The notes under the pieces are model-generated. The model saw nothing but the letters and a program-made list of their open reading frames with translations, was not told the origin of the DNA and did no database searches. From NCBI GenBank assembly GCA_020435995.1, contig JAGQYO010000001.1, positions 124,001-188,000 of the forward strand: 64,000 nt of DNA, given 5' to 3'. The stretch's first letter is position 1. Each line of letters opens with the position of its first letter. This document shows, in pieces, positions 1-64,000 of the stretch. The DNA is from Flavobacteriales bacterium. Lineage in GTDB: Bacteria; Bacteroidota; Bacteroidia; Flavobacteriales_G; Salibacteraceae. The translations under genes and the position numbers were made by a program.

Positions 1-526
1 TAAGGACATTAGTTACTTTAAAAAGTAGTCCTGAATTTTCGGGATAGAAATATAAATAGGTTTCACGAATTCCAAGAAATCCAACCACTATTAATAGTTG
101 TCCAATTTCTAATCCTAAATTGAATGCGAACAATGCGCTTCCAACGCTTGATTCTGACCCCAGCAATGCACTTAAATAATTCGAAAATCCAAGCCCATGA
201 ACAAGCCCGAATAGCAAAGGAATCCAGTAAATGAATACCGTTTGGGGTGATTCTTTTTTCCACAGATTAAAGCTTGAAGTTAAAAGTATGCTAAGAGGTA
301 TAAAAAGCTCGACCCAATAACTCGAAATTTGTACAATAGAAAATACTGAAAGCGCTAGACTAATGGAATGGCCCAATGTAAAAGCTGTTACTAAAATAGT
401 GAGCTGACGAATTTTGTGAAGTGGAAATAGCGTGCAAAGTGAAATAACAAAAAGCATGTGGTCGGCGCCATTAAAATCGAGAATGTGTTCTAAACCAATT
501 TTGATATATATCCAAAAACTATCCAC
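1..526 (-). CDS. HupE/UreJ-like membrane protein (C-terminal part cut by window edge)
   Basis: Read on the minus strand from a GTG at 526-524, an open frame runs about 175 residues to the window edge without a stop. It begins VDSFWIYIKIGLEHILDF and is made of hydrophobic helices carrying the motifs GADHMLF, TLGHSISLALS, GLVHGLGFSNYL and FNLGLEIGQL. Histidines inside membrane helices are typical of the HupE/UreJ family, which is linked to nickel or cobalt uptake. In-frame TAA at 559-557 rules out a longer product, and family members usually start close to the FWIY motif, so the GTG is a reasonable start. The gene lies 26 bases after the GldN-like gene on the same strand. No hydrogenase or urease gene is nearby, so the substrate is unknown. 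The start codon is inferred. Confidence 0.72.
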   Translation of the reverse strand, partial: MDSFWIYIKIGLEHILDFNGADHMLFVISLCTLFPLHKIRQLTILVTAFTLGHSISLALSVFSIVQISSYWVELFIPLSILLTSSFNLWKKESPQTVFIYWIPLLFGLVHGLGFSNYLSALLGSESSVGSALFAFNLGLEIGQLLIVVGFLGIRETYLYFYPENSGLLFKVTNVL

Positions 527-552
527 TTCCGAAAATAAAATTAGTCCCGAGG

Positions 553-1494
553 CTAATTATTTGATTTGAGCCAAAAGTCATGCTCGGTTTCGATTAGGTC
601 CAGTTCTATTATCAAAGATTGCTCTTCTACTTTATCAGCGCCATGCATCTCCGCTAAGCTGAGATCAAATGTGTTAGATTCTTGATAGATGGTAGAGGCG
701 AACATGCGCTGCTCAAATAATTGGTCAAGCGACTTTACTTCAACACCCTCAAGGTTGGTAACTACCGCCATTTGGGCTAAATAAGGTTGAATATTGGGGT
801 AATACAGCCAAAACAGATCGGTTCCGTTACTTACCGGACATATTCCTATAATTTGTGAAAGCATCATGTTCAAGGATTGATCAAAATAATACTCTTCTTT
901 AATTTTAAATGCGGTAACCTGAATCGACTTTAGTTCATCATGTAGTTCTAAAAGCGAGTCTGCAAATTCGTCATTTCTTGGAGCGTATGCTTGAATCTGC
1001 TTCTGAATAACACCCGAATACAAGGTTTTATATAAATATTCGTCGTTAAAAAGTAGCGGATTGTCTTTTTTGTCGATTGTTCTCCAAATTCGTTTCGACC
1101 ACAAAATATTTTTTTCATCAATTTTAGGATATTCTACATATCCATCAGGATTCATTTGAAAAACGGATTGGAGATAAGCATCGTCTTTTTTTACTGGAAG
1201 TATTTGGGAGAAGTGCAGAGGGGAAGAATAATCTCTTTCAACTTTTTTTTGCCCCGTCTCGTTGTAAATTATCCATTTCCCTGTACGACAATTGGATTTA
1301 AACACGCCTGTTGCTTTAAGTTGTCCTCCCTTGTAAAAAGATTTGTATTCCCCTTGTAGTTTTCCATGGTTAATATGAAATACCACCTCGCCACTTTTTG
1401 ATTTGGCTTTTGTCTTTTCTTGGCCGAGGCAAGGAATATCTACAACCAAAATTGATAAAATTACGAGTGTTGCTGAAGTTATATACGGATTCAT
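553..1494 (-). CDS. MORN-repeat / GldN-like fusion protein, exported
   Basis: This 313-residue protein has an N-terminal signal peptide ending near LGQE. Residues about 35-90 contain antitoxin-YwqK/MORN_2-like repeats (GKLQGEYKSFYKGGQLKATG, then RTGKWIIYNETGQKK). From about residue 125 the sequence follows the plan of GldN, a periplasmic component of the gliding/T9SS core: ILWSKRIWRTID, then IQVTAFKIKEEYYFD, IIGICPV, LFWLYYPNIQPYLA and LDQLFEQRMFASTIYQESN. Classical GldN is encoded in gldKLMN; no gldK, gldL or gldM is next to it here, so this is probably a paralogue rather than the core subunit. The GldN match is from recalled family motifs, not a search. It is followed by the HupE-like gene and preceded by the glutamate-synthase-like gene with 12 bases between them, suggesting one minus-strand transcript. 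Confidence 0.72.
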   Translation of the reverse strand: MNPYITSATLVILSILVVDIPCLGQEKTKAKSKSGEVVFHINHGKLQGEYKSFYKGGQLKATGVFKSNCRTGKWIIYNETGQKKVERDYSSPLHFSQILPVKKDDAYLQSVFQMNPDGYVEYPKIDEKNILWSKRIWRTIDKKDNPLLFNDEYLYKTLYSGVIQKQIQAYAPRNDEFADSLLELHDELKSIQVTAFKIKEEYYFDQSLNMMLSQIIGICPVSNGTDLFWLYYPNIQPYLAQMAVVTNLEGVEVKSLDQLFEQRMFASTIYQESNTFDLSLAEMHGADKVEEQSLIIELDLIETEHDFWLKSNN

Positions 1495-1506
1495 TTTAAG
1501 CGAAAT

Positions 1507-3021
1507 TTATAATGGTTTTACAACCATATCTTGATATGGGTAAATCTCACTAAACAAACGGCTTTCTGTGGCATTAATATTCTTAATAACATGATGCCTG
1601 CGAAGGTCATCGGGATGTTCCAGCCCAATCGCTCCCACGATTTCCATAGCTGCTTTTACCGTGTTTTTCTGAAAATTGGTAACACGTACCGATTTGTCCT
1701 TAACGTCTAGCCCTTTTATCAACTCAGGGTCTTGTGTGGCCACGCCCGTGGGGCAATTATTGGTATTACATCGCTGGGCTTGTATACAACCAATGGCGAG
1801 CATCATGGCACGAGCACTGTTACATAAATCGGCACCAAGAGCTAAGAAACGAACCATTGATGATCCGCTGATAATTTTACCACTGCAAATAATTTTTATA
1901 TGCTCGCGCAAACCCCGCGCAAATAAGGTGTCAACTACAAATACCAACCCTCGCTCCAAGGGAATTCCCATGTGGTCGGCAAATTCGGGAGGGGCAGCCC
2001 CAGTTCCTCCTTCTGCGCCATCCACACTAATAAAATCGGGAGTTATACCAGTTTTCACCATTTCATCACAGAGTTCTTCAAACTCATCTCTACGTCCAAC
2101 ACATAGTTTGAACCCAATCGGTTTTCCATTAGAGAGCGCCCTTAATTGTTCTACAAATTTTAAGAGACCATTCACATTCGAAAAAGCACTGTGACCAGGT
2201 GGTGAAAAAACGGTAGTGTAGGGCTTAAGCCCTCGAATTCCAGCAATTTCTGGTGTGTTTTTATCTGCGGGAAGTATACCGCCATGTCCTGGCTTAGCAC
2301 CTTGAGATAGTTTGATTTCAATCATCTTTACCTCCGGTTTGGCTGCACAATCCCTAAATTTTTCTGGATCGAATTTACCATCAGGAGTTCTACATCCAAA
2401 ATATCCCGTACCTATTTGCCACACCAAATCACCGCCTTGTAAATGGTAAGAAGAAATACTTCCTTCTCCCGTGTTGTGGTAAAACCCACCTTCTCTCGCG
2501 CCAATATTTAAAGCCTCAATAGCTCTATTGCTTAATGCTCCAAAACTCATTGCTGAAATATTGAGCAAAGCGGCTTCGTAAGGTTTTGTACAGTGAGGTC
2601 CACCGATTTTAATTCTCGGAGCTTCTACATGCTCCTTGGGGAATATGGAGTGTGCAAGAAACTCATATCCAGGTTCCATAAGGTTGTGCTCTGTTCCAAA
2701 TGGATGTGTGTCTTTTACTCCCTTGGCACGTTGGTAAATCAAACTTCTTTGATTTCTTGATAAGGGGGTTCCGTCGGTTCTTCGCTCAATAAAATATTGC
2801 TGAATTTCTGGCGATATCGACTCGAATATATATCTCAGATGGCCTAATACGGGAAAGTTTCTTAAAATAGAGCGCTTAGTTTGAATCACATCATAGCAGC
2901 CTAAAACAACAAAAGGCAGTATGAAAAACAGTAAATAATAATAAGATGAACTAACGAATTTGCCTAGTACGATGGACAGCCCGATTGATATAATCGAGGT
3001 TATAAAAAATTGTTTTCTCAT
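1507..3021 (-). CDS. FMN-binding glutamate synthase family protein, membrane-anchored
   Basis: The 504-residue product has two hydrophobic segments at the N-terminus (about residues 7-45), then a glutamate-synthase central/FMN barrel. Characteristic stretches are ISAMSFGALSNRAIEALN, GEGSISSYH, EIKLSQGAKPGHGG, SVDGAEGGTGAAPPEFADH, and the cysteine-containing IGCIQAQRCNTNNCPTGVAT near residue 400-420, which resembles the iron-sulfur ligand region of glutamate synthase large subunits. It lacks the glutamine amidotransferase domain, so it is one of the stand-alone GltB-domain-2 proteins whose real substrate is not established. Length is normal for that subfamily. ATG at 3021. It shares a strand and close spacing with the following MORN-GldN gene and is divergent from the mscS gene. 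Confidence 0.85.
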   Translation of the reverse strand: MRKQFFITSIISIGLSIVLGKFVSSSYYYLLFFILPFVVLGCYDVIQTKRSILRNFPVLGHLRYIFESISPEIQQYFIERRTDGTPLSRNQRSLIYQRAKGVKDTHPFGTEHNLMEPGYEFLAHSIFPKEHVEAPRIKIGGPHCTKPYEAALLNISAMSFGALSNRAIEALNIGAREGGFYHNTGEGSISSYHLQGGDLVWQIGTGYFGCRTPDGKFDPEKFRDCAAKPEVKMIEIKLSQGAKPGHGGILPADKNTPEIAGIRGLKPYTTVFSPPGHSAFSNVNGLLKFVEQLRALSNGKPIGFKLCVGRRDEFEELCDEMVKTGITPDFISVDGAEGGTGAAPPEFADHMGIPLERGLVFVVDTLFARGLREHIKIICSGKIISGSSMVRFLALGADLCNSARAMMLAIGCIQAQRCNTNNCPTGVATQDPELIKGLDVKDKSVRVTNFQKNTVKAAMEIVGAIGLEHPDDLRRHHVIKNINATESRLFSEIYPYQDMVVKPL

Positions 3022-3174
3022 GGGATAAAGAACTTTTTGGGTCTTTTCAAATGTAATTCTTTCTACTTATGTGTTATCAAATTAGCGTCAGCGTCATTCG
3101 AAGTACCTGCGGTTTTATTTTCGTAATTTACTTTTCTTACTATAAATACTGAGTTGATTAAAAGAATAAGAACT

Positions 3175-5589
3175 ATGAAAAAACGGATAATTCAATTTAT
3201 AGTGATGACGTTCATCGTTTTGGTTAATTTACTAAGTGGAACGTCAGTAGCTCAAGAAACTACGGTTTTGGATAGCGCTAAAGTTAATGAGATCAAAGCA
3301 ATTGAAACCACAGAACTCAATACTGAGATTCAAAAGACAGCTCGGTTTTTAACAGAAACAGAATCATGGCTTTCTCAATTCCATCACTTGGTCTTATTGG
3401 AAAAGCAGCTTAATGAAATCAGCGCCACTTCTGAAGTTTTTGAAAAATCCGCAGCATCTTTTGAGATAGATGGCTTGGGAGGAAGAAGCCTTAATGGTAT
3501 AAGAAACAAATGGAAAAGGTTGGAATCGCGAACCACCAAAGTGCAACAAGAGCTTGGCGAGAGCCAACAAGAAATTGAAAAAAGAATAGGAATATTAGAA
3601 GGCGAAAAATTAAAGTGGGAACGAACCAACTTGCACCTGAAAGAAATTCAAGCGCCGACAAAAATTATAGAATTAGGCGACGATGCGTTGGTTCAAATAA
3701 GAGCGGGTCTTGTGGCACTTCACGACACCATGAATCACGCGTATGAGCTTGTAGATTTATGTGCAAAAAACCAATTGAACATTCAAAATAAGATAGAAGA
3801 TTTGAATGAAAGGGAGGGCCAAATGTTAGATCAGCTTTTTATGAGATCTCATGTTCCATTTTTTAGCCAAAAATTTACTTCGGATGACTCAACCAAAACA
3901 GATAGGTGGTCCGATTTCGTGCAATATACTGTTAAAGAGTCAAAGGAGTTTTTTGGGCAAAAACAGATGGAAATTACGCTGCACATGCTTTTTGCGCTTG
4001 TTTTTTTCATTCTATTTATTCTAGGTGCGCATTATATTAAGCAAGACGAGTTTTTAGACGTAAATGGTGTAAGTCATTTGTTCTCCATCATAAAAAGCCC
4101 TTTTGCTGGCTCATTGTTGGTTACAGTTTTCTTGGGGTTTTTTATTTACGGAACCCTTCCCGCTTTCATATCAGAGATATTTCTCTTGCTTATGTTGCTT
4201 CCCTTTTTAATGCTTTTGCCCAAGGTTATTGCTTCCAAATATAAATATTTTGTACTGGTTTTTATGCTCGCCTTTGCAATGGATCAACTCCAACAAATGG
4301 TGTTTACCCAAATCATGGCACAGCGCGTAATTATTTTATTGCAGTCTTTGTTTTTGATCCTTTGCTTATCGATTTTGTTGTATCAAAACAGGAAATTGTT
4401 TCTTAATGAAGGCAAAACAGGGATATACGAATCGCTTTTTATATCGGGAGTGATGGTTGTCATCGTTTTGGAAATTATATCTCTCTACGCCAATATTATA
4501 GGTGCACTTTCACTATCAAATTTCCTCAACAGGGGAGTGATTAAATCTGCTATTATTAGCTGCCTTGTGTATGCCATATATTTAATTATCAAAGGGTTAT
4601 ACAGCTTGTTTGTACACAGCAAAGCTTCTTATTTTTTGAGATCGGTGCAAAACCATAGACAAACCATGTACAAAACGGGTGTTATGCTTATTCGCCTTTC
4701 CTTGTTATTTCTAATTGCTCGGGCTGTTTTAGGTCAGTTTTCCCTTTATGCCATAGTTGCCAACATCATTGAAGAAATTGTGAACCTTAGCGTAAAAGTG
4801 GGTTCTATGGAAATAGGAATGAGTCAGGTGGGTGGTTTTATTCTCATCCTAGCTGCCACCATTTATTTGGCCAGTACAATTCGATTTCTTTTAGAGGAGG
4901 AGATATTAAGTCGCTTCAATTTGGAGTTGGGGGTTCCTATGGCGATAGCCATGATGAGTAAATATTTGGTTCTTTTGATTGGATTTATGTTGGCGGTTTC
5001 TGCTGCCGGCATCGACCTCGAAAAATTTGGTTTTATTGCAGGCGCTCTGGGAGTCGGAATTGGTTTTGGACTCCAAAATGTAGTAGGAAATTTTGTGGCC
5101 GGCTTGGTGCTTATGTTTGAAAGACCTATTCGTGTGGGAGATATCATACTCATGCAGAATTTAGAGGGCACGGTTACAGACATCGGAATTCGGGCCACAA
5201 AAATTAAATCCTATGATGGAGCTGAGGTAATCATTCCAAACGGCGATTTTATTTCACAACAGATTACCAATTGGACTTTGTCTGATAAGAAGCGGAGGTT
5301 GGAGCAAATCATCGAGGTTGATTCATCCAATGACCCGAGAAAAGTGATGGATATACTAAAAAGCTGCGTTGTTCAGAACGAAAATGTACTTATAGATCCC
5401 TCACCAATGGTTATTTTTCAGGGAATTAGAGAAAACCGACATCAGTATCGCCTTTTGTTTTGGGTTACCGAAAACGTGCTGAGTACACGAACCCAAGTGT
5501 CAGTTTCTATCAGCGAAAAACTCCAGGAAGCAGGGATGGAGCTTGCCCTCCCAAAAACTGAAGTTTTAATTAAGGGAGCTCACTCATAG
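3175..5589 (+). CDS. Large mechanosensitive ion channel, MscS family (KefA/MscK-like layout)
   Basis: From ATG 3175 the product has about 804 residues. A signal peptide ends near SVAQ; a charged, coiled-coil-rich periplasmic domain covers roughly residues 20-250; many membrane helices follow; the MscS pore and beta domain lies at about residues 600-700. The pore helix reads GALGVGIGFGLQNVVGNFVA, followed by GLVLMFERPIRVGDIILM and VIIPNGDFISQQITNW, both hallmark MscS motifs. Such channels open under membrane tension and release solutes during osmotic downshock. The frame is open back to a TTG at 3154, but the ATG gives the signal peptide directly at the N-terminus, so I prefer it. The gene stands alone at its 5' side and is followed after 56 bases by the sigma factor gene. 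Confidence 0.9.
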   Translation: MKKRIIQFIVMTFIVLVNLLSGTSVAQETTVLDSAKVNEIKAIETTELNTEIQKTARFLTETESWLSQFHHLVLLEKQLNEISATSEVFEKSAASFEIDGLGGRSLNGIRNKWKRLESRTTKVQQELGESQQEIEKRIGILEGEKLKWERTNLHLKEIQAPTKIIELGDDALVQIRAGLVALHDTMNHAYELVDLCAKNQLNIQNKIEDLNEREGQMLDQLFMRSHVPFFSQKFTSDDSTKTDRWSDFVQYTVKESKEFFGQKQMEITLHMLFALVFFILFILGAHYIKQDEFLDVNGVSHLFSIIKSPFAGSLLVTVFLGFFIYGTLPAFISEIFLLLMLLPFLMLLPKVIASKYKYFVLVFMLAFAMDQLQQMVFTQIMAQRVIILLQSLFLILCLSILLYQNRKLFLNEGKTGIYESLFISGVMVVIVLEIISLYANIIGALSLSNFLNRGVIKSAIISCLVYAIYLIIKGLYSLFVHSKASYFLRSVQNHRQTMYKTGVMLIRLSLLFLIARAVLGQFSLYAIVANIIEEIVNLSVKVGSMEIGMSQVGGFILILAATIYLASTIRFLLEEEILSRFNLELGVPMAIAMMSKYLVLLIGFMLAVSAAGIDLEKFGFIAGALGVGIGFGLQNVVGNFVAGLVLMFERPIRVGDIILMQNLEGTVTDIGIRATKIKSYDGAEVIIPNGDFISQQITNWTLSDKKRRLEQIIEVDSSNDPRKVMDILKSCVVQNENVLIDPSPMVIFQGIRENRHQYRLLFWVTENVLSTRTQVSVSISEKLQEAGMELALPKTEVLIKGAHS

Positions 5590-5645
5590 TGCAGTTGTAT
5601 CTTTTTGAACTTTAGTTGTTCTTTTATAAAAGTTCGAAGCAATTC

Positions 5646-6179
5646 ATGTTGAGCAGAGAAGCAGAAGTAAAACAAATTGAAGAGGCCAAAAAGGACCCAA
5701 GCAAATTCGGGCCTATCTATGAGGCTTATTTTCACCTAATTGCGGGCTACGTTATAAACCGAATCCACGATTTTGAAAACGCCAAGGACCTGATCCAAGA
5801 GATATTTATTAAGGCCATGCTTCATATCAATAAATACCAACATCGAGACGTGCCTTTCAAATTTTGGCTTCTTCGAATTGCCAGAAATGAGCTGTATAAC
5901 CATGTAAAGAAAAAAGAATGGACTCGCGTTGTTCAATACAATTGGGACTTATTGGAAGAAGAAATTGAACTTGAAAATACCCTTACAGAGAAACAAACAA
6001 ATATGTTGATTGCGGTTTTAAATGACTTGAATGATGCAGACTTGGAAATAATTGAGCTGCGCTACTTTGAAAAAAGGTCATTTGCCGAAGTAGGCGAAAT
6101 ACTTCAGATAACCGAAAACAACGCAAAGGTTAAAACCTATCGGATTATTGAAAAAATCAAAAAAGAGCTGAAGAAATGA
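5646..6179 (+). CDS. RNA polymerase ECF-type sigma-70 factor
   Basis: From ATG 5646 the product is 177 residues. Region 2 is visible in FGPIYEAYFHLIAGYVINR, then AKDLIQEIFIKAM and PFKFWLLRIARNELYNHVKK; region 4 is the C-terminal helix-turn-helix with LNDADLEIIELRYFEKRSF, AEVGEILQITENNAKVKTYR. It would direct RNA polymerase core to a small alternative regulon. A TTG at 5616 would add ten residues with no domain value, so ATG is chosen. Its stop overlaps the start of the next gene in ATGA (6176-6179), and that gene overlaps the next the same way, so the three are very likely one operon. The coupled membrane protein is the obvious candidate for sensing or restraining this sigma factor (inference). 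Confidence 0.9.
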   Translation: MLSREAEVKQIEEAKKDPSKFGPIYEAYFHLIAGYVINRIHDFENAKDLIQEIFIKAMLHINKYQHRDVPFKFWLLRIARNELYNHVKKKEWTRVVQYNWDLLEEEIELENTLTEKQTNMLIAVLNDLNDADLEIIELRYFEKRSFAEVGEILQITENNAKVKTYRIIEKIKKELKK

Positions 6180-7720
6180 AAAGGATATTTAAATCGGAAA
6201 AACCATCGTTTTCTCCAGAAGATTTGAAAAAATCTTTGGACTTCGATGCCATGGTGAAGCAAACGAAAACCATTAAAAGAATTAAATTTAGAAAGAACTT
6301 GGGAATTGGTGGAATACTTGTTTTTTCTATTGTGATGCTCTACCTCGCACTATTTAGAAACGACAAAAAAACTGCCCTAAAAACGGAAACTTTACTATTG
6401 AAAGATGAAATGCGCTCAACTCCCATCAATGTGTATATATGGGATTCGGTTAAAATAAGCACCAACGATACCACAAGGATAGAATGTGGTGGAGGCACTT
6501 ATATGCTTATTCCCCCAGGAGCCTTTGTAGCTGGCTCATCCGATTCGGTTTTGGTGGTATATCAATTTTATCAAGATTGGGCCGACATTTTGTTAAACCG
6601 AATTCCAATGCGCTATGATTCTGCCGGCGTTAGGTATAACTTAGTATCCGACGGCATGATTCAACTGTATGGGTTCAATGAGGATGGCTTGGTGGAAATA
6701 AATGAAAATATTCCTATTATATTGACTGTGCCCGTCACTGATGCTTCGCGCGGATATAATGTGTATAAGTTGGATACCTCCACCGAAAGTTGGACCTACA
6801 TTGGCATACCTGAAGTTATAGAACCCACCTTTGAATACGGATTCACAGAAAATTTGCCGGAGGTTGAAAATACAGATGAACGAAAAGCTGATATAGCTAG
6901 ATTAAAAAGAATAAAACTGGAAAAGCCTCGACAAAAGAATAAGGAAGACTTTGCATTTAGAATTGAATTTGATCGAAAAGATTATCCAGAGTTGGCTGCC
7001 TATGATGAATTAGAATTCGTTTCGTCCGACCCAGGTTTTAATACAGATCAATTCTCTAAATCTTGGACAGATATTCAACTCACCCGAAAAAGAGGTTCGA
7101 AATCATATTTTGTGACTCTGAGCAATGGCATTGATCGAATTCAATTTGAAGCTCAACCTGTTTTTAGTGGAAATGACTATAAAAAGGCGCTTAAAGAATT
7201 CGAAACGAAAAATAAAAAACTACAAAAGGAAATTGAAGAGAAACTAGACGAATTGGAACGATTGGAGGCACAAAATGAGGCGGCCATTCGGGCTCGAAAC
7301 AAAGAAGTAAGCCGAAATTCATTGAAGCAACTCACAGCACAAAATAAAGTACGGCGGTTTAGAATTACCTCTAATGGTTATTGGAATTTAGATTATCCAA
7401 TACCTATTGGGTTTTCATTTGCGAAGCGAATTGCGCGCCCTCAGTATGTTTCAGGTGAGGTGGTTATTCAGCCATTAAAGGGTTTTTTAATAATGGAGGG
7501 CCTTCGGACGTATATCGAAATAAATCCAAACAACTCATTTAATATCAATAAGAATGGGTCGACGAGGTTACTTGTGATGACAAGTACCGACGAGCTATAC
7601 GCTGTAAATAAGCTAGAGCTCATTCCTGAAGATGATGGTACGTATATCTTTGACATGAAAAAAATTGAAATGGAGGGTAAAAGCGTCCATGAGATTAAAC
7701 AAAGTTTAGGTGTTCAATGA
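6176..7720 (+). CDS. Single-pass membrane protein coupled to sigma factor, possible anti-sigma/sensor
   Basis: A 514-residue protein with about 40 charged cytoplasmic residues, one membrane helix near residues 40-60 (IGGILVFSIVMLYLALF) and a large extracytoplasmic part. Residues about 100-220 (IECGGGTYMLIPPGAFVAGS, then LVSDGMIQLYG, PIILTVPVT, WTYIG) resemble the beta-rich module, often written as IPxxAFVD...GMI...W(V/T), found in many Bacteroidota surface proteins. Residues about 335-378 form a highly charged coiled coil. The start overlaps the sigma factor stop by four bases (ATGA), and its own stop overlaps the next start identically. That topology and coupling fit an anti-sigma or signal-sensing role, but the cytoplasmic part shows no recognised anti-sigma domain such as the zinc-binding type. 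Function therefore remains unassigned. Confidence 0.8.
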   Translation: MKRIFKSEKPSFSPEDLKKSLDFDAMVKQTKTIKRIKFRKNLGIGGILVFSIVMLYLALFRNDKKTALKTETLLLKDEMRSTPINVYIWDSVKISTNDTTRIECGGGTYMLIPPGAFVAGSSDSVLVVYQFYQDWADILLNRIPMRYDSAGVRYNLVSDGMIQLYGFNEDGLVEINENIPIILTVPVTDASRGYNVYKLDTSTESWTYIGIPEVIEPTFEYGFTENLPEVENTDERKADIARLKRIKLEKPRQKNKEDFAFRIEFDRKDYPELAAYDELEFVSSDPGFNTDQFSKSWTDIQLTRKRGSKSYFVTLSNGIDRIQFEAQPVFSGNDYKKALKEFETKNKKLQKEIEEKLDELERLEAQNEAAIRARNKEVSRNSLKQLTAQNKVRRFRITSNGYWNLDYPIPIGFSFAKRIARPQYVSGEVVIQPLKGFLIMEGLRTYIEINPNNSFNINKNGSTRLLVMTSTDELYAVNKLELIPEDDGTYIFDMKKIEMEGKSVHEIKQSLGVQ

Positions 7721-8166
7721 AACAACTGGCTTCTATTTTATGCTTAATGTTCCTTTTAAACCTTGGTGTGCTGGCTCAAGAAAGTCAAACCATTTATTCC
7801 CGTCATGCATCGAGCAAGGTCATTAATGAGGGTACAAGTGTGAAAATCACCCTCCAATTAGAGAACAAGGTGTTCAGAAAAAAACTTCGCCTAATCGAGC
7901 TTCTACCTATGGGAATGACGGTGGAGAGCATTGAGGCACCGGGCGCTAGAATTGAGCCAGTTGATGAAAAAAGAATAACCTTTGAATGGGCAAATGTGCC
8001 CGCAAATAGCACAACAGAGGTTGTTTATCATTTGGTGGCTTTCAGAGAAATAGGAGAGAATATCCGAATAAATGGGGCGCTATATGATGATGTAGGAATG
8101 TTGTTTCAGTCAAAGGAAACGGTTTTGAATAAAAAAGGTGAGGTAAGGCTTATCCCCTCACACTGA
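7717..8166 (+). CDS. Small exported DUF11-like protein
   Basis: The 149-residue product has a clear signal peptide (LCLMFLLNLGVLAQ). The mature part is a single beta-sandwich-like unit: INEGTSVKITLQLENKV, then LRLIELLPMGMTVESIEAPG, ITFEWANVPANSTTEVVYH. This pattern (potentially incomplete derivation from a DUF11/conserved-repeat surface domain) has the usual 'L-P-x-G' and 'W-x-x-x-x-x-P-A-x-x-x' positions. It is the third member of the sigma factor operon, translationally coupled by ATGA to the membrane protein, which suggests it works with that protein outside the cytoplasm, for example as a ligand or partner (inference). Its 3' end overlaps the convergent dprA gene by nine bases. Confidence 0.78.
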   Translation: MKQLASILCLMFLLNLGVLAQESQTIYSRHASSKVINEGTSVKITLQLENKVFRKKLRLIELLPMGMTVESIEAPGARIEPVDEKRITFEWANVPANSTTEVVYHLVAFREIGENIRINGALYDDVGMLFQSKETVLNKKGEVRLIPSH

Positions 8167-9255
8167 GCGGTAAACTTTCCCCGGCAGGGCTTCAACTACC
8201 CCCTTTAGTTCAAGGTTGAGAAGAGGCACCGCCAGTTGGCTCATGGTTTTATTTACTTTAATCCCAAGTTCATCAAGAGATATTTTTTCCGTCTCTTTCA
8301 AAATGTTCATTATCTGCTCTTCTTCATCGCTCAAATCAACCAATAACTGTGTTTGAACCGGCTTTTTACGTTTGTTTTCTTTCCAATTAAGCGCTTGCAA
8401 AAGATCGTCGGCGGAAGCCACTAAACCTGCTTTATTTGCCCTTATCAGATTATTACATCCCTGAGAAAAAACATCATCGGGCCTACCAGGTACGGCCAGT
8501 ACGTCTCTAAAGTAATCAAAGGCAAGGTTAGCTGTAATCATTGCTCCGCCCGATTTTTGACTCTCAATCACAAGTGTGGCGTCGCTCATGCCTGCCACTA
8601 TTCTGTTTCTGGTTGGAAAATTCTCGCGATCGGGGTTCGTTTCAGATAAGAACTCTGTCAGTAGCGCCCCTTGATCCATCATTTGCCTAGCAATTCTGCT
8701 GTGTTCTCTAGGGTAAATCCGGTCGAGGCCATGAGCCAACACTCCAACGGTTTCTAAATTGGAATTAAGGGCAGCCGAATGCGCGCAAATGTCGACACCA
8801 AATGCAAGCCCCGAAACAATTAAAACATTTGATTCTTGGAGTCCTTCAATAATTTCTTCGCATACTTTTTTACCCTGGGTTGTAACCCTTCGGGTACCCA
8901 CAATACTGATCACTTTTGGTGGATTAAGGTCGGCCACTCCCTTTCTAAAAAGAACCAGAGGGTGGTCGGGGCAGTGCAACAGCCTTTTTGGGAAATTGCC
9001 ATTTTGATAAGTGAGAATATCGATTCCTTCGTGATCGCAAAAGTTTAATTCTTGTTCGGCTCGTTGAAAAACAAGCTGGTTGTTAATAGCATTAACAAGC
9101 TTTTCGCCTACTTCTGGAATTTTTAAGAGTACACTCCTTTTTTCGGTAAAAACCGCTTCAGCGCTTCCACAATGTTTGATGAGGTTTTTGGCTTTTATAG
9201 GCCCAACACCTTCTACCAGTGACAGCGAAATTTCAAAAAAACCGTTGTTTTTCAA
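8158..9255 (-). CDS. dprA: DNA-processing protein DprA
   Basis: DprA (Smf) binds incoming single-stranded DNA and loads RecA during natural transformation. The 365-residue protein has an N-terminal helix-hairpin-helix segment (LVEGVGPIKAKNLIKHCGSA), the Rossmann-like DprA core (SIVGTRRVTTQGKK, SGLAFGVDICAHSAAL, AHGLDRIYPREH, RNRIVAGMSDATLVIES, GGAMITANLAFDY, VLAVPGRP) and a C-terminal winged-helix domain (about residues 300-365, ending PGKVYRSV). Length and domain order are normal for Bacteroidota. The frame starts with TTG at 9255; there is no ATG before the helix-hairpin-helix segment, so TTG is the probable start. The last nine bases overlap the convergent DUF11-like gene. Confidence 0.95.
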   Translation of the reverse strand: MKNNGFFEISLSLVEGVGPIKAKNLIKHCGSAEAVFTEKRSVLLKIPEVGEKLVNAINNQLVFQRAEQELNFCDHEGIDILTYQNGNFPKRLLHCPDHPLVLFRKGVADLNPPKVISIVGTRRVTTQGKKVCEEIIEGLQESNVLIVSGLAFGVDICAHSAALNSNLETVGVLAHGLDRIYPREHSRIARQMMDQGALLTEFLSETNPDRENFPTRNRIVAGMSDATLVIESQKSGGAMITANLAFDYFRDVLAVPGRPDDVFSQGCNNLIRANKAGLVASADDLLQALNWKENKRKKPVQTQLLVDLSDEEEQIMNILKETEKISLDELGIKVNKTMSQLAVPLLNLELKGVVEALPGKVYRSV

Positions 9256-9270
9256 GGTTGGTAAGTTGTG

Positions 9271-9723
9271 TTATTCCCTGAAGCCAAGAACCACGGTTAC
9301 ACAACCGCTGGGAGGGATGTTGTTGGCATTTGAAGGGTCTTCGGGGACAACTACATCAATGATTAATTCTTGAGTTGAATTCACTCGAAAGTCCCATGAG
9401 TCTTTTCCGCCTTCTACCGAATTATAAAGCTCTTCTCCGTCAGTATCACTTACCCTGAAACGAACTTTATCTCCAAGAATGGGGTGGGCGCAAACCAAAA
9501 GGCGGTAATCGAGCAGAGAATAAAAAGTCATACGCAATGATGCCGAATCACCCTCAAACAGGGTAGTAGAATTCATCTGCCCATTATTGGTATATGGGGT
9601 TAAACTCGGCAAACATTTATTTTTTGTGAATCCCTTACAGCCTTGGGAATGAACACCAACAGCAAAAACGAACATCAATATAACTGTTGAAACTGATTTT
9701 ATAAAGATCATATTCTTAAGCAT
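9271..9723 (-). CDS. Exported protein of unknown function
   Basis: I do not recognise this 150-residue protein. Starting at ATG 9723 it has a signal peptide (KSVSTVILMFVFAVGVHSQG). The mature part carries cysteines near CKGF, NKCLP, VCAHP and SGCVT and ends in a hydrophobic strand (GCVTVVLGFRE), suggesting a disulfide-containing beta domain. The frame is open to 9753, but ATG 9723 places the signal peptide at the N-terminus and overlaps the upstream lipoprotein stop by eight bases, which suggests translational coupling. It is followed by dprA after 15 bases. The two exported genes probably act together. Confidence 0.7.
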   Translation of the reverse strand: MLKNMIFIKSVSTVILMFVFAVGVHSQGCKGFTKNKCLPSLTPYTNNGQMNSTTLFEGDSASLRMTFYSLLDYRLLVCAHPILGDKVRFRVSDTDGEELYNSVEGGKDSWDFRVNSTQELIIDVVVPEDPSNANNIPPSGCVTVVLGFRE

Positions 9724-10618
9724 GTTTATTTCGAATTTCATGAGATTTCTCAACGATTCGTTTCAACAAATCATTAGGAAACACATAGGTTTTTTTGCTT
9801 CCAACGGTTGCTACACCCTTTTCATCCACTACTTTTTCTTTTCTCTCGTGTTTTACTTGTATTTCGTCAAACAGTAACTGCAATGCCTCCAAATCAGTAA
9901 TGAGTTCTTTTAAGTTTTTGGGATCTTTAAACGAATCCATGTAATTGATCAATTGTTTTAACGAAGACTTTTGATCACCAACGCGGTTTACAAATTCTGG
10001 ATCCGGATTTGAAACATTTATGAGAGAGGTAGCAATATGTAATCCCTCAACCCAAGCTCCAGCAGCAACCAACGCGGCAAAACTTTCTCGCCCATCTTCT
10101 TTCAAGTCGTTATTCGCTTGCCAATAAGACTCCGACAAGTATTTGAGCACTGAATCTTCGTTCTCAATATTCGCTTCAATTTTTTCGATAAACTCCGCCG
10201 TAAAAACGTTGCTCAATGCTAGATCTACGCTCAGTTCACGTACAACAGAGAAATAATCCAAACAGTCTTGTTGTTGGTCAAATGCATTAGCAAAACTTAA
10301 ATCAGCAATAAAAACACCAAGTCCAACTGCCTTTTCTTTTGAAGTTTGGTAGCCATTTTTATTTGCTGGGCTATTGAGAATTCGTTTGTTGTAAACCGCA
10401 CCCGACTTCTTAAGAATTCGAGATGTTTCCATGGGTGATGGGAGCGAAAAGAAGACAATTTTTGCCCTTTGAAAACGCACCTTTTCTTTAGGGTCAACAT
10501 TGGTTATGCTTTCTACCTCTTCGTCTAACTTTGAATTACCCGAGTCTTTTGACCCACAGGAAAAAAAAACCAACGGAAATATTAGAAGTGCTAAAAGTTT
10601 ATTGAATATCAAGTTCAT
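9716..10618 (-). CDS. Conserved Bacteroidota lipoprotein, function unknown
   Basis: From ATG 10618 the product has 300 residues with a lipoprotein signal (LLALLIFPLVFFSCGS; Cys after FFS). After an acidic linker comes a helical domain with FSLPSPMETSRILKKSGAVY, RILNSPANKNGY, KAVGLGVFIADLSFAN and LVAAGAWVEGLHIATSL. I recall the pattern 'SP.E....K..GA.Y...LLN' followed by 'LGVY.ADL.YA' from unnamed Bacteroidota lipoproteins, but no function is known to me. A TTG at 10627 gives a three-residue extension and is less likely. It overlaps the following exported protein gene by eight bases. Confidence 0.78.
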   Translation of the reverse strand: MNLIFNKLLALLIFPLVFFSCGSKDSGNSKLDEEVESITNVDPKEKVRFQRAKIVFFSLPSPMETSRILKKSGAVYNKRILNSPANKNGYQTSKEKAVGLGVFIADLSFANAFDQQQDCLDYFSVVRELSVDLALSNVFTAEFIEKIEANIENEDSVLKYLSESYWQANNDLKEDGRESFAALVAAGAWVEGLHIATSLINVSNPDPEFVNRVGDQKSSLKQLINYMDSFKDPKNLKELITDLEALQLLFDEIQVKHERKEKVVDEKGVATVGSKKTYVFPNDLLKRIVEKSHEIRNKHA

Positions 10619-10694
10619 AACGGGCAATTACTTTTTCGAATCCTCGCAAAAATAGAAATAAAAGCCATCTGGTATTCTATCAAGTGATTATTCG

Positions 10695-10726
10695 TTGTTA
10701 GAATGGCGGCAATCAGGATATATTTG
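10695..10726 (+). promoter_or_regulatory. Probable Bacteroidota-type promoter of tatD
   Basis: A TTG at 10695-10697 and a TATATTTG at 10719-10726 are separated by 21 bases, matching the TTG-N(17-23)-TAnnTTTG pattern. Only four bases separate the -7 element from the ATG at 10731, so the transcript would start at or next to the start codon and be essentially leaderless. Confidence 0.5.
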
Positions 10727-10730
10727 GCCC

Positions 10731-11528
10731 ATGAATAAGTGGTCAGACACACATTGCCATATTTATGGAGAACAGTTCGATCAGGATAGAAAAGAAATGC
10801 TTCTAAATGCCCAAAAAGCTGGTGTAAAGCGTTTTTTTCTTCCCAATATTGATAGCCAATACACCGATCGTTTGCTATCCCTCGTTAGGGAAGAACCTAC
10901 AATGTGCCTTCCTATGACGGGCCTACACCCTTGTTCGGTTAAGGAGAATTTTCGCGAAGAGCTGAATGAAGTTCGCCAGCTATATCGTCAACAAGAATCG
11001 CGATTACCTTCAGGTTCCAAAATAGTTGGCGTGGGCGAAATAGGGCTAGATCTGTACTGGGACAAGTCATTTTTAAAAGAACAGCAAGAAGCGTTTATTA
11101 CTCAATCTGAGTGGGCTAAAGAGTGGGGCTTGCCTATAATTATTCATGTGCGAGATGCCTTTGATGAGATATTCGAATTAATGGATCAAGTGAATTCGAA
11201 GGAACTTACTGGAATATTTCATTGTTTTACCGGAAGTGAGGCTGAAGCCCAACGAATTATTGGATTCGAGGGATTTAAGTTGGGAATAGGAGGTGTTGTA
11301 ACTTTTAAAAATGGGGGACTAGACAAAGTTTTGCCTCATGTACCCCTCGAGTATATCGTATTAGAGACCGACAGCCCCTACTTAGCTCCCGTTCCTTATA
11401 GAGGAAAAAGAAATGAAAGTGCATACCTTGAGATCATCGCACAGCGAGTAGCCGATATTTATGAAATGCCCATCGAAGAGCTGTCTCGAATAACAGAAGC
11501 AAATACCGATGAAATTTTTAAGCTTTGA
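10731..11528 (+). CDS. TatD family metal-dependent hydrolase/DNase
   Basis: The 265-residue product starts with MNKWSDTHCHIY, whose H-x-H binds metal. Further TatD landmarks are GVGEIGLDLYW, IIIHVRDAF, GIFHCFTGS and the closing LETDSPYLAPVPYRGKRN. TatD proteins are TIM-barrel metal-dependent enzymes with 3'-5' exonuclease activity and roles in DNA repair or turnover. An upstream TTG at 10695 would add twelve residues before the metal-binding strand and lies in the promoter-like sequence, so ATG 10731 is chosen. Fifteen bases separate it from the asparaginase gene. Confidence 0.93.
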   Translation: MNKWSDTHCHIYGEQFDQDRKEMLLNAQKAGVKRFFLPNIDSQYTDRLLSLVREEPTMCLPMTGLHPCSVKENFREELNEVRQLYRQQESRLPSGSKIVGVGEIGLDLYWDKSFLKEQQEAFITQSEWAKEWGLPIIIHVRDAFDEIFELMDQVNSKELTGIFHCFTGSEAEAQRIIGFEGFKLGIGGVVTFKNGGLDKVLPHVPLEYIVLETDSPYLAPVPYRGKRNESAYLEIIAQRVADIYEMPIEELSRITEANTDEIFKL

Positions 11529-11531
11529 AAA

Positions 11532-11539
11532 TATATTTG
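11532..11539 (+). promoter_or_regulatory. Possible -7 promoter element before the asparaginase gene
   Basis: TATATTTG at 11532-11539 fits the TAnnTTTG element and, like that of tatD, is followed by exactly four bases and the ATG at 11544. No good TTG lies 17-23 bases upstream, so this may be chance or a weak internal promoter. Confidence 0.3.
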
Positions 11540-11543
11540 TACC

Positions 11544-12578
11544 ATGTCTAAATCTGATTCAAACGCTTCAATTCTTGTAATTTATACCGGTGGTACCATT
11601 GGGATGATTTTGGATCCAATCGATGGACAGCTCAAACCATTTAATATGAATCACCTTATGGAAACGGTTCCGGAACTTAGGCGATTCAATTTTAATATTT
11701 ACACTGAGTCATTTAAGGTCCCCATCGATTCTTCGGATATGAGTCCATTGGGATGGATAGAATTGGCCAATATTATTTCTCAGAATCACAACAATTATGA
11801 TGGTTTTGTAATTCTTCACGGCACCGATACCATGGCCTACACCGCATCTGCCTTGAGTTTTTTGCTTCGAGGTTTGGCAAAGCCGGTTATTCTCACTGGT
11901 TCGCAATTGCCAATTGGTATGATTCGCACTGATGGAAAGGAGAACCTAATTACGGCCTTAGAAATTAGTGCCAACAATGCCATTCACGGTTTTAATATGT
12001 GCGAAGTTGGGATTTACTTCGACAGCGTTTTGTATCGCGGAAACCGAACCAGTAAGGTAAGTACTGGGCATTTTAATGCATTTAGTTCTCCAAATTATAT
12101 GGCTTTGGCCAATGCAGGAGTCGAAATATCATTTAACCAAAGTGCCCTTTTAAAAGATCCAAAAACGGGGCTTCTTCCTTTTAAAGGCCTGAATCAAAAC
12201 ATTGCGGTTCTTCCTGTATTTCCTGGAATTACCGAAAAAGTGGTACGCGCGATATGCCAAACAGAAGGGTTAGAAGCTGTCATTTTGAGGACGTATGGAT
12301 CAGGAAATGCACAAAGGGACAAAGCCTTGCTTGACCCATTAAAATCCTTTGTAGATGCAGGGGGTTTGGTGCTAAATGTTTCTCAATGTGCCGAAGGCCG
12401 AGTTCGCCAGCGAAAATATCAAACAGGAGCAGCATTGGCTGACTTAGGTGTTATATCTGGCCAAGACTCTACCCTCGAAGCTGCCATTACCAAACTTATG
12501 TACTGCCTTGGTAATTATCAAAAGGATAAGGTAGCGGACAAATTTAAAACATCACTTTGTGGTGAGATTTCAGTATGA
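11544..12578 (+). CDS. ansA: Type I L-asparaginase
   Basis: This enzyme hydrolyses asparagine to aspartate and ammonia in the cytoplasm. The 344-residue sequence has the N-terminal catalytic threonine motif IYTGGTIGM, the second motif VILHGTDTMAYTASALSFLL with the catalytic Thr-Asp pair, and TGSQLPIG. There is no signal peptide, which favours the cytoplasmic type I enzyme over periplasmic type II. Length agrees with AnsA. The gene lies 15 bases after tatD and its stop overlaps the next gene's start in ATGA (12575-12578). Confidence 0.93.
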   Translation: MSKSDSNASILVIYTGGTIGMILDPIDGQLKPFNMNHLMETVPELRRFNFNIYTESFKVPIDSSDMSPLGWIELANIISQNHNNYDGFVILHGTDTMAYTASALSFLLRGLAKPVILTGSQLPIGMIRTDGKENLITALEISANNAIHGFNMCEVGIYFDSVLYRGNRTSKVSTGHFNAFSSPNYMALANAGVEISFNQSALLKDPKTGLLPFKGLNQNIAVLPVFPGITEKVVRAICQTEGLEAVILRTYGSGNAQRDKALLDPLKSFVDAGGLVLNVSQCAEGRVRQRKYQTGAALADLGVISGQDSTLEAAITKLMYCLGNYQKDKVADKFKTSLCGEISV

Positions 12579-14518
12579 TTAAACGGTTTCAACATCAGCT
12601 TACTATAGTTTTTATTGTTTCGTTTTTGGCGTATGCCAATACCCTTTCTTACGAATTTGTATTGGATGATAAAATTGTCATCACCGAAAACTCCTTTACC
12701 AAAAAAGGTGTTGATGGCTTAGCCGACATATTTAATAATGATAGCATGACCGGCTTTTTTGGAACCGATAAAAGTTTGGTTACAGGTGGTCGCTATCGCC
12801 CATTGTCAATGGCAATTCACGCCATTGAGTGGGAAGTGTTTGGAAACAACCCCTTTTGGTTCCATTTGTTCAGTGTGCTTTTTTACGCTTTATCTGTTTG
12901 TCTCTTGTTTTTAATTTTAATTCAGCTTTTGCCGCGAGGCCCAGATGCATATTTAAATTGGCCTTTTTTGGCAACTCTTTTTTTCGCTCTTCACCCGCTG
13001 CATACTGAGGTGGTAGCTAACATTAAAAGCCGCGACGAAATTGTAAGTATTTTATTTGTTTTTCTGTCCTTTTTGGCCATGATAAAATACACAGACCTAA
13101 AAAAGCCAATCTATTTAGCGGGTGCAGGCATTTGCTTTTTCTTAAGCCTTTTGTCTAAAGAATCCTCTGTTGTTTTTGTTGCTATCATTCCCATGGGCCT
13201 TTACTATTTTAAAGAAGAGTTTTTAAAAAAACAACTTGTGGCCGTTTCATCATCACTTGTGGCTATTACGGCGTCTTATATTATTCTTCGAATAGCCATT
13301 GTAGGCTCCGCCAAAATTCAAATAGCAAAGGAGCTTATGAATAATCCATTTCTGGAGGCAACTGACATGGAGAAGTGGGCAACGATATTCTACACATTAT
13401 TACTTTATCTAAAACTGTCTTTTATTCCCCATCCACTTACCCACGATTACTACCCCAAACAAATTCCAATTGTGGATTGGACCAATGTGTATTCCTTACT
13501 TGCCTTGGCAATCTATGGGGCAATGTTGGTTTATGCCCTATACGGGTTAAAGAAAAAAAATCCGATTTCGTTTATGATATGGGTATATTTTGCTGGTCTC
13601 GCATTGTACACCAACATTCTGTTTCCAATAGGTACGTTTATGAACGAGCGTTTTCTATATGTATCTACTATCGGGATTGCCCTATTCTTTAGCTATTTGA
13701 TGATTTCGGTTATTAAAAAGAGATCAATTCAGTTGGTGTTAACTGGTGCTATTTTGCTGTTATATGGTTTTAAAACTATTGATCGAAACTCGGCTTGGGA
13801 AACAGACACAACGCTTTCTCTTACCGATATTGAAATTTCGGGAAACAGTGCAAAGTGTAATATGGCAGCGGGAATGGCGCTTTTAGAACGCTCTGAAACA
13901 CAGAAGAATTCCGCACTTGAGAAAAAGGACCTCAGCCAATCGGTAAAGTATTTAACCAAATCATTGGAGCTTTATCCAACTTATCTTCCCCCTACCCTTC
14001 TTATGGGAAACGCGCTTACCAAACTCAAGGATTATGAACAGGGAATTGCGTACTATATAAGATGTTTGGCTTTGTCACCAGGATATAGTTTTGCTTTACA
14101 AAATTTAGAGTTTGTGGGGCAAGAGGCGTCAGCTGAAGGACAATTCGAAACGGCTCTAAAGGCGTACCAAGTCATTTTGGATAATTCAGATGCAAAAGCG
14201 GGGATTTATGAACGAATGGGTGAAATTTACGGCAAGGAATTAAATCGGCCAGACCTCGCACTTCCTTTCTTAGAAAAGGCATTGGCCAAATCGCCAAAAG
14301 ATGGGAATATCTCGCAAAAGCTAGGAATAGTATATGGCATGTTGGGAAAAAACCAAGAAGCTATTAATACTTTTGAGCAAGGAATATCGTTAAACCCAGA
14401 TAACGGAAGGTTGTGGTTGAATTTGGGAATCTCTTATCAATCGCTTGGAAATGTTGCAAAGGCTAATGAATGTTTTACAAAGGCTTTTGAGTTAGAACCT
14501 GCCTTGAGGAATGAATGA
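12575..14518 (+). CDS. Multi-pass membrane protein with C-terminal TPR repeats (TMTC-like)
   Basis: A 647-residue protein with about ten membrane helices up to about residue 410, then TPR repeats to the end. The first luminal/periplasmic loop carries YEFVLDDKIVITEN and GGRYRPLSMAIHAIEWEVFG, followed by LFFALHPLHTEVVANIKSRD, the layout of TMTC/ArnT-like GT-C glycosyltransferases in which the aspartate pair of the first loop is catalytic. The TPR units include NAL..LKDYEQGIAYYIRCLALSP and the canonical LGKNQEAINTFEQGISLNP, then LGNVAKANECFTKAFELEP. I infer an O-glycosyltransferase or mannosyl-transferase-like role at the inner membrane; donor and acceptor are unknown. It is coupled to ansA by a four-base overlap. 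Confidence 0.8.
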   Translation: MIKRFQHQLTIVFIVSFLAYANTLSYEFVLDDKIVITENSFTKKGVDGLADIFNNDSMTGFFGTDKSLVTGGRYRPLSMAIHAIEWEVFGNNPFWFHLFSVLFYALSVCLLFLILIQLLPRGPDAYLNWPFLATLFFALHPLHTEVVANIKSRDEIVSILFVFLSFLAMIKYTDLKKPIYLAGAGICFFLSLLSKESSVVFVAIIPMGLYYFKEEFLKKQLVAVSSSLVAITASYIILRIAIVGSAKIQIAKELMNNPFLEATDMEKWATIFYTLLLYLKLSFIPHPLTHDYYPKQIPIVDWTNVYSLLALAIYGAMLVYALYGLKKKNPISFMIWVYFAGLALYTNILFPIGTFMNERFLYVSTIGIALFFSYLMISVIKKRSIQLVLTGAILLLYGFKTIDRNSAWETDTTLSLTDIEISGNSAKCNMAAGMALLERSETQKNSALEKKDLSQSVKYLTKSLELYPTYLPPTLLMGNALTKLKDYEQGIAYYIRCLALSPGYSFALQNLEFVGQEASAEGQFETALKAYQVILDNSDAKAGIYERMGEIYGKELNRPDLALPFLEKALAKSPKDGNISQKLGIVYGMLGKNQEAINTFEQGISLNPDNGRLWLNLGISYQSLGNVAKANECFTKAFELEPALRNE

Positions 14519-14560
14519 TGAATCCTTGTATTAACAGAACTTTAAGGCGATTTGCAAGAC

Positions 14561-14589
14561 TTGTGCGATTAAAAAAAAATTGTAATTTG
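14561..14589 (+). promoter_or_regulatory. Probable promoter of tRNA-Ser / exbB unit
   Basis: TTG at 14561-14563 lies 18 bases before GTAATTTG at 14582-14589, a near match to the TAnnTTTG -7 element, about 45 bases before the tRNA. It follows the stop of the TPR gene by about 40 bases. Confidence 0.45.
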
Positions 14590-14633
14590 CGCCCGCTTTT
14601 AAGCTAGTGTAAGGCACGAGATGAGAGGTAATA

Positions 14634-14721
14634 GGAGAGGTGCAGGAGTGGCTGAACTGGCTCGCTTGGAAAGCGTGTAGATCTCACAAGGGTCTCGAGG
14701 GTTCGAATCCCTCTCTCTCCG
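14634..14721 (+). tRNA. tRNA-Ser (anticodon GGA)
   Basis: An 88-base class II tRNA. The acceptor strands GGAGAGG (14634-14640) and TCTCTCC (14714-14720) pair over seven bases, with discriminator G at 14721. The anticodon loop reads TTGGAAA, giving anticodon GGA for serine UCC/UCU. A variable arm of serine type (ATCTCACAAGGGTCTCG region) and a T-loop GGTTCGAATCC are present. No CCA is encoded. The exbB start follows after 62 bases with no terminator between. Confidence 0.95.
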
Positions 14722-14783
14722 CTGGGAATTGTAAAAAAATAAATATTAAAAATAAAACTGTAAGTAACTCAAAATCAATAAAA

Positions 14784-15638
14784 ATGAACAAGTTTTTTTC
14801 TGTTTTGGCGGTTTTCGCCATGTTGAATCTTGGATACGTTAATGGTGCATTTGCACAGGACGAAGACGTTGAAAACACGGAACAAATGGCTGCGGAACAA
14901 ACCGCTCCTACCGAACCTGTGGCTCCTGCACCTGTAGAAGCGGCACAAGATGAAGAGTCGGACGTAGTTGCTGCTTCATCTGAAGCTCCAGCTGCAGAGC
15001 GAAGTTTTCATCAAGTAGTGAAGGATAAATTTATCGCTGGAGGTCCAGGTTTTATGTCCTTTGTACTCATCTGTTTGATTCTTGGTTTGGCTGTGTGTAT
15101 TGAAAGAATTCTTTACCTAACGATGTCGACTACGAATACTAAGAAGTTGATAAGCGACGTTGAGTCTGCTCTAAAAAGCGGCGGAGTTGAAGCAGCAAAG
15201 GATGTTTGTAGAAATACAAAAGGACCTGTTGCTAGTATTTTCTACCAAGGTTTAGATAGATCTACTGAAGGAATTGATATGGTTGAAAAGTCAGTTGTTG
15301 CTTATGGGTCAGTTCAAATGGGACTCCTAGAGAAGGGTCTTTCTTGGATTTCATTGTTTATTGCGCTTGCACCTATGCTTGGTTTCTTTGGAACTGTAAT
15401 CGGTATGATTGACGCATTCGACGCCATTGCAGAAGCAAATAACATTTCTCCGGGTATTGTTGCTGGTGGTATTGGAGTTGCCTTAATTACTACGGTTTCT
15501 GGTCTGTTGGTAGCGATGATTCTTCAAGTTTTCTATAACTATATTGTAGCGAAGGTTGACGGAATAGTAAACGATATGGAAGATGCCTCAATTACCCTAA
15601 TTGATTTAATGATCAAGCATCAAAACGCTTCTAAATAA
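14784..15638 (+). CDS. exbB: ExbB/TolQ/MotA-family proton channel protein
   Basis: From ATG 14784 the product is 284 residues. A signal-peptide-like first helix (MNKFFSVLAVFAMLNLGYVN) is followed by an Ala/Pro/Glu-rich linker of about 50 residues, then the three-helix ExbB core: FMSFVLICLILGLAVCIERI, APMLGFFGTVIGMIDAF and GGIGVALITTVSGLLVAMIL. ExbB and ExbD form the proton-driven motor that energises TonB-dependent transport. The N-terminal helix plus acidic linker is an addition relative to E. coli ExbB but common in Bacteroidota. The frame extends upstream into the tRNA, which I reject. First gene of an ExbB / membrane protein / ExbD / ExbD cluster. Confidence 0.93.
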   Translation: MNKFFSVLAVFAMLNLGYVNGAFAQDEDVENTEQMAAEQTAPTEPVAPAPVEAAQDEESDVVAASSEAPAAERSFHQVVKDKFIAGGPGFMSFVLICLILGLAVCIERILYLTMSTTNTKKLISDVESALKSGGVEAAKDVCRNTKGPVASIFYQGLDRSTEGIDMVEKSVVAYGSVQMGLLEKGLSWISLFIALAPMLGFFGTVIGMIDAFDAIAEANNISPGIVAGGIGVALITTVSGLLVAMILQVFYNYIVAKVDGIVNDMEDASITLIDLMIKHQNASK

Positions 15639-15644
15639 TTAGAT

Positions 15645-16046
15645 ATGGCAGAGAAGATTTCATCAATGACACTTTATGTGCTTCTTGGTATAGGAGTGCT
15701 GGTGTTCTTATTAGGAATGGTGGGCGGTAATTACGAGGCTATGATTTATGTATCATATCTTTATGCTGGTATTACAATTATAGGGGCGCTTGCCGCTACT
15801 GTAATGGGAGCTATGAGTAAACCCGAAACCATCAAAGGAAGTTTATTGGGAGTTGGAGGTATGTTATTAATTATTGGAATTAGCTATGGTTTGGCCAATT
15901 CTACGGTAATGGACTACTATCCAAAAGGAACGACCGAAAGTGCGGTAAGATGGAGTGGTGCTGGATTATATGCCCTGTATATCCTTACTTTCCTCACTAT
16001 TGGCAGCATTATTTATGCTGGAGTTGCGAGTATTATTAAGAAATAA
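15645..16046 (+). CDS. Small four-helix membrane protein between exbB and exbD
   Basis: A 133-residue protein with about four membrane helices: TLYVLLGIGVLVFLLGMVGG, IYVSYLYAGITIIGALAATVM, GVGGMLLIIGISYGLA and LYALYILTFLTIGSIIYAGV. I do not assign it to a named family. Its position six bases after exbB and ten bases before exbD makes it almost certainly part of the motor operon, and a membrane protein at this place is a recurring feature of Bacteroidota exb loci as far as I recall. It may be a structural partner or assembly factor of the ExbB/ExbD complex (inference). Confidence 0.85.
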   Translation: MAEKISSMTLYVLLGIGVLVFLLGMVGGNYEAMIYVSYLYAGITIIGALAATVMGAMSKPETIKGSLLGVGGMLLIIGISYGLANSTVMDYYPKGTTESAVRWSGAGLYALYILTFLTIGSIIYAGVASIIKK

Positions 16047-16055
16047 GAAACAGAA

Positions 16056-16649
16056 ATGGCGATTAAAAAAGATCCACCGGAAATAAATGCCAGCTCTATG
16101 GCTGACATCGCGTTCCTGCTATTGGTCTTTTTTCTGGTGACAACTACGATGGATACCGATTTTGGTCTTGCGCGTAGGCTACCTCCTCCACTTCCGGATG
16201 AGATGGAAGAACCGCCAGAAATTAAGCAGAGAAACGTATTTGTGGTTTTGGTGAATGCTAACGATCAGCTTTTAGTTGAAGGTGAAATAATGGATATTTC
16301 GCAATTGAAGTTGGCAGCAAAGGAGTTTATTGCAAATCCTTATGGAAAAGAAGAACTTCCCGAAAAAGAACTAAAAGAAGTTCCGTTTTTTGGAAACTAC
16401 GAAATATCCAAGCAAGTCATCTCGCTTCAGAATGACAATGGAACTTCCTATAATATGTATATTCAAGTTCAGAATGAACTGGCTAGGGCATATAATGAAT
16501 TGAGAAATGAATTGGCTGAAGAAAAATTTGGAAAATCGTATGATATGTTGGTAGAACGCGATGATGAAGAACGCGTAAAAGCCGTGCGAAAGATTTATCC
16601 GCAAAGAATTTCTGAAGCTGAACCAAAAGATATAGGAGGGGCCCAATAA
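16056..16649 (+). CDS. exbD: ExbD/TolR-family biopolymer transport protein (first copy)
   Basis: The 197-residue product has the short cytoplasmic start with [26 protein letters not shown]: one membrane helix preceded by the conserved aspartate (here MAD) that carries protons with ExbB. The periplasmic part is longer than E. coli ExbD, with a QLLVEGE strand, an inserted segment and a helical region rich in glutamate. It is followed directly by a second exbD-like gene (TAATG overlap at 16645-16649), so the complex may contain two different ExbD subunits. Confidence 0.92.
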
Positions 16650-17116
16650 TGTCAAAGTTTAGTAAAAAGAGCGATAAGGGATTGCCAGCGGTTTCTACTG
16701 CTTCACTTCCTGATATTGTATTTATGCTTTTGTTTTTCTTTATGGTTTCTACCGTAATGCGAGAAGTTGATTTGAAAGTGAAGATGAATCAACCTAGTGC
16801 TACTGAAATAAAGAAACTAGAGAATAAGGCTTTGGTGGATTATATCTACATTGGAGCGCCAGTGGATGCTAGAAAATTTGGTACTACACCACGAATACAG
16901 CTGAACGATGCTTTTGCTACAGTTGATGATATTCAGCCGTACATTGAGCAGAAAAGAGCTGAGCGAAACGAAGCGGAAGTCCCGTTGATTACCACAGCCT
17001 TAAAAGTGGATAAGGATACTAAAATGGGTATTGTTACAGAAGTAAAACAAGAACTCAGAAAGGTGCAAGCCCTGAAGTTGACCTATTCAACTTTGGAACG
17101 AATTGAAAGAGATTAG
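16649..17116 (+). CDS. exbD: ExbD/TolR-family biopolymer transport protein (second copy)
   Basis: A 155-residue protein with the ExbD arrangement: positively charged start (SKFSKKSDKG), then VSTASLPDIVFMLLFFFMVST with the proton-carrying aspartate, and a periplasmic domain ending VKQELRKVQALKLTYSTLERI. It overlaps the preceding exbD stop by one base (TAATG) and is the last gene before a strong terminator at 17132-17166. It is shorter than the first copy and lacks its acidic insertion, so the two are not recent duplicates. Confidence 0.92.
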   Translation: MSKFSKKSDKGLPAVSTASLPDIVFMLLFFFMVSTVMREVDLKVKMNQPSATEIKKLENKALVDYIYIGAPVDARKFGTTPRIQLNDAFATVDDIQPYIEQKRAERNEAEVPLITTALKVDKDTKMGIVTEVKQELRKVQALKLTYSTLERIERD

Positions 17117-17131
17117 CTTTCTTAAGCAATA

Positions 17132-17166
17132 GAAAAAAAGGCCAGATTTATCTGGCCTTTTTTATT
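17132..17166 (+). terminator. Rho-independent terminator of the exb operon
   Basis: GGCCAGA (17140-17146) and TCTGGCC (17151-17157) form a 7-bp stem with loop TTTA, preceded by a run of A and followed by a run of T, directly after the second exbD stop. Confidence 0.93.
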
Positions 17167-17177
17167 TCATACTTCTT

Positions 17178-20100
17178 TTGGCCATCCTACGTTCTTCACA
17201 CTGTAAATTTGACTTTATAGTCTCCTTGTATTTGGTTCCTTTCAGATATATCCTTTGGTTTGCCTTGTTTTGTGCTATCACAGCGGAAAGCTATTCTCAA
17301 TACAATGAAAACAACATCATCGTAAGGGAACTATTTATTGAAACAGACTCAATAAAGATCGACTCGTTGTCTATAATGGCATCTTCATTTAGGCTGATCG
17401 ATGGAAGCGGTAAGGAGGTTTTGAAATCGAATTATAAGCTGGATGCATTTAATGGAGTGCTCATATTAAAGGATTCAAGCCTTATTGGTAAAACAGTTAA
17501 CCTCCAATATGAAACCTTTCCCTTTAGTTTTCAGCAGCCATATTATCACAAAGACCCTGAATTGATTCGGAAAACTCAAATGGTGTTTTCAAATCCGTTT
17601 TTATACAAAGGCAAACAAAGCAATGCTGATGAAATATTTGAATTGGGAGGCCTCGACAAATCAGGAAGTATTAGCAGAGGAATTGGCTTCGGAAACAGTA
17701 GAGATATGAGTTTGAGTTCTAGCATGAACCTACAGCTATCTGGTAAATTAAGCGAAAACCTTTATGTATTAGCGGCTATCAATGATGAAAACATTCCTAT
17801 ACAGCCCGATGGAAATACGCAGCAACTTCAGGATTTTGACCAAGTTTATATCAAAGTGTATAATGACCGAGCTAAACTAATCGCTGGTGATTTTAAACTA
17901 GACCCACCCAACAGCTATTTTATGAGGTATCTAAAAAAAGCTCAAGGTGTAAGTGGCCAGTCTAAGTTTTATCTAAATGAGAATTTGAGGGGTGATACAC
18001 TTGGTGGAAGTATAGATATGCAACTAAGTGGTGCCCTTTCGCGAGGTAAATTCGCCAGAAATGTCGTTCAAGGTGTAGAGGGAAATCAGGGTCCGTATAG
18101 ACTTACTGGCGAGGAAAACGAACCTTATATTATCGTTTTAAGCGGAACAGAAAGAGTTTATATAGATGGCAAGTTGCTGATACGAGGACAGGAAAATGAC
18201 TATCTGATTAATTACAACACTGCAGAAGTCACTTTTACCGCCAAGCAAATAGTTACCAAAGACAAGAGAATCATCATCGAATTTCAATATTCTGATCAAA
18301 GTTATGCGCGTTCGTTAGTGCAGTTTTCGAATGAATATAAAAAAGACAAATTAACCTTAAGGCTTAATGTTTATTCCGAACAGGATGCGAAAAACCAAAG
18401 TTTACTTCAAGATCTGACCGATCAGGATAAACTCTTATTAGCAAATGTTGGAGACAGTTTGGATGAAGCTTATGCACCGGGATATCGACCTGTAGAATTT
18501 AATGAAAATGAGGTATTGTACAAGTTGGTTGACTCCCTAGGTTATGATTCGGTGTTTGTGTACTCTGCCAACCCCGATAGCGCATCCTACCGCGTTACTT
18601 TCACGAATGTGGGCGTTGGTAGAGGAAACTATGTTTTAACCAGTTCTGTAGCTAATGGACGCGTTTATGAATGGGTAAAACCACAAAACGGAGTTCCGAG
18701 TGGAGAATTTGAACCCATTCGGATTTTGTACGCTCCTAAACAAAAGCAAATGGTGGTATTTGGTGGGGAGTATATTATAGATAAAAGGAGCTCCATAAGT
18801 TTTGAAGGTGCCATGAGCAACAACGATGTAAATACCTTTTCAGAAAGAGATTCAGAAGACGATTTAGGCTATGGTTTCAAATCGGAGTGGCAACAGGCCC
18901 TATTCGAAAAAAATAGAAAAGACAAATGGGCCGTTGTTCCGCGCATCGGTATTGAACACTGGGGCAAAAATTTTACAGAACTGGAAAGAGTGAGAACCGT
19001 TGAATTTTATCGAGATTGGAATTTGAGGAGTACCACACTCAACACCGAGCAAAATATTGCAAGGGCGGGGATTGGATATGAAAAAAACGAACAAAACTTT
19101 ACAAGATTTACTTGGGATGGTTTTTTTGGTGGCGCTGATTATAAAGCTAACCGCAATGAACTGCTAAGCAAGTTAAACACAAAGAACCTCACCTTGGATT
19201 TTATTGGCAGTTATCTCAACACTACGGCGATAACTAGTAACTCGGATTTTATCAGGCACAAAGCTTTTGTTAAACAACGTATTTGGTTTTTTGATTTAGG
19301 CTACAAGGATGACCGTGAAGACAATCAAATTCGCGATGCGGTGAGTGACACGTTATCATTGGGCGCCTATCAGTTTTGGGAGAAAGAAGTTTTTGCTTCT
19401 TCGCCAGACAGCACAAAAAATGGTTACAAACTTTTTGTAGGGCAACGACACGATTACCGATCTAAGGAAAACAGTATGAAACTGGCTACTTATGCCGAAA
19501 ACTACGGGTTTGTGTATGATTGGCGAGCTAACAAATATTTGAAAGTTGGTGCTCGAACCACTTATCGAGTGCTCACTATTAAAGACCCAAGTATCTCGAA
19601 CAACACCCCAGATGACAACCTTCTAAGTCGCGTTGAATACAATTTAAGAATGTTCAGGGGAGGCCTGTCAGCCAATTCATTTTATGAAATAGGATCGGGT
19701 TTAGAGTCTAAAAAAGAATATGTTTATATTCAAGTGGCCAGCGGGCAGGGAGCTTATACTTGGATAGATTATAACGGTAACGGCATCAAAGAATTAAATG
19801 AATTTGAAATAGCCGCTTTTCAGGACCAAGCGGATTACATCAGAATATTCACCACAACTGATGATTACGTAAAAACCTATACCAATCAATTCAATCAGGC
19901 ATTGTATTTAAATGCCGCGAAATTTATCAAAGACCCAACTGGAATAAAAGCTGTGCTAGCAGCCTTCGCCAACCAAACCGCATACAGAATAGATCGAAAA
20001 ACAGGTAGTAAGGAAAACGATGCTCGATTTAACCCGTTGCCCAATGCTGGCCTCGACACCAGTCTTGTTTCATTAAACACGTCCTTGCGAAATACGGTTT

Positions 20101-20720
20101 ATTTAAATCGGACGCATCCGATTTTTGGTGTAGAGTGGACCTATCAGGACATTAAGGGAAAAACCTTACTTACTAATGGTTTTGAGTCAAGGATTAATGA
20201 ATCACACACAGTTAGAATTAGGTGGAATATATCGCGCTTGTTTTTACTCGAAAATGAGGGAAAACTGGGGCGAAAAGTAAGCGCGGCGGATTATATTTCT
20301 ACACGAGATTACGATTTAGACTATTATTCTCTTGGCCCTCGGTTTACATTCCAGCCTGGTGTTTCTTTTAGAACAGCAATTTACTACGGCTATACCGAAA
20401 AGAAAAACAATCCCTTGAATGGTGGTGAATTGGGAATACAGCACAAAATAGGTTCGGAAGTAAGGTTCAATAAGGTTGGAAAGGGGAGTATTACCTTAGA
20501 GATGAATTTCCTTCAACTTTCTTATGACGGGGCAATTGAAAATTCGCTAGCCTACGAAATGCTAGAAGGACTCCAGCCTGGCAACAATGGCACTTGGCAG
20601 GCGTCGTACCAAAGAACCATAGGAAAATACCTTCAGCTCGATTTGAGTTACAATGGACGAAGCTCGGAAGAAGTGAAACCCATCCATGCGGGTACAGTTA
20701 GGGTAAGAGCGTATTTTTAG
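17178..20720 (+). CDS. Large outer-membrane protein, conserved in Bacteroidota, function unknown
   Basis: Up to 1180 residues. A hydrophobic segment (RYILWFALFCAITAESYSQ) acts as signal peptide. Early in the mature protein is GGLDKSGSISRGIGFGNSRD followed by LNLQLSGKLSENLYVLAAIN and DENIPIQPDGNTQQLQDFD, a combination I recall from unnamed Bacteroidota outer-membrane proteins. The rest is rich in alternating beta-strand sequence and it ends TVRVRAYF, with the terminal aromatic typical of BAM-inserted barrels. No ATG exists near the start: TTG codons occur at 17178, 17226 and 17232, and the last would put the signal peptide at the very N-terminus. The start is therefore uncertain. It follows the exb terminator and is convergent with the deacetylase gene. 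Confidence 0.82.
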   Translation: MAILRSSHCKFDFIVSLYLVPFRYILWFALFCAITAESYSQYNENNIIVRELFIETDSIKIDSLSIMASSFRLIDGSGKEVLKSNYKLDAFNGVLILKDSSLIGKTVNLQYETFPFSFQQPYYHKDPELIRKTQMVFSNPFLYKGKQSNADEIFELGGLDKSGSISRGIGFGNSRDMSLSSSMNLQLSGKLSENLYVLAAINDENIPIQPDGNTQQLQDFDQVYIKVYNDRAKLIAGDFKLDPPNSYFMRYLKKAQGVSGQSKFYLNENLRGDTLGGSIDMQLSGALSRGKFARNVVQGVEGNQGPYRLTGEENEPYIIVLSGTERVYIDGKLLIRGQENDYLINYNTAEVTFTAKQIVTKDKRIIIEFQYSDQSYARSLVQFSNEYKKDKLTLRLNVYSEQDAKNQSLLQDLTDQDKLLLANVGDSLDEAYAPGYRPVEFNENEVLYKLVDSLGYDSVFVYSANPDSASYRVTFTNVGVGRGNYVLTSSVANGRVYEWVKPQNGVPSGEFEPIRILYAPKQKQMVVFGGEYIIDKRSSISFEGAMSNNDVNTFSERDSEDDLGYGFKSEWQQALFEKNRKDKWAVVPRIGIEHWGKNFTELERVRTVEFYRDWNLRSTTLNTEQNIARAGIGYEKNEQNFTRFTWDGFFGGADYKANRNELLSKLNTKNLTLDFIGSYLNTTAITSNSDFIRHKAFVKQRIWFFDLGYKDDREDNQIRDAVSDTLSLGAYQFWEKEVFASSPDSTKNGYKLFVGQRHDYRSKENSMKLATYAENYGFVYDWRANKYLKVGARTTYRVLTIKDPSISNNTPDDNLLSRVEYNLRMFRGGLSANSFYEIGSGLESKKEYVYIQVASGQGAYTWIDYNGNGIKELNEFEIAAFQDQADYIRIFTTTDDYVKTYTNQFNQALYLNAAKFIKDPTGIKAVLAAFANQTAYRIDRKTGSKENDARFNPLPNAGLDTSLVSLNTSLRNTVYLNRTHPIFGVEWTYQDIKGKTLLTNGFESRINESHTVRIRWNISRLFLLENEGKLGRKVSAADYISTRDYDLDYYSLGPRFTFQPGVSFRTAIYYGYTEKKNNPLNGGELGIQHKIGSEVRFNKVGKGSITLEMNFLQLSYDGAIENSLAYEMLEGLQPGNNGTWQASYQRTIGKYLQLDLSYNGRSSEEVKPIHAGTVRVRAYF

Positions 20721-20724
20721 AAAT

Positions 20725-21336
20725 CTAGGCCCGTAGTTTTTCAAAACGGAAACCTTGGCTTAAAGCGAACTCGATAAACTGAACCAGCGAACCACGTAGG
20801 TTATTTTCTGCTTTTATGCTGTCATGAAAAACGACAATGCTACCATTTTTCAGATATTTCTTACACGTATTCAAGCAGTCAAGAGGGCTTCGTTGTGGAT
20901 CGTAGTCGCCTGTCAGAATATCCCACATAACTACTTTGTGAGTTTGAGTAATAGCCTCACGTTGCGATTTCAGAATTCTGCCATAAGGTGGCCGAAATAA
21001 ATCCGTGGCGTGCGTTTTTTCACTCAAATTAAAGTTGTCGAGGTATATAGACTTAGGAGTGTTCCAGCCATTAAGGTGATTAAAAGTATGGTTTCCTATG
21101 GCGTGCTTTCCTGATTTTAAGCGCTCAAATACTTCAGGGTGTTTGTTTATGTTTTCACCAACACAAAAAAAAGTTGCTTGAATTTCGTAATCCTTTAGTA
21201 CATCCAATACCCAAGGTGTTACTTCTGGAATAGGCCCATCATCAAAAGTGAGGTAAATAATTTTTTCTTTCCGACTGCCATGAAATAGGTAATCGGGAAA
21301 AAAGCGCGCGATATATTCTGGAACGTGATACATCAT
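20725..21336 (-). CDS. Polysaccharide deacetylase (NodB-type)
   Basis: A 203-residue protein beginning MMYHVPEYIARFFPDYLF. NodB-homology motifs are present: YLTFDDGPIPEVTPWVLDVL (metal-binding Asp and catalytic Asp), NHTFNHL (metal-binding His pair), RPPYGR and, near the end, GSIVVFHDSIKA. Such metal-dependent enzymes remove N-acetyl groups from chitooligosaccharides, peptidoglycan or exopolysaccharide. There is no clear signal peptide, so location is open. The frame reaches a TTG at 21351, but that lies within the terminator hairpin of the upstream gene; ATG 21336 is preferred. Confidence 0.9.
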   Translation of the reverse strand: MMYHVPEYIARFFPDYLFHGSRKEKIIYLTFDDGPIPEVTPWVLDVLKDYEIQATFFCVGENINKHPEVFERLKSGKHAIGNHTFNHLNGWNTPKSIYLDNFNLSEKTHATDLFRPPYGRILKSQREAITQTHKVVMWDILTGDYDPQRSPLDCLNTCKKYLKNGSIVVFHDSIKAENNLRGSLVQFIEFALSQGFRFEKLRA

Positions 21337-21366
21337 AAAAAAGGCGCCCAACTGGCGCCTTTTTAG
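21337..21366 (-). terminator. Terminator of the DUF2723 gene, abutting the deacetylase start
   Basis: GGCGCC...GGCGCC (21343-21359) with loop region CAACT is flanked by A6 and T5, giving a hairpin with U-tract on the minus strand directly after the DUF2723 stop. It ends one base before the deacetylase ATG at 21336, so the two genes are separated only by this hairpin. Confidence 0.8.
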
Positions 21367-24300
21367 TTATTGTCTTGCTGAGAATGACGATTCTAATCTA
21401 TCAAAGTCTTCCTTGATAGTCGCAGCAATTTCGCTATTAGCATCGTATTCTTGGGTTAATAAATTCATTCTATATAAAATGGAGATAGCTTGTTGAGCAT
21501 CCTGGCTTATTTGTGCGTAATAGTCAGATTTTAAAGAGAAGTAATAATCTAACTCACCTACATAAGTTTCCCTCATGGTGGATACTATTTCACTGGCTTT
21601 CTCCTTTTCACCTAAGCGATAGTATTGTTCTGCTACAGGCAACACAAAGTAATTATATGGTACATTTTGGTGTGGTATTTCGAACATACACTTATCAAGT
21701 ACTTCAATCGCCTTATCGTTTTTACCTTCTCTTATAAGTGCCTCTGCACAACGTGCAAAATTGTTTCTCAAATTCATACACATTCTGAGAATATTGTGGT
21801 CAACAAAAACACCATCGCCTCTAACATTACCATACTCAAACTTGTTCATCAAGTTGTTGTACATAATCTCACTGTTTACGTAGCCTGTTTGTCCATCCTC
21901 GCTTTTACCTTCAAATGGAACCAGTCGGTATGCCAATCCTTCTAATTGAAAATAGCCTTGTAAACCAATGTATGCATCGTTTCCTGTAGTGATAGCAAAG
22001 TAGATAGGTATATCCCAATTAAAATTAGCGATGAGGTCAAGCATCATAATGTCTTTTTTCAAAAGAAAGTTCTTGCCTATCGTCCACTTTAATTCGGGTA
22101 AAACGGCGCCAAACTTTTCTGATGTCACCGACCCATTTTCTCTTACTTTATTGGTATCCACAGATAAGGAATAAAGTTTTGTAGGAGAAAAATTCATTTT
22201 CTTGTCGCGACCTACCATTGCCATATTTGACTCATTGGTAAAAAACTCAACCACTCTTTTCACGTCAACATATTCTTTCTTTTGATTTCGGTCAATTACA
22301 GGAATATAATCCCTTGTGCCTTGTCTGTATTTCGGCTCAGGAATGGTGAATGGAACTGGCTTGGCATCGTATGCTGCCCTTCGCATTTGATTAATATACC
22401 AATCCGTATTTAAAAGGCTTAGGTTAACCACCCTTACATCCGTTCTATATCCCTCTACTTCTTGAACATACCAAAGCGGGAATGTATCGTTGTCACCATT
22501 GGTGAAAAGCACGGCATTTTTCTCGCATGAATCAAGGTACATTTTTGCAAAGTCACGTGCGGGATATCTATTTGATCTATCATGGTCGTCCCAACCATCT
22601 TTGGCCATGAGTCCTGGCACAGATCCCAAACAAATTACCGTCGCAAGTGTTCCTGCCACCACTTGATTGAGCCGTCCTTTTTTAGTTAGTAAATCAACGA
22701 TGCCAAGCACACCTAATCCAATCCAAATAGAGAAGGCATAAAACGAACCAGCATAGGCATAATCTCGCTCTCGCGGCTGATACGGATATTGATTAAGGTA
22801 AAGAATAATAGCCAAACCTGTAAAGAAAAAGAGCATGGTTACCAATGCAAAATCTCTTTTTGATTTATTGAATTGAAAAAACAATCCAAAAAGACCTAAT
22901 ATAAGAGGTAGGAAATAGAATTGGTTCCTCGCTTTGTTGTCTTTTAGCGAAGCGGGAATTGTCTTTTGATCGCCTAATCTTATTTTATCAATAGAGTCTA
23001 TTCCACTTAGCCAATTACCCTCTGAAAGACTGCCATGACCTTGAATATCATTTTGGCGTCCAACAAAGTTCCAAAAAAAGTACCGCCAATACATCCAACC
23101 CACCTGATGAGTGAAAAAGAATTTGAGGTTTTCGGTAAACTTGGGTTTATTGATGGTTTCCACCTTGCCGTTAATGGTTTTATAGCGAATGGGTTTGCCT
23201 TTAAAATCAGACCATTGTTTGTATGCTGAAATGTGATTGGCCTCTTGGCTCCACATTCTAGGGAAAATGGTCATAAACTCAGATGCATAATTTGGAACCG
23301 ACTGCTTTTTATCATCGGAGATGATGTACTCGCCATTTTCTTTATCAGCAAAATATGCTGGTTCGCCATCTTTATATGGATTTGAATTGTCCAAAGGCGT
23401 ATTGAAATAATGCCCATAGAGTAAAGGCTGAGATCCATACTGCTCACGGTTTAAGTAAGATAGCATCGAGAACATATTTTCTGGATCGTTTTCATCCATT
23501 GGTGGATTCGCATTTGACCGCACGAGCACCATCCCATAGGAGGAATATCCTAATATGATAACAGATAAACAAAGTAGAGCTGTGTTTACTTGAGCTTTGT
23601 CAATGGTAGGCAGGAACATAAAGATACCTAATATTCCAAAAGCCATAATGAAGCCTAGCGGAGACAATGAACCAACTAATAGCGCCAATGCCATGAGAGT
23701 GATCATGAGTGGGTATTTCTTGTCTTCTTTTTTATGGGTTAAAATGAAGGCGTATACCAAGGCGCCTAAAAGTAAAATGGCATGAATTACGCCGCCAGTA
23801 TTAAAAGGCAATCCCATTCCGTTCACAAAAATGAGTTCAAACCTTCCCGACATTTCAACTATTCCAGGTATTACCCCTTTTTGAACAAAGCCTAGAATTA
23901 TTACCGAAACTAGTGAAGTAATTATTATACCTTTTAAGTTGGGCTGGTATTTTTTGAAATAATATACAAAGGCAATTGCAGGTATGGCAAGAAGGTTAAG
24001 CAAATGGACTCCGATGGAGAGACCCATCATATAGGCGATAAAAATAAGCCACCTATCAGAGCCTTGCTCATCGGCCACTTGCTCCCAACGCAGAATAGCC
24101 CAAAATACAATGGCAGTAAATAATGAACTCATTGCGTAAACTTCTGCTTCAACAGCTGAAAACCAGAAAGTATCACTAAAGGTATATGCCAACGCACCCA
24201 CCATTGCAGCGCCCAACACGGCAATTATTTTACCTGTATTCCATTCTCCGTCGCGGTTGATTATCTTTTTTCCAAGGGCCGAAATGGTCCAAAAAAGAAA

Positions 24301-24576
24301 CAAAATGGTGAATGAGCTAGATAGTGCAGAGATGAGGTTGATCATATATGCCGCAGATTCAGGTGCAGAAAACATACTAAAGATTCTACCTATCATAAGA
24401 AACAACGGCGCTCCAGGTGGATGTCCTATCTGAAGTTTGTAAGAGCAGGCTATAAACTCACCGCAATCCCAAAAACTTACTGTGGGTTCCATTGTCATTA
24501 CATAAGTATAGGTAGCGATTGCAAAGGCTAACCAGCCGCCTAATATGTCTAATTTTTTGAAATTCATTCTTTCCAT
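21367..24576 (-). CDS. DUF2723 family multi-pass membrane protein
   Basis: From ATG 24576 (MERMNFKKLD) the product has 1069 residues. The N-terminus reads GGWLAFAIATYTYVMTMEPT, then VSFWDCGEFIACSYKLQIGH and PPGAPLFLMIGRIF, the hallmark of DUF2723: an acidic residue in the first external loop (WDCGE) as in GT-C type glycosyltransferases. About ten or more membrane helices follow, then a large C-terminal domain with FTNGDNDTFPLWYVQEVEGY and TPR-like helices at the end. The family is common in Bacteroidota and suspected of protein or lipid glycosylation; the substrate is not known. An extension to 24699 would run over the divergent tRNA-Gln and is rejected. Confidence 0.9.
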   Translation of the reverse strand: MERMNFKKLDILGGWLAFAIATYTYVMTMEPTVSFWDCGEFIACSYKLQIGHPPGAPLFLMIGRIFSMFSAPESAAYMINLISALSSSFTILFLFWTISALGKKIINRDGEWNTGKIIAVLGAAMVGALAYTFSDTFWFSAVEAEVYAMSSLFTAIVFWAILRWEQVADEQGSDRWLIFIAYMMGLSIGVHLLNLLAIPAIAFVYYFKKYQPNLKGIIITSLVSVIILGFVQKGVIPGIVEMSGRFELIFVNGMGLPFNTGGVIHAILLLGALVYAFILTHKKEDKKYPLMITLMALALLVGSLSPLGFIMAFGILGIFMFLPTIDKAQVNTALLCLSVIILGYSSYGMVLVRSNANPPMDENDPENMFSMLSYLNREQYGSQPLLYGHYFNTPLDNSNPYKDGEPAYFADKENGEYIISDDKKQSVPNYASEFMTIFPRMWSQEANHISAYKQWSDFKGKPIRYKTINGKVETINKPKFTENLKFFFTHQVGWMYWRYFFWNFVGRQNDIQGHGSLSEGNWLSGIDSIDKIRLGDQKTIPASLKDNKARNQFYFLPLILGLFGLFFQFNKSKRDFALVTMLFFFTGLAIILYLNQYPYQPRERDYAYAGSFYAFSIWIGLGVLGIVDLLTKKGRLNQVVAGTLATVICLGSVPGLMAKDGWDDHDRSNRYPARDFAKMYLDSCEKNAVLFTNGDNDTFPLWYVQEVEGYRTDVRVVNLSLLNTDWYINQMRRAAYDAKPVPFTIPEPKYRQGTRDYIPVIDRNQKKEYVDVKRVVEFFTNESNMAMVGRDKKMNFSPTKLYSLSVDTNKVRENGSVTSEKFGAVLPELKWTIGKNFLLKKDIMMLDLIANFNWDIPIYFAITTGNDAYIGLQGYFQLEGLAYRLVPFEGKSEDGQTGYVNSEIMYNNLMNKFEYGNVRGDGVFVDHNILRMCMNLRNNFARCAEALIREGKNDKAIEVLDKCMFEIPHQNVPYNYFVLPVAEQYYRLGEKEKASEIVSTMRETYVGELDYYFSLKSDYYAQISQDAQQAISILYRMNLLTQEYDANSEIAATIKEDFDRLESSFSARQ

Positions 24577-24615
24577 AGTTTGCCGCGAATTTAAATAATT
24601 GGTGATATTACTTTC

Positions 24616-24650
24616 TTTTGTTTTGTATGCTCTAAAAATTTTTATTTTTG
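24616..24650 (+). promoter_or_regulatory. Promoter of tRNA-Gln
   Basis: TATTTTTG at 24643-24650 matches TAnnTTTG. TTTTG occurs at 24616-24620 and again at 24621-24625, giving spacers of 22 and 17 bases, both acceptable. The tRNA begins 24 bases downstream. Confidence 0.7.
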
Positions 24651-24674
24651 CCGACCTTTTAAACGAAGGTACAG

Positions 24675-24747
24675 TGGCCCATGGTGTAACTGGCAACACG
24701 TCTGGTTTTGGTCCAGAAGAGTCTAGGTTCGAGCCCTAGTGGGCCAA
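24675..24747 (+). tRNA. tRNA-Gln (anticodon TTG)
   Basis: A 73-base tRNA. TGGCCCA (24675-24681) pairs with TGGGCCA (24740-24746), discriminator A at 24747. The anticodon stem TCTGG/CCAGA closes a loop TTTTGGT with anticodon TTG. The T-arm reads CTAGGTTCGAGCCCTAG. No CCA encoded. It is followed at once by a terminator. Confidence 0.96.
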
Positions 24748-24750
24748 CGA

Positions 24751-24778
24751 AAGCCCCGCAAACGCGGGGCTTTTTTTT
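24751..24778 (+). terminator. Terminator of tRNA-Gln
   Basis: GCCCCGC and GCGGGGC pair around a short AAAC loop, followed by eight T residues, immediately after the tRNA. Confidence 0.93.
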
Positions 24779-24860
24779 ACCCTATAAGTTTTTTCTTTTT
24801 TTCCTACCATGTTTTTTTACGGTTATAAGGTACCATAAAGCACTCCTTTAAAAAAGTTCA

Positions 24861-24892
24861 AAAAAAAACCCCTCGCAATGGAGGGGTTTTTT
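24861..24892 (-). terminator. Terminator of the Ig-like lipoprotein gene
   Basis: CCCCTC (24869-24874) and GAGGGG (24881-24886) pair around a 6-base loop. On the minus strand the stem is followed by a run of T (A8 at 24861-24868 on plus), just after the lipoprotein stop at 24910; T6 on the other side makes it potentially bidirectional. Confidence 0.85.
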
Positions 24893-24909
24893 ATTTAGGA
24901 AATTACTTC

Positions 24910-25758
24910 TTATAGGTCAGTAACTATAGTAGCTTGAGTGAAGTTCGTTTCATTTTTAGCACCATCAACTACTCTAATAATCCATTCTGCAGGATCCTCT
25001 CCAGAAATTGCAAATGCAGATAATTTTATAGAAAGAGCTTGTTTGAAGTTTAACCTTTCAGATGCGCCAGGAATAACAACTCGAGGAGGCAACGCGCCAG
25101 TATTGTCATCATAAGGATAAACAATATCTCCAGTACGTGTATTCTTAATTGAAATAAAAATACTATCAATTCCTCTGTTGTCTGAAATATCGAATTCCAC
25201 TTCATTTACTGGGGTGGAGCCCGTCTTAAGTTTCTTCAACGCAGGATCTGCCGACTTGGTAATTTTTACACTATTCACTACAGGCTTATCCACGTCATCC
25301 GATAAAATTACCGAGAATGATGTACTTACTTTTTCGGATATATTACCTGTTGCATCAGTAGCTGTAAAGCTAATGGTGTACGAACCAGGAGAAAGAGTTG
25401 CAGGAATGGTTACATCAAAAGATGCGTTTGCACTTGTACCAGAAATAGTAGTTCCACCTGCAATATCAGGTGCGGAAGACGTGTATAAATAACCAGCCAA
25501 AGCTTTGTTATCGGTAAACGATGCAGCAACCGAAAGTTTAGCACCTTGCTTTACTTCTTGCCCTGCTACAGGTGCTGTAATACTAACTTTTGGTTTTTCG
25601 CTATCCACTTCTGGTGGAACAACCTTAGCAATACAACTTCCGTCATCCTTTTTTGCATCAGCATTATAATTTGCTGCGTTAGAGTCTGTACATCCTTTTT
25701 TACCACAAGAAGACAACATTACTCCTCCGGCTAGGATATAAAAAAACATTTTTTTCAT
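24910..25758 (-). CDS. Exported lipoprotein with Ig-like domains
   Basis: A 282-residue protein. Its lipobox is MLSSCGKKG, and right after comes CTDSNAANYNADAKKDDGSC, the small 'C-T-D...A-x-N-Y-N...D-D-G-S-C' module frequent in Bacteroidota surface proteins. Residues about 55-150 form a beta-sandwich (VSITAPVAGQEVKQG, then LSPGSYTISFTATDATGN) like bacterial Ig-type folds, and a second similar domain follows (about 155-280, ending EWIIRVVDGAKNETNFTQA), resembling DUF4625 proteins. Probably anchored at the outer membrane. No partner gene is adjacent on its strand; a 24 to 25 kb noncoding interval with two terminators isolates it. Confidence 0.8.
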   Translation of the reverse strand: MKKMFFYILAGGVMLSSCGKKGCTDSNAANYNADAKKDDGSCIAKVVPPEVDSEKPKVSITAPVAGQEVKQGAKLSVAASFTDNKALAGYLYTSSAPDIAGGTTISGTSANASFDVTIPATLSPGSYTISFTATDATGNISEKVSTSFSVILSDDVDKPVVNSVKITKSADPALKKLKTGSTPVNEVEFDISDNRGIDSIFISIKNTRTGDIVYPYDDNTGALPPRVVIPGASERLNFKQALSIKLSAFAISGEDPAEWIIRVVDGAKNETNFTQATIVTDL

Positions 25759-25938
25759 TCTTTCGATTTTAGTTAAATAAATTTTTAATAGTCCGCTGTT
25801 ACGCTATGTCCAAAATTAAGTTTTCTATCAATACGCAACACATCTTAATTATAGTTAAGCTCAATAATATGTTAGAATGAGTCTATTTAAGCCCTGATGA
25901 CAAATCCATGACAAGAATTTTTATCTACCAAAAGACCT

Positions 25939-27192
25939 TTGTGCGCTCAAATAAATAGGTTGAAAAACTTCTATTCTATAACATTTACGCACCAATCAGT
26001 TGGTCTTGAGGGTATTGGGCAATACCATGTGTTGCCTGAAAACTTCGATGTGCAAACCATTAGCGCAATAAAAATGGAGTGTGACGAATTCCTTTTTCTC
26101 AGCACATGTAATAGAGTAGAATACTGGTTAACAGCTAAATCTGAGCTTTCGAGGAATGGTCTTTTGGCAATTTTTCAACACATATATAAAAATCGCAGCG
26201 CCGAATTTCACGAAAACGCCGTAAATCAGGCAATCATTTATTCACAAGTAAAAGCGGTAGAACATGTGTTTCGCGTGGCTAGTTCCTTAGATTCTTTGGT
26301 TATCGGAGAAAGGGAAATTCTAAGCCAAATTCGCGATGCGTTTTCATCAAGCAAGCAACTTGACCTTACGGGAGATTTTCTTAGAATATTAGTAAGGAAG
26401 ACTGTTGATACCGCCAAAAAAGTGTTTACGCAAACGGAAATTGCTGACAAGCCTGTTTCCGTGGTTAACTTGGCTTATAGAAAACTGATGGATTTAAATC
26501 CTAAGAAAGGATCTAGGATTTTAGTAGTGGGGTCGGGCAGAACCAATCAGGCGCTTACTAAAAAGATGAAAAAGAACGGTTTTTCAAATTTTACTGTTTT
26601 CAATAGGAGTATCGAAAACGCACAAAGCCTCGCCTCTGAATTAAATGGAAATGGAAATTCTTTAGAGCAGCTGTGCAATCACCAAAACGGATTTGATATT
26701 TTAGTGGCATGTACTGCGTCTCAGACGCCAATCATTACCCATCAAATTTTCAAAGACCTGTTAGGCGGGGAGAACGGCAGAGAAAAAATTGTAGTCGATT
26801 TGGCTATGCCTAGAGAGGTTGACGAAGAGATCATTGAATCCTTCAAGTCGCATTTTATAGGTGTAGAGTCATTGAAAGAAATCGCAGCTGAGAATTTGAA
26901 ATCACGTAAAAGTGAAATCCATAAATGTGAGGCAATTGTTGAAGCACAAATTGCCGATTTTATACATGTAAATAAGGTAAGACAGGTTGAATTGGCTATG
27001 CGTCAGGTGCCTCTTCAAATGCGAGAAATAAGGCAAAGAGCCTTTGAAACGGTTTTTGCTGCGGATGTACAAAAACTAGACTCAGAAGCGAAGGAAGTAC
27101 TGGAGAAAGTGGTTTCCTACATGGAAAAAAAATACATGAATGCTCCAATGCTTATGGCAAAAGAGATTCTTATAAAAGAAGACGTTAGATAA
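25939..27192 (+). CDS. hemA: Glutamyl-tRNA reductase
   Basis: HemA reduces glutamyl-tRNA(Glu) with NADPH to glutamate-1-semialdehyde, the first committed step of C5-pathway tetrapyrrole synthesis. The catalytic cysteine is in EFLFLSTCNRVEYW; further motifs are VFRVASSLDSLVIGEREILSQI, the NADPH-binding ILVVGSGRTNQALTKKMKK and DLAMPREVDEEI; the C-terminal dimerisation helices end with YMNAPMLMAKEIL. Length 417 is normal. The first codons are non-ATG (TTG 25939; another TTG at 25960 before KNFYSITFTH), so the exact start is uncertain. It heads hemA-hemC-hemD, with nine bases to hemC. Confidence 0.95.
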   Translation: MCAQINRLKNFYSITFTHQSVGLEGIGQYHVLPENFDVQTISAIKMECDEFLFLSTCNRVEYWLTAKSELSRNGLLAIFQHIYKNRSAEFHENAVNQAIIYSQVKAVEHVFRVASSLDSLVIGEREILSQIRDAFSSSKQLDLTGDFLRILVRKTVDTAKKVFTQTEIADKPVSVVNLAYRKLMDLNPKKGSRILVVGSGRTNQALTKKMKKNGFSNFTVFNRSIENAQSLASELNGNGNSLEQLCNHQNGFDILVACTASQTPIITHQIFKDLLGGENGREKIVVDLAMPREVDEEIIESFKSHFIGVESLKEIAAENLKSRKSEIHKCEAIVEAQIADFIHVNKVRQVELAMRQVPLQMREIRQRAFETVFAADVQKLDSEAKEVLEKVVSYMEKKYMNAPMLMAKEILIKEDVR

Positions 27193-27201
27193 AATAGCCA
27201 A

Positions 27202-28116
27202 ATGGCAAATCCTATCATCATTGGTTCGAGGGGAAGTGACCTGGCACTTTGGCAAGCCAATCACGTAAAATCACTTCTTGAAACTCAGGGAGTTTCTTCA
27301 GAAATAAAAATCATAAAAACCAGTGGTGACCTCATTCAAAACTTGAGCTTTGATAAAATGGAGGGTAAGGGCTTTTTCACCAAAGAAATTGAAGAAGCTT
27401 TACTTAACTCCGAAATTGATATCGCAGTTCATTCTCATAAAGACCTAGAAACCACTTCACCAGTAGGGTTGATGGTTTCAGCAGTATTAGATCGAGAAGA
27501 CCCTTGTGAACTCCTCATAATGAGAAAGGAGAGCTGGAGTGATCTTGAGAAATTTGAGCTGAAAAGGGATGCCATTATTGGAACTTCCTCCGCACGACGA
27601 CAAAACCAAATTAAGTTTTTTAGACCAGATTTACACATTAAGGATTTGCGCGGAAATGTGCCAACTAGAATTCAAAAACTGCGGGATGGAAATTACGATG
27701 CGATTTTGTTGGCCAAGGCTGGCGTGAAACGGCTAAAACTCGACCTCTCTGATTTAACGGTATTTGAATTAGATCCGCGAGAATTTATTCCAGCGCCTGC
27801 ACAGGGGGTTTTAGGGCTTCAAACAAGAGAAGGTATTTCCGAGATTAACCAAATCTTAGAAAAAATAAACCACCAAGAGGTACAAGAAATTACTGAAATT
27901 GAGCGAGGAATCCTTCGTTCGTGTGAAGGAGGTTGTCAGCTACCTTTAGGGGTATACTGCAACAAGGAGGGCAACGATTACCACCTCTGGGTTTCTTTTG
28001 CTTCAAGGGTAGATACAACGCCTAAAAGAGCTTATTTTGTAGAGACTTCCATAAAAGAGCTAAACCGAAAAGCGATGGCCTTTGTTCATGAAACAACTGA
28101 AAAAAAAAAGTCCTAA
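27202..28116 (+). CDS. hemC: Hydroxymethylbilane synthase (porphobilinogen deaminase)
   Basis: HemC joins four porphobilinogens into hydroxymethylbilane. The 304-residue sequence begins ANPIIIGSRGSDLALWQANH and contains IAVHSHKDLET, GTSSARRQNQI, LRGNVPTRIQKL, FIPAPAQGVLGLQTR and the dipyrromethane-cofactor cysteine in GGCQLPLGVYC. The C-terminus falls in an A10 tract: as written it ends EKKKS and TAA at 28114-28116, and the next gene's frame opens inside the same tract. See hemD for the consequence. Confidence 0.95.
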   Translation: MANPIIIGSRGSDLALWQANHVKSLLETQGVSSEIKIIKTSGDLIQNLSFDKMEGKGFFTKEIEEALLNSEIDIAVHSHKDLETTSPVGLMVSAVLDREDPCELLIMRKESWSDLEKFELKRDAIIGTSSARRQNQIKFFRPDLHIKDLRGNVPTRIQKLRDGNYDAILLAKAGVKRLKLDLSDLTVFELDPREFIPAPAQGVLGLQTREGISEINQILEKINHQEVQEITEIERGILRSCEGGCQLPLGVYCNKEGNDYHLWVSFASRVDTTPKRAYFVETSIKELNRKAMAFVHETTEKKKS

Positions 28117-28769
28117 TCACACGTGATTCTTCGGGTTTATTTGAATCTCAATTAACCCAATTAGGTCACACTGTTTACAAAACTGAATTTATACAGACAA
28201 TCGGGCTTGGGCCTGAAGTTCTTCCCACTTATTCTTGGCTGTTTTTTAATTCACCCCGGTGTTTTACTTTTTTTTTAGAAGCTTATGGCCAACATAGCTT
28301 TTTTAATAAAAAAATAGGATGTATAGGAGTAGGAACGGCTACTGTATTAAGGGAAAGTGGATTTAAGGTGCATTTTGAAGGAAAAGGAACCGACACCTTG
28401 AAAATTGCGCATGAGTTTTCAAATCTGGTATTAGATTATAATGAAACGGTCTTGTTTCCGCTGAGTGATAAAAGCCACAGAACGGTTAAGAAGGCCCTCG
28501 ACCCGAAGCAATACAGAGAAGTTGTGGTGTATAAAACCGAGCTTGTCGAAAGAGAGCTGGATCAAATATTTGATATTTTGGTATTTACCAGCCCTTCCAA
28601 TGTTAAAGGTTTTTTGAAAAGTGGCAACAGAACTCCACCGTCAGCACAAGTGATGAGTATTGGCAATTCTACGAAAGCCGAACTGCGAAAAAATGGAATT
28701 CAATCTACCATAAGTTGGGAACACACTGAACTGGCATTGGCAGATCGTGTGGCGGCTATTCTTTGCTAG
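28088..28769 (+). CDS. hemD: Uroporphyrinogen-III synthase, frame interrupted at an A10 tract
   Basis: HemD closes and inverts hydroxymethylbilane to uroporphyrinogen III. The frame covering 28101-28769 encodes about 220 residues starting VLITRDSSGLFESQL, then FFNSPRCFTFFLEAYG, CIGVGTATVLRESGFKVHF, TVLFPLSDKS, VVVYKTELVE, DILVFTSPSNVKGFL and a final ADRVAAILC; these are the usual HemD segments, so the gene is full length and conserved. Upstream in this frame is TGA at 28098-28100, and no ATG, GTG or TTG precedes the first strand. An ATG at 28088 would give MKQLKKK joined to VLITRD if the A10 tract (28100-28109) were A9. With A10 that ATG meets a stop at 28124. Slippage, a sequencing error or a rare start could explain it. 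The first GTG in frame, 28368, would cut off 40% of the protein. It ends overlapping the convergent DAHP synthase gene by 14 bases. Confidence 0.8.
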
Positions 28770-29817
28770 TAGTTTTTGCCGAAAGGGCAATTTGGGTTTT
28801 AATAGATTCTCCGTGTATTTTTTCAAAAATCTCGCGCACATAGGTTTCGTCTAGGCCCAAGTGGGAAGCTAGTTCGGTACGGGTTTGAAGAATCTCGTTC
28901 CATCTTTCCAATTGAAAAATGGTTACATCATTATCTCGTTTATACGCACCCATCATTTCCACCAAGTCCATTCTTGATTTCAGTATATGGACGAGGTCTT
29001 CATCAATTTTATCAATTTTTGACCTCAGCTCCTCAAGTTGATTTACAAAAAATGCATCTGAAAATGTTTTTGATTTATAATGCAGCGAATTCAAAAGTTG
29101 AATAAGCTCATTTGGCGTAATTTGTTGTTGAGGATCACTCAATGCCTTGGAGGGATTGGGATGTACTTCTATCATTAAACCACTTAAACCCAAATCAATG
29201 GCTTTTTGACTTATTTCAAAAACCAATTTTTGGTTGCCCCCAATGTGGCTGGGATCGCAAATAATATCTAAGTCGGGAAAACGGCGCTGCAATTCAATTG
29301 GAATTTCCCACAGCGGAATGTTTCTGTAAGCTGATTTTCTAAAGCTCGAAAAACCTCTATGAATGGCAGAAACTGATTTTACATTAGATCTCGTAACCCG
29401 CTCTATTGCCCCTACCCATAAGTCAATTTCGGGGTGGATAGGATTTTTGACAAAAACCTGAGTTGCTGATCCGGCCAAGGCATCTGCTATTTCTTGTACC
29501 GCAAAGGGACTTACTGTAGTGCGGGCTCCTATCCAAAAACAATCAATTCCGTGATGTAATGCCAACTCCACGTGCTTGGGGCTTGCTACTTCAATCATTA
29601 CAGGAAGGTCAAATTGCTTTTTTATTTGTGCTAACCACGGAAGTGCTTTTTCTCCGAGTCCTTCAAAGCTGTTTGGTCGAGTTCGAGGTTTCCATACGCC
29701 CGCCCTAAACATATCAACTGAAGAATTCGCGACGAGTTCTTGTGCCACCGACATTACTTGGAGTTCGCTTTCTGCGCTACAAGGGCCTGCTATTATTAAG
29801 GGTTTTTTTCTTGTCAT
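28756..29817 (-). CDS. Bifunctional DAHP synthase / chorismate mutase type II
   Basis: The N-terminal domain (about residues 1-255: KKPLIIAGPCSAESELQVM, FRAGVWKPRTRPNSFEGLG, FWIGARTTVSPFAVQEIAD, HRGFSS, DLDIICDPSHIGGN, GLMIEVHPNPSKALSD) is a DAHP synthase of the Kdo8P-synthase-like class, condensing PEP and erythrose-4-phosphate. The C-terminal domain (about 265-350: ELRSKIDKIDEDLVHILKSR, MDLVEMMGAYKRDN) is a chorismate mutase of the AroQ type. The fusion links first and branch-point steps of aromatic synthesis, a Bacteroidota arrangement in which the mutase domain can act in feedback control. ATG 29817 fits the conserved start; a TTG at 29844 overlaps the promoter. Confidence 0.95.
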   Translation of the reverse strand: MTRKKPLIIAGPCSAESELQVMSVAQELVANSSVDMFRAGVWKPRTRPNSFEGLGEKALPWLAQIKKQFDLPVMIEVASPKHVELALHHGIDCFWIGARTTVSPFAVQEIADALAGSATQVFVKNPIHPEIDLWVGAIERVTRSNVKSVSAIHRGFSSFRKSAYRNIPLWEIPIELQRRFPDLDIICDPSHIGGNQKLVFEISQKAIDLGLSGLMIEVHPNPSKALSDPQQQITPNELIQLLNSLHYKSKTFSDAFFVNQLEELRSKIDKIDEDLVHILKSRMDLVEMMGAYKRDNDVTIFQLERWNEILQTRTELASHLGLDETYVREIFEKIHGESIKTQIALSAKTTSKE

Positions 29818-29831
29818 TTGTGTGGAGCTTG

Positions 29832-29860
29832 CAAATTTACTCAAGCTTCTGGTAACTCAA
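29832..29860 (-). promoter_or_regulatory. Promoter of DAHP synthase/chorismate mutase gene
   Basis: On the minus strand TTG (plus 29858-29860) is followed after 18 bases by TAAATTTG (plus 29832-29839), matching TTG-N(17-23)-TAnnTTTG. The ATG follows 14 bases downstream. Confidence 0.7.
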
Positions 29861-29872
29861 TGACAAAGTGAG

Positions 29873-32224
29873 CTAGTACTTGGTTTTAATTATTTTAAAT
29901 ACTTGAATGCCTGATTCGCTCGGAATGGCAAGCAAGTAAACACCATTTGAATATTGTGATAAGTCTATTTCCATATTTTTTTGAATGTCTGCTTCCAATA
30001 GGGCCATACCCTGGGTGTTAAATACCGTAAGCTTGCCTATATTTTCAATAACGGCTTGCGCTGAAAAGTTTAAGTGAATTAGCCCAGAAGTGGGGTTTGG
30101 AAAAATATTGAAATTGGGTAGCCGATGAGGCCTAACAACATCCGTTGTGTCTCCAGTGTCAATTGTGTCGATGGGGTCTGGTTGTCGGAGGATGTTGCCG
30201 CCATCTTTAAGCAATATACTTATGCCCCCTGTTTGTTGTCCATAACATAGGTCAAACTTACCATCTCCAGTGATATCGCCCCCAGTAATGCTTACATTTC
30301 TTGCGTAGGTAAAAGATTCGTTTAGCTTGGTCAAATTGCTATTTCCAGTTGAATCTAGACCACTATACAATTCGATATAGCCATCCGAACGACCTAAAAA
30401 CAAATACTCTTTTCTGCCTACTGTATCTTTTCCGGTGCTATCTAGGTTCGCTATAAACACGGTATTGAACTGGCTCGAAACCACTATGTTGCCAAAGCTT
30501 GGGCTGTAATTTAAATACGAAAAGCGCGGCGCAGAGCTAGTGCCAATATTTGGAAAGTATTTAATAGATAATTGTTCTGATCCAACGAGCAAATCCATTT
30601 TGGAGTCATGGTTGACGTCGTATAGGTAAGGTCTGGCGCCAATTCCAAGGTTTATGGTATCAAATGCTTTTTTTGTTTTTTGGAAAATACATGAATCTGC
30701 TGGGCTTACCGCAATGTTTTCGAAGTAGGTAACATTACCCATGTAGTTAGCTACGAGTAGATCTTGGTCGCCATCACCGTCTAGATCCCCAAATGCGGGG
30801 AACAATCCAGTATCGTTAATGCCTAAATAATTATCTGAAATTAACCGAAAGCGCGGATCTGTTTTCGACCCATAGTTGAGATACAAAGATAGACTACCCA
30901 CGTACTGAGTGTTTCCGATATACTTTCCATAATTTCCTGCTACAATATCAAGTAAGGAGTCTCCATTGATATCGATAAAACTTGGATAGGCATCAGTGCC
31001 TTTATCGATCATAGAACCCACCAAAAAGTCTTTTCCTTCAAATTTCCATGATACCCGATTATCCCTGTCTTGGTTTTTGTAATAGTGAACCTGATTTACA
31101 TTCTCAAATTCGAAATAGGCATTGGGAGCAACCACCAGATCTTTTACACCATCGTTATTTGTTTCTACATAATACGCGGCTGGAAACACGTCAACTTCGA
31201 TGGGAACTGTTGTTCTTGGATAGGTAGTGTCTTGGCTTACCATTCTTGCGCGGTTACGTGTTCCACCGTTAATAGCACCAATCATTGTCTTAAAAGAAAG
31301 ATCGCCTAGAATTACATCAGTTAAGCTATCTCCATTTAAATCATGGGCAAAAATGGTTGACCCAACATGCCTAGCCCCCGAACCTGAATGATGATCCTTT
31401 TTTACAGGTATTCCCGTACATGCATCGAGGAATAATTCAAACTTAAACTGACTTTCTTCAAACCGGCCCCAACAATAAGTGCTATCTCTAAAGTCGAGGC
31501 TATCAGGCACACCATAAAACTCCATTGACATGTTGCGATAGAAGGTAATGGTATTAGAATTATTACCAAAGGAGAGGATATCCATGTCGCCATCAGAATC
31601 TATATCATGTAGAGCTGGAATATCTCCAGGTTCGCAGAAAACATTAGAATACCAATAACTGGCACCCCTATAGAATTTAAATGTTAGGTAGTCGACGTAT
31701 GTATTGCTGTCGTTCGGACTTTTCCATTTAAGCTCTTCAAATATCAAGGAATCTGCATCTCGCGAAGTAGAGATATTTTTATACACCTTGAAGTCGCCCC
31801 CACTCCAAAAAGTTGTGGACGCACTGGTAAAAAGGTCATCAAAGCCATCGTTGTTATAATCATAAATCATGGCATAATTCCACATTCTTGGGAATCGAAC
31901 TTCATATTCGGGGGCGTGTCTGTAAATGGTTTTTTCGCGGTTACCTGTATTTATAAATGTTCGCGATTCTGAACCATCTCGATCATATACAAAAAGATCG
32001 GGATGGGCATCGCCGTTGAGATTAATGGTATAAAACTGAGGAGTATTCAGCCCGCCCGCCCAAGGATTTCTCAGGGTGTCGGTTCCATCAATTACTTCTA
32101 TAGAATCATAGCGCCCGTATTTCAATAGGTCCAACTGGGAAAATAATGGTTGGCACATGAGCAATAAAATCCCTAGAAAAAATGTTATAGGTGACACCAA
32201 AGAAATAAAAAATGATCGAGCCAT
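29873..32224 (-). CDS. FG-GAP/VCBS-repeat protein with T9SS type A sorting domain
   Basis: From ATG 32224 the product is 783 residues with a signal peptide (SPITFFLGILLLMCQPLFSQ). Repeated calcium-binding-like FG-GAP units occur along the protein: LNGDAHPDLFVYDRDG, DYNNDGFDDLFTSAS, DIDSDGDMDILSFG, DLDGDGDQDLLVANYMG, DVNHDSKMDLLVG and DITGDGKFDLCYG, suggesting an integrin-like beta-propeller. The last about 75 residues (FNIFPNPTSGLIHLNF, then IGKLTVFNTQGMALLEADIQ, DLSQYSNGVYLLAI, KIIKTKY) are a type A T9SS C-terminal signal, so the protein is exported across the outer membrane. Ligand unknown. Upstream in-frame ATGs at 32269 and before overlap the divergent gene and add no signal-like sequence. 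Confidence 0.9.
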   Translation of the reverse strand: MARSFFISLVSPITFFLGILLLMCQPLFSQLDLLKYGRYDSIEVIDGTDTLRNPWAGGLNTPQFYTINLNGDAHPDLFVYDRDGSESRTFINTGNREKTIYRHAPEYEVRFPRMWNYAMIYDYNNDGFDDLFTSASTTFWSGGDFKVYKNISTSRDADSLIFEELKWKSPNDSNTYVDYLTFKFYRGASYWYSNVFCEPGDIPALHDIDSDGDMDILSFGNNSNTITFYRNMSMEFYGVPDSLDFRDSTYCWGRFEESQFKFELFLDACTGIPVKKDHHSGSGARHVGSTIFAHDLNGDSLTDVILGDLSFKTMIGAINGGTRNRARMVSQDTTYPRTTVPIEVDVFPAAYYVETNNDGVKDLVVAPNAYFEFENVNQVHYYKNQDRDNRVSWKFEGKDFLVGSMIDKGTDAYPSFIDINGDSLLDIVAGNYGKYIGNTQYVGSLSLYLNYGSKTDPRFRLISDNYLGINDTGLFPAFGDLDGDGDQDLLVANYMGNVTYFENIAVSPADSCIFQKTKKAFDTINLGIGARPYLYDVNHDSKMDLLVGSEQLSIKYFPNIGTSSAPRFSYLNYSPSFGNIVVSSQFNTVFIANLDSTGKDTVGRKEYLFLGRSDGYIELYSGLDSTGNSNLTKLNESFTYARNVSITGGDITGDGKFDLCYGQQTGGISILLKDGGNILRQPDPIDTIDTGDTTDVVRPHRLPNFNIFPNPTSGLIHLNFSAQAVIENIGKLTVFNTQGMALLEADIQKNMEIDLSQYSNGVYLLAIPSESGIQVFKIIKTKY

Positions 32225-32321
32225 TGATTTGTAAATTGAAGTACTAAACTGCGAAGCCAAAGTTAGCATGGTTTTGATAAAAAAATCAGATATCAAAAAG
32301 ACTACATTTGCACCGTTTTTA

Positions 32322-32996
32322 ATGAAAATTTCTGCACTTATATTCTTGACGTTATTATCGTCAATGGTTGCCTTCGGTCAAAAGTCCACTGATTTAAAAC
32401 GACCTATAAAAAAAGACAACTTGGTGATTGATTTGACCTACGATGGCCTGATAAATCACCCTAATGGCGTTTCTTTTTATTTTGGCTACGGTGCTTCCTT
32501 TCAAGGAATGATAGACCTTCCGCTAAATTCTAAGGTAATGAATGGGGCATTTGGAGTTGCGTTTTCAAATTCCAATTATTACAACAACGGCTATCCGTTT
32601 CACAAAGACACTTCAGGCAACGACTATACGCAGTTTTATCCGATTCCTTCCGATTCGAGTTATAAGAGAAGTAAGTTCATTACCAATTATTTAGATTTTC
32701 CTTTTGAGTTAAGATTTAGGTCTACGCCTAATTCAAAAGGCCATAGTTGGAAGGTTTCGGCGGGGTTTAGGGTTGGTGTTAAGTTAGGAGCCAGAAACAA
32801 AGTTGTTACTTCAGACAATAAGTTTGTGAACTACGATCAACCTAACGTAATCAGAACCAGATATGGAATTACGGGCAGAGTTGGCTATGGCAGAGTTGGC
32901 CTAGTGGGTTATTACAGCCTTACAACCTTATTCACTCCAGAGAAAGGTCATGAAATGATTCCCTTTAGTTTAGGAATGACTATTTCGCCCTTCTAG
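32322..32996 (+). CDS. Outer-membrane beta-barrel protein, PorT-like
   Basis: From ATG 32322 the product is about 224 residues with a signal peptide (KISALIFLTLLSSMVAFGQ). Short amphipathic strands follow: GVSFYFGYGASFQGMIDLP, FITNYLDFPFELRFRSTP, SWKVSAGFRVGVKLGARNKV, TGRVGYGRVGLVGYYS and the ending PFSLGMTISPF with terminal aromatic residue. This looks like the small eight-strand barrel superfamily of Bacteroidota that includes PorT, but I cannot show it is PorT itself. The frame extends up to ATG 32268, which overlaps the divergent gene's upstream extension; 32322 gives the better signal peptide. It shares its stop palindrome CTAG with the convergent response regulator gene. Confidence 0.78.
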   Translation: MKISALIFLTLLSSMVAFGQKSTDLKRPIKKDNLVIDLTYDGLINHPNGVSFYFGYGASFQGMIDLPLNSKVMNGAFGVAFSNSNYYNNGYPFHKDTSGNDYTQFYPIPSDSSYKRSKFITNYLDFPFELRFRSTPNSKGHSWKVSAGFRVGVKLGARNKVVTSDNKFVNYDQPNVIRTRYGITGRVGYGRVGLVGYYSLTTLFTPEKGHEMIPFSLGMTISPF

Positions 32997-33385
32997 TAAG
33001 TTTTTATCAAACAAGTTTCCTTAATAGTTTGAATTAAATCGTGGTGGTTGAGTGGTTTTGCAAAAAAATTGTCAAAACCAAGGTTCATATAATAATCCCT
33101 GTCTTCTGGCAGTGCCATTCCAGTAATTGCAAATATTTGGGTATCGTTGTTCAGTGAATCCTTGCGAAGCTCCTCAAGCACTTCAGTTCCATCCATGGAG
33201 TGTCCAAGTTCAATGTCTAGCAGCACCACATCAAAATTATCTTTGTTGGACAAATGAAGTGCTTCAACACCATTACGAGCTACTACAACTCTAAAGGATT
33301 TAGAAAGGAGTTTTTCCATGACGTAGATACTGACCTCGTCATTTTCTACCAATAGGACCCTAATATTTGGAAATTCTGCAGCCAT
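32993..33385 (-). CDS. Single-domain response regulator (CheY-like receiver)
   Basis: A 130-residue receiver domain with no output domain. Landmarks are the acidic pocket VLLVENDEVS, the phosphoacceptor aspartate in FDVVLLDIELG, the switch threonine in IFAITGMALPEDRDYY and the lysine in DNFFAKPLNHHDL. Such stand-alone receivers pass phosphate in a phosphorelay or bind a partner protein. No histidine kinase is adjacent, so its partner is encoded elsewhere or in trans. The stop codon shares the CTAG palindrome with the convergent barrel gene. Confidence 0.92.
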   Translation of the reverse strand: MAAEFPNIRVLLVENDEVSIYVMEKLLSKSFRVVVARNGVEALHLSNKDNFDVVLLDIELGHSMDGTEVLEELRKDSLNNDTQIFAITGMALPEDRDYYMNLGFDNFFAKPLNHHDLIQTIKETCLIKTY

Positions 33386-33481
33386 GCGAGTTATCTTTAA
33401 GTTGATCCAAAAATATCATCGCAAATGGCACTTTTGAGGCGGAAAGGGTTGGCAGTTATAAACCTATTTTTGTTGAAAGGG

Positions 33482-33997
33482 CTATATTTTGCCCATTTGC
33501 CCTTTGAGCATTCTCACTTGATCGTTGAGCAATTTGGCCTTATCGAATTTTTTAACCTGACTTAAATAGGTGAGCGCCTCACGCTTTCTTCTTCGAGTCA
33601 TAGCTACACCAGCCAAATTCAAATATGCCATCGCTTTATCGTGATCCATATTCAAGCCCACGTTCAAGGCTTTTTTGAAAAGCTTTTCGGAAGCCCCAAT
33701 ATTTTGCCCTTGTGATTCTACTAACCCATTAAGGAAATAGTAATAGGCTTGCTGCTTGGCTGGCATTTGTTCTGGATGCTTTACAAACCCTAATATTTTT
33801 TTCGCACTGTCGAATTTACTTCTTCTAATTTGTAAGAAAGCCAGCAAGTTAATTTCATGTTTAAAAAGTAATAAAACAACGAGCCCAATGATTAGAATGA
33901 GCATAATTCCATTACCAATATGGCCATCCATAAACTCAAAAACCATGAGCGTTGCGAAAAGCACTATGAGGATATACTTAATTATTTTATTGATCAT
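33482..33997 (-). CDS. Small membrane protein with TPR-like helices
   Basis: From ATG 33997 the product has 171 residues. Two membrane helices at the N-terminus (IIKYILIVLFATLMVFEFM and GIMLILIIGLVVLLLF) are followed by a helical cytoplasmic or periplasmic region with TPR-like spacing: KFDSAKKILGFVKHPEQMP, YYFLNGLVESQGQNIGAS, EKLFKKALNVGLNMDH, KAMAYLNLAGVAMTRR. I recognise no specific family. An upstream TTG-type extension to 34045 adds residues without a helix and is rejected. The gene lies 19-66 bases after GH3 on the same strand, perhaps cotranscribed. Confidence 0.75.
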   Translation of the reverse strand: MINKIIKYILIVLFATLMVFEFMDGHIGNGIMLILIIGLVVLLLFKHEINLLAFLQIRRSKFDSAKKILGFVKHPEQMPAKQQAYYYFLNGLVESQGQNIGASEKLFKKALNVGLNMDHDKAMAYLNLAGVAMTRRRKREALTYLSQVKKFDKAKLLNDQVRMLKGQMGKI

Positions 33998-34063
33998 AAA
34001 CCTGTAATAATTGGCGGCAAATGTAAGCCTAAAGCTAGGATGCACAAAGACGAAAAGGGTTCA

Positions 34064-35560
34064 TTAAAGTTTAAATTCCGCTAACAAGCTTGCTATATCG
34101 CGGTCGTTAGTCAATCTCGGGATTTTGTTTTGCCCTCCAAGCTTTCCTTTGCTTTTCATGGCAGCTACAAAAGCACCTTCAGCCACACAAGATATAACCA
34201 AACGGCGAAGGATATTTCCTTTTCTGAGGTCGAAATAATAAGGATTTAGGCTTTGTAATTTTTGATCAACTGCTTCGGCAAAAGCCTCCAAATCAATTGG
34301 TGTTTTGTCGAATTCTATAAACCATTCGTGGTAGGGTAGTCCTTCCTTTGGACTAACCTGTGGCGCCACATGAAACTCCCTTACAGTGCAAGATGCTTTA
34401 CTAGACCCTTCGACCATACTTTTTTCTACCTCTTCGGCAATAACATGCTCTCCAAACGCCGACGTAAAATGTTTAATTCTTCCTGAAACAACTACGCGAT
34501 AAGGGTTTTTAGAAACAAATTTTACTGTATCACCAATGTTATATCCCCAAAGTCCTGCATTAGTATTCAGAATTAGGGCGTAGTTCACACCGAGCTCAAC
34601 TTTTTCAAGCGGAATTCTGCTGGGTTTTTCTTTCGAAAGTTCATCAACTGGAATAAACTCAAAAAAGATTCCATGGTTCACAACCAACAATAGGCCTTTT
34701 TCTTTTTGAGAATCTTGAAAAGCAAAAAAACCTTCTGATGCAGGGAAGGTTTCAACACTATCTATTTTCTTACCGATAAGGGAATCGAAAATGGGGCGGT
34801 AGGGCTCGAAGTTCACCCCACCATAAACGAATAAGGAGAAATTCGGAAACACCTCTGCCACGGTTTTCTTTCCCGTTTTTTCCAATAGTTTTTCAAAATA
34901 CATCTGAACCCAGGCTGGAATTCCGCTGATCAATCTTAGGTCCTGATCGAAAGTTTCGTCTACAATGGCTTCCACCTTTTGTTCCCAGTCGTCAATACAA
35001 TTGGTTTTAAAAGTGGGTACCCTGTTTTTTTGCAAATAGGCGGGTACATGATGTGCAACTATTCCACTAAGTCTGCCTAGTGGAATTCCATTTTTAGATG
35101 CTAAAGTTGGGCTGCCTTGGAGAAAAATCATTTTGCCGTCGAGAAAGCTGGCATTTCCAGTTTCGTGGATATAAGACAGCAGAGCGTGTTTGGCCGAGTC
35201 GATGTGGTTTGGAATAGATTCTTTGGAAATTGGAATATACTTGGCCCCAGATGTAGTCCCAGATGTTTTGCAGAGATAAATCGGTTTTCCAGGCCATAAA
35301 ATATCGGGGTAGCCTTTCACAACTTCGTCGATATAGCTTTTGAGCTGCTCATAATCTCTAATAGGAACGTTTTTAACAAAGTCGTCATACGTATGAATGG
35401 ATTCGAAATTATGCTCCTTTCCAAATTTGGTGTGCTTTGCTTGGCGAATTAAGTTCTGAAAAATCTGATGTTGAGCATCGGCTGGATGCAAAACAGCCTT
35501 TCTCAATTTCCCAATGAGAAAGGCTGCGTAATATTTCGAAATAAAAGACTTGACTCCCAT
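34064..35560 (-). CDS. GH3 family acyl-acid amido synthetase
   Basis: A 498-residue adenylate-forming enzyme of the GH3 type first known as plant auxin-responsive proteins. The ATP-binding loop is YLCKTSGTTSGAKYIPIS; other conserved parts are FVYGGVNFEPYRPIF, TFPASEGFFAFQ, YALILNTNAGLWGYNIGDTV and RIKHFTSAFGEHVIAEEVE. GH3 enzymes adenylate a carboxylic acid and attach an amino acid; the bacterial substrate is unknown. Full length for the family. The gene follows the DUF3078 gene with 18 bases between, so the pair is probably one transcript. Confidence 0.92.
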   Translation of the reverse strand: MGVKSFISKYYAAFLIGKLRKAVLHPADAQHQIFQNLIRQAKHTKFGKEHNFESIHTYDDFVKNVPIRDYEQLKSYIDEVVKGYPDILWPGKPIYLCKTSGTTSGAKYIPISKESIPNHIDSAKHALLSYIHETGNASFLDGKMIFLQGSPTLASKNGIPLGRLSGIVAHHVPAYLQKNRVPTFKTNCIDDWEQKVEAIVDETFDQDLRLISGIPAWVQMYFEKLLEKTGKKTVAEVFPNFSLFVYGGVNFEPYRPIFDSLIGKKIDSVETFPASEGFFAFQDSQKEKGLLLVVNHGIFFEFIPVDELSKEKPSRIPLEKVELGVNYALILNTNAGLWGYNIGDTVKFVSKNPYRVVVSGRIKHFTSAFGEHVIAEEVEKSMVEGSSKASCTVREFHVAPQVSPKEGLPYHEWFIEFDKTPIDLEAFAEAVDQKLQSLNPYYFDLRKGNILRRLVISCVAEGAFVAAMKSKGKLGGQNKIPRLTNDRDIASLLAEFKL

Positions 35561-35578
35561 TGAGAAGTCAAAATTAGC

Positions 35579-36502
35579 CTAAAAAGCAAGATTTAAACCC
35601 ACTCCCAAAACTTCTTTAAATTGAGTTCGTGGACCAAATGCGTCGTTAATACCATCGTTGTTTGTGTCCACTGGAATATCAATATCATGATCATAAATTA
35701 ATGAGCATTGGATATTTGCTGAAAGCCATTTGTTAACCTTCATGTTCAAAAGCAAATCCCAGTTTACATCAATATTTCCTGGATTCTCAAGGTAATTAGA
35801 GAAAAGATTCAACTTGGTGTCGAGGTTTACATTCTTCAATATTTCCTTTTTATACTGAAAAGTAACGTTACCCCCGACTTCTATTCGATAAGTAGCGCCA
35901 GGTGTTATAACGTTTCCAGCTGTATCTCTTTCAGCGGGCTCTACACCATAAGCTCCAAAATCGGCAAGATGTTGATTGGCCACAAAGGTGGCTTTGGCAG
36001 ATATGGGAGAAATATTTACCGATAGGTTTTCATTAGGGGTGTAGTCGAAACCAATACCACTTGTGAGATAACCTGGCGTCATCCAAGTAGAAATCAAGGT
36101 GGAATCATCTGGCATTTTATATCCATCAGTCATCTGGGTTCTAAAATTGATAAACCCGCTGTAATACCAGTTTTCCTTCATTTTTCGTCCGAGTTTGGTA
36201 TTAGCCTCAATTCGGTCATCTGTTTTTTCCCATGGACTTTTTCCTTTTATAAGTCCACCATAACCGACTGTTAAATCATTGTTCCAAATCCAATCGTTTT
36301 TGGCCCTGTTGGCAAATAATTTTAACAGGAGTGTGGTAGAGATGTTTTCCTCACCTCCAGCTGCCCAATTAACTAAAGCAACCTGGTTGAATGAAACATT
36401 AACCAATCCACCTTTTTTCCAATAACTATTGGTATCCGCTTGTGCTAGCGCGCTGCCATACGCCAATATAATGCAGCCAAATGCTGTTACTATATTCTTC
36501 AT
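35579..36502 (-). CDS. DUF3078 outer-membrane protein
   Basis: A 307-residue exported protein: signal peptide (IVTAFGCIILAYGSALAQ) then the DUF3078 signature YWKKGGLVNVSFNQVALVNW followed by AAGGEENIS and DLTVGYGGLIKG. Strands such as WYYSGFINFRTQMTDG and VGGNVTFQYKKEI alternate in barrel style, and the last residues are VGLNLAF with a terminal aromatic. DUF3078 proteins are Bacteroidota-specific predicted outer-membrane barrels without an assigned substrate. ATG 36502. Two bases separate it from the upstream mscS gene and 18 from GH3. Confidence 0.9.
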   Translation of the reverse strand: MKNIVTAFGCIILAYGSALAQADTNSYWKKGGLVNVSFNQVALVNWAAGGEENISTTLLLKLFANRAKNDWIWNNDLTVGYGGLIKGKSPWEKTDDRIEANTKLGRKMKENWYYSGFINFRTQMTDGYKMPDDSTLISTWMTPGYLTSGIGFDYTPNENLSVNISPISAKATFVANQHLADFGAYGVEPAERDTAGNVITPGATYRIEVGGNVTFQYKKEILKNVNLDTKLNLFSNYLENPGNIDVNWDLLLNMKVNKWLSANIQCSLIYDHDIDIPVDTNNDGINDAFGPRTQFKEVLGVGLNLAF

Positions 36503-36504
36503 AC

Positions 36505-37329
36505 TTACTTGTTGTTTTGAACGTGAACATCCATTTGCGGAAATGGAAAATTAAGTCCCTCGTTGCCAAAATTCTTATATACTTTTTCATTCATGTCGAA
36601 GAACACACCCCAGTAATCAGCCGAATTTACCCATACTCTTGCCACAATATTTACTGAACTGTCAGCCAAGGCGTGCAGTGCAATAAAAGGCTCTGGATCC
36701 TTTAATATTCTGCTGTCTTCGGCCATGTATTGCTGCAATAAGGATTTTGCCTTATCGTAATCATCGCCGTAGGCTATTCCAAAAATCCAGTCAACCCTGC
36801 GGGTTTCTTGCTTTGAGTAATTGATGAGCGAACCTGTAGATAGGCCACCGTTTGGAATTATAATTACCTTATTGTCTCCAGTAGTGAGGAAGGTATTAAA
36901 GATTTGAATCTCCTTTACAACTCCCATATAACCTTGAGCCTCAATAAAATCGCCAACTTTAAAAGGCTTGAAGAAAAGTATCATAACGCCACCAGCAAAA
37001 TTTTGTAAGGTGCCGCTAAGAGCCAAACCAATAGCAATACCTACCGAGCCGAGAATAGCAATAAAGGATGTCATTTCAATACCGAGTACCCCTAAAGCAC
37101 TGATTATGATAAGTGCTTGGAGCAAAGACTTCATCAAACCAGTAAGAAATGGTTTTAAAGAGGGAGATAAGTCGCGCAACTCCATCGCCTTGCGTACTTG
37201 TTTCATCACTATACCAATTAACCAAAATCCGATAACCAGTACAGCTATGGCTCCAAGGAGCTTTCCGCCAAAATTGATGGCTATGTCAGTAATCATCTGC
37301 ATTGAGCCATCTATGTCTAAATTTTCCAT
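36505..37329 (-). CDS. mscS: Small-conductance mechanosensitive channel, MscS
   Basis: A 274-residue protein with the E. coli MscS layout: helices at IAINFGGKLLGAIAVLVIGF, then LLQALIIISALGVLGIEMTS, the pore helix GSVGIAIGLALSGTLQNFAG, and the beta/alpha-beta cytoplasmic domain with FKPFKVGDFIEAQGYMG, IIIPNGGLSTGSLINYS. It lacks the long periplasmic part seen in the other channel at 3.2 kb. It releases solutes when the membrane is stretched. Followed after two bases by the DUF3078 gene. Confidence 0.95.
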   Translation of the reverse strand: MENLDIDGSMQMITDIAINFGGKLLGAIAVLVIGFWLIGIVMKQVRKAMELRDLSPSLKPFLTGLMKSLLQALIIISALGVLGIEMTSFIAILGSVGIAIGLALSGTLQNFAGGVMILFFKPFKVGDFIEAQGYMGVVKEIQIFNTFLTTGDNKVIIIPNGGLSTGSLINYSKQETRRVDWIFGIAYGDDYDKAKSLLQQYMAEDSRILKDPEPFIALHALADSSVNIVARVWVNSADYWGVFFDMNEKVYKNFGNEGLNFPFPQMDVHVQNNK

Positions 37330-37415
37330 GTAATATTTTTAAATTTTTTGCAAAAAAGGGTTTTATTCTCCTTATATCCAATTACCCTTCGGTAAACCGC
37401 CCATTAATTGGCTTA

Positions 37416-37985
37416 TTAGAGCAAAAGATTTGCTAAAACTTCTGGGTAATTTTTATGCTCTAGTTCATGAATGCGCTTGGCCAAAGCATCAACGGTGTCT
37501 TTTTCAAGCACAGGACAATTAAATTGTGCAATAATGCCACCTTCGTCATAATGTTCAGTTACATAGTGAATTGTAATTCCACTTTCATGCTCGTTATTAT
37601 CCAAAACAGCTTGATGTACTCTCGAGCCGTACATGCCCTTGCCACCATATTTGGGTAAAAGGGCGGGATGGATGTTAATGATTTTATTTGGGAACCTCTG
37701 AATGACTTCAAGTGGGATTTTTCGCAAGTAGCCCGCAAGCACAATAAAATTAATTTCACATTCACTGAGCAGATTCATCAACAATGTGGGATCTGAAAGT
37801 TCCGCATTGTTCCCTAAATAGAACCTTACTTTATGGTTTATGGCATGGATGAGAACTCCGGCTTCGGGGTTGTTACAAATGATAAGATCAACAGAAATAT
37901 TTTCACTGTTTTTGAAATATTCCATGATTCTGTTGGCGTTGCTTCCGGCCCCAGATGCAAATATGGCTATGCGATGCTTAGTCAT
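37416..37985 (-). CDS. purN: Phosphoribosylglycinamide formyltransferase
   Basis: PurN transfers a formyl group from 10-formyltetrahydrofolate to GAR in purine synthesis. The 189-residue protein contains the phosphate-binding IFASGAGSNANRIMEYF, the catalytic Asn-His pair in INIHPALLPKYGGKGMYG, and the Asp of HYDEGGIIAQFNCPV. ATG 37985. No purine gene is nearby; the gene stands between the mscS group and the divergent nitroreductase. Length and motifs are normal. Confidence 0.95.
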   Translation of the reverse strand: MTKHRIAIFASGAGSNANRIMEYFKNSENISVDLIICNNPEAGVLIHAINHKVRFYLGNNAELSDPTLLMNLLSECEINFIVLAGYLRKIPLEVIQRFPNKIINIHPALLPKYGGKGMYGSRVHQAVLDNNEHESGITIHYVTEHYDEGGIIAQFNCPVLEKDTVDALAKRIHELEHKNYPEVLANLLL

Positions 37986-38067
37986 GAGTTTGCAATATTA
38001 GGCCATTTTGCAAGGGTATGATGTGTTGTAACTTGTTCTTCTTTACTTTGAAATCAAAATTTGAAAA

Positions 38068-38733
38068 ATGGAAAACAGCGAAGGGTTTCAAAAATATGAG
38101 CATGTTAGAAAAACTGAAGAGGTAATGAGCGCCGAAAGTTTGGCGTATTATTTAGAGATGAATAAACGGCGAAGCATTCGAAATTTTTCGTTAGATAAAT
38201 TCGACATTGAAATTATTAAAACAGCCATCAAAACGGCAAACACGGCACCTTCTGGGGCTAACAAACAACCTTGGTTTTACGCAATTGTCCAATCTTCTGA
38301 AATCAAAAAACAGATCAGAGAAGCTGCGGAAAAAGAGGAATTTGAAAATTATCACGGCCGAATGAGCGACGAATGGTTGGACGATTTGAAAAAATTTGGA
38401 ACCAATCACATTAAGGAATTCTTAGAAATAGCCCCATATTTAGTTGTTGTGTTCAAGCAGGTTTACGGCTTCGAAAATGGGCAGAAACAAAATAATTATT
38501 ATGTGAACGAATCCGTTGGAATATCGGTGGGCATGTTTTTATCGGCAATACACAAGTCGGGTTTGGTGGCCCTCACCCACACTCCTAGCCCCATGAATTT
38601 TTTAGCCAAGGTACTCGATCGACCAGAAAACGAAAGGGCCTATCTCTTAATTCCAGTGGGCTATCCCTCTGTTGATGTCCAAGTTCCTATGATTAAGCGT
38701 AAATCAATTGATGATGTTTCTAGGGTCTATTAA
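38068..38733 (+). CDS. Nitroreductase family protein
   Basis: A 221-residue FMN-dependent oxidoreductase. The FMN phosphate-binding start reads YLEMNKRRSIRNFS, then AIKTANTAPSGANKQPWFY, the helix NYYVNESVGISVGMFLSAIH and GLVALTHTPSPMNFLAKVL, and the closing LLIPVGYPS. The sequence around ESVGIS and THTP is reminiscent of the iodotyrosine dehalogenase-like branch, but I would not go beyond family level. ATG 38068. Divergent from purN and followed by the rhodanese operon after 66 bases. Confidence 0.9.
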   Translation: MENSEGFQKYEHVRKTEEVMSAESLAYYLEMNKRRSIRNFSLDKFDIEIIKTAIKTANTAPSGANKQPWFYAIVQSSEIKKQIREAAEKEEFENYHGRMSDEWLDDLKKFGTNHIKEFLEIAPYLVVVFKQVYGFENGQKQNNYYVNESVGISVGMFLSAIHKSGLVALTHTPSPMNFLAKVLDRPENERAYLLIPVGYPSVDVQVPMIKRKSIDDVSRVY

Positions 38734-38757
38734 CGTTATGAGTAACACTAGTCACCA

Positions 38758-38785
38758 TTTGCAGGAGGAAGAAACTTTAAATTTG
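38758..38785 (+). promoter_or_regulatory. Probable promoter of the rhodanese-thioredoxin operon
   Basis: TTTG at 38758-38761 is followed after 16 bases by TAAATTTG (38778-38785), a TAnnTTTG match, 14 bases before the rhodanese ATG. The spacer is one base shorter than usual. Confidence 0.55.
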
Positions 38786-38799
38786 CCAAAAATTAAATC

Positions 38800-39216
38800 A
38801 TGAAAAAGTATTTTTTAATTGTCACTATGCTCATCTCCGCTGCAACCATGGTTGCTTGTGGGGGAAATGAAACACAAAAACAAACGCAGGGAAAGGCAGC
38901 GTTGGTCAACGATGTTGAGGTGGACGAGTTTAAAAGTTTAATTTCGGAAAAGCCCGGAATTATTTTAGACGTTAGAACGCCTAGTGAAGTGGCAGAAGGA
39001 AAAGTGCCTGGTGCTATGGTCATCAATATTCAAGAGCAAGACTTTATGGATCAGATATCCAAGTTGGATAAAGACAAGCCAATTTATGTTTACTGCAGAG
39101 CGGGCGGCAGAAGTGCAAATGCTTCGCAGAAACTCGTTGATTTAGGCTTCCCACAGGTTTATAATATGCTCGGTGGCATGGAAGCTTGGAATGCGAAAGG
39201 TTATGAAAAGGAGTAG
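38800..39216 (+). CDS. Rhodanese-like lipoprotein
   Basis: A 138-residue protein with a lipobox (ISAATMVACGGN) and one rhodanese domain: LDVRTPSEVAEGKVPGAMVIN and the active-site loop IYVYCRAGGRSANASQKL with the sulfur-carrying cysteine, then YNMLGGMEAWNAKGYE. Rhodaneses move sulfane sulfur between thiols. As a lipoprotein it works in the periplasm. First gene of a four-gene operon with the small membrane protein (14-base overlap), DUF3365 haem protein and thioredoxin. Confidence 0.9.
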   Translation: MKKYFLIVTMLISAATMVACGGNETQKQTQGKAALVNDVEVDEFKSLISEKPGIILDVRTPSEVAEGKVPGAMVINIQEQDFMDQISKLDKDKPIYVYCRAGGRSANASQKLVDLGFPQVYNMLGGMEAWNAKGYEKE

Positions 39217-39418
39217 CATCGCTATACCTTTTTTGAAGAGGATTAAATTGATCGGTTGGGCTCAATGGCTTTTTATGGCCGCTGGTCTCTTGTTTTTGGT
39301 TGGAGCCACCGATAAATGGGATATTTTCTTAGCGTTCGCTGGTATTTTTCTGTTTGCCAAAGGGTATTTTAACTGGGGTTGCAATGGTGAATGTGCCATT
39401 CCACAAAAAAGGAATTAA
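39203..39418 (+). CDS. Small two-helix membrane protein with C-terminal cysteines
   Basis: From ATG 39203 about 71 residues: a basic start (KRSSIAIPFLKRIK), two membrane helices (QWLFMAAGLLFLVGA and IFLAFAGIFLFAKGYF) and a C-terminus NWGCNGECAIP with two cysteines close to the membrane. Small proteins with this ending are recurrent beside rhodanese genes in Bacteroidota as I recall, resembling the membrane part fused to rhodanese in YgaP-type proteins. It overlaps the rhodanese stop by 14 bases and is directly abutted by the next gene. A thiol-transfer or anchoring role is an inference. Confidence 0.75.
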   Translation: MKRSSIAIPFLKRIKLIGWAQWLFMAAGLLFLVGATDKWDIFLAFAGIFLFAKGYFNWGCNGECAIPQKRN

Positions 39419-40018
39419 ATGAGAAATCTATTTTGGCTTGTAGCCCTTTCAGCTTTGATGTATTCCTGCGGATCAGCAGGCCCGAAAGAAAATTTGGCCG
39501 AAGAACCTGCTATGTCAGAAATGGAGCGTGCAGAATACTTAGAGATGGGGTCTCAGATAGCCCAACGCAGCTTTAAAGCGCTATCGGGGAAGCTAAAAGC
39601 CGAAATTTCGGAAAACGGAATGGAAGGTGCAATTGCCAAATGCGACCTATACGCAGCTTCAACAATTGACAGCATTCAAAAGGCATTTGGCGTCAGTATT
39701 AAGCGCACTGCACTGAGAACTCGAAATCAGGAAAACAAACCTACCGATGAAGAGAAACACCTGTTGAAATTGTACGAGCGAGCCGACTATGCAGGGGAAG
39801 AATTGAAGCCTATGCTGCTTATTCCTGATTCTTCTACAGTTAAGTTTTTTAGTGCCATTAAAATGCAAGCACTCTGTTTGAACTGCCACGGTGAACCAGG
39901 TACTACAATGTCAGAAGAAATTTATGCCAAAATCATCGAAAAGTATCCTACTGATAAAGCAATCGGTTACAAATTGGGTGAGTTTAGAGGCTTGTGGAGT
40001 ATAGAATTTAAAAGATAA
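39419..40018 (+). CDS. DUF3365 (Tll0287-like) c-type haem lipoprotein
   Basis: A 199-residue lipoprotein (lipobox LMYSCGSAG) with the Tll0287-like/DUF3365 fold: [19 protein letters not shown], then [28 protein letters not shown] and the haem-binding CxxCH in [13 protein letters not shown]. The closing [15 protein letters not shown] is also typical. These are mono-haem sensor or redox proteins. ATG immediately follows the previous stop, and the thioredoxin gene starts two bases after its own stop, so operon membership is firm. Confidence 0.88.
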
Positions 40019-40020
40019 TA

Positions 40021-40317
40021 ATGGCTAGTTTTTCGGATATAATAGCATCAGACAAACCTGTATTAATTGATTTTTTTGCCGAATGGTGCGGTCCATGCAA
40101 AACATTGAGTCCGATTATTCAAGAAGTAGCCCATGTTTTAGGAGATCAAGTGAGGGTGATTAAAATCGATGTGGACAAAAATCAGGCGCTATCGAGTATA
40201 TATGGGATTAAAGGTGTGCCGACCATGATGATATTTAAGAATGGGGAAATGAAATGGCGGCAATCAGGAGTTTTGCCAAAGGAGGTCATTGTGGCTGAGT
40301 TAAAAAAATCGCTTTAA
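40021..40317 (+). CDS. Thioredoxin
   Basis: A 98-residue thioredoxin with the active site [16 protein letters not shown] and the cis-proline loop [13 protein letters not shown]. No signal peptide, so it is cytoplasmic. Last gene of the rhodanese operon; it could supply reducing equivalents, while the rhodanese and haem protein sit on the other side of the membrane. The stop TAA shares the palindrome TTAA with the convergent MORN gene. Confidence 0.95.
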
Positions 40318-42146
40318 TTCAATTTCTTAACCAATTGATACTCCACCGGAATTTTTAATTCCATGCTCATCTGCACAGGAAGGCCAATAAACCAGGCATT
40401 TTCCCAAAAGGAATAAGTCTGCGAAACAAGGGTTTTGACTTTCTCGTTCCAATTGGGATCAACTCCGCGAACCACCCGACATTCTTTTACAAATCCAAAT
40501 TCGTCGAAGACCATTAATACATTTACCACCCCTAATTTTGGGTCAGTCTTATCGGTTTTTATGCGCTCTTTTTTGAAATTAAGTGAATTGAGGATTAACC
40601 CCAAATCATAATCGTCCATCACGTCGGTCCTTTTGGTAATTTCATAGGGGACCAAGAGCGGAGTTAAGGGGAGGTCTATATCATTAAATTCAGCTTTTAT
40701 TTGCTGCAAAAGATCTTGGCTACTCGGCTGAATATCTGGATTAAATTTTGAAATATAGTGGGTCATTTCTATGGAATATTCTGCGTTTTTGGATAAAACC
40801 CTTTTTTTGGTAATGTAATCCCAGCTTGAATTGTAGAATGCATTTTCCAAATTGTTGCTGTTGTTAAGCGAATCCCCATAAAAGTACACCTCATCAACAC
40901 TCACTTTATTTTCGAATACCTCTTTAAAAATTACTTTTCCAAAATCGTTGTAATAAGACCATAAACCCGTTTTTAAGCCAGATTGATAATTGCCTGAGAT
41001 GTTAAGAAGTCCGTTTTTGTAGCCTGTAAACTCACCATGCATTACACCATGTAAATTGTTGGTTTCGTGGAATAATTTTCCCTGAATGTCAAATCTCTTC
41101 TCCTGTCCATATTTCCTTCCATTTCGGCTATAGTATTCAATCCGTGACTGCCCATCGCGTAGATAATCAATGGTATAAGAGCTGTCGTGAGTGAGAAAAG
41201 TCTCTTCGGCTATAAGGCTACGCTTACTTGTTTTGGTTTCATAGTCCTTCCAAGTGCCCGTTCGCAGTCCATTTGAAAAAAAACCTTCTTTTTGAACTTT
41301 TCCATCTACCAACAATTCAAATCGGCCATGCATCATTCCGTTGTTGTAGTTGGCACTAAGTACATGTTCTCCCGTAACATTGTAGAACTTCAGTTCACCA
41401 TCGCCTCCTCTAAATGTTCCTCTGTAGGCATCGCCACCAACGGGATAATTCCAATCGTAAATTGATATTAATTTACCCTTATCGTACAGCGTTTTATTCC
41501 AAAGGATGCCACTTTTATAATATTTTTCTTGAACGCCATCCCAGTTGTTTTCTAGGATAAATTCCTTCTTATAAATCTTTCCATTGTTGTAATACTGAAT
41601 AATGTCAGCGGTAAAGTTGGGGTGGTTTTGTTTTAGGAAGACATCCTCTTTTATACAAGGTTGGGGCGCTCCTTCTTCGACTAATTCAGGTGGATAATAC
41701 CTTTTTTGAACGCCCGATAGTGTATCATTCACGTAGTTCAATATGGAAATAACTTGCCCTGAAGCGTGATAACCTATCCACGTGCCTTCCTTGAAACCAC
41801 GGATAAAAGTGATTTCGGCACTTACTTTTCCATTTGGAAACAAGTACTTCCATTTTCCGTGGGGCAAATCATTCAAATAATTGGCAAGCACAGAGGTGGA
41901 TCCATTTAGGTATTTGCGTGTCCAGCTTCCGTGTTTTCGTCCGGCGTGGTAGTTTCCTTCCAAGAGCATCGCTCCTCGATAAAAGTACCTATATCTGCCA
42001 TGTTTAATGTTGGTATCTTGCCTCGCAACGTGGTATTCTATGCGTATGTCCTTATGGGGTTTTTCAATTTTAAGTATGTTGGTACTTGTTTGTCCAAGGC
42101 TGCACAAAGACCAAAACAGTAACAGAAGAAATAGGTTAAGTTTCAT
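40314..42146 (-). CDS. MORN-repeat protein with C-terminal TonB-like domain
   Basis: A 610-residue exported protein (signal peptide [15 protein letters not shown]). About a dozen antitoxin-YwqK/MORN_2 units follow, e.g. [107 protein letters not shown]. The last about 70 residues ([20 protein letters not shown], then [31 protein letters not shown]) follow the pattern of a TonB C-terminal domain, but without an N-terminal membrane anchor beyond the signal. MORN_2 repeats also occur in the GldN fusion at 0.5-1.5 kb. Function unknown. Confidence 0.8.
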
Positions 42147-42240
42147 TTATACACAATGATAATTGCTTTTGACCAATATTCAAAGTTCTGAACCATATCG
42201 GCTTGTATTTGTATTTTATGAGGTTACTACAAGACCTTAT

Positions 42241-42248
42241 TATATTTG
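42241..42248 (+). promoter_or_regulatory. Possible -7 promoter element of dxs
   Basis: TATATTTG fits TAnnTTTG and lies 17 bases before the dxs ATG at 42266. No TTG is found at the expected distance upstream. Confidence 0.35.
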
Positions 42249-42265
42249 CAAAATACTTGCACAGT

Positions 42266-44197
42266 ATGGAAATTAAAGAAGGGCCGTTTTTGCGCCAAAT
42301 AAATTCTCCCGATGATCTTAAAAAATTTGACGTGGAGGACCTTCCTCAAATAGCGAACGAGCTACGGGAATACATTATTGACATTGTTTCAAAAAAAGGT
42401 GGTCACTTTGGTGCTAGCCTAGGAGTGGTGGAGCTAACAGTAGCTTTACATTATGTGTTTAATACGCCAACAGATCAATTGGTATGGGATGTTGGGCATC
42501 AGGCTTATGGCCATAAAATTTTAACTGGCCGAAAAAATGTTTTTCATACAAATAGAAAGTATGGTGGAATTAGTGGGTTTCCGAAAAGAAAGGAAAGCAA
42601 ATACGACGCTATGGGCGTAGGCCATTCTAGCACCTCTATCTCTGCGGCACTTGGAATGTCAGTTGCCAACCGATACAAAGGAAACAATGACACGCAGCAC
42701 ATTGCGGTAATTGGCGATGGCGCCATGACGGCTGGCTTGGCTTTCGAGGGCTTGAACCATGGGGGCGTGGCAAATACCAATATGATAGTTGTTCTTAACG
42801 ACAACTGCATGTCTATTGACCCTAACGTGGGGGCCTTGAAGGAATACCTTACCGATATAAGTACCTCACCGACTTACAACAGAGTAAAAGATGAGGTGTG
42901 GAACCTACTTGGAAAAATTTCAAAATTTGGCCCTAATGCCCAAGAAATCGTGGCCCGAGTTGAAAATGGCATTAAGCACACCTTATTAAAACAATCAAAT
43001 TATTTTGAATCTTTAAATTGGAGGTATTTCGGGCCAATTGATGGCCATGATGCCGTGCATGTAGCCAAGGTACTTCAGGATATGAAAGACATTCCAGGGC
43101 CCAAAATTTTGCATTGCCTTACCAAAAAAGGAAAGGGTTACAAACCAGCAGAGGATGGTTCTACCACTACTTGGCATGCCCCCGGATTATTTAATAAAGA
43201 TACCGGCGAAATAGTTAAAGTGATTCCGAAAGGGCCTCAAGCGCCTAATTTTCAGGATGTTTTTGGATATACCATTATTGAGTTAGCCGAAAAGAATGAT
43301 AAAATAATGGGCATTACTCCGGCCATGCCTACCGGATGTTCTCTTAAATATATGATGGAAGCTATGCCTGATCGCGCATTCGATGTTGGTATTGCCGAAC
43401 AACATGCGGTAACTTTTTCAGCAGGTTTAGCCACACAAGGGCTTGTGCCTTTTTGTAACATTTATAGCTCTTTTATGCAAAGAGCATTTGACTCTGTGGT
43501 GCACGATGTAGCCATTCAAAATTTACATGTTGTATTTTGTCTAGATCGAGGCGGGCTAGTTGGTGCTGATGGGCCTACACATCACGGTGCGTATGACATT
43601 GCCTTTATGCGTTGTATACCAAATATGGTGGTGGCTTCTCCTTTAAATGAAGAAGAAATGCGCAACATGATGTACACCATGCAGTTGGATAAAAATGCGG
43701 CGCCCTATTCTTTGCGCTACCCAAGAGGAGCTGGCGTAATGCCTGAATGGCGAAAGCCGATGAAGGAAATGAAAATTGGCACCGGCCAGCGAATAAGAAA
43801 TGGCAACGATGTGGCTATTCTTACTTTTGGTCCAATCGGAAACCTAGCTACTGATGCATGTAATACATTAGAAGCAGAGGGTATTAGTGCGGCACATTAC
43901 GATATGCGATTTGCCAAACCCATTGATGAGGTAATGCTTCATGAAGTGTTTACAAAGTTCAAGAAAATCATTACTGTGGAAGATGGCTGTATTCAAGGGG
44001 GAATTGGAAGTGCCATACTTGAGTTTATGGGCGATCACGGATATACATCGACTGTAAATAGACTAGGGATACCCGACCGATTGGTAGAACACGGAAGTCA
44101 GGCTGAGTTGTACCGCGAATGTGAGTACGATGCACAGGCCATGGTGGAAACGGCTAAAAAACTTATGTCGAAACCTGCCAGATCAATGGCTGGATAG
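42266..44197 (+). CDS. dxs: 1-deoxy-D-xylulose-5-phosphate synthase
   Basis: Dxs condenses pyruvate and glyceraldehyde-3-phosphate with thiamine diphosphate, the first step of the MEP isoprenoid pathway. From ATG 42266 (MEIKEGPFLRQINSP) the product has 643 residues. Seen are KGGHFGASLGVVELTVALHY, DVGHQAYGHKILTGR, the ThDP motif VIGDGAMTAGLAFEGLNHGG with NDNCMSID, the RYFGPIDGHD segment, the catalytic glutamate in VGIAEQHAVTFSAGLA and CLDRGGLVGADGPTHHGAYD. The TTG-initiated extension to 42203 is not needed. TAG at 44195 is in the same frame as the following rnhA sequence. Confidence 0.96.
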   Translation: MEIKEGPFLRQINSPDDLKKFDVEDLPQIANELREYIIDIVSKKGGHFGASLGVVELTVALHYVFNTPTDQLVWDVGHQAYGHKILTGRKNVFHTNRKYGGISGFPKRKESKYDAMGVGHSSTSISAALGMSVANRYKGNNDTQHIAVIGDGAMTAGLAFEGLNHGGVANTNMIVVLNDNCMSIDPNVGALKEYLTDISTSPTYNRVKDEVWNLLGKISKFGPNAQEIVARVENGIKHTLLKQSNYFESLNWRYFGPIDGHDAVHVAKVLQDMKDIPGPKILHCLTKKGKGYKPAEDGSTTTWHAPGLFNKDTGEIVKVIPKGPQAPNFQDVFGYTIIELAEKNDKIMGITPAMPTGCSLKYMMEAMPDRAFDVGIAEQHAVTFSAGLATQGLVPFCNIYSSFMQRAFDSVVHDVAIQNLHVVFCLDRGGLVGADGPTHHGAYDIAFMRCIPNMVVASPLNEEEMRNMMYTMQLDKNAAPYSLRYPRGAGVMPEWRKPMKEMKIGTGQRIRNGNDVAILTFGPIGNLATDACNTLEAEGISAAHYDMRFAKPIDEVMLHEVFTKFKKIITVEDGCIQGGIGSAILEFMGDHGYTSTVNRLGIPDRLVEHGSQAELYRECEYDAQAMVETAKKLMSKPARSMAG

Positions 44198-44206
44198 AAT
44201 TCCTTA

Positions 44207-44662
44207 ATCATCGCTCAGATAACAATATATACTGATGGATCGGCTAAGGGCAATCCTGGAAACGGGGGATACGGCGTAGTCCTGATGTCTGGAGGTCATC
44301 GAAAAGAATTATCTCAGGGGTACAAACACACCACAAACAACCGAATGGAGCTTCTGGCTGCAATAGTTGCCTTGGAGAGTATCAAAGATGGCTCGCATGA
44401 AATCACCCTTTATTCAGATTCTAAATATGTGGTAGATGCCATCGAAAAAGGATGGCTATTTGGATGGCAGAAAAAAGGGTTTAAGGGCAAAAAAAACCCA
44501 GATCTTTGGCGACGGTTTTTAAAAATATACCCCAAACATAATGTCAAATTTGTGTGGGTGAAGGGCCATGCCAACAACCCAGAAAACGAAAGATGTGATG
44601 AGCTTGCCGTGGCTGCCGCCGACGGAAAAGGCTTACTCGATGATGTGGGATATGTAGGATGA
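44207..44662 (+). CDS. rnhA: Ribonuclease HI without a canonical start codon
   Basis: RNase HI cuts RNA in RNA-DNA hybrids. The frame contains ITIYTDGSAKGNPGNGGYGV, NNRMELLAAIVALE, LYSDSKYVVDAIEKGW, LWRRFLKIYP and HANNPENERCDELA; all four catalytic acids (DGS, MELL, YSDS, NERCDEL) are present. The first ATG in frame is 44285, after the first catalytic aspartate, so it cannot be the real start. Between the dxs stop TAG (44195-44197, same frame) and the first strand there is no ATG, GTG or TTG; two ATC codons at 44207 and 44210 stand where the start is expected, and counting the first as position 1 puts the aspartate at residue 10, as in E. coli. ATC initiation or readthrough of the dxs TAG are both possible. 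Identity is certain, start is not. Confidence 0.85.
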   Translation: MIAQITIYTDGSAKGNPGNGGYGVVLMSGGHRKELSQGYKHTTNNRMELLAAIVALESIKDGSHEITLYSDSKYVVDAIEKGWLFGWQKKGFKGKKNPDLWRRFLKIYPKHNVKFVWVKGHANNPENERCDELAVAAADGKGLLDDVGYVG

Positions 44663-44690
44663 AAAAAGCCACCGAATAGGTGGCTTTAAT
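44662..44690 (-). terminator. Bidirectional terminator between rnhA and the T9SS gene
   Basis: AAAGCCACC (44665-44673) pairs with GGTGGCTTT (44679-44687) across a 5-base loop. On the minus strand the stem is followed by T6, making it a proper terminator for the T9SS gene; on the plus strand the T-run is weak. Confidence 0.8.
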
Positions 44691-44709
44691 CTAATTTTAT
44701 TATTCAGCA

Positions 44710-45513
44710 TCAATACTTAATCAGTGTTTGATTGCTCAGATCGTTTTTACCATCAGAGTACGAAATGAAATAAATTCCATTATCGAGTTCGCTTAAATCG
44801 GCTTTTGAGTTTCCAGTAAAAATTTCGATTTGTTTCACAAGCCTACCAGAAGTCGCAACTACCTTTACTACGCCTGCCTCAGAGCTAGTGAAGTTTAATG
44901 CACCGCGTGTGGGGTTCGGGTAAAATTTGAAACCCTTGTGTGCGGCAACTTGGCTAATTCCAGTTTCAACACCTTTTTCTTTTATTTCCATACTAAAAAC
45001 CTGGATCTCATCACCGCTTGTCATACCATTGTTGTTGGAAGCGTTTCCAGACACATAAAAATGTATGGTTCCTGTGTTGGCGGCTGGTGCCGTCCATTTG
45101 AAAGGCCAAGTTTTAGATCCCCCACTACCATTTACTTGGTTACCAGCATGAGAAATATATTTTCCTGTATTTGAAACAACTGTTCCAGCACCGCCTGAGG
45201 TTAATGTGCCCACCTTACTGCCATCACTCGCCTGTGCCGAAAATTGAAAACCAAAAACCGAACTAGAGGATTTTGATACTACTACGCTCACATTGTATTC
45301 TTTACCCGGTTCGTAACCAGTAGACGGAATATCATGAGAAATCATGTTGGATCCAGCTATGCTAGATGTGCCATGACACCCAGAAATAGCGCAAGATTTT
45401 CCATCTGTGGGAGAGCCCGTGTGGCCCTCCGGTGGCGCCTTCGAGGCGTAAGACATTATCAAGATTCCCATGATTGCAAGTGGGATAATTTTATAAAATA
45501 CGCTATGAACCAT
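44710..45513 (-). CDS. Choice-of-anchor-V/Reeler-like protein with T9SS type A sorting domain
   Basis: A 267-residue exported protein. After the signal peptide comes PPEGHTGSPTDGKSCAISGC followed by H, a cysteine-containing module like those at the start of 'choice-of-anchor V' domains in which GxxCxxCH-type pairs occur. A beta-rich Reeler-like region (EPGKEYNVSVVVSKSSSSVF, then GFQFSAQASDGS, WPFKWTAPAANTGTIHFYVS) follows. The final about 75 residues (GFKFYPNPTRGALNFTSSEA, VKVVATSGRLVKQIEI, DLSELDNGIYFISYSDG, QTLIKY) are a T9SS type A C-terminal signal. Secreted or surface-attached; ligand unknown. ATG 45513. Confidence 0.86.
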   Translation of the reverse strand: MVHSVFYKIIPLAIMGILIMSYASKAPPEGHTGSPTDGKSCAISGCHGTSSIAGSNMISHDIPSTGYEPGKEYNVSVVVSKSSSSVFGFQFSAQASDGSKVGTLTSGGAGTVVSNTGKYISHAGNQVNGSGGSKTWPFKWTAPAANTGTIHFYVSGNASNNNGMTSGDEIQVFSMEIKEKGVETGISQVAAHKGFKFYPNPTRGALNFTSSEAGVVKVVATSGRLVKQIEIFTGNSKADLSELDNGIYFISYSDGKNDLSNQTLIKY

Positions 45514-45648
45514 ATCTCTTATTTTAAGATAACAATATTAAATACTGGCGGATGAATACAATTGTACTATCCGGTTTGTTTATGGTACTTTTTAGGTAAC
45601 CAATATGACAAAGGACGAGAAAGGTAACCTAATGAGTTGGGCTTGACT

Positions 45649-46656
45649 TTACTTTTCTCTATAAATCACCTCAAGCATCGTGATCCCTACTGCCGATAAT
45701 GTTGATTTATCAATTATCTCCATATTGTCCGAATGACGATGATGAAAGTGTCCGAAATCTCTTTTGAAAGGGTGGTAGTGGATAATGTCAATCGACGGAA
45801 TTCCAGCATTTTCACTCACTGGTACATGGTCATCAGTGATGCCACCTCTGGTTACTTCATTTATAAAGTATTTTCCATATCCAAGTTTTTTTGCAAAATA
45901 CCAAACTTGGTCAACCAATTTTGCATTGTATCTAATCGATCCAGCTTCTCTCGGGAATACCGCATCTTTCGCCCCCACCATATCAAGCAAGATGCCATAC
46001 CGGGCAGTGTAATTCTCCTGATGTAGGTTTTTGCTCCAATATTGAGAACCTAGGCACCAAGTATCGCCATTTTGTCCTTTCATTAGCCCAGAGGGTTGAC
46101 CATAATCCTCGGCATCAAAAAATATAATGTCAATTCCAATGGTTGGCTTTAGTGAATCTAAACCAATGAGTCTTGCGAGCTCCATTAACACACCAACCCC
46201 TGATGCGCCATCGTTGGCACCTAGAATTGGTTTCGACTGGTCCTTATCATCTCTATCAGCAAAAGGACGGGTGTCCCAATGTGCAAACAGTAAAATTCGT
46301 TCTGGATTTCCGGGGTTAAAACTGGAAATAATGTTTTGAATAGGCAATTTATTCCCGTCAAAAGCGGTCACAGTTGTTTTTTGGATTTGGACTTCCCAAC
46401 CAAAACTTTTCATTTTGGAAGTTAAATATTTGGCACAAGCAGCATGAGAAGCCATACCCGCCACTCGAGGACCAAATTCGACCTGCCTGGCGATGTACTC
46501 GTAGGCACTATCCGGCGAAAAAACGGGCTTGGCAACTGGTGTAAAAGGGGCTGAAACTACCTTTTGAACAGGCTTTGGAGCTGGAGCATCTTCCGAACAA
46601 GTAATGAATAATGAAGAGACAAATGCCAGAAATAAGATTTTTTTTAACCAATCCAT
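45649..46656 (-). CDS. M28-family zinc peptidase / glutaminyl-cyclase-like lipoprotein
   Basis: A 335-residue lipoprotein (lipobox VSSLFITCSEDA). The zinc-site plan of M28 and glutaminyl cyclases is visible: LLFAHWDTRPFADRDD, LGANDGASGVGVLMELARL, IDIIFFDAEDYGQ, and RGGITDDHVPVSENAGIPSI with HYHPFKRDFGHFHHRHSDNM at the end. Glutaminyl cyclases convert N-terminal glutamine to pyroglutamate; aminopeptidases of M28 remove residues. The sequence looks closer to the cyclase branch (YFAKKLGYG...DDHVP) but I cannot decide. One-base overlap (TAATG) couples it to the upstream threonine dehydrogenase gene. Confidence 0.85.
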   Translation of the reverse strand: MDWLKKILFLAFVSSLFITCSEDAPAPKPVQKVVSAPFTPVAKPVFSPDSAYEYIARQVEFGPRVAGMASHAACAKYLTSKMKSFGWEVQIQKTTVTAFDGNKLPIQNIISSFNPGNPERILLFAHWDTRPFADRDDKDQSKPILGANDGASGVGVLMELARLIGLDSLKPTIGIDIIFFDAEDYGQPSGLMKGQNGDTWCLGSQYWSKNLHQENYTARYGILLDMVGAKDAVFPREAGSIRYNAKLVDQVWYFAKKLGYGKYFINEVTRGGITDDHVPVSENAGIPSIDIIHYHPFKRDFGHFHHRHSDNMEIIDKSTLSAVGITMLEVIYREK

Positions 46657-47597
46657 TATTTGACCCTGTCTTTCAGGTTTTCAATCATATTGGAAACCAA
46701 TCCTTTTAGATCATATTTTTCCTTCCAACCCCAATGATCGCGGGCTTCTGCATCATTAATGCTGGCTGGCCACGAATTCGCAATTTGTTGTCTAAAATCT
46801 GGATGGTATTCAATTTCAAAAGTGGGAATGTGTTTTTTGATTTCAGCTGCAATTTCTTCAGGAGTAAAGCTCATAGCCGAAATGTTGTAGCTGGTTCTCA
46901 GTTTAACCTGTTCGGCAGGTTTTTCCATGATGGTTCGGGTAGCTCGAATAGCATCTTCCATGTGCATCATGGGGAGAGCTGTTGTCTCGGATAAAAAGCA
47001 ATTATACTTTTCACCTCGCAGTGCAGAGTAAAAAATATCTACCGCGTAGTCGGTTGTACCACCGCCCGGCATACTTTTCCAGCCGATGAGGCCAGGGTAG
47101 CGCACACCTCGAACGTCCACGCCATATTTCTGATGATAATATTGGTTCCACATCTCGCCAGCCAATTTTCCTATTCCGTAAACAGTATTGGGTTCAATTA
47201 TGGTTTTTTGAGGTGTGTCAAATCGAGGTGTAGTAGGGCCAAACACGGCAATGGAGCTTGGCCAAAATATTTTATTGATATGTCCTTCTTTTGCTAGGTT
47301 TAACACGTTGAACTGTCCGTCGATAGTGAGGTTCCATCCCAATACAGGGTTTTTTTCGGCAGTGGCAGACAATAAGGCGGCGAGGTTATAAATTTGAGTA
47401 ATTCCATGTTTTTTAACCACAGAAAGAAGTGCCTCTTTGTCCATTACATCGAGCACTTCAAATTTACCTTCGAAATTCTCAGGTTTTCTTACATCGGAAG
47501 CAATCACCCGATCGGCACCAAAATCGGCTTTAAGTGATTCAACCAATTCTTGTCCCACCTGGCCAAGCGAACCAACTACTAAAATATTCTCTACCAT
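46656..47597 (-). CDS. NAD-dependent L-threonine 3-dehydrogenase, epimerase type
   Basis: A 313-residue short-chain dehydrogenase with the NAD-binding NILVVGSLGQVGQELVESL, the NLAALLSATAEKNP region, the PSSIAVFGPTTPRFDTPQ segment, the catalytic Tyr-Lys in VYGIGKLAGEMWNQYY and the downstream RYPGLIGWKSMPGGGTTDYA. These features match the UDP-galactose-epimerase-like threonine dehydrogenases of Bacteroidota rather than a sugar epimerase, which would lack the GGGTTDYA motif. The product 2-amino-3-oxobutyrate is split to glycine and acetyl-CoA by a ligase not present here. ATG 47597. Confidence 0.88.
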   Translation of the reverse strand: MVENILVVGSLGQVGQELVESLKADFGADRVIASDVRKPENFEGKFEVLDVMDKEALLSVVKKHGITQIYNLAALLSATAEKNPVLGWNLTIDGQFNVLNLAKEGHINKIFWPSSIAVFGPTTPRFDTPQKTIIEPNTVYGIGKLAGEMWNQYYHQKYGVDVRGVRYPGLIGWKSMPGGGTTDYAVDIFYSALRGEKYNCFLSETTALPMMHMEDAIRATRTIMEKPAEQVKLRTSYNISAMSFTPEEIAAEIKKHIPTFEIEYHPDFRQQIANSWPASINDAEARDHWGWKEKYDLKGLVSNMIENLKDRVK

Positions 47598-47749
47598 AAT
47601 AAATTCTCAATGGAGCGCAAATGTATTAAAGTGGGATGGATATAAAGGGGCGAGTTATGAGTTCTTATGTTTCCAGCTTGGCATTAATAAGTGCTTCATT
47701 TCTTTATCTGAATAGGAAACTCACAACTCGCATCAAAAAATTCTTTTTC

Positions 47750-48790
47750 CTACTTCATTTTCGAGGAAACTTCTCCTGTAAGTGTAGCCAAAAAAGTAAC
47801 AATAGATGCAGCATCAGCTTCACTCAACTTTTTGTTATTCTGCAACTTTGCCATTATGATCACAGCTTTGTTTAAGTCACTTACACTACCATCATGAAAG
47901 TAGGGATAGGTTTTTTCAATATTTCGTAAACTCGGCACCTTAAAAAAGTATTTGTCTGATTCGCTACCTGACTCCGTGAATATTCCCATATCAATAGGGT
48001 TACTGCCTGTGAGTTCCCAATAGTTCCCAAAAAGCCCAAACTTCTGATACTGGTTGCCTCCAAATAAAGGCCCGTTGTGGCATGTAATACAGCCAGTATT
48101 GATAAAAAGCTCTAAGCCTTTTTTCTCAACAGCGTTGAGTGCGCTTTCATCGCCCACTATGTAATTATCAAATTTTGAAGGTGTAATTAATGTTCTTTCG
48201 AAGGCGCCGATCGCATTTTGAAGGTTATCATAGGAGATGCCCTTGGTATTTGGAAATGCTTTAGCAAACAAGCTTTTATACTCTGGAATTTGGGACAATC
48301 GTTTTTCCATGAATTCCTCCGAAGGAATATTCATTTCAATGGGATTTAAAATAGGCCCACCAGCTTGTTCTTCCACGTCAGCTGCTCTGCCATCCCAAAA
48401 TTGAGCAATGTGAAATGCTGCATTCATAACGGTTGGCGAGTTTCGGGCCCCATTTTTTCCTTCATCTCCAGGGGAGGTTGCCAAGTTGTCAACTCCGTAC
48501 GTATCCAAATTATGACAGCTGTTACAGCTTATGGTTCCATCCTTCGAAAGCCGTTTATCAAAAAACAATTTTTTGCCAAGAGCGATTTTTTCTGGGCTAA
48601 GTGGGTTAGTGGCCGAGGGCGCCTCCTTTGGCAAGGGACCAAAGTAATTTTGAGCACGCGTAAGCAGGCTTTCAGCCTCTTGGGCAACTTCCTGATTGAG
48701 GCTAACTTTTTTTTCTTCTTTTACATCTTGGTTTCCGCCACAAGAAGCAAAAAGCGCTAAAGACAACAGGCCGACAAATGTATTTTTCAT
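47750..48790 (-). CDS. Di-haem cytochrome c peroxidase/MauG-family lipoprotein
   Basis: From ATG 48790 the product has 346 residues and a lipobox (LLSLALFASCGGN). Two CxxCH haem-binding sites are present: ISCNSCHNLDTYGVDNLATS near residue 90 and TGCITCHNGPLFGGNQY near residue 240. Also visible are FFDKRLSKDGT, RNSPTVMNAAFH, QFWDGRAADVEEQAGGPIL and PYFHDGSVSDLNKAV, the family's conserved segments. It reduces hydrogen peroxide or oxidises a partner in the periplasm. The frame continues to 48898 but that region lies close to the divergent promoter and lacks the lipobox at the N-terminus. Confidence 0.92.
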   Translation of the reverse strand: MKNTFVGLLSLALFASCGGNQDVKEEKKVSLNQEVAQEAESLLTRAQNYFGPLPKEAPSATNPLSPEKIALGKKLFFDKRLSKDGTISCNSCHNLDTYGVDNLATSPGDEGKNGARNSPTVMNAAFHIAQFWDGRAADVEEQAGGPILNPIEMNIPSEEFMEKRLSQIPEYKSLFAKAFPNTKGISYDNLQNAIGAFERTLITPSKFDNYIVGDESALNAVEKKGLELFINTGCITCHNGPLFGGNQYQKFGLFGNYWELTGSNPIDMGIFTESGSESDKYFFKVPSLRNIEKTYPYFHDGSVSDLNKAVIIMAKLQNNKKLSEADAASIVTFLATLTGEVSSKMK

Positions 48791-48885
48791 AATTTGTAAA
48801 GGGTATAAAATTAAACTCCAAAAGTATAATTTCGAAGCAGGAATATTTGTGACCAAATGCACGTACTCAAAATTGATAATTATCA

Positions 48886-48916
48886 TTGCAGTCGACAACT
48901 AACAAAAATAGATTTG
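48886..48916 (+). promoter_or_regulatory. Promoter of homogentisate dioxygenase gene
   Basis: TTG at 48886-48888, a 20-base spacer and TAGATTTG at 48909-48916 fit the Bacteroidota consensus; the ATG follows at 48936. The intervening sequence starts with a dyad (TGATAATTATCA, 48874-48885), directly before the TTG. Confidence 0.72.
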
Positions 48917-48935
48917 CGGACTAAAAATTAAACAC

Positions 48936-50090
48936 ATGCCCTTTTATCACAAGCTAGGTAAGTTTCCTAAGAAACGCCACGTAACCTTTAGAAAAGAGAA
49001 CGGCGAACTGTATTCAGAAGAACTATTCGGAACCATTGGTTTTGATGGAATGTCCTCACTCATTTATCATTGCCATCGCCCCACAATGGTAAAAAGTATA
49101 GGTGAAGGAAAAGACGTTTCCCCAAAAGCTGTTATTACAAACAATGTGCGAGCACAGCGGTTTCGGGGATTCGAAATAGATCCTGTTGCTGATCAATTGG
49201 AGGCGCGTGTTCCGGTTTTGTTCAATGGAGACGTTAGTATTGTATTGGCATCACCTGCAAATAGAACTGAAGATTATTTCTATAAAAATGGGGATGCCGA
49301 TGAAATAATTTTCATTCACAAAGGTTCGGGTACCCTAAGAACCATGTTGGGAAATATTGAGTTTTCCTACGGTGACTACTTAGTCTTACCTCGAGGCATT
49401 ATCTACAAAATGGATTTCGATACTTCAGATAACCGTTTGTTTATTACCGAATCAAAACAGCCAGTGCATACGCCTAAAAGATATAGAAACTGGTTTGGTC
49501 AGCATTTAGAACATTCGCCTTATTGTGAACGCGATATTCGCCCGCCGGCGAATTTAGAAACCCACGACGAATTGGGTGATTTTGTGGTAAAAGTGAAAAA
49601 GGAAGGAATTATATATGACTTTACCTATGCCGCACATCCATTTGGCGTCGTAGGTTGGGATGGTTATCATTTTCCCTATGCTTTTTCTATTCACGAATTT
49701 GAACCAATTACAGGTAGAATTCACTTGCCACCACCTATTCACCAAACATTTGAAAGTTCAACATTTGTAATTTGTTCTTTTGTACCTCGCTTGTACGACT
49801 ATCACCCTGATTCTATTCCTGCACCATATAACCACAGCAATATTGACGCTGAAGAAGTGCTTTATTATGTAGATGGTGATTTTATGAGCAGAAATGACAT
49901 TGCTCCGGGCCACATAACGCTACACCCTGGTGGAACAACGCATGGACCTCACCCTGGTGCAGCAGAACGAAGCATTGGAAAAACAGAAACTGGTGAATTG
50001 GCTGTTATGGTGGACACATTTAAACCTCTACAAATTACTGAGCAGGCGGTTGCTATATCTGATAAGGATTACTATAAATCTTGGTTGTAA
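48936..50090 (+). CDS. hmgA: Homogentisate 1,2-dioxygenase
   Basis: A 384-residue cupin-fold iron enzyme opening homogentisate to maleylacetoacetate. Landmarks are FYKNGDADEIIFIHKGSG, the VLPRGIIYKMDF strand, GWDGYHFPYAFSIHEFEPI, PIHQTFESSTFVICSFVPR with YDYHPDSIPAPYNHSN, and the iron-binding HPGGTTHGPHPGA with its glutamate at AEEVLYYVDGDF. Length is that of the Bacteroidota type. With the hpd gene downstream it forms the two ring-degrading steps of tyrosine breakdown; fumarylacetoacetate hydrolase and maleylacetoacetate isomerase are not in the window. Own promoter at 48886. Confidence 0.94.
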   Translation: MPFYHKLGKFPKKRHVTFRKENGELYSEELFGTIGFDGMSSLIYHCHRPTMVKSIGEGKDVSPKAVITNNVRAQRFRGFEIDPVADQLEARVPVLFNGDVSIVLASPANRTEDYFYKNGDADEIIFIHKGSGTLRTMLGNIEFSYGDYLVLPRGIIYKMDFDTSDNRLFITESKQPVHTPKRYRNWFGQHLEHSPYCERDIRPPANLETHDELGDFVVKVKKEGIIYDFTYAAHPFGVVGWDGYHFPYAFSIHEFEPITGRIHLPPPIHQTFESSTFVICSFVPRLYDYHPDSIPAPYNHSNIDAEEVLYYVDGDFMSRNDIAPGHITLHPGGTTHGPHPGAAERSIGKTETGELAVMVDTFKPLQITEQAVAISDKDYYKSWL

Positions 50091-50136
50091 TCAATTGCTC
50101 ATTGGTGTGCCTCTAATTTTGCTCTGGAGATAATAG

Positions 50137-50391
50137 CGTTTTGTGATAAGCCAGATTAAAAAATGAAAGTTTGCGGTTAGTAATCAGGTAATTCGTTCGG
50201 GAATATCAATTGGAGCAAATTTGCGGGGAGCGCAAGGGGCAGAGAGTAATAGAGAAATTATTCATAAGAAGAGGATCTCATTGAAAGAAGCGGAAGGAAC
50301 AAATTATTGGTTATCCCTTTGTAATTTAGCGGAAGAATATCCAAGACAGAAAGGTTTATTAGATAAAAGCGTAGAGCTAATAAAATATTAA
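50137..50391 (+). pseudogene. Remnant of a four-helix-bundle (23S rRNA-intervening-sequence) protein gene
   Basis: The interval between hmgA and hpd (50091-50470, 380 bases) holds no intact gene. In one frame 50167-50391 reads KFAVSNQVIRSGISIGANLR followed by GAQGAESNREIIHKKR, ISLKEAEGTNYWLSL and ends LDKSVELIKY. This matches the family pattern 'S-x-Q-L-L-R-S-x-x-S-I-x-A-N-x-x-E-A...K...AL-K-E-A-x-E-T-x-Y-W-L'. TGA at 50164 and TAG at 50134 interrupt the frame before it, and the first helix is reduced to about ten residues, so I judge it an N-terminally truncated pseudogene. Intact members occur as small mobile-looking ORFs in many Bacteroidota genomes. After it, 50392-50470 is plain AT-rich leader. 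Confidence 0.72.
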
Positions 50392-50470
50392 ATACAATAG
50401 TTCATTCCTCAAAGTGAATACGTATCTCACATTGAAAATTGAACAATTGAGAATAGAAAATTGAATCAAA

Positions 50471-51631
50471 ATGGCAAAAGAAATTAAAAACGTAGAGTAC
50501 GGATTAGAAAAAATATTTGAGGGGGCACAAGATTTTTTACCCTTACTGGGAACTGATTATGTTGAGTTTTATGTTGGAAATGCCAAACAAGCAGCGCACT
50601 TTTATAAATCAGCTTTTGGATTTCAATCTTACGCATACAAAGGAATGGAAACTGGAAGCAAGGAGTCTGTATCCTATGTTGTAAGTCAAGATAAGATCAA
50701 ACTTATATTGACTACCCCATTAAACTCAAAATCAGAAATTAACGATCATATTGTTAAACACGGTGATGGTGTAAAAGTGATTGCACTTTGGGTAGAGGAT
50801 GCTAAAAAAGCTTGGGAAGAGACTACTTCTAGAGGAGCCAAGTCTTACATGGAACCCACTGTAGAGTCAGATGAAAACGGTGAAGTAGTTCGCGCTGGTA
50901 TTTATACCTATGGCGAGACCATCCACATGTTCGTTGAAAGAAAAAACTACCACGGAAAGTTTTTGCCGCAATTTGTAGAATGGAAGTCGGATTACAACCC
51001 CGAACCAACTGGTCTAAAATTTATTGACCATATGGTTGGTAATGTAGGTTGGGGAGAAATGGATATCTGGGTGAAATGGTACGAGGATGTAATGGGCTTT
51101 GAAAACTTCCTTTCTTTTGATGACAAGCAAATTCATACCGAATACTCGGCCTTGATGAGTAAGGTGATGAGCAATGGAAATGGGAGGATTAAATTTCCGA
51201 TTAACGAACCTGCTAAAGCCGCTAAAAAATCTCAAATAGAAGAATATTTAGATTTTTATGAAGGTCCAGGAGTACAGCATATTGCTGTTGCTACAAACGA
51301 CATTATTGAAACAGTAACGCAATTAAGGGCCAGAGGAATTGAATTTTTAAGCACTCCGCCTGAAGAGTATTACAAGGCTGTTCCAAAGCGATTAGCAGAT
51401 CATAACCATGAGTTAGCAGAGGACATTGAAAAGCTAAAAAGTCTAGGTATCATGATAGATGCAGACGAAGAGGGGTACTTGCTTCAGATATTCACCAAAC
51501 CTGTTGAGGATCGCCCCACCCTATTTTTTGAGATCATCCAACGAATGGGTGCGAGAGGTTTTGGCGCAGGAAATTTCAAAGCGCTTTTTGAGTCTATCGA
51601 AAGAGAGCAAGAGAAAAGAGGAACGCTTTAG
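50471..51631 (+). CDS. hpd: 4-hydroxyphenylpyruvate dioxygenase
   Basis: A 386-residue iron(II) enzyme converting 4-hydroxyphenylpyruvate to homogentisate. Two VOC-type modules are visible: GTDYVEFYVGNAKQAAHFYK in the first; in the second the iron ligands lie in LKFIDHMVGNVGWGEMD (His), GPGVQHIAVATNDIIETV (His) and FFEIIQRMG (Glu). The C-terminal RMGARGFGAGNFKALFESI helix is diagnostic. It supplies the substrate for HmgA, encoded 380 bases upstream on the same strand. Ends in a clear terminator. Confidence 0.95.
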   Translation: MAKEIKNVEYGLEKIFEGAQDFLPLLGTDYVEFYVGNAKQAAHFYKSAFGFQSYAYKGMETGSKESVSYVVSQDKIKLILTTPLNSKSEINDHIVKHGDGVKVIALWVEDAKKAWEETTSRGAKSYMEPTVESDENGEVVRAGIYTYGETIHMFVERKNYHGKFLPQFVEWKSDYNPEPTGLKFIDHMVGNVGWGEMDIWVKWYEDVMGFENFLSFDDKQIHTEYSALMSKVMSNGNGRIKFPINEPAKAAKKSQIEEYLDFYEGPGVQHIAVATNDIIETVTQLRARGIEFLSTPPEEYYKAVPKRLADHNHELAEDIEKLKSLGIMIDADEEGYLLQIFTKPVEDRPTLFFEIIQRMGARGFGAGNFKALFESIEREQEKRGTL

Positions 51632-51652
51632 TTGCTCACTGATATTAAATTA

Positions 51653-51682
51653 AAAGTTCAGAAGTTTCTGGACTTTTTTTTG
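51653..51682 (+). terminator. Terminator of hpd
   Basis: AGTTCAGA (51656-51663) pairs with TCTGGACT (51668-51675), one G-T pair, loop AGTT, followed by a T-run to 51682. Confidence 0.88.
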
Positions 51683-51869
51683 TCAACTAAAGGGCTTGAT
51701 ATTCAAATGAATTTATGACGGGCTACCCGAAAGAGGCAAAGAATACATTGGCCAATTGTCATCGTGTGGACACAAGTAATATTTACTTTACTTTAGTGCC
51801 TCAATCTACTAGTTGTAATACCGTAACATTTAGTTGGTTTCGAATTTTTAATTGAAAAGATAAGCTTTA

Positions 51870-53393
51870 ATGAGAAGATACCTAAATCTTGGTTTACTGA
51901 TTCTAATGTTTTGCCCATCATATCTCTTTTCGCAGTTAGGAAAAGACATTACCGATATTACTTATAGGCGAAGCTCGCTTCACACAATGCTCATAGAGTC
52001 GGGTGCCTACCCAATGAAAGATACAGTTGAAAACGTTTTTTACGAAGCACCTTTTCCAGAAAAGTACAACAACCACACAGTTGGCCGCAAATCCTTCGAT
52101 CCGAGTAAATATGGTGGTACATTGGGAGTGGAAAATCCGGATTTTGATAAAAAAGCAGCAAAATCAAAGTCTGCAGGTAACCCCGAAGATCAAAAGGCAA
52201 TTGAAAATTATCTTGAGCAGGAGGCCATTGCGAGACAAATGATAGCCAAGTGGTTTAATCGCTCGCCAAATGGATCTTTTGATATGAATCTAATTGGCGA
52301 AAGAGGTTCGTACAACGCTTCAGAAATGGAGGCCAAAATTGCGGAAGGCTCTGTCCGGGGGGTAGCATCTTTAGCTGATGCAGGTGAGGAATTGATCAAA
52401 AACACCTTTGTGGTGGTCACCAAACTAAATTTTGTAAAAAACGAGCCGTTTGCCAGAGCAATACGTGATGCGGGGCTAATTTCGGCTAATCAAATCGAAA
52501 ATGAGCTTGGAAGGGACTTAGCCATTGCTGCGGCTGAAACTTTTTATGCACTTACAAAAGATGGATATACTGCACTCGCCGTTGCATACTTGTACCAATT
52601 AGAGTGGGATGAGGAAACTGCAGCTATATTTTACCAAGACTATTGGGTGAGTGAAGCTAATTGGGACAAGAACCGGGTTGCTGCTTTTGATACGTCTAAA
52701 ATTTTTAAAATGAAATTTGTTGGTGCGGAGAAGGCATCAAGTATAGTAGCTATAAGTGCAGGTAAATCCATGAACGAAATCATTCATTTGGCCACTATTA
52801 GAAACATTGACAACATGTATGTGAAACTGCAAAAGAAATACGATGTCTTTAAAACAAAAACCCCTCTTTATTCTGTTGACCCCCTTGCAGCTAAAATTGG
52901 ATTAAAAGAGGGTGTTAAAGGAGGTGATAAATTTGAAGTACTGGAACAAACCATCGACTCAAAAACAGGTAAAACTAAGTATGTGAGTAAGGGTAAAATC
53001 ACAGTGGACCGTAAGAAAATATGGGATAACCGATATAATGCTGGGGAAGAAATTAGTGTTATCGAAGTAGAAGACGAACCCGCAGAATCAGATTCTGCAG
53101 TAGTAGCTTCAAACGCCATGCTCGCTGGTGGCGATGATGATGACGTTGTGATTGAACCAGAGCCAAACGCTGCTATGGCTGGAGGCGATGATGATGATGT
53201 GGTTGTACTTGGCACAGATAGTGCTAATGCGGGCGGCAACAATAACAATGAAGTTGTGAGTAATGGAAAAGAAACAGCCGTTATTAAGGAAGAAACACAA
53301 GATGAGGTTGTTCAGCCTAAGCTCAACATGACCTATTTTAAAGGAGGAAGTAAAAAATATTATCCAGGAATGCTCATCAGACAAGTAAAATAA
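51870..53393 (+). CDS. Exported protein, first gene of a four-gene conserved unit, unknown function
   Basis: A 507-residue protein with signal peptide (LLILMFCPSYLFSQ). The mature part has FVVVTKLNFVKNEPFARAIR, AVAYLYQLEWDEETAAIFYQ, IRNIDNMYVKLQKKYDVFKT, KTPLYSVDPLAAKIGLKEGV and KGGDKFEVLEQTIDSKTGKT, then an acidic low-complexity stretch (about residues 415-465: GGDDDDVV twice, then GGNNNNEVV), and an end FKGGSKKYYPGMLIRQVK. I remember the segments around KLQ.YDVFKTKTPLY and KYYPGMLIRQ from unnamed Bacteroidota proteins, so the family is widespread but uncharacterised. The last motif with its positive charges could lie at the outer membrane. Three more exported genes follow with gaps of 36, 27 and 16 bases. 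Confidence 0.82.
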   Translation: MRRYLNLGLLILMFCPSYLFSQLGKDITDITYRRSSLHTMLIESGAYPMKDTVENVFYEAPFPEKYNNHTVGRKSFDPSKYGGTLGVENPDFDKKAAKSKSAGNPEDQKAIENYLEQEAIARQMIAKWFNRSPNGSFDMNLIGERGSYNASEMEAKIAEGSVRGVASLADAGEELIKNTFVVVTKLNFVKNEPFARAIRDAGLISANQIENELGRDLAIAAAETFYALTKDGYTALAVAYLYQLEWDEETAAIFYQDYWVSEANWDKNRVAAFDTSKIFKMKFVGAEKASSIVAISAGKSMNEIIHLATIRNIDNMYVKLQKKYDVFKTKTPLYSVDPLAAKIGLKEGVKGGDKFEVLEQTIDSKTGKTKYVSKGKITVDRKKIWDNRYNAGEEISVIEVEDEPAESDSAVVASNAMLAGGDDDDVVIEPEPNAAMAGGDDDDVVVLGTDSANAGGNNNNEVVSNGKETAVIKEETQDEVVQPKLNMTYFKGGSKKYYPGMLIRQVK

Positions 53394-53429
53394 AGATTAG
53401 AATAACCCCAAAAATTAAAATGTAGAATT

Positions 53430-53954
53430 ATGAAAATGTTAATGAAATCCTTGGCAATCTCCATGATTGCCATCACTTGCTTCACTATTGACGCTAGTGC
53501 GCAAAAAAAGAAAAAGGCAGATAAGGCAATGCATGTGTTTAGGTATGAAATCGAATGTATGGGTACTGGCGTTCAAGGCACGTATTTGATTAAGGTATGG
53601 TCATACTCTAAAAAGGCAACCATAGCTCAAGAATGGTCAAAGAAGGATGCTATCCATGGTGTAATTTTTAAGGGATTTGCAGGAGCTAACGGATGCCAAT
53701 CGCAAAAGCCCCTATCTAGAAACCCTGATTTAATGCAAGAACAAGAGGCATTTTTTGATGAGTTTTTTGATACAAAAACCGGTGGTTATCGTCAGTTCGT
53801 AAACTTAACGACAGATGGGGTGCCCTCTGCAGGCGATGTTCAGAAAGTAGGTAAAGAATATAAAGTAGGGCTTGTTGTGTCAGTGAATAAGGACGCACTT
53901 CGCAAATACTTAGAGGATAAGGGCATTATAAAGGGTCTGGCTTCTGGGTTTTAA
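53430..53954 (+). CDS. Small exported protein, second gene of the four-gene unit
   Basis: A 174-residue protein: signal peptide (SLAISMIAITCFTIDASAQ), a lysine-rich KKKKADK, then FRYEIECMGTGVQGTYLIKV, WSYSKKATIAQEWSKKDAIH and GVIFKGFAGANGCQSQKPL, ending GLVVSVNKDALRKYLEDKGI followed by IKGLASGF. I recall closely similar small proteins in Bacteroidales next to DUF6175 genes but know no function. Two cysteines in the mature part could pair. Lies 36 bases after the first gene and 27 before the DUF6175 gene. Confidence 0.8.
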   Translation: MKMLMKSLAISMIAITCFTIDASAQKKKKADKAMHVFRYEIECMGTGVQGTYLIKVWSYSKKATIAQEWSKKDAIHGVIFKGFAGANGCQSQKPLSRNPDLMQEQEAFFDEFFDTKTGGYRQFVNLTTDGVPSAGDVQKVGKEYKVGLVVSVNKDALRKYLEDKGIIKGLASGF

Positions 53955-53981
53955 TCAAATTGAATTATTAAATATATAGAC

Positions 53982-54938
53982 ATGAAAAAAATAGTATTAC
54001 TCCTAGCAGTTGGATTTTTATCAATAAATGTGGCTAACGCTCAAGCCAAAAAACCAACCTTAATGGTGGTTCCAAGTGATGCGTGGTGTAGCATGAATGA
54101 CTACATGCTCGAGTTTGATGACGAGGGATCTAAAGTGAGGATTCCAGATTACAAAAAGGCATTTCAAAGCGATCCAGACCTTCTGTTGGTCATAAGTAAA
54201 ATTAATGGACTAATGGCAGATCGCGGATTCCCCCTAAAAAACATGGAATCAGTTTTAAAAACCCTGGAATCAAATAGCGCTGAAGATGCCATGATGACTT
54301 CTAAAGATGGTGATGAGTCTAGCGAAAGCCCCGTTGATAAATTAAAAAAGGTGGCTAAAGCTGATATCATTATCCAAATTACTTGGAAAGTGAATGTAAC
54401 AGGGCCTAAAAAATCAATTACTTTCAACATGCAAGGTTTAGATTCATATACTGATAAGCAAGTAGCTACTGCGGCGGGAACTGGCGCTCCTTCGTTTTCG
54501 GCAGAGGTTCCAGTATTGTTAGAGGAGGCAGTGTTATCTCACATGGATAACTTCACCAATTCTCTTCAGAATCACTTTGATGACATGTTTGCCAACGGGC
54601 GTGAAGTGATTATAAGAATTAAAAAATGGGATTCGTGGGACGAAGATTTGGAATCAGAATTTGATGGTGAAGAATTAGGTGTTATTATTGAAAACTGGAT
54701 GGCTGCAAATACGGTAAGCGGTAGGTTTAGTACGACTGATGCCACCGAAAACATGATGTTGTTTGAGCAGGTTAGAATTCCTCTTTTTGAAGAGCGTAAT
54801 GGAAACCAGATTGCTATGGACACGCGTCGTTATGCCAGACAATTAAGTAAGTTTTTAAAAGATGAACCCTACAATATTCCAAATAAATTAACCACTAAGG
54901 GCCTAGGACGGGCAACTATATATTTAGGTGGTAAGTAA
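53982..54938 (+). CDS. DUF6175 family exported protein
   Basis: A 318-residue protein with signal peptide (LLLAVGFLSINVANAQ). Distinct stretches are TLMVVPSDAWCSMNDYMLEF, ISKINGLMADRGFPLKNMES, DKLKKVAKADIIIQITWKVN, GPKKSITFNMQGLDSYTDKQ, PSFSAEVPVLLEEAVLSHMD, FANGREVIIRIKKWDSWDED and TTDATENMMLFEQVRIPL. This agrees with my memory of DUF6175 proteins of Bacteroidota. The KADIIIQITWKV region and the long helical part suggest an alpha/beta periplasmic domain, perhaps of the type that builds surface or envelope complexes. Function unknown; third of four consecutive exported genes. Confidence 0.85.
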   Translation: MKKIVLLLAVGFLSINVANAQAKKPTLMVVPSDAWCSMNDYMLEFDDEGSKVRIPDYKKAFQSDPDLLLVISKINGLMADRGFPLKNMESVLKTLESNSAEDAMMTSKDGDESSESPVDKLKKVAKADIIIQITWKVNVTGPKKSITFNMQGLDSYTDKQVATAAGTGAPSFSAEVPVLLEEAVLSHMDNFTNSLQNHFDDMFANGREVIIRIKKWDSWDEDLESEFDGEELGVIIENWMAANTVSGRFSTTDATENMMLFEQVRIPLFEERNGNQIAMDTRRYARQLSKFLKDEPYNIPNKLTTKGLGRATIYLGGK

Positions 54939-54954
54939 AAAAGAAATTTAGAAT

Positions 54955-55941
54955 ATGAAAAATATAATTTCAGCTTTTGGGCTGCTTTTTCTGATGACCC
55001 TCTTGGGGTCAGAATTAAACGCTCAAAACAATGCAAGCAAAACAGATGACTTGGGTCGTATTGTACTCAACGGATATGTTTCTCCTTCGCTGGGAATTCC
55101 AGAAAGTGCAAGAAATCTATTAACAAATAGGCTCAATCAGGCCGCTACAAAAAGCGGAATGGGAGGAAGCGCGGTTAACCCTAGGTTTATAATTACGGCA
55201 AATGTGAGTGTTATTTCAAAGGATATTACACCCACTGCTCCTCCTATGACGGCTTTAACTTTAGAAGTTACGGTTTATGTAGGGGATGGAATTGAAGGAA
55301 CTAAGTTTTCAAGTGCTTCATTGAATGTTAAAGGCGTTGGAACAAATGAATCTAAGGCTTACACAGAAGCCTTGAAGCAATTGAAGTCTACAAACTCTCA
55401 AATACAAAGGTGTATTATGGAGGGGAAGACTAAAATTATTGAGTACTATAACAGCAACTGTGATTTTATACTCAAAAGCGCTCAAGCTTTAGAAGCGCAA
55501 AATGAACACGAAAAAGCCATACTTACACTCACCAGTGTACCTGAAGTTTGTAAGGAATGTCACGAGAAGTGTTTAAGCGCCATCGGGCCCGTGTTTCAAA
55601 AGCAAATTGATAAATCTTGTATGACATATTTAAATGAAGCAAGAAGTATTTGGTCGGCAAATCAGAACAGAGAAGCTGCCGAAAAAGCAGCAGCCCAATT
55701 GGGACAAATTGATCCTCAGGCAGCTTGCTTCGAAGAAGCGTCGAACTATGCAAATGAAATTGCGGTAGGAATAAAAGAAGTTGAAGGAAAGGAGTGGGAG
55801 TTTGCCATGAAACAGCAGCAAGATGAGGTTGATACGCAAAAAGCAACAATTAATGCGGCCAAAGAAGTAGCCGTAAAGTTTGCCAATGAGAAGCCCGCAG
55901 AAGTTAAAACTGAGGAGTACAAAACTGATGAATGGTGGTAA
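54955..55941 (+). CDS. Exported cysteine-rich protein, fourth gene of the four-gene unit
   Basis: A 328-residue protein with signal peptide (LLFLMTLLGSELNAQ). The first half has RIVLNGYVSPSLGIPESARN, RFIITANVSVISKDITPTAP and LTLEVTVYVGDGIEG, resembling beta-rich segments of periplasmic proteins. The second half is helical with TPR-like repeats and about seven cysteines: NCDFILKSAQALEAQNEHEK, EVCKECHEKCLSAIG, KSCMTYLNEARSIW, AACFEEASNYANEIA. The ending is charged (EEYKTDEWW). It closes the unit, followed by a hairpin terminator. No known family name. Confidence 0.8.
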   Translation: MKNIISAFGLLFLMTLLGSELNAQNNASKTDDLGRIVLNGYVSPSLGIPESARNLLTNRLNQAATKSGMGGSAVNPRFIITANVSVISKDITPTAPPMTALTLEVTVYVGDGIEGTKFSSASLNVKGVGTNESKAYTEALKQLKSTNSQIQRCIMEGKTKIIEYYNSNCDFILKSAQALEAQNEHEKAILTLTSVPEVCKECHEKCLSAIGPVFQKQIDKSCMTYLNEARSIWSANQNREAAEKAAAQLGQIDPQAACFEEASNYANEIAVGIKEVEGKEWEFAMKQQQDEVDTQKATINAAKEVAVKFANEKPAEVKTEEYKTDEWW

Positions 55942-55961
55942 TTCTTAAGGACTAAAACAGA

Positions 55962-55990
55962 GAAGGGCTGCGATGATTCGCGGCCTTTTT
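55962..55990 (+). terminator. Terminator of the DUF6175 gene unit
   Basis: AAGGGCTGCG and CGCGGCCTT form a stem of about nine base pairs with one bulged G and loop ATGATT, followed by T6. Confidence 0.75.
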
Positions 55991-56041
55991 TATGCCTTAT
56001 AATGAAGGTAAAATGCGTCTCAAATATTCCATCTCAGCGTT

Positions 56042-56049
56042 TACATTTG
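56042..56049 (+). promoter_or_regulatory. Possible -7 element of the aminopeptidase gene
   Basis: TACATTTG matches TAnnTTTG 19 bases before the ATG at 56069. No TTG is seen at the expected distance upstream. Confidence 0.35.
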
Positions 56050-56068
56050 TTCTTCCAAAAAAAACTAC

Positions 56069-57523
56069 ATGAATACTACTATAAAACACCTTTCGAAATT
56101 AAATGAGAAAGGCAATTTGATTGTCTTATGCACGTCGGAGAAGGATTTGACACATTCATTTTCCAAAGAAGAAAGTACTTATATTAAGTCTCAGTTTTCT
56201 TTAAAGACAGACTTGGTTCACATCAACCGGCTTCATCAGCACGTGTTTGTACTTAAGGTAAGTGATCATAAAGATCAGAACATAGTTAAAGAAAAGGCGA
56301 GGATCAGCGCATTTGGCGTAGCCAAACAACTCAATTCACTTAAAGCTAAGGAAACTTCCATCACAGGCTCGGTAAGCAGTGAATTGTTACTTGCTTTTGG
56401 TGAAGGCTTAGCCTTAAGCAATTACCAGTTCCTCAAATATTTTAGCGACAAAGAAGAGCGAATAAACTCTCTAAAAGTTATTGGAATCCACGGCGCAAGC
56501 GCTAAGGAAGTGTCTTCTATTTCAATGGTTGTTGATGCCACGTGTATTGCAAGAGATTTGGTAAATGAACCGCTTTCTTACCTCACGGCTGAACAATATT
56601 CGGAGGACATCAAAAAGCTTGGAAAAGCAAAAGGTTTTAAGGTCGAAGTTTTCAATAAATCAAAAATTGAATCTCTTAAAATGGGAGGTTTATTAGCAGT
56701 CAATCTTGGTTCTCCAAACCCTCCGACCTTCAACATTATGGAATGGAAGCCAGCCAATGCGGTTAACAAAAAGCCCTATGTACTTGTGGGCAAAGGTGTA
56801 GTGTACGATACGGGAGGAGTTAGCTTAAAACCTACGGCTAATTCAATGGATTATATGAAATGCGATATGGGCGGAAGTGCCACCGTTGTGGGAGCCATGA
56901 GCGTTATTTCGGATGCCAAGCTACCCATTCATATCATTGGTTTGGTGCCAGCTACCGAGAACCGTCCCGGAGGCAATGCATACGTGCCAGGGGACGTGAT
57001 TACCATGCACAATGGAATGACGGTAGAAGTTCTCAATACCGATGCTGAAGGGCGCATGATTCTTGCGGATGCACTTTCTTATGCTAGAAAATACAAACCA
57101 GAATTAGTAATTGATTTAGCCACACTTACTGGAGCTGCTTTAAGAGCTATTGGTGATCAAGGAATGATTTCAATGGGAACAGCCGACCAATCGGTACAAG
57201 ATGAATTAATTGAATCGGGTTATAGCACTTACGAGCGTGTAGTTCAGTTTCCGTTTTGGGATGAATATGGGGAACAAATCAAATCTAAAATTGCCGACAT
57301 TAAAAACTTGGGTGGCCCAGAAGCGGGAATGATTACCGCAGGCAAGTTTTTGGAACATTTTACATTAGATGAAAAAAAGAACCCAGCATATCCTTATATC
57401 CATTTGGATATTGCAGGGGTTGCATACCATCATTCTGAAAAAAATTATAGAGGCGTTGAAGGAAGCGGTGTTGGCGTTAGGCTTCTATTTGATTTTTTCT
57501 CAAAGAAGGCAAAAAAGAAATAA
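56069..57523 (+). CDS. Leucyl aminopeptidase, M17 family
   Basis: A 484-residue cytosolic peptidase. The two-metal centre is seen in LVGKGVVYDTGGVSLKPTAN (Lys, Asp), YMKCDMGGSATVVGAM (Asp) and the M17 signature VEVLNTDAEGRMILADALSY (Asp, Glu, Arg). N-terminal domain (residues 1-170) is the usual poorly conserved one. It releases N-terminal residues from peptides. Full length. Three bases before the pdxA start; the two probably share a transcript. Confidence 0.94.
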   Translation: MNTTIKHLSKLNEKGNLIVLCTSEKDLTHSFSKEESTYIKSQFSLKTDLVHINRLHQHVFVLKVSDHKDQNIVKEKARISAFGVAKQLNSLKAKETSITGSVSSELLLAFGEGLALSNYQFLKYFSDKEERINSLKVIGIHGASAKEVSSISMVVDATCIARDLVNEPLSYLTAEQYSEDIKKLGKAKGFKVEVFNKSKIESLKMGGLLAVNLGSPNPPTFNIMEWKPANAVNKKPYVLVGKGVVYDTGGVSLKPTANSMDYMKCDMGGSATVVGAMSVISDAKLPIHIIGLVPATENRPGGNAYVPGDVITMHNGMTVEVLNTDAEGRMILADALSYARKYKPELVIDLATLTGAALRAIGDQGMISMGTADQSVQDELIESGYSTYERVVQFPFWDEYGEQIKSKIADIKNLGGPEAGMITAGKFLEHFTLDEKKNPAYPYIHLDIAGVAYHHSEKNYRGVEGSGVGVRLLFDFFSKKAKKK

Positions 57524-57526
57524 CCA

Positions 57527-58573
57527 TTGAGTGATACTAAGTTAAGAGTAGGAATTTCAGTTGGTGACATCAACGGAATAGGATTAGAGGTTATCATTAA
57601 AACCTTTATGGATAACCGCATGTTTGATTATTGCACGCCAATTATTTATGGTTCCAAACAGGTTTGTGGCGATTATCGCAAAAATCTTGGAATTCAAGAT
57701 TTTAGCTTCAACTACATTCCGGATGCTTCAAATGCGAACCCCAAAAAGGCGAATGTTGTGGAGGTTTGGAAGGAAGAAGTTGAGCTAAACATAGGAAAGT
57801 CAACGGCCCAAGGGGGTATTTACGCATTGAAATCACTTGAAGCAGCCACGCGAGATTTGGCTTCTAGCAAGCTCGACGTACTTGTTACTGCCCCTATTAA
57901 CAAAAAGAACATTCAATCAGAAGGCTTTAATTTTCCTGGCCATACAGAATATTTGGCTGATTATGCCAATGTGGATAACCCGCTAATGATTATGACCTAT
58001 GAAGACTTGAGAGTTGCAACTATTACGGGTCACATTCCGCTGAAGTCTGTGGCGCAGACCTTGTCCATGGAACTAATCATAGATAAAATTGAAGTGTTTC
58101 ATAAATCACTCAAAACCGATTTTTTAATTGAAAGACCACTTATTGCACTACTAGGGTTAAATCCTCACTCGGGAGATGAAGGAACTATCGGAACAGAAGA
58201 GCAAGATGTGATTATTCCTGCCATAAAGAAAGTATCTGAAAAAGGCATTATGGCTTTCGGGCCATATCCGGCTGATGGGTTTTTCGCTTCCAGCTCGTTC
58301 CAAAAATTCGATGGCATTTTATCCATGTATCACGATCAGGGACTAACGCCTTTTAAAACGCTTACCTTTGATCAAGGTGTAAACTATACTGCAGGATTGC
58401 CAATTGTTCGCACTTCACCCGATCACGGAACGGCGTATGACATTGCGGGTAAGGGTGTAGCTTCTGAGAGTTCTTTTCGCAACGCAATTTTTGAAGCAAT
58501 TCGAATTTTTCAGAATCGAAAAGACGAAAAAAAGTTGCTCGAAAACGCCTTGGAAGTTAAACCTTCGAAATAG
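57527..58573 (+). CDS. pdxA: 4-hydroxythreonine-4-phosphate dehydrogenase
   Basis: PdxA oxidises 4-phosphohydroxythreonine in vitamin B6 synthesis. The 348-residue sequence has LRVGISVGDINGIGLEVIIK, VTAPINKKNIQSEGFNFPGH, HTEYLADYANVDN, LGLNPHSGDEGTIGTEEQDV and SMYHDQGLTPFKTL with metal-binding histidines. The start is TTG at 57527, three bases after the aminopeptidase stop; no ATG precedes the first strand. Length matches Bacteroidota PdxA. Confidence 0.95.
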   Translation: MSDTKLRVGISVGDINGIGLEVIIKTFMDNRMFDYCTPIIYGSKQVCGDYRKNLGIQDFSFNYIPDASNANPKKANVVEVWKEEVELNIGKSTAQGGIYALKSLEAATRDLASSKLDVLVTAPINKKNIQSEGFNFPGHTEYLADYANVDNPLMIMTYEDLRVATITGHIPLKSVAQTLSMELIIDKIEVFHKSLKTDFLIERPLIALLGLNPHSGDEGTIGTEEQDVIIPAIKKVSEKGIMAFGPYPADGFFASSSFQKFDGILSMYHDQGLTPFKTLTFDQGVNYTAGLPIVRTSPDHGTAYDIAGKGVASESSFRNAIFEAIRIFQNRKDEKKLLENALEVKPSK

Positions 58574-58619
58574 GACCTACCTATTTTCACTAAGGCTATA
58601 TATCTAATTTAGATTTTAT

Positions 58620-58627
58620 TACATTTG
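58620..58627 (+). promoter_or_regulatory. Possible -7 element of the yceD-rpmF-plsX-fabH unit
   Basis: TACATTTG lies 22 bases before the yceD ATG. A CCCC-TAATTT-GGGG dyad (58631-58644) sits between it and the ATG and includes the GGGGGAG that could act as ribosome-binding sequence. No TTG at the expected distance. Confidence 0.4.
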
Positions 58628-58649
58628 CCGCCCCTAATTTGGGGGAGTT

Positions 58650-59159
58650 ATGAAGGCATACGAAGTTAAATTCTCGGGTTTAAAAAATGGCATTCATTCC
58701 TTTGAATTCGAAATAGGGAAGGCGTTCTTTAATCATTTCAATAATGGGGAGCTAGCAAACCATGATGTAGAAGGGGGTGAATTAAACCTGACACTACAAA
58801 TGGAAAAAAAAGAGACCATGCTTTTGCTTGATTTCGCGCTAGCGGGAAAAGTTTTCTTGCCTTGTTCGGTTTGTAACGACCGATTAGACTGGGAAATCGA
58901 AAGTACTCCTAGAATTGTTGGAAAGTTTAGCAATGAAGAATTATGGCACGAAGATGACGTGATTCACATAGGCTCACATGAACATAAAATTGATTTATCG
59001 GAGTTGATTTATCAGTTTATTTGTTTGGAAATTCCTATGCGAGTGGCTCATGATGAAGGAAAATGTAATTCCAAAGTGCTTGAAGAGTTAGAAAAAAGAA
59101 GAATAACAGAAAGTGATGAGGCAGATCCACGTTGGGCTGCTTTGAAAAATTTGAAATAA
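58650..59159 (+). CDS. YceD/DUF177 family protein
   Basis: A 169-residue protein with the DUF177 signature: [19 protein letters not shown], then [20 protein letters not shown] followed by [10 protein letters not shown], and a C-terminus [13 protein letters not shown]. The cysteines in CSVC and GKC are typical. YceD is nearly always encoded directly before rpmF, as here (10-base gap), and is linked to 23S rRNA maturation or rRNA-level control in work on other bacteria. ATG 58650. Confidence 0.92.
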
Positions 59160-59169
59160 ACAGGAAATT

Positions 59170-59361
59170 ATGGCGCATCCTAAACGCAAAACGAGCAAAA
59201 CCAGAAGAGATAAAAGAAGAACTCACTATAAGGCCGTTGCCCCTACGGTAGCTACATGTACTACTACAGGTCAGCCACATTTGTATCACAGAGCTCATTG
59301 GTTCGAAGGAAAACTTTACTACCGTGGTAAGGTAGTGATGGAGAAAGAAACGGAGAATTAA
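59170..59361 (+). CDS. rpmF: 50S ribosomal protein L32
   Basis: A 63-residue basic protein starting [20 protein letters not shown] with the L32 signature and a middle of [16 protein letters not shown]. The zinc-binding cysteines usual in many L32 proteins are reduced to one, so this is a zinc-free type, as in other Bacteroidota. Between yceD and plsX, its standard place. Confidence 0.96.
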
Positions 59362-59400
59362 TATAAAGTTCTATTTTAGCTATCCTTTTGCTTAAAAGGT

Positions 59401-60339
59401 ATGCGGTTAGGGCTTGATATTTATGGGGGCGATTTTGCCCCAGAATGCACAATTCTGGGGGCGATTGAGGCTCGTAAAGAGATTTCTGAAGAGATCGATA
59501 TTGTTCTTTTTGGTGATAGGAAGTCTATTATGAAGAGGGTTGAGGCCGAAGGCGTTGACCCTTATTTATTTAATTATATCCACACCACAGCCTCCATTGA
59601 GATGGCCGACCATCCGGCAAAAGCATTTAAATCCAAACCTAATTCAAGTATTTCGTTGGGTTTTAGTCTTCTTAAAAAAGGGGAAATTGATGTTTTTGCA
59701 AGTGCGGGAAATTCGGGCGCTATGTTAGTCGGTGCGATGTTAACCGTGAGGGCCACTGAAGGGGTTATAAGACCAAGTATAACCTCAGGAATTCCACGGC
59801 CTGATGGCAAAATGACCATCGTTCTCGATGTGGGTATTAACGTAGATTGTAAGCCAGATGTGCTTTACCAATTTGGCATATTGGGATCGGTATACGCTAG
59901 ACGGGTATATGGAGTAGAAGCACCTAAAGTGGGCTTGTTGAATATTGGAGAGGAAGAAAAAAAGGGTAACATCACTGTTCAGGCTGCATACAGTTTAATG
60001 AAAGAATCAACAGATTTCAATTTTATTGGAAATGTGGAAGGCCGTGATCTTTTCAGCTCCGACGTGGATGTGATAGTCTGTGATGGATTTACGGGAAATG
60101 TGGTATTAAAAGAAGCGGAGGCCTTTTATTCTTTAATCAAAAAGCAAGGAATAGAAAACGAATTCTTTGACCGATTTAATTATGAAAAATATGGTGGCAC
60201 CCCTATATTAGGTGTCAATGGAAACGTTATTATTGGCCACGGAATTTCAAGTCCGTTGGCTATTAAAAATATGCTTAAACTTTCTTTGGAAGTAGCACAG
60301 GCAAAATTGTCGGAAAACATTAAAATCGCCTTTCAATAA
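59401..60339 (+). CDS. plsX: Phosphate acyltransferase PlsX
   Basis: PlsX makes acyl-phosphate from acyl-ACP for phospholipid synthesis. The 312-residue protein has [40 protein letters not shown] followed by [30 protein letters not shown], and [20 protein letters not shown]. In most homologues the start is G(V)DxMGGDxAP; here it is DIYGGDFAP, as in other Bacteroidota. A hairpin with CCTTTT and AAAAGG (59384-59399) ends just before ATG 59401. The stop overlaps fabH (TAATG). Confidence 0.95.
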
Positions 60340-61334
60340 TGGCAAAAATACGCGCTGCAATTACAGCAATTGGTGGGTACGTCCCAGAGGATATTCTTTC
60401 GAATGATGATTTAGCCAAGATGGTTGACACCAATGATGAATGGATCACCTCACGTACAGGAATTAAAGAACGAAGAATATTAAAAACACCTGGTGGTGGA
60501 GCATCTGACATCGCGGTTCCCGCGGTTTTAGAATTATGCGAGAAAAGAGGTATTTCGCCTTTGGAAATTGATCTGTTGATATGCGGAACAGTAACGGGCG
60601 ATTATAATTTTCCGAGCACTGCTAATATCATTTGTGATAAAATAGGTGCCAAAAATGCCTGGAGCTTCGATGTAGGTGCGGCTTGTTCTGGGTTTATTTA
60701 CAGCCTTAGTACTGGTTCTCAGTTTATTGAAACGGGTAAATATAAAAAGGTAGTTGTTGTAGGAGTAGATAAAATGAGCTCCATAATAAACTATGAAGAC
60801 CGAGCGACCTGTGTCATTTTTGGAGATGGTGGCGGAGCTGTGTTGCTTGAGCCTACTGAAGAAGAAGTTGGAATTATGGATTTTGAACTTCATTCTGATG
60901 GATCAGGTGCACAGTATTTAAGGCAACCAGCTGGAGGTTCGGTTAAACCTGCATCACACGAAACGGTAGACAATCTGGAACATTTTGTTTTTCAAGAAGG
61001 GAAGCAAGTTTTTAAATTTGCTGTTATCAATATGGCCGATGTTTCGGAAAGCATAATGAAGAAAAATAAGTTGACGGGAGAAACGGTGGACTGGTTGGTG
61101 CCTCATCAGGCCAATCTTCGAATAATTGATGCAACAGCTCATCGCATGGAATTGGATCCAGCGAAGGTCATGATCAACATTCAAAAATTTGGTAACACAA
61201 CATCAGGTACCATCCCGCTTTGCCTTTGGGAGTGGGAGAAAAAATTAAAGAAAGGCGACAATATTATTTTGTCTGCATTTGGAGGAGGGTTTACGTGGGG
61301 TGCAGTGTACCTAAAATGGGCCTATAATTCTTAA
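60339..61334 (+). CDS. fabH: Beta-ketoacyl-ACP synthase III
   Basis: FabH starts fatty acid synthesis by condensing acyl-CoA with malonyl-ACP. The 331-residue sequence contains the catalytic Cys in [14 protein letters not shown], His in [15 protein letters not shown] and Asn in [16 protein letters not shown], plus [12 protein letters not shown] and [17 protein letters not shown]. It overlaps plsX by one base (TAATG). Length normal. Confidence 0.97.
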
Positions 61335-61372
61335 GAAGTATACATTTGTTCATCTAACAAAATTCAATTTCT

Positions 61373-61879
61373 ATGAAATTAGAAGAAATACAAGCTTTGA
61401 TAAAATTCGTTTCGAAAAGCGGCGTAAGCGAAGTAGAATTAGAAATGAATGACATTAAATTGGTCATTAAAACAGAAAAGGAAGGAAAAGCAAAAGCGAG
61501 TGCCGAGCTAGAGCGGCACATGTATCAAGCGGCAATTCCTCAAATGGTGCCTGTTCAGTCGAATCCCGCGCCAGTAGCTCCTGCAGCTTCTGCTCCGGTA
61601 GCTGAAGCCCCTAAACAGGCTGCCGTCAAAGACTCTAATTATATTGAGATAAAATCTCCAATGATTGGAACTTTTTATCGCTCTGCTGGCCCAGATAAAC
61701 CACCTTTTAAGAACGTAGGAGACGATATTAAACCTGGTGATGTCATCTGTATTATTGAGGCAATGAAGTTGTTCAACGAAATTGAATCGGAAATAAGCGG
61801 AAAAGTAGTTAAGGTACTTGTTGATGATGCCAGTCCTGTTGAATATGATCAACCATTGTTTTTGGTAGATCCTAGCTAA
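61373..61879 (+). CDS. accB: Acetyl-CoA carboxylase biotin carboxyl carrier protein
   Basis: A 168-residue BCCP. N-terminal helical part (KLEEIQALIKFVSKSGVSEV), Ala/Pro-rich linker (about residues 62-82: QSNPAPVAPAASAPVAEAP), then the biotinyl domain: YIEIKSPMIGTFYRSAGPDK, the biotinylated lysine in CIIEAMKLFNEIESEI and a final VEYDQPLFLV. Works with AccC encoded 29 bases downstream. A TACATTTG at 61341-61348 could be an internal promoter. Confidence 0.96.
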   Translation: MKLEEIQALIKFVSKSGVSEVELEMNDIKLVIKTEKEGKAKASAELERHMYQAAIPQMVPVQSNPAPVAPAASAPVAEAPKQAAVKDSNYIEIKSPMIGTFYRSAGPDKPPFKNVGDDIKPGDVICIIEAMKLFNEIESEISGKVVKVLVDDASPVEYDQPLFLVDPS

Positions 61880-61908
61880 TTCAGCATAATTCATTCAAAA
61901 AATAAGTT

Positions 61909-63270
61909 ATGGGTAAGAAGCATTCAACGCTTTTCAAAAAAATACTGATCGCGAATAGGGGTGAAATAGCCCTTCGAATTATTCGCACATGTAAGGAAAT
62001 GGGAATTCACACCGTGGCGGTTTATTCAACAGCCGATAAGGATAGTTTGCCCGTGAGATTTGCCGACGAAGCTGTTTGCATCGGCCCGCCATCGAGCTTA
62101 GATTCCTACTTAAAAATTCCAAATATCATAGCAGCGGCAGAAATCACAAATGCTGATGCCATTCACCCAGGCTATGGCTTTTTATCTGAAAACGCAAAAT
62201 TTTCGAAAATTTGCCAAGAGCACGGAATAAAATTTATTGGTGCAAGCCCAGAAATGATCGAAGAAATGGGTGATAAGGCCTCCGCCAAAGCAACTATGCT
62301 TGCAGCTGGGGTTCCTTGTGTTCCCGGATCGCCTGGCTTGCTTAAAGACGGAAAGCACGCCCTTAAGATTGCGAAGGAAATAGGACTCCCTGTAATGATG
62401 AAGGCAACTGCTGGAGGTGGTGGAAAAGGTATGCGTGTGGTCTGGAAAGAAGAGGATGTAGAACCATTCTTAGAAGCAATACAGCGAGAGGCAGCCGCAG
62501 CATTTGGAAATGACGGTGTGTATATGGAAAAGTTCGTAGAGGAACCTCGTCACATTGAAATTCAAATAGCAGGCGACATGTATGGCAAAGTTTGCCACAT
62601 GAGTGAAAGAGATTGCTCTATTCAGCGTCGCCATCAAAAACTTGTGGAGGAAACCCCTTCTCCGTTTATGACCGCTGCTTTGAGAAAAGCGATGGGTGAG
62701 GCTGCCATAAAAGCTGCTAAAGCGGTGAACTACGAAGGTGTAGGTACCGTGGAATTCCTAGTGGACAAGCACCGCAATTTCTATTTTATGGAAATGAACA
62801 CCCGAATTCAAGTAGAGCACACCATCACTGAGGAAGTCATCGGGTGGGATTTAATAAAGGAACAAATAAAAATAGCTGCTGGAGAACCAATTACAGGTAA
62901 AAATTACACCCCACAGGCTCATGCAATTCAGTGCCGCATTAATGCCGAAGATCCATTTAATAATTGGATGCCAAGCCCTGGGCGAATCACTGAATATCAC
63001 GAACCAGGAGGAATAGGAATTCGAATCGACACTCACGTATATGCTGGATACACCATTCCACCAAATTATGATTCTATGGTTTCGAAGCTTATTACAGTAG
63101 CACAATCAAGAGAAGAGGCGATTCGAAAAATGGAAAGAGCGTTAGGTGAGTATATCGTAGAAGGTGTTAAAACTACCATTCCTTTTCATCAAAAACTCAT
63201 GGCAAACGAACGTTTTAGGGCGGGAGATTTTACAACAAAGTTTTTGGAAGAGTGGGACTATAAGGCTTAA
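61909..63270 (+). CDS. accC: Acetyl-CoA carboxylase biotin carboxylase
   Basis: A 453-residue ATP-grasp enzyme that carboxylates the BCCP biotin. Motifs: [60 protein letters not shown] (ATP loop), [57 protein letters not shown]. Length is normal. The stop shares the palindrome TTAA (63267-63270) with the convergent M23 peptidase. Confidence 0.97.
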
Positions 63271-64000
63271 AAAACCATGTAATCCTTAGGGTTTACGGGG
63301 TTTCCCTTGTACCATAATTCAAAATGCAAATGCGGGCCGGATGATAGCTCACCTGAATTTCCGACTATGGCGATAGCCTCGCCAGCTTCTACCTTATCCC
63401 CTATTTTCTTTAGCAGTACTGAATTGTGTTTATACACCGAAATTAAATTCCCTTGGTGCTGAATGTACATTACATTACCTTCTTCACTCGTCCACGAAGA
63501 TTGAATAACCACGCCTTCATAGGTGGCTTTTACGGAAGCTTCACTCGATTCTGGAACCACATCAACGCCAAAATGCCGTTGTGATTCGTCAAACTCAGAA
63601 CTTATGATTCCTCTTAAAGGGGTAAATAATAGAAATTTATACATCGGGTCGTTCAGTGAGTTTTTCTCCAAAGAGGAAAGGTTGTACCGTTCTTCTTGTT
63701 CCACCACCTTTCTTAAAATAGAATCCTCTTTCGACCTAGAGTCCGAAATATTTTTAATATCAACCTTTAAATTAGGACCAGCGGTGCTGCTATCCGACAC
63801 TTGACTTACTCCTCCCGAAAGAACAAACTTAAGGTTGTCGAGGTATGCTTGTGTTTGCTCAATACTTCTTTGCAACGAATCGGCCCTAAAAGCTGCATAA
63901 GTGGCTAGTTTTCTTGTGTTTACATCCGCATATCCTGGAATAAACTCTCGCAACGGTGTAAATGCAATAACTAAAATAAGAAAGGCCGCAAAAAGCATGA
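63267..64000 (-). CDS. M23-family metallopeptidase (LytM domain), N-terminus cut by window edge
   Basis: The frame reads from the right edge to 63267. A membrane helix ends [20 protein letters not shown]; related Bacteroidota proteins have about 30-40 residues before this point, so the ATG at 63998 is probably internal and the gene begins outside the window. A coiled-coil-like segment follows, then the LytM/M23 domain: metal-binding HxxxD in [30 protein letters not shown], and the closing [20 protein letters not shown] with HLH. The role is in peptidoglycan or envelope processing, or as a degenerate regulator; metal ligands look intact, so active enzyme is favoured. Confidence 0.9.

Follow-up and report, generated by a model that had tools for sequence, protein, structure and literature searches.

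At its 3' end, hemC carries a run of ten adenines that is very probably a programmed slippage site yielding a HemC-HemD fusion protein, as judged from its conservation in relatives; the run stands at the junction with a hemD gene that lacks its own start codon. We analysed a window of 64,000 nucleotides (positions 124,001 to 188,000 of contig JAGQYO010000001.1) from a Flavobacteriales genome of 3.76 Mb in 207 contigs (G000). The genes hemA, hemC and hemD follow one another there, all on the + strand. The upstream gene of the cluster (25939–27192), which we take to be hemA (glutamyl-tRNA reductase-like), was named by eye from its translation without a family scan, and its true start may be further in. 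The hemC gene (27202–28116, 304 aa, ending ...TTEKKKS in the zero frame) matched TIGR00212 with 302.7 bits against a cut-off of 164, and its C-terminal Pfam domain scored 22.5 bits, under its cut-off of 26. It ends with GAA AAA AAA AAG TCC TAA (stop codon at 28114–28116), and the A10 tract occupies positions 28100–28109 (+ strand), as checked in the letters of the window. The hemD frame (28101–28769, + strand) comprises 222 codons followed by TAG at 28767–28769, and TGA at 28098–28100 lies directly upstream of it. This frame reads AAA AAA AAA GTC CTA ATC, i.e. -1 relative to hemC, and its translation from 28101 begins with KKKVLITRD. The first ATG, GTG or TTG in it is the GTG at 28368–28370 (+ strand), which would yield a product of only 133 residues. 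The original prediction had described hemD as complete yet without any of these start codons, after an A10 tract at the end of hemC, and the coordinates, the frames and the HEM4 match given below confirmed this description. The -1 relation between the two frames is a point absent from it: with this offset, a single additional A, or a ribosome that shifts into the -1 frame, fuses hemC to hemD and makes a start codon unnecessary.

The hemD frame matched the Pfam domain HEM4 (E=2.9e-27). A profile search of HemD against the PDB gave 13 matches at E<=0.001, every one of them a uroporphyrinogen-III synthase (UROS), while phmmer with the HemD sequence alone found no PDB match. The AlphaFold2 model on a 61-row alignment reached a mean pLDDT of 96.2 and superseded a single-sequence model with a pLDDT of 42. 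Its first strand spans residues 3–6 and begins within the codons of the A-tract. By profile and predicted fold, the frame corresponds to a full uroporphyrinogen-III synthase. We also considered a hemD start downstream of the tract and ruled it out, because the first strand begins inside the tract and the next start codon is the GTG at 28368.

The HemC query covered the relatives of the window genome, its family and its order, a sample of the class, two other families, another order and a set of named genomes. Junctions were read at 219 loci, and 194 were distinct after dropping 23 repeats and 2 loci without hemD in the stretch. Short-frame loci from the class and order listings were included (20 and 40), with at least G226 and G129 left out. 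All counts refer to the loci read, are therefore at-least values, and come from a sample weighted toward relatives of the window genome. A single in-frame HemC-HemD gene was present at 46 of the 194 distinct loci. Split pairs made up the other 148, and 132 of those had a hemD start codon (83 ATG, 26 GTG and 23 TTG), counted if it was no more than 12 codons away from the first strand of HemD, while 16 had none. Comparing hemC-hemD junctions in close relatives was a check that the original prediction had named, and it gave a uniform picture: all 16 start-less junctions carried A9 (n=13) or A10 (n=3), and in each of them hemD was in frame -1 relative to hemC. A run of at least nine A's was found in only 1 of the 132 split pairs with a start (L072), a difference with Fisher p=1.6e-20 when kinship is ignored. 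The tract was read as NNA AAA AAA AAG/C in 12 of the start-less junctions and as NNN AAA AAA AAA G in the other 4. On these frames, a HemC-HemD fusion would be an outcome available to all 16, and a conserved recoding site in this haem gene pair is well supported.

A few junctions combined these features in other ways. In L072 (CALPOI020000256.1) the hemD start codon GTG is followed immediately by A9, and in L168 (G456) a GTG is followed by A8; the joint presence of a start codon and a slippery tract perhaps represents a transition state. Among the 44 in-frame fusions examined, 43 had linkers without a run of nine or more A's. The remaining one, L052 (CAJWDP010000015.1), has an A9 tract of matching codon phase (CTA AAA AAA AAG), where a slip either way would terminate HemC prematurely; the window shows the mirror image of this.

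The 16 start-less junctions were distributed over nine genera and four families, single-contig genomes among them. The family of the window genome included seven start-less genomes (G000, G002, G006, G010, G011, G013 and G018) from six genera. In family f13, genus g68 was start-less with A9 in 5 out of 5 cases and genus g28 was fused in frame in 5 out of 5. Genus g165 of family f54 was start-less in 3 out of 3, and family f84 contributed one start-less locus (L082, on the same contig as G539). G011 and G323, each a single contig, show this frame relation together with an A9 tract. When the slip label is mapped on the HemC tree, at least 7 changes are required, 3 of them forced by well supported branches; the slip type may nevertheless have one ancient origin and many losses. 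Only 3 kinship-free pairs could be drawn on supported branches, and nearly always all three behaved as expected (sign test p=0.25). Finally, G025, a genome with 7% contamination, contained a second, distant HemC in a 533-aa open frame (C5:10985-11740, L043), possibly of foreign origin.

According to the reading that we prefer, the majority of transcripts or ribosomes would give free HemC (304 aa), and a fraction of transcripts would gain one A by RNA polymerase slippage (A11) and give the HemC-HemD fusion. Alternatively, ribosomes shifting to -1 within this tract would give the same fusion of 522 residues, a length counted by hand from the frames. The slipped product would contain ...TTEKKKVLITRD... 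and would correspond to the protein that is encoded by a single open frame in many relatives. The slippage itself and its rate are inferred here. The linker after the slip measured about 57–61 residues in the 14 of 16 junctions where it was measurable, against 54–63 residues in the 42 natural fusions measured, so that the linker a slip would make matches that of natural HemC-HemD fusions. Slippage as the route of expression, one of the readings offered in the original prediction, gained support from the conservation of the junction in 16 genomes. The reading in which the tract is really, or becomes, A9 and hemD starts at the ATG at 28088–28090 (+ strand), which joins the hemD frame only upon loss of one A, fared less well. 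A comparable nearby ATG in the joined frame was present in only 2 of the 16 start-less junctions (G000 and L082), with a TTG alone in one more; the loss-of-one-A route is therefore at most local.

Whether polymerase or ribosome takes the main step is less certain than the site, and transcriptional slippage seems the probable one. The competing account, in which -1 ribosomal frameshifting on A_AAA_AAG or A_AAA_AAA is the main step, polymerase slippage is absent and the same fusion protein results, is less likely. All 16 tracts have a good heptamer in the hemC frame (A_AAA_AAA in all 16, A_AAA_AAG/C in 12; both A_AAA_AAA and A_AAA_AAG in the window), and -1 shifts on these heptamers have been proven elsewhere, according to PMC4066793 and PMC3711429. 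There is also a modest excess of downstream RNA structure, with a mean folding z of -1.30 at start-less junctions versus -0.43 and -0.01 at the other junctions (Mann-Whitney p=0.0015, ignoring kinship). Against the ribosomal account, the run was at least nine A's long in all 16 junctions, though the heptamer needs only six or seven, and two codon phases were used (12 and 4 junctions). Neither a common hairpin at the start-less junctions nor an enrichment of SD-like sites was seen (2/16 start-less versus 21/115, repeats kept). Bacteroidetes mRNAs are described in PMC6847099 as naturally without SD sequences, and therefore the missing SD-like element argues weakly either way.

The coding sequence of the window genome also bears on this choice. 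In 283 kb of G000, coding runs of nine or more A's were observed 3 times versus 15.6 expected, and runs of seven or more 142 times versus 142.1 expected. The in-frame heptamers were not avoided there (A_AAA_AAG 38 versus 30.6 expected; A_AAA_AAA 70 versus 72.9), which speaks against a ribosomal shift. In G011, coding runs of nine or more A's numbered 3 versus 13.5 expected, with avoidance beginning at A7. In G323 they numbered 2 versus 4.2 expected, inside the shuffle range, with avoidance beginning at A6, and both slippery heptamers were avoided as well. Since avoidance starts at shorter runs in these two genomes, the argument holds in full only for G000. Taken with the tract lengths and phases, these counts favour transcriptional slippage over ribosomal frameshifting, not decisively.

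Two open reading frames with long A runs were seen in the sampled stretches. One of the three coding runs of nine or more A's in the 283 kb of G000 (L190–L209) is an A9 at nt 307 of a 1455-nt ORF, which we take, from its N-terminus, to resemble RpoN. In the stretches sampled from G011 (L210–L229), a 624-nt ORF (MKKSALLLIFMVCLSAWAQQ...) ends just past an A10 run at nt 613 and could be another slip-joined pair.

A change in the DNA itself is a much less probable basis for the arrangement. Replication slippage could alter the tract length so that cells alternate between a split and a fused gene, and A9–A10 tracts are indeed prone to indels, with L052 showing A9 and the genes in frame. At a contingency locus, however, both phases should be frequent, and of the 17 genes with nine or more A's and no hemD start of their own, only L052 was fused, the other 16 being unfused. 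Nine or more A's were found in only 1 of 44 fused linkers, and a core biosynthetic enzyme would be an unusual contingency gene. We consider phase variation very unlikely, and of the contingency that the original prediction had also raised there is left the single A9 fusion out of the 44 examined.

It is more improbable still that hemD is a dying remnant whose work is done by another HEM4 protein. Besides the hemC-linked hemD, each of the 27 genomes searched contained exactly one HEM4 gene above the cut-off (G012 and G274 had a further weak match below it), and this paralogue might supply the activity, a point against the slip-made fusion as well. In the window genome it is found at C131:2822-3430 (L044), between what we take from the translations to be a DUF4271-like membrane protein and an rnpA-like gene. 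However, the HEM4 paralogue was also found alongside separate or fused hemD genes, and in Bacteroides ihuae, the control genome, a HEM4 gene was present with no HemC match; the paralogue is therefore not a dedicated partner of HemC. Three close pairs gave dN/dS values of 0.159, 0.105 and 0.154 for hemD itself. Its open frame, measured from the first strand onwards, was 214–222 codons long in all 16 cases. Both results also argue against a remnant, and the dN/dS values indicate that HemD is under purifying selection.

A sequencing or assembly error, with a real tract of A9 and hemD starting at the ATG at 28088, is the least credible alternative: the assembly is in 207 contigs, homopolymers are error-prone and the ATG is in the right place, but the frame relation is common to sixteen genomes, including the single-contig G011 and G323 with their A9 tracts, the ATG is not conserved, and the A10 of the window is in the hemC phase seen in its family's A9 relatives (NNA AAA AAA AA[G/C], plus an A at the second codon position), so that a substitution, and not an indel, separates it from A9.

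Returning to the slip-made fusion, we tentatively suggest, with rather less than even confidence, that the A-tract in Bacteroidota acts as a tunable 'soft fusion' of successive haem enzymes that determines how much HemC is made free and how much as HemC-HemD. Over evolution, the slip-fusion would be one of three states, with hard fusion and split pair, that repeatedly replace one another. Each of them keeps HemD tied to HemC or translated beside it; HemD would in this way be passed the unstable hydroxymethylbilane before ring closure to the wrong isomer. Most known slippage genes belong to mobile elements. Here, if the interpretation is true, a core, non-mobile enzyme pair in many little-studied bacteria would need recoding to make its second member. 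With gene callers splitting hemC and annotating hemD as missing or truncated (133 aa in the window), such genomes would wrongly look haem-defective. Since related genera carry the hard fusion, the slip-fusion or the split pair, the group also offers a natural test of why genes fuse.

Our search of the open-access literature, supplements excluded, found no paper on slippage or frameshifting at hemC-hemD. The main text of PMC3711429 names no hem gene, and the 146 GeneTack clusters of that study may include hemC-hemD. Recoding as such is known from dnaX, chlD and IS elements; what is added is the hemC-hemD case, in which the three-way turnover of hard fusion, slip-fusion and split pair is unusual. 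Slippage on A9 or longer tracts is established for dnaX and IS elements (PMC1088944, PMC3711429), and PMC1088944 argues by comparison in a like manner, from a conserved overlap and a conserved A9. For poly-A cassettes of chlD in E. coli, PMC3711429 gives shifts of 10%, 40% and 63% with 7, 9 and 11 A's, respectively.

Like genes of programmed transcriptional realignment, to which dnaX belongs, the hemC-hemD junction has a homopolymer of nine or more A's and an organisation of frames that is kept among non-identical homologues, and long A runs are avoided in coding sequence of G000. The dnaX gene (Thermus thermophilus, and the two-ORF dnaX genes) is alike in having A9–A10 in a core, non-mobile gene with two products, and in two-ORF dnaX the longer product depends on the slip (PMC3711429). 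It belongs to another pathway, whereas the second frame at hemD is a whole second enzyme, with relatives that are fused or split with a start codon. The chlD gene of magnesium chelatase shares the tetrapyrrole pathway, the poly-A site, the joining of two annotated genes and the fused homologues elsewhere (PMC3711429, PMC9227772), but it encodes another enzyme at a later step in other taxa and is described as a case of translational frameshifting. IS-element transposases likewise have an A9 in the overlap of two frames and a conserved organisation (PMC1088944), but they are mobile elements without a biosynthetic enzyme pair. Finally, the in-frame HemC-HemD fusions of Bacteroidota have the same order, a similar linker length and homologous halves, and differ in that the frame is unbroken and a tract of nine or more A's is absent from 43 of 44.

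Follow-up and report, generated by a model that had tools for sequence, protein, structure and literature searches.

Do four consecutive genes for exported proteins, only one of which falls in a named family, belong together, and if so, what might their products build? The genes, here called A to D (Table 1), lie in what we call the window, the whole stretch of 64,000 nucleotides analysed (G000:C110:124001-188000), which belongs to a 3.76 Mb genome that is 99% complete. All four are on one strand with intergenic gaps of 36, 27 and 16 bases, the product of each begins, as judged by eye, with a signal peptide (a basic start, a hydrophobic core, then SQ or A-x-A-Q), and D is followed by a hairpin and T-run (-21.3 kcal/mol, z = -7.0) that is absent from the list given by a simple terminator scan. 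The ORF calls, signal peptides and hairpin fold agree with the arrangement that an initial annotation of this DNA had described, four closely spaced genes with a terminator at their end. Since the genes upstream are homogentisate and hydroxyphenylpyruvate dioxygenase-like and those downstream encode an M17 aminopeptidase and PdxA, the operon sits amid unrelated metabolic genes. The same annotation assigned the third gene to DUF6175, and C indeed matches PF19672 over its full length (positions 1-293/293; 422.7 bits, cut-off 23, E=8.7e-127); no Pfam or NCBIfam family matched A, B or D. DUF6175 is so far a family of unknown function and is not mentioned in the papers of the literature searched; it can now be assigned to a defined operon, with partners and a likely fold class, and the resulting hypothesis is testable in cultured marine strains. 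One laboratory strain with A-B-C-D is Psychroserpens mesophilus JCM 13413 (L028).

Table 1. Positions of the four genes and associated features in the window.
Feature	Position	Strand	Description	Basis
Gene A	51870-53393	+	507 aa; exported FlgT-like protein; alpha/beta domain, then small C-terminal beta domain; ends GMLIRQVK	ORF call, Foldseek
Acidic/low-complexity insert in A	53049-53324	+	Residues ~394-485; AGGDDDDVV-type repeats; relatives lack the insert; predicted disordered	
Gene B	53430-53954	+	174 aa; small exported protein; often duplicated elsewhere; fused to C in some lineages	
Gene C	53982-54938	+	318 aa; exported; DUF6175 (PF19672); model resembles CsgG/PelC/DUF330/GNA1162/FlgT	
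Gene D	54955-55941	+	328 aa; exported; C-terminal half contains cysteines; weak TPR-like profile matches in relatives	
Intrinsic terminator 3' of D	~55960-55991	+		Hairpin and T-run, folding energy

Conservation of gene order and co-occurrence

The initial annotation took the four genes to form a conserved unit and called beforehand for a gene-neighbourhood search over Bacteroidota. A genome-wide scan with C gave 33 loci, in which A, B, C and D were then located by iterated profiles. Far from being rarely adjacent, the homologues stand in the order A-B(-B)-C-D on the same strand in 30 of the 33, with gaps within the operon that are mostly 0-30 bases; of the exceptions, L022 begins and L023 stops inside the operon at contig ends, and L048 has no recognisable A. 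No non-operon family recurs in the flanks of more than 7 of 41 loci, and neighbourhoods of +/-10 kb contain no conserved gene for an energiser, cargo, polymerase, inner-membrane partner or peptidoglycan synthase. The records carry the labels Flavobacteriales, Saprospiraceae/Chitinophagales, Prevotella, Rikenellaceae and other Bacteroidales; for MAGs such labels are not all reliable.

Co-occurrence was measured in 395 genomes spread over the Bacteroidota phylum, among which C is carried by 19, B by 15, D by 8 and a strong A by 5. C is present in every genome that has one of the others (15/15 for B, 8/8 for D and 5/5 for strong A), with Fisher p values of ~7e-24, ~6e-12 and 1.5e-7, respectively, which the kinship of the genomes makes optimistic. 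In addition, B and C are a single gene in some deep lineages outside the class, with the B part N-terminal and the C part C-terminal. Since order and strand are kept amid unconserved flanks, B and D never occur without C, and B and C are found fused, we regard A-B-C-D, on these sequence comparisons, as firmly established to be a genuine conserved unit, also across distant lineages.

Some copies of the operon are rearranged or extended. Its order is altered to C-D...A-B in genome G351. In another rearranged copy, C is immediately preceded by what is left of the end of A (L058:8700-9011), and a complete A-B pair comes after D. At two loci the complete operon is immediately followed by a second A-B-B set (L030:7814-10632 and L034:12013-14827), in which A is extended by a barrel-like part. 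In a tree of C the labelled groups interleave and many forks are weak, a pattern that fits some horizontal transfer without proving it; the operon gave no plasmid match and no viral-contig match. Two records with unexpected labels are a faecal "Bacteriophage sp." sequence with A-B-B-C-D (L113; MT836698.1), which is probably a mislabelled bacterial contig, and a 4.6 kb contig labelled Cellvibrionales that carries the operon (L026), likely through a binning or naming error.

Predicted folds of A and C and variants of A

The AlphaFold model of C (pLDDT 87.1) is matched by Foldseek, in descending order, to GNA1162, DUF330, the LPHT ring, CsgG and FlgT, and lower down to PelC, with probabilities mostly of 0.9-1.0, and, weakly, to LpoB. 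These matches, like those of A below, are remote, with ~10-14% identity and whole-chain TM-scores by query length of only 0.16-0.31. CsgG, TolB-N and DUF330 had earlier been grouped in a single Pfam clan (PMC3173608), and the model of C indicates that it likely belongs with this CsgG/PelC/DUF330/FlgT (TolB-N/CsgG) fold class.

The model of A has a pLDDT of 74.6, with residues 396-481 below 50. The acidic repeat stretch, which had been put forward as a trait of the unit, is indeed present here but is peculiar to this genome's copy, as it is missing from all 28 aligned relatives. The top two Foldseek matches of A, and the only ones with E<0.001, are a chain of the LPHT ring (E=1.5e-4, probability 0.98) and FlgT (3w1e; E=2.3e-4, probability 0.96); to judge from its length, the former chain would also be FlgT. 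The TM-score of A against FlgT and the LPHT ring is only ~0.2. In predicted fold class A is likely nearest to FlgT of the Vibrio H-ring, as a remote match. No FlgT family of Pfam or NCBIfam matched A, B, C or D, searches of PDB sequences with the A-D profiles returned chance matches only, and among PADLOC anti-phage models there was only a chance-level match of C (E=0.023). We take the predicted structural matches of A and C as evidence for fold class and not for homologous function. CsgG-fold domains also occur in proteins that are not known to form rings, such as LpoB and the TolB N-domain.

A occurs in two lengths. The short form ends ~77-90 residues past a GxKEG motif, and apart from its insert this genome's A is of that form; the long form runs 238-277 residues past the motif and, like outer-membrane barrels, often ends in an aromatic residue. 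Eleven proteins of the scanned loci have the long C-terminal extension; weak hits to OMP_b-brl come from two A1 members (E=0.023), and one to OMP_b-brl_2, at E=4.7e-4 and below the family cut-off, from a distant A relative. At L056:10311-12671 and L033:6721-8928, A has an extra N-terminal part of ~320-400 residues that gave no meaningful match and no known family.

In three variant operons (G154, G158 and G318) the A slot is held by a CsgG/LpoB-like protein, the G158 copy scoring under the cut-offs. Only in variant operons L059 and L061 does the A-slot protein match the CsgG profile, and that of L061 scores 34.3 bits for CsgG (cut-off 20.8) and 37.4 bits for LpoB (cut-off 22.3). In hhalign comparisons the CsgG-type A-slot protein gave weak values both against A (33%) and against D (38%).

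Sequence features of B and D

The odd motifs that the initial annotation ascribed to other Bacteroidota are conserved in relatives (the GMLIRQ end of A, KVWSYSKK of B and NxxCDFI of D). Its description of a cysteine-rich helical repeat region in the last gene holds in part, since D has 7 cysteines here and relatives give weak TPR-like matches, but the cysteines are not universal, most of them being missing in several relatives. A regular-expression search finds a lipobox in 11 B-type proteins of the scanned loci, for the most part second copies or fused or variant forms.

Neither B nor D matches LPP20 (PF02169) above the cut-off; the D proteins of the fused-type operons L063, L111 and L112 do score above it. 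Since comparison of B with LPP20 proteins by hhalign was negative (14%), and LPP20-type proteins aligned with D over their own C-terminal part only (68%), we claim no fold for B or D. Profile comparison, which covered A and B against D in part, found no domain shared among the four families, and A to D resemble one another only in signal peptides and short chance matches. A fifth gene found in the Bacteroidales version of the operon (f4) looks LPP20-like (hhalign 78%); it was rejected as a general partner, since of 41 genomes tested this one alone has it.

A candidate outer-membrane ring or scaffold

Three known systems invite comparison. The Vibrio H-ring, built from FlgT, FlgO and FlgP, assists the passage of the flagellum through the outer membrane (PMC7990780, PMC7693769). 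The model of A is closest to FlgT, that of C has FlgT and the LPHT ring among its matches, and CsgG/LpoB-type and LPP20-type partners occur in variant operons; however, gene set and order differ, and FlhA is missing here and in 17 of the 19 carriers of C. Curli CsgG shares its type of fold with the model of C, and the replacement protein in the A slot is a CsgG-family member, whereas A to D of this genome match no CsgG profile and lack a lipobox, and CsgF is absent here and in 18 of the 19 carriers. In PelBC, a 12-mer ring of the lipoprotein PelC sits on the beta-barrel PelB (PMC12141448). The operon shares with it a PelC-like C and the encoding of a CsgG-fold protein alongside a barrel or something barrel-like (A in many relatives); in place of a separate 16-strand PelB, however, the operon has its barrel-like part as an extension at the C-terminus of A, and no recurring neighbour is a candidate Pel gene.

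The absence of FlhA and CsgF from nearly all carriers argues that neither a flagellar nor a curli function applies. Since the operon and its variants unite look-alikes of H-ring and Pel/curli parts, and neither known function applies, we infer an outer-membrane-associated ring or scaffold. Specifically, the modelled folds suggest that the A-B-C-D products may form a non-flagellar, non-curli periplasmic ring or scaffold of FlgT/CsgG/PelC-type domains, a reading whose chances we consider evenly balanced. C would form or join the ring, and A, which in many relatives has a barrel-like extension of its own, would use its FlgT-like module to dock the ring to the outer membrane. B, which the fused forms link physically to C and which has putatively lipidated copies in relatives, would decorate or tether the ring, D would cap or scaffold it on the periplasmic side, and the whole would serve a non-flagellar, non-curli surface structure or export. 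Oligomerisation, contact among A to D, an outer-membrane location in this host, separate roles for B and D and any export role are all things that we infer; this genome's A to D have no lipobox and no barrel, so that membrane attachment is not evident.

The initial annotation had proposed a periplasmic or outer-membrane assembly without naming its kind. That remains the best reading, with direct interaction of A to D a putative part of it; the evidence for a FlgT/CsgG/PelC-class fold is new here, and no paper in the literature searched joins three of FlgT, LPP20, CsgG and Bacteroidetes/TolB. More tentatively, the operon might represent a patchy but widespread non-flagellar outer-membrane machine of Bacteroidota in which FlgT, CsgG and LPP20 blocks have been recombined, with a cargo or appendage of its own. 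If the ring reading is true, bacteria that are for the most part without flagella have reused parts of the H-ring and of curli/Pel export in a different outer-membrane machine.

A more specific version of the same ring is a curli-like or exopolysaccharide-like exporter for a fibre or polymer encoded elsewhere. The matches of C to the CsgG and PelC rings, and the existence of A forms with a barrel-like extension beside the precedent of PelC on its barrel, are consistent with it, yet the scarcity of CsgF and the lack of any conserved cargo or polymerase gene within +/-10 kb make it rather unlikely. Equally improbable is a unit that regulates the synthesis of envelope or peptidoglycan from the periplasm, as an LpoB/TolB-type activator that bridges the outer membrane to cell-wall enzymes without any ring or pore. 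The A-slot replacement scores as high for LpoB as for CsgG, the model of C weakly matches an LpoB structure, and A to D here have neither barrel nor lipobox; however, the best structural matches of A are to FlgT and not LpoB, C ranks ring formers above LpoB, barrel-like A forms exist, and no peptidoglycan synthase gene is conserved nearby. Finally, the lack of similarity among A to D might suggest four unrelated exported proteins that lie together by chance or local synteny, an explanation with almost no remaining likelihood, as it is refuted by the gene order kept across distant orders with unconserved flanks, the strict co-occurrence and the B-C fusion.

Two further loci of the host genome contain related genes. 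A distant D paralogue (E=2.7e-17) adjoins an f4 homologue at L106:5042-7283 (G000:C32), possibly as a second, reduced locus, and a CsgG-family and an LPP20-family gene lie side by side at L107:5504-8256 (G000:C43).
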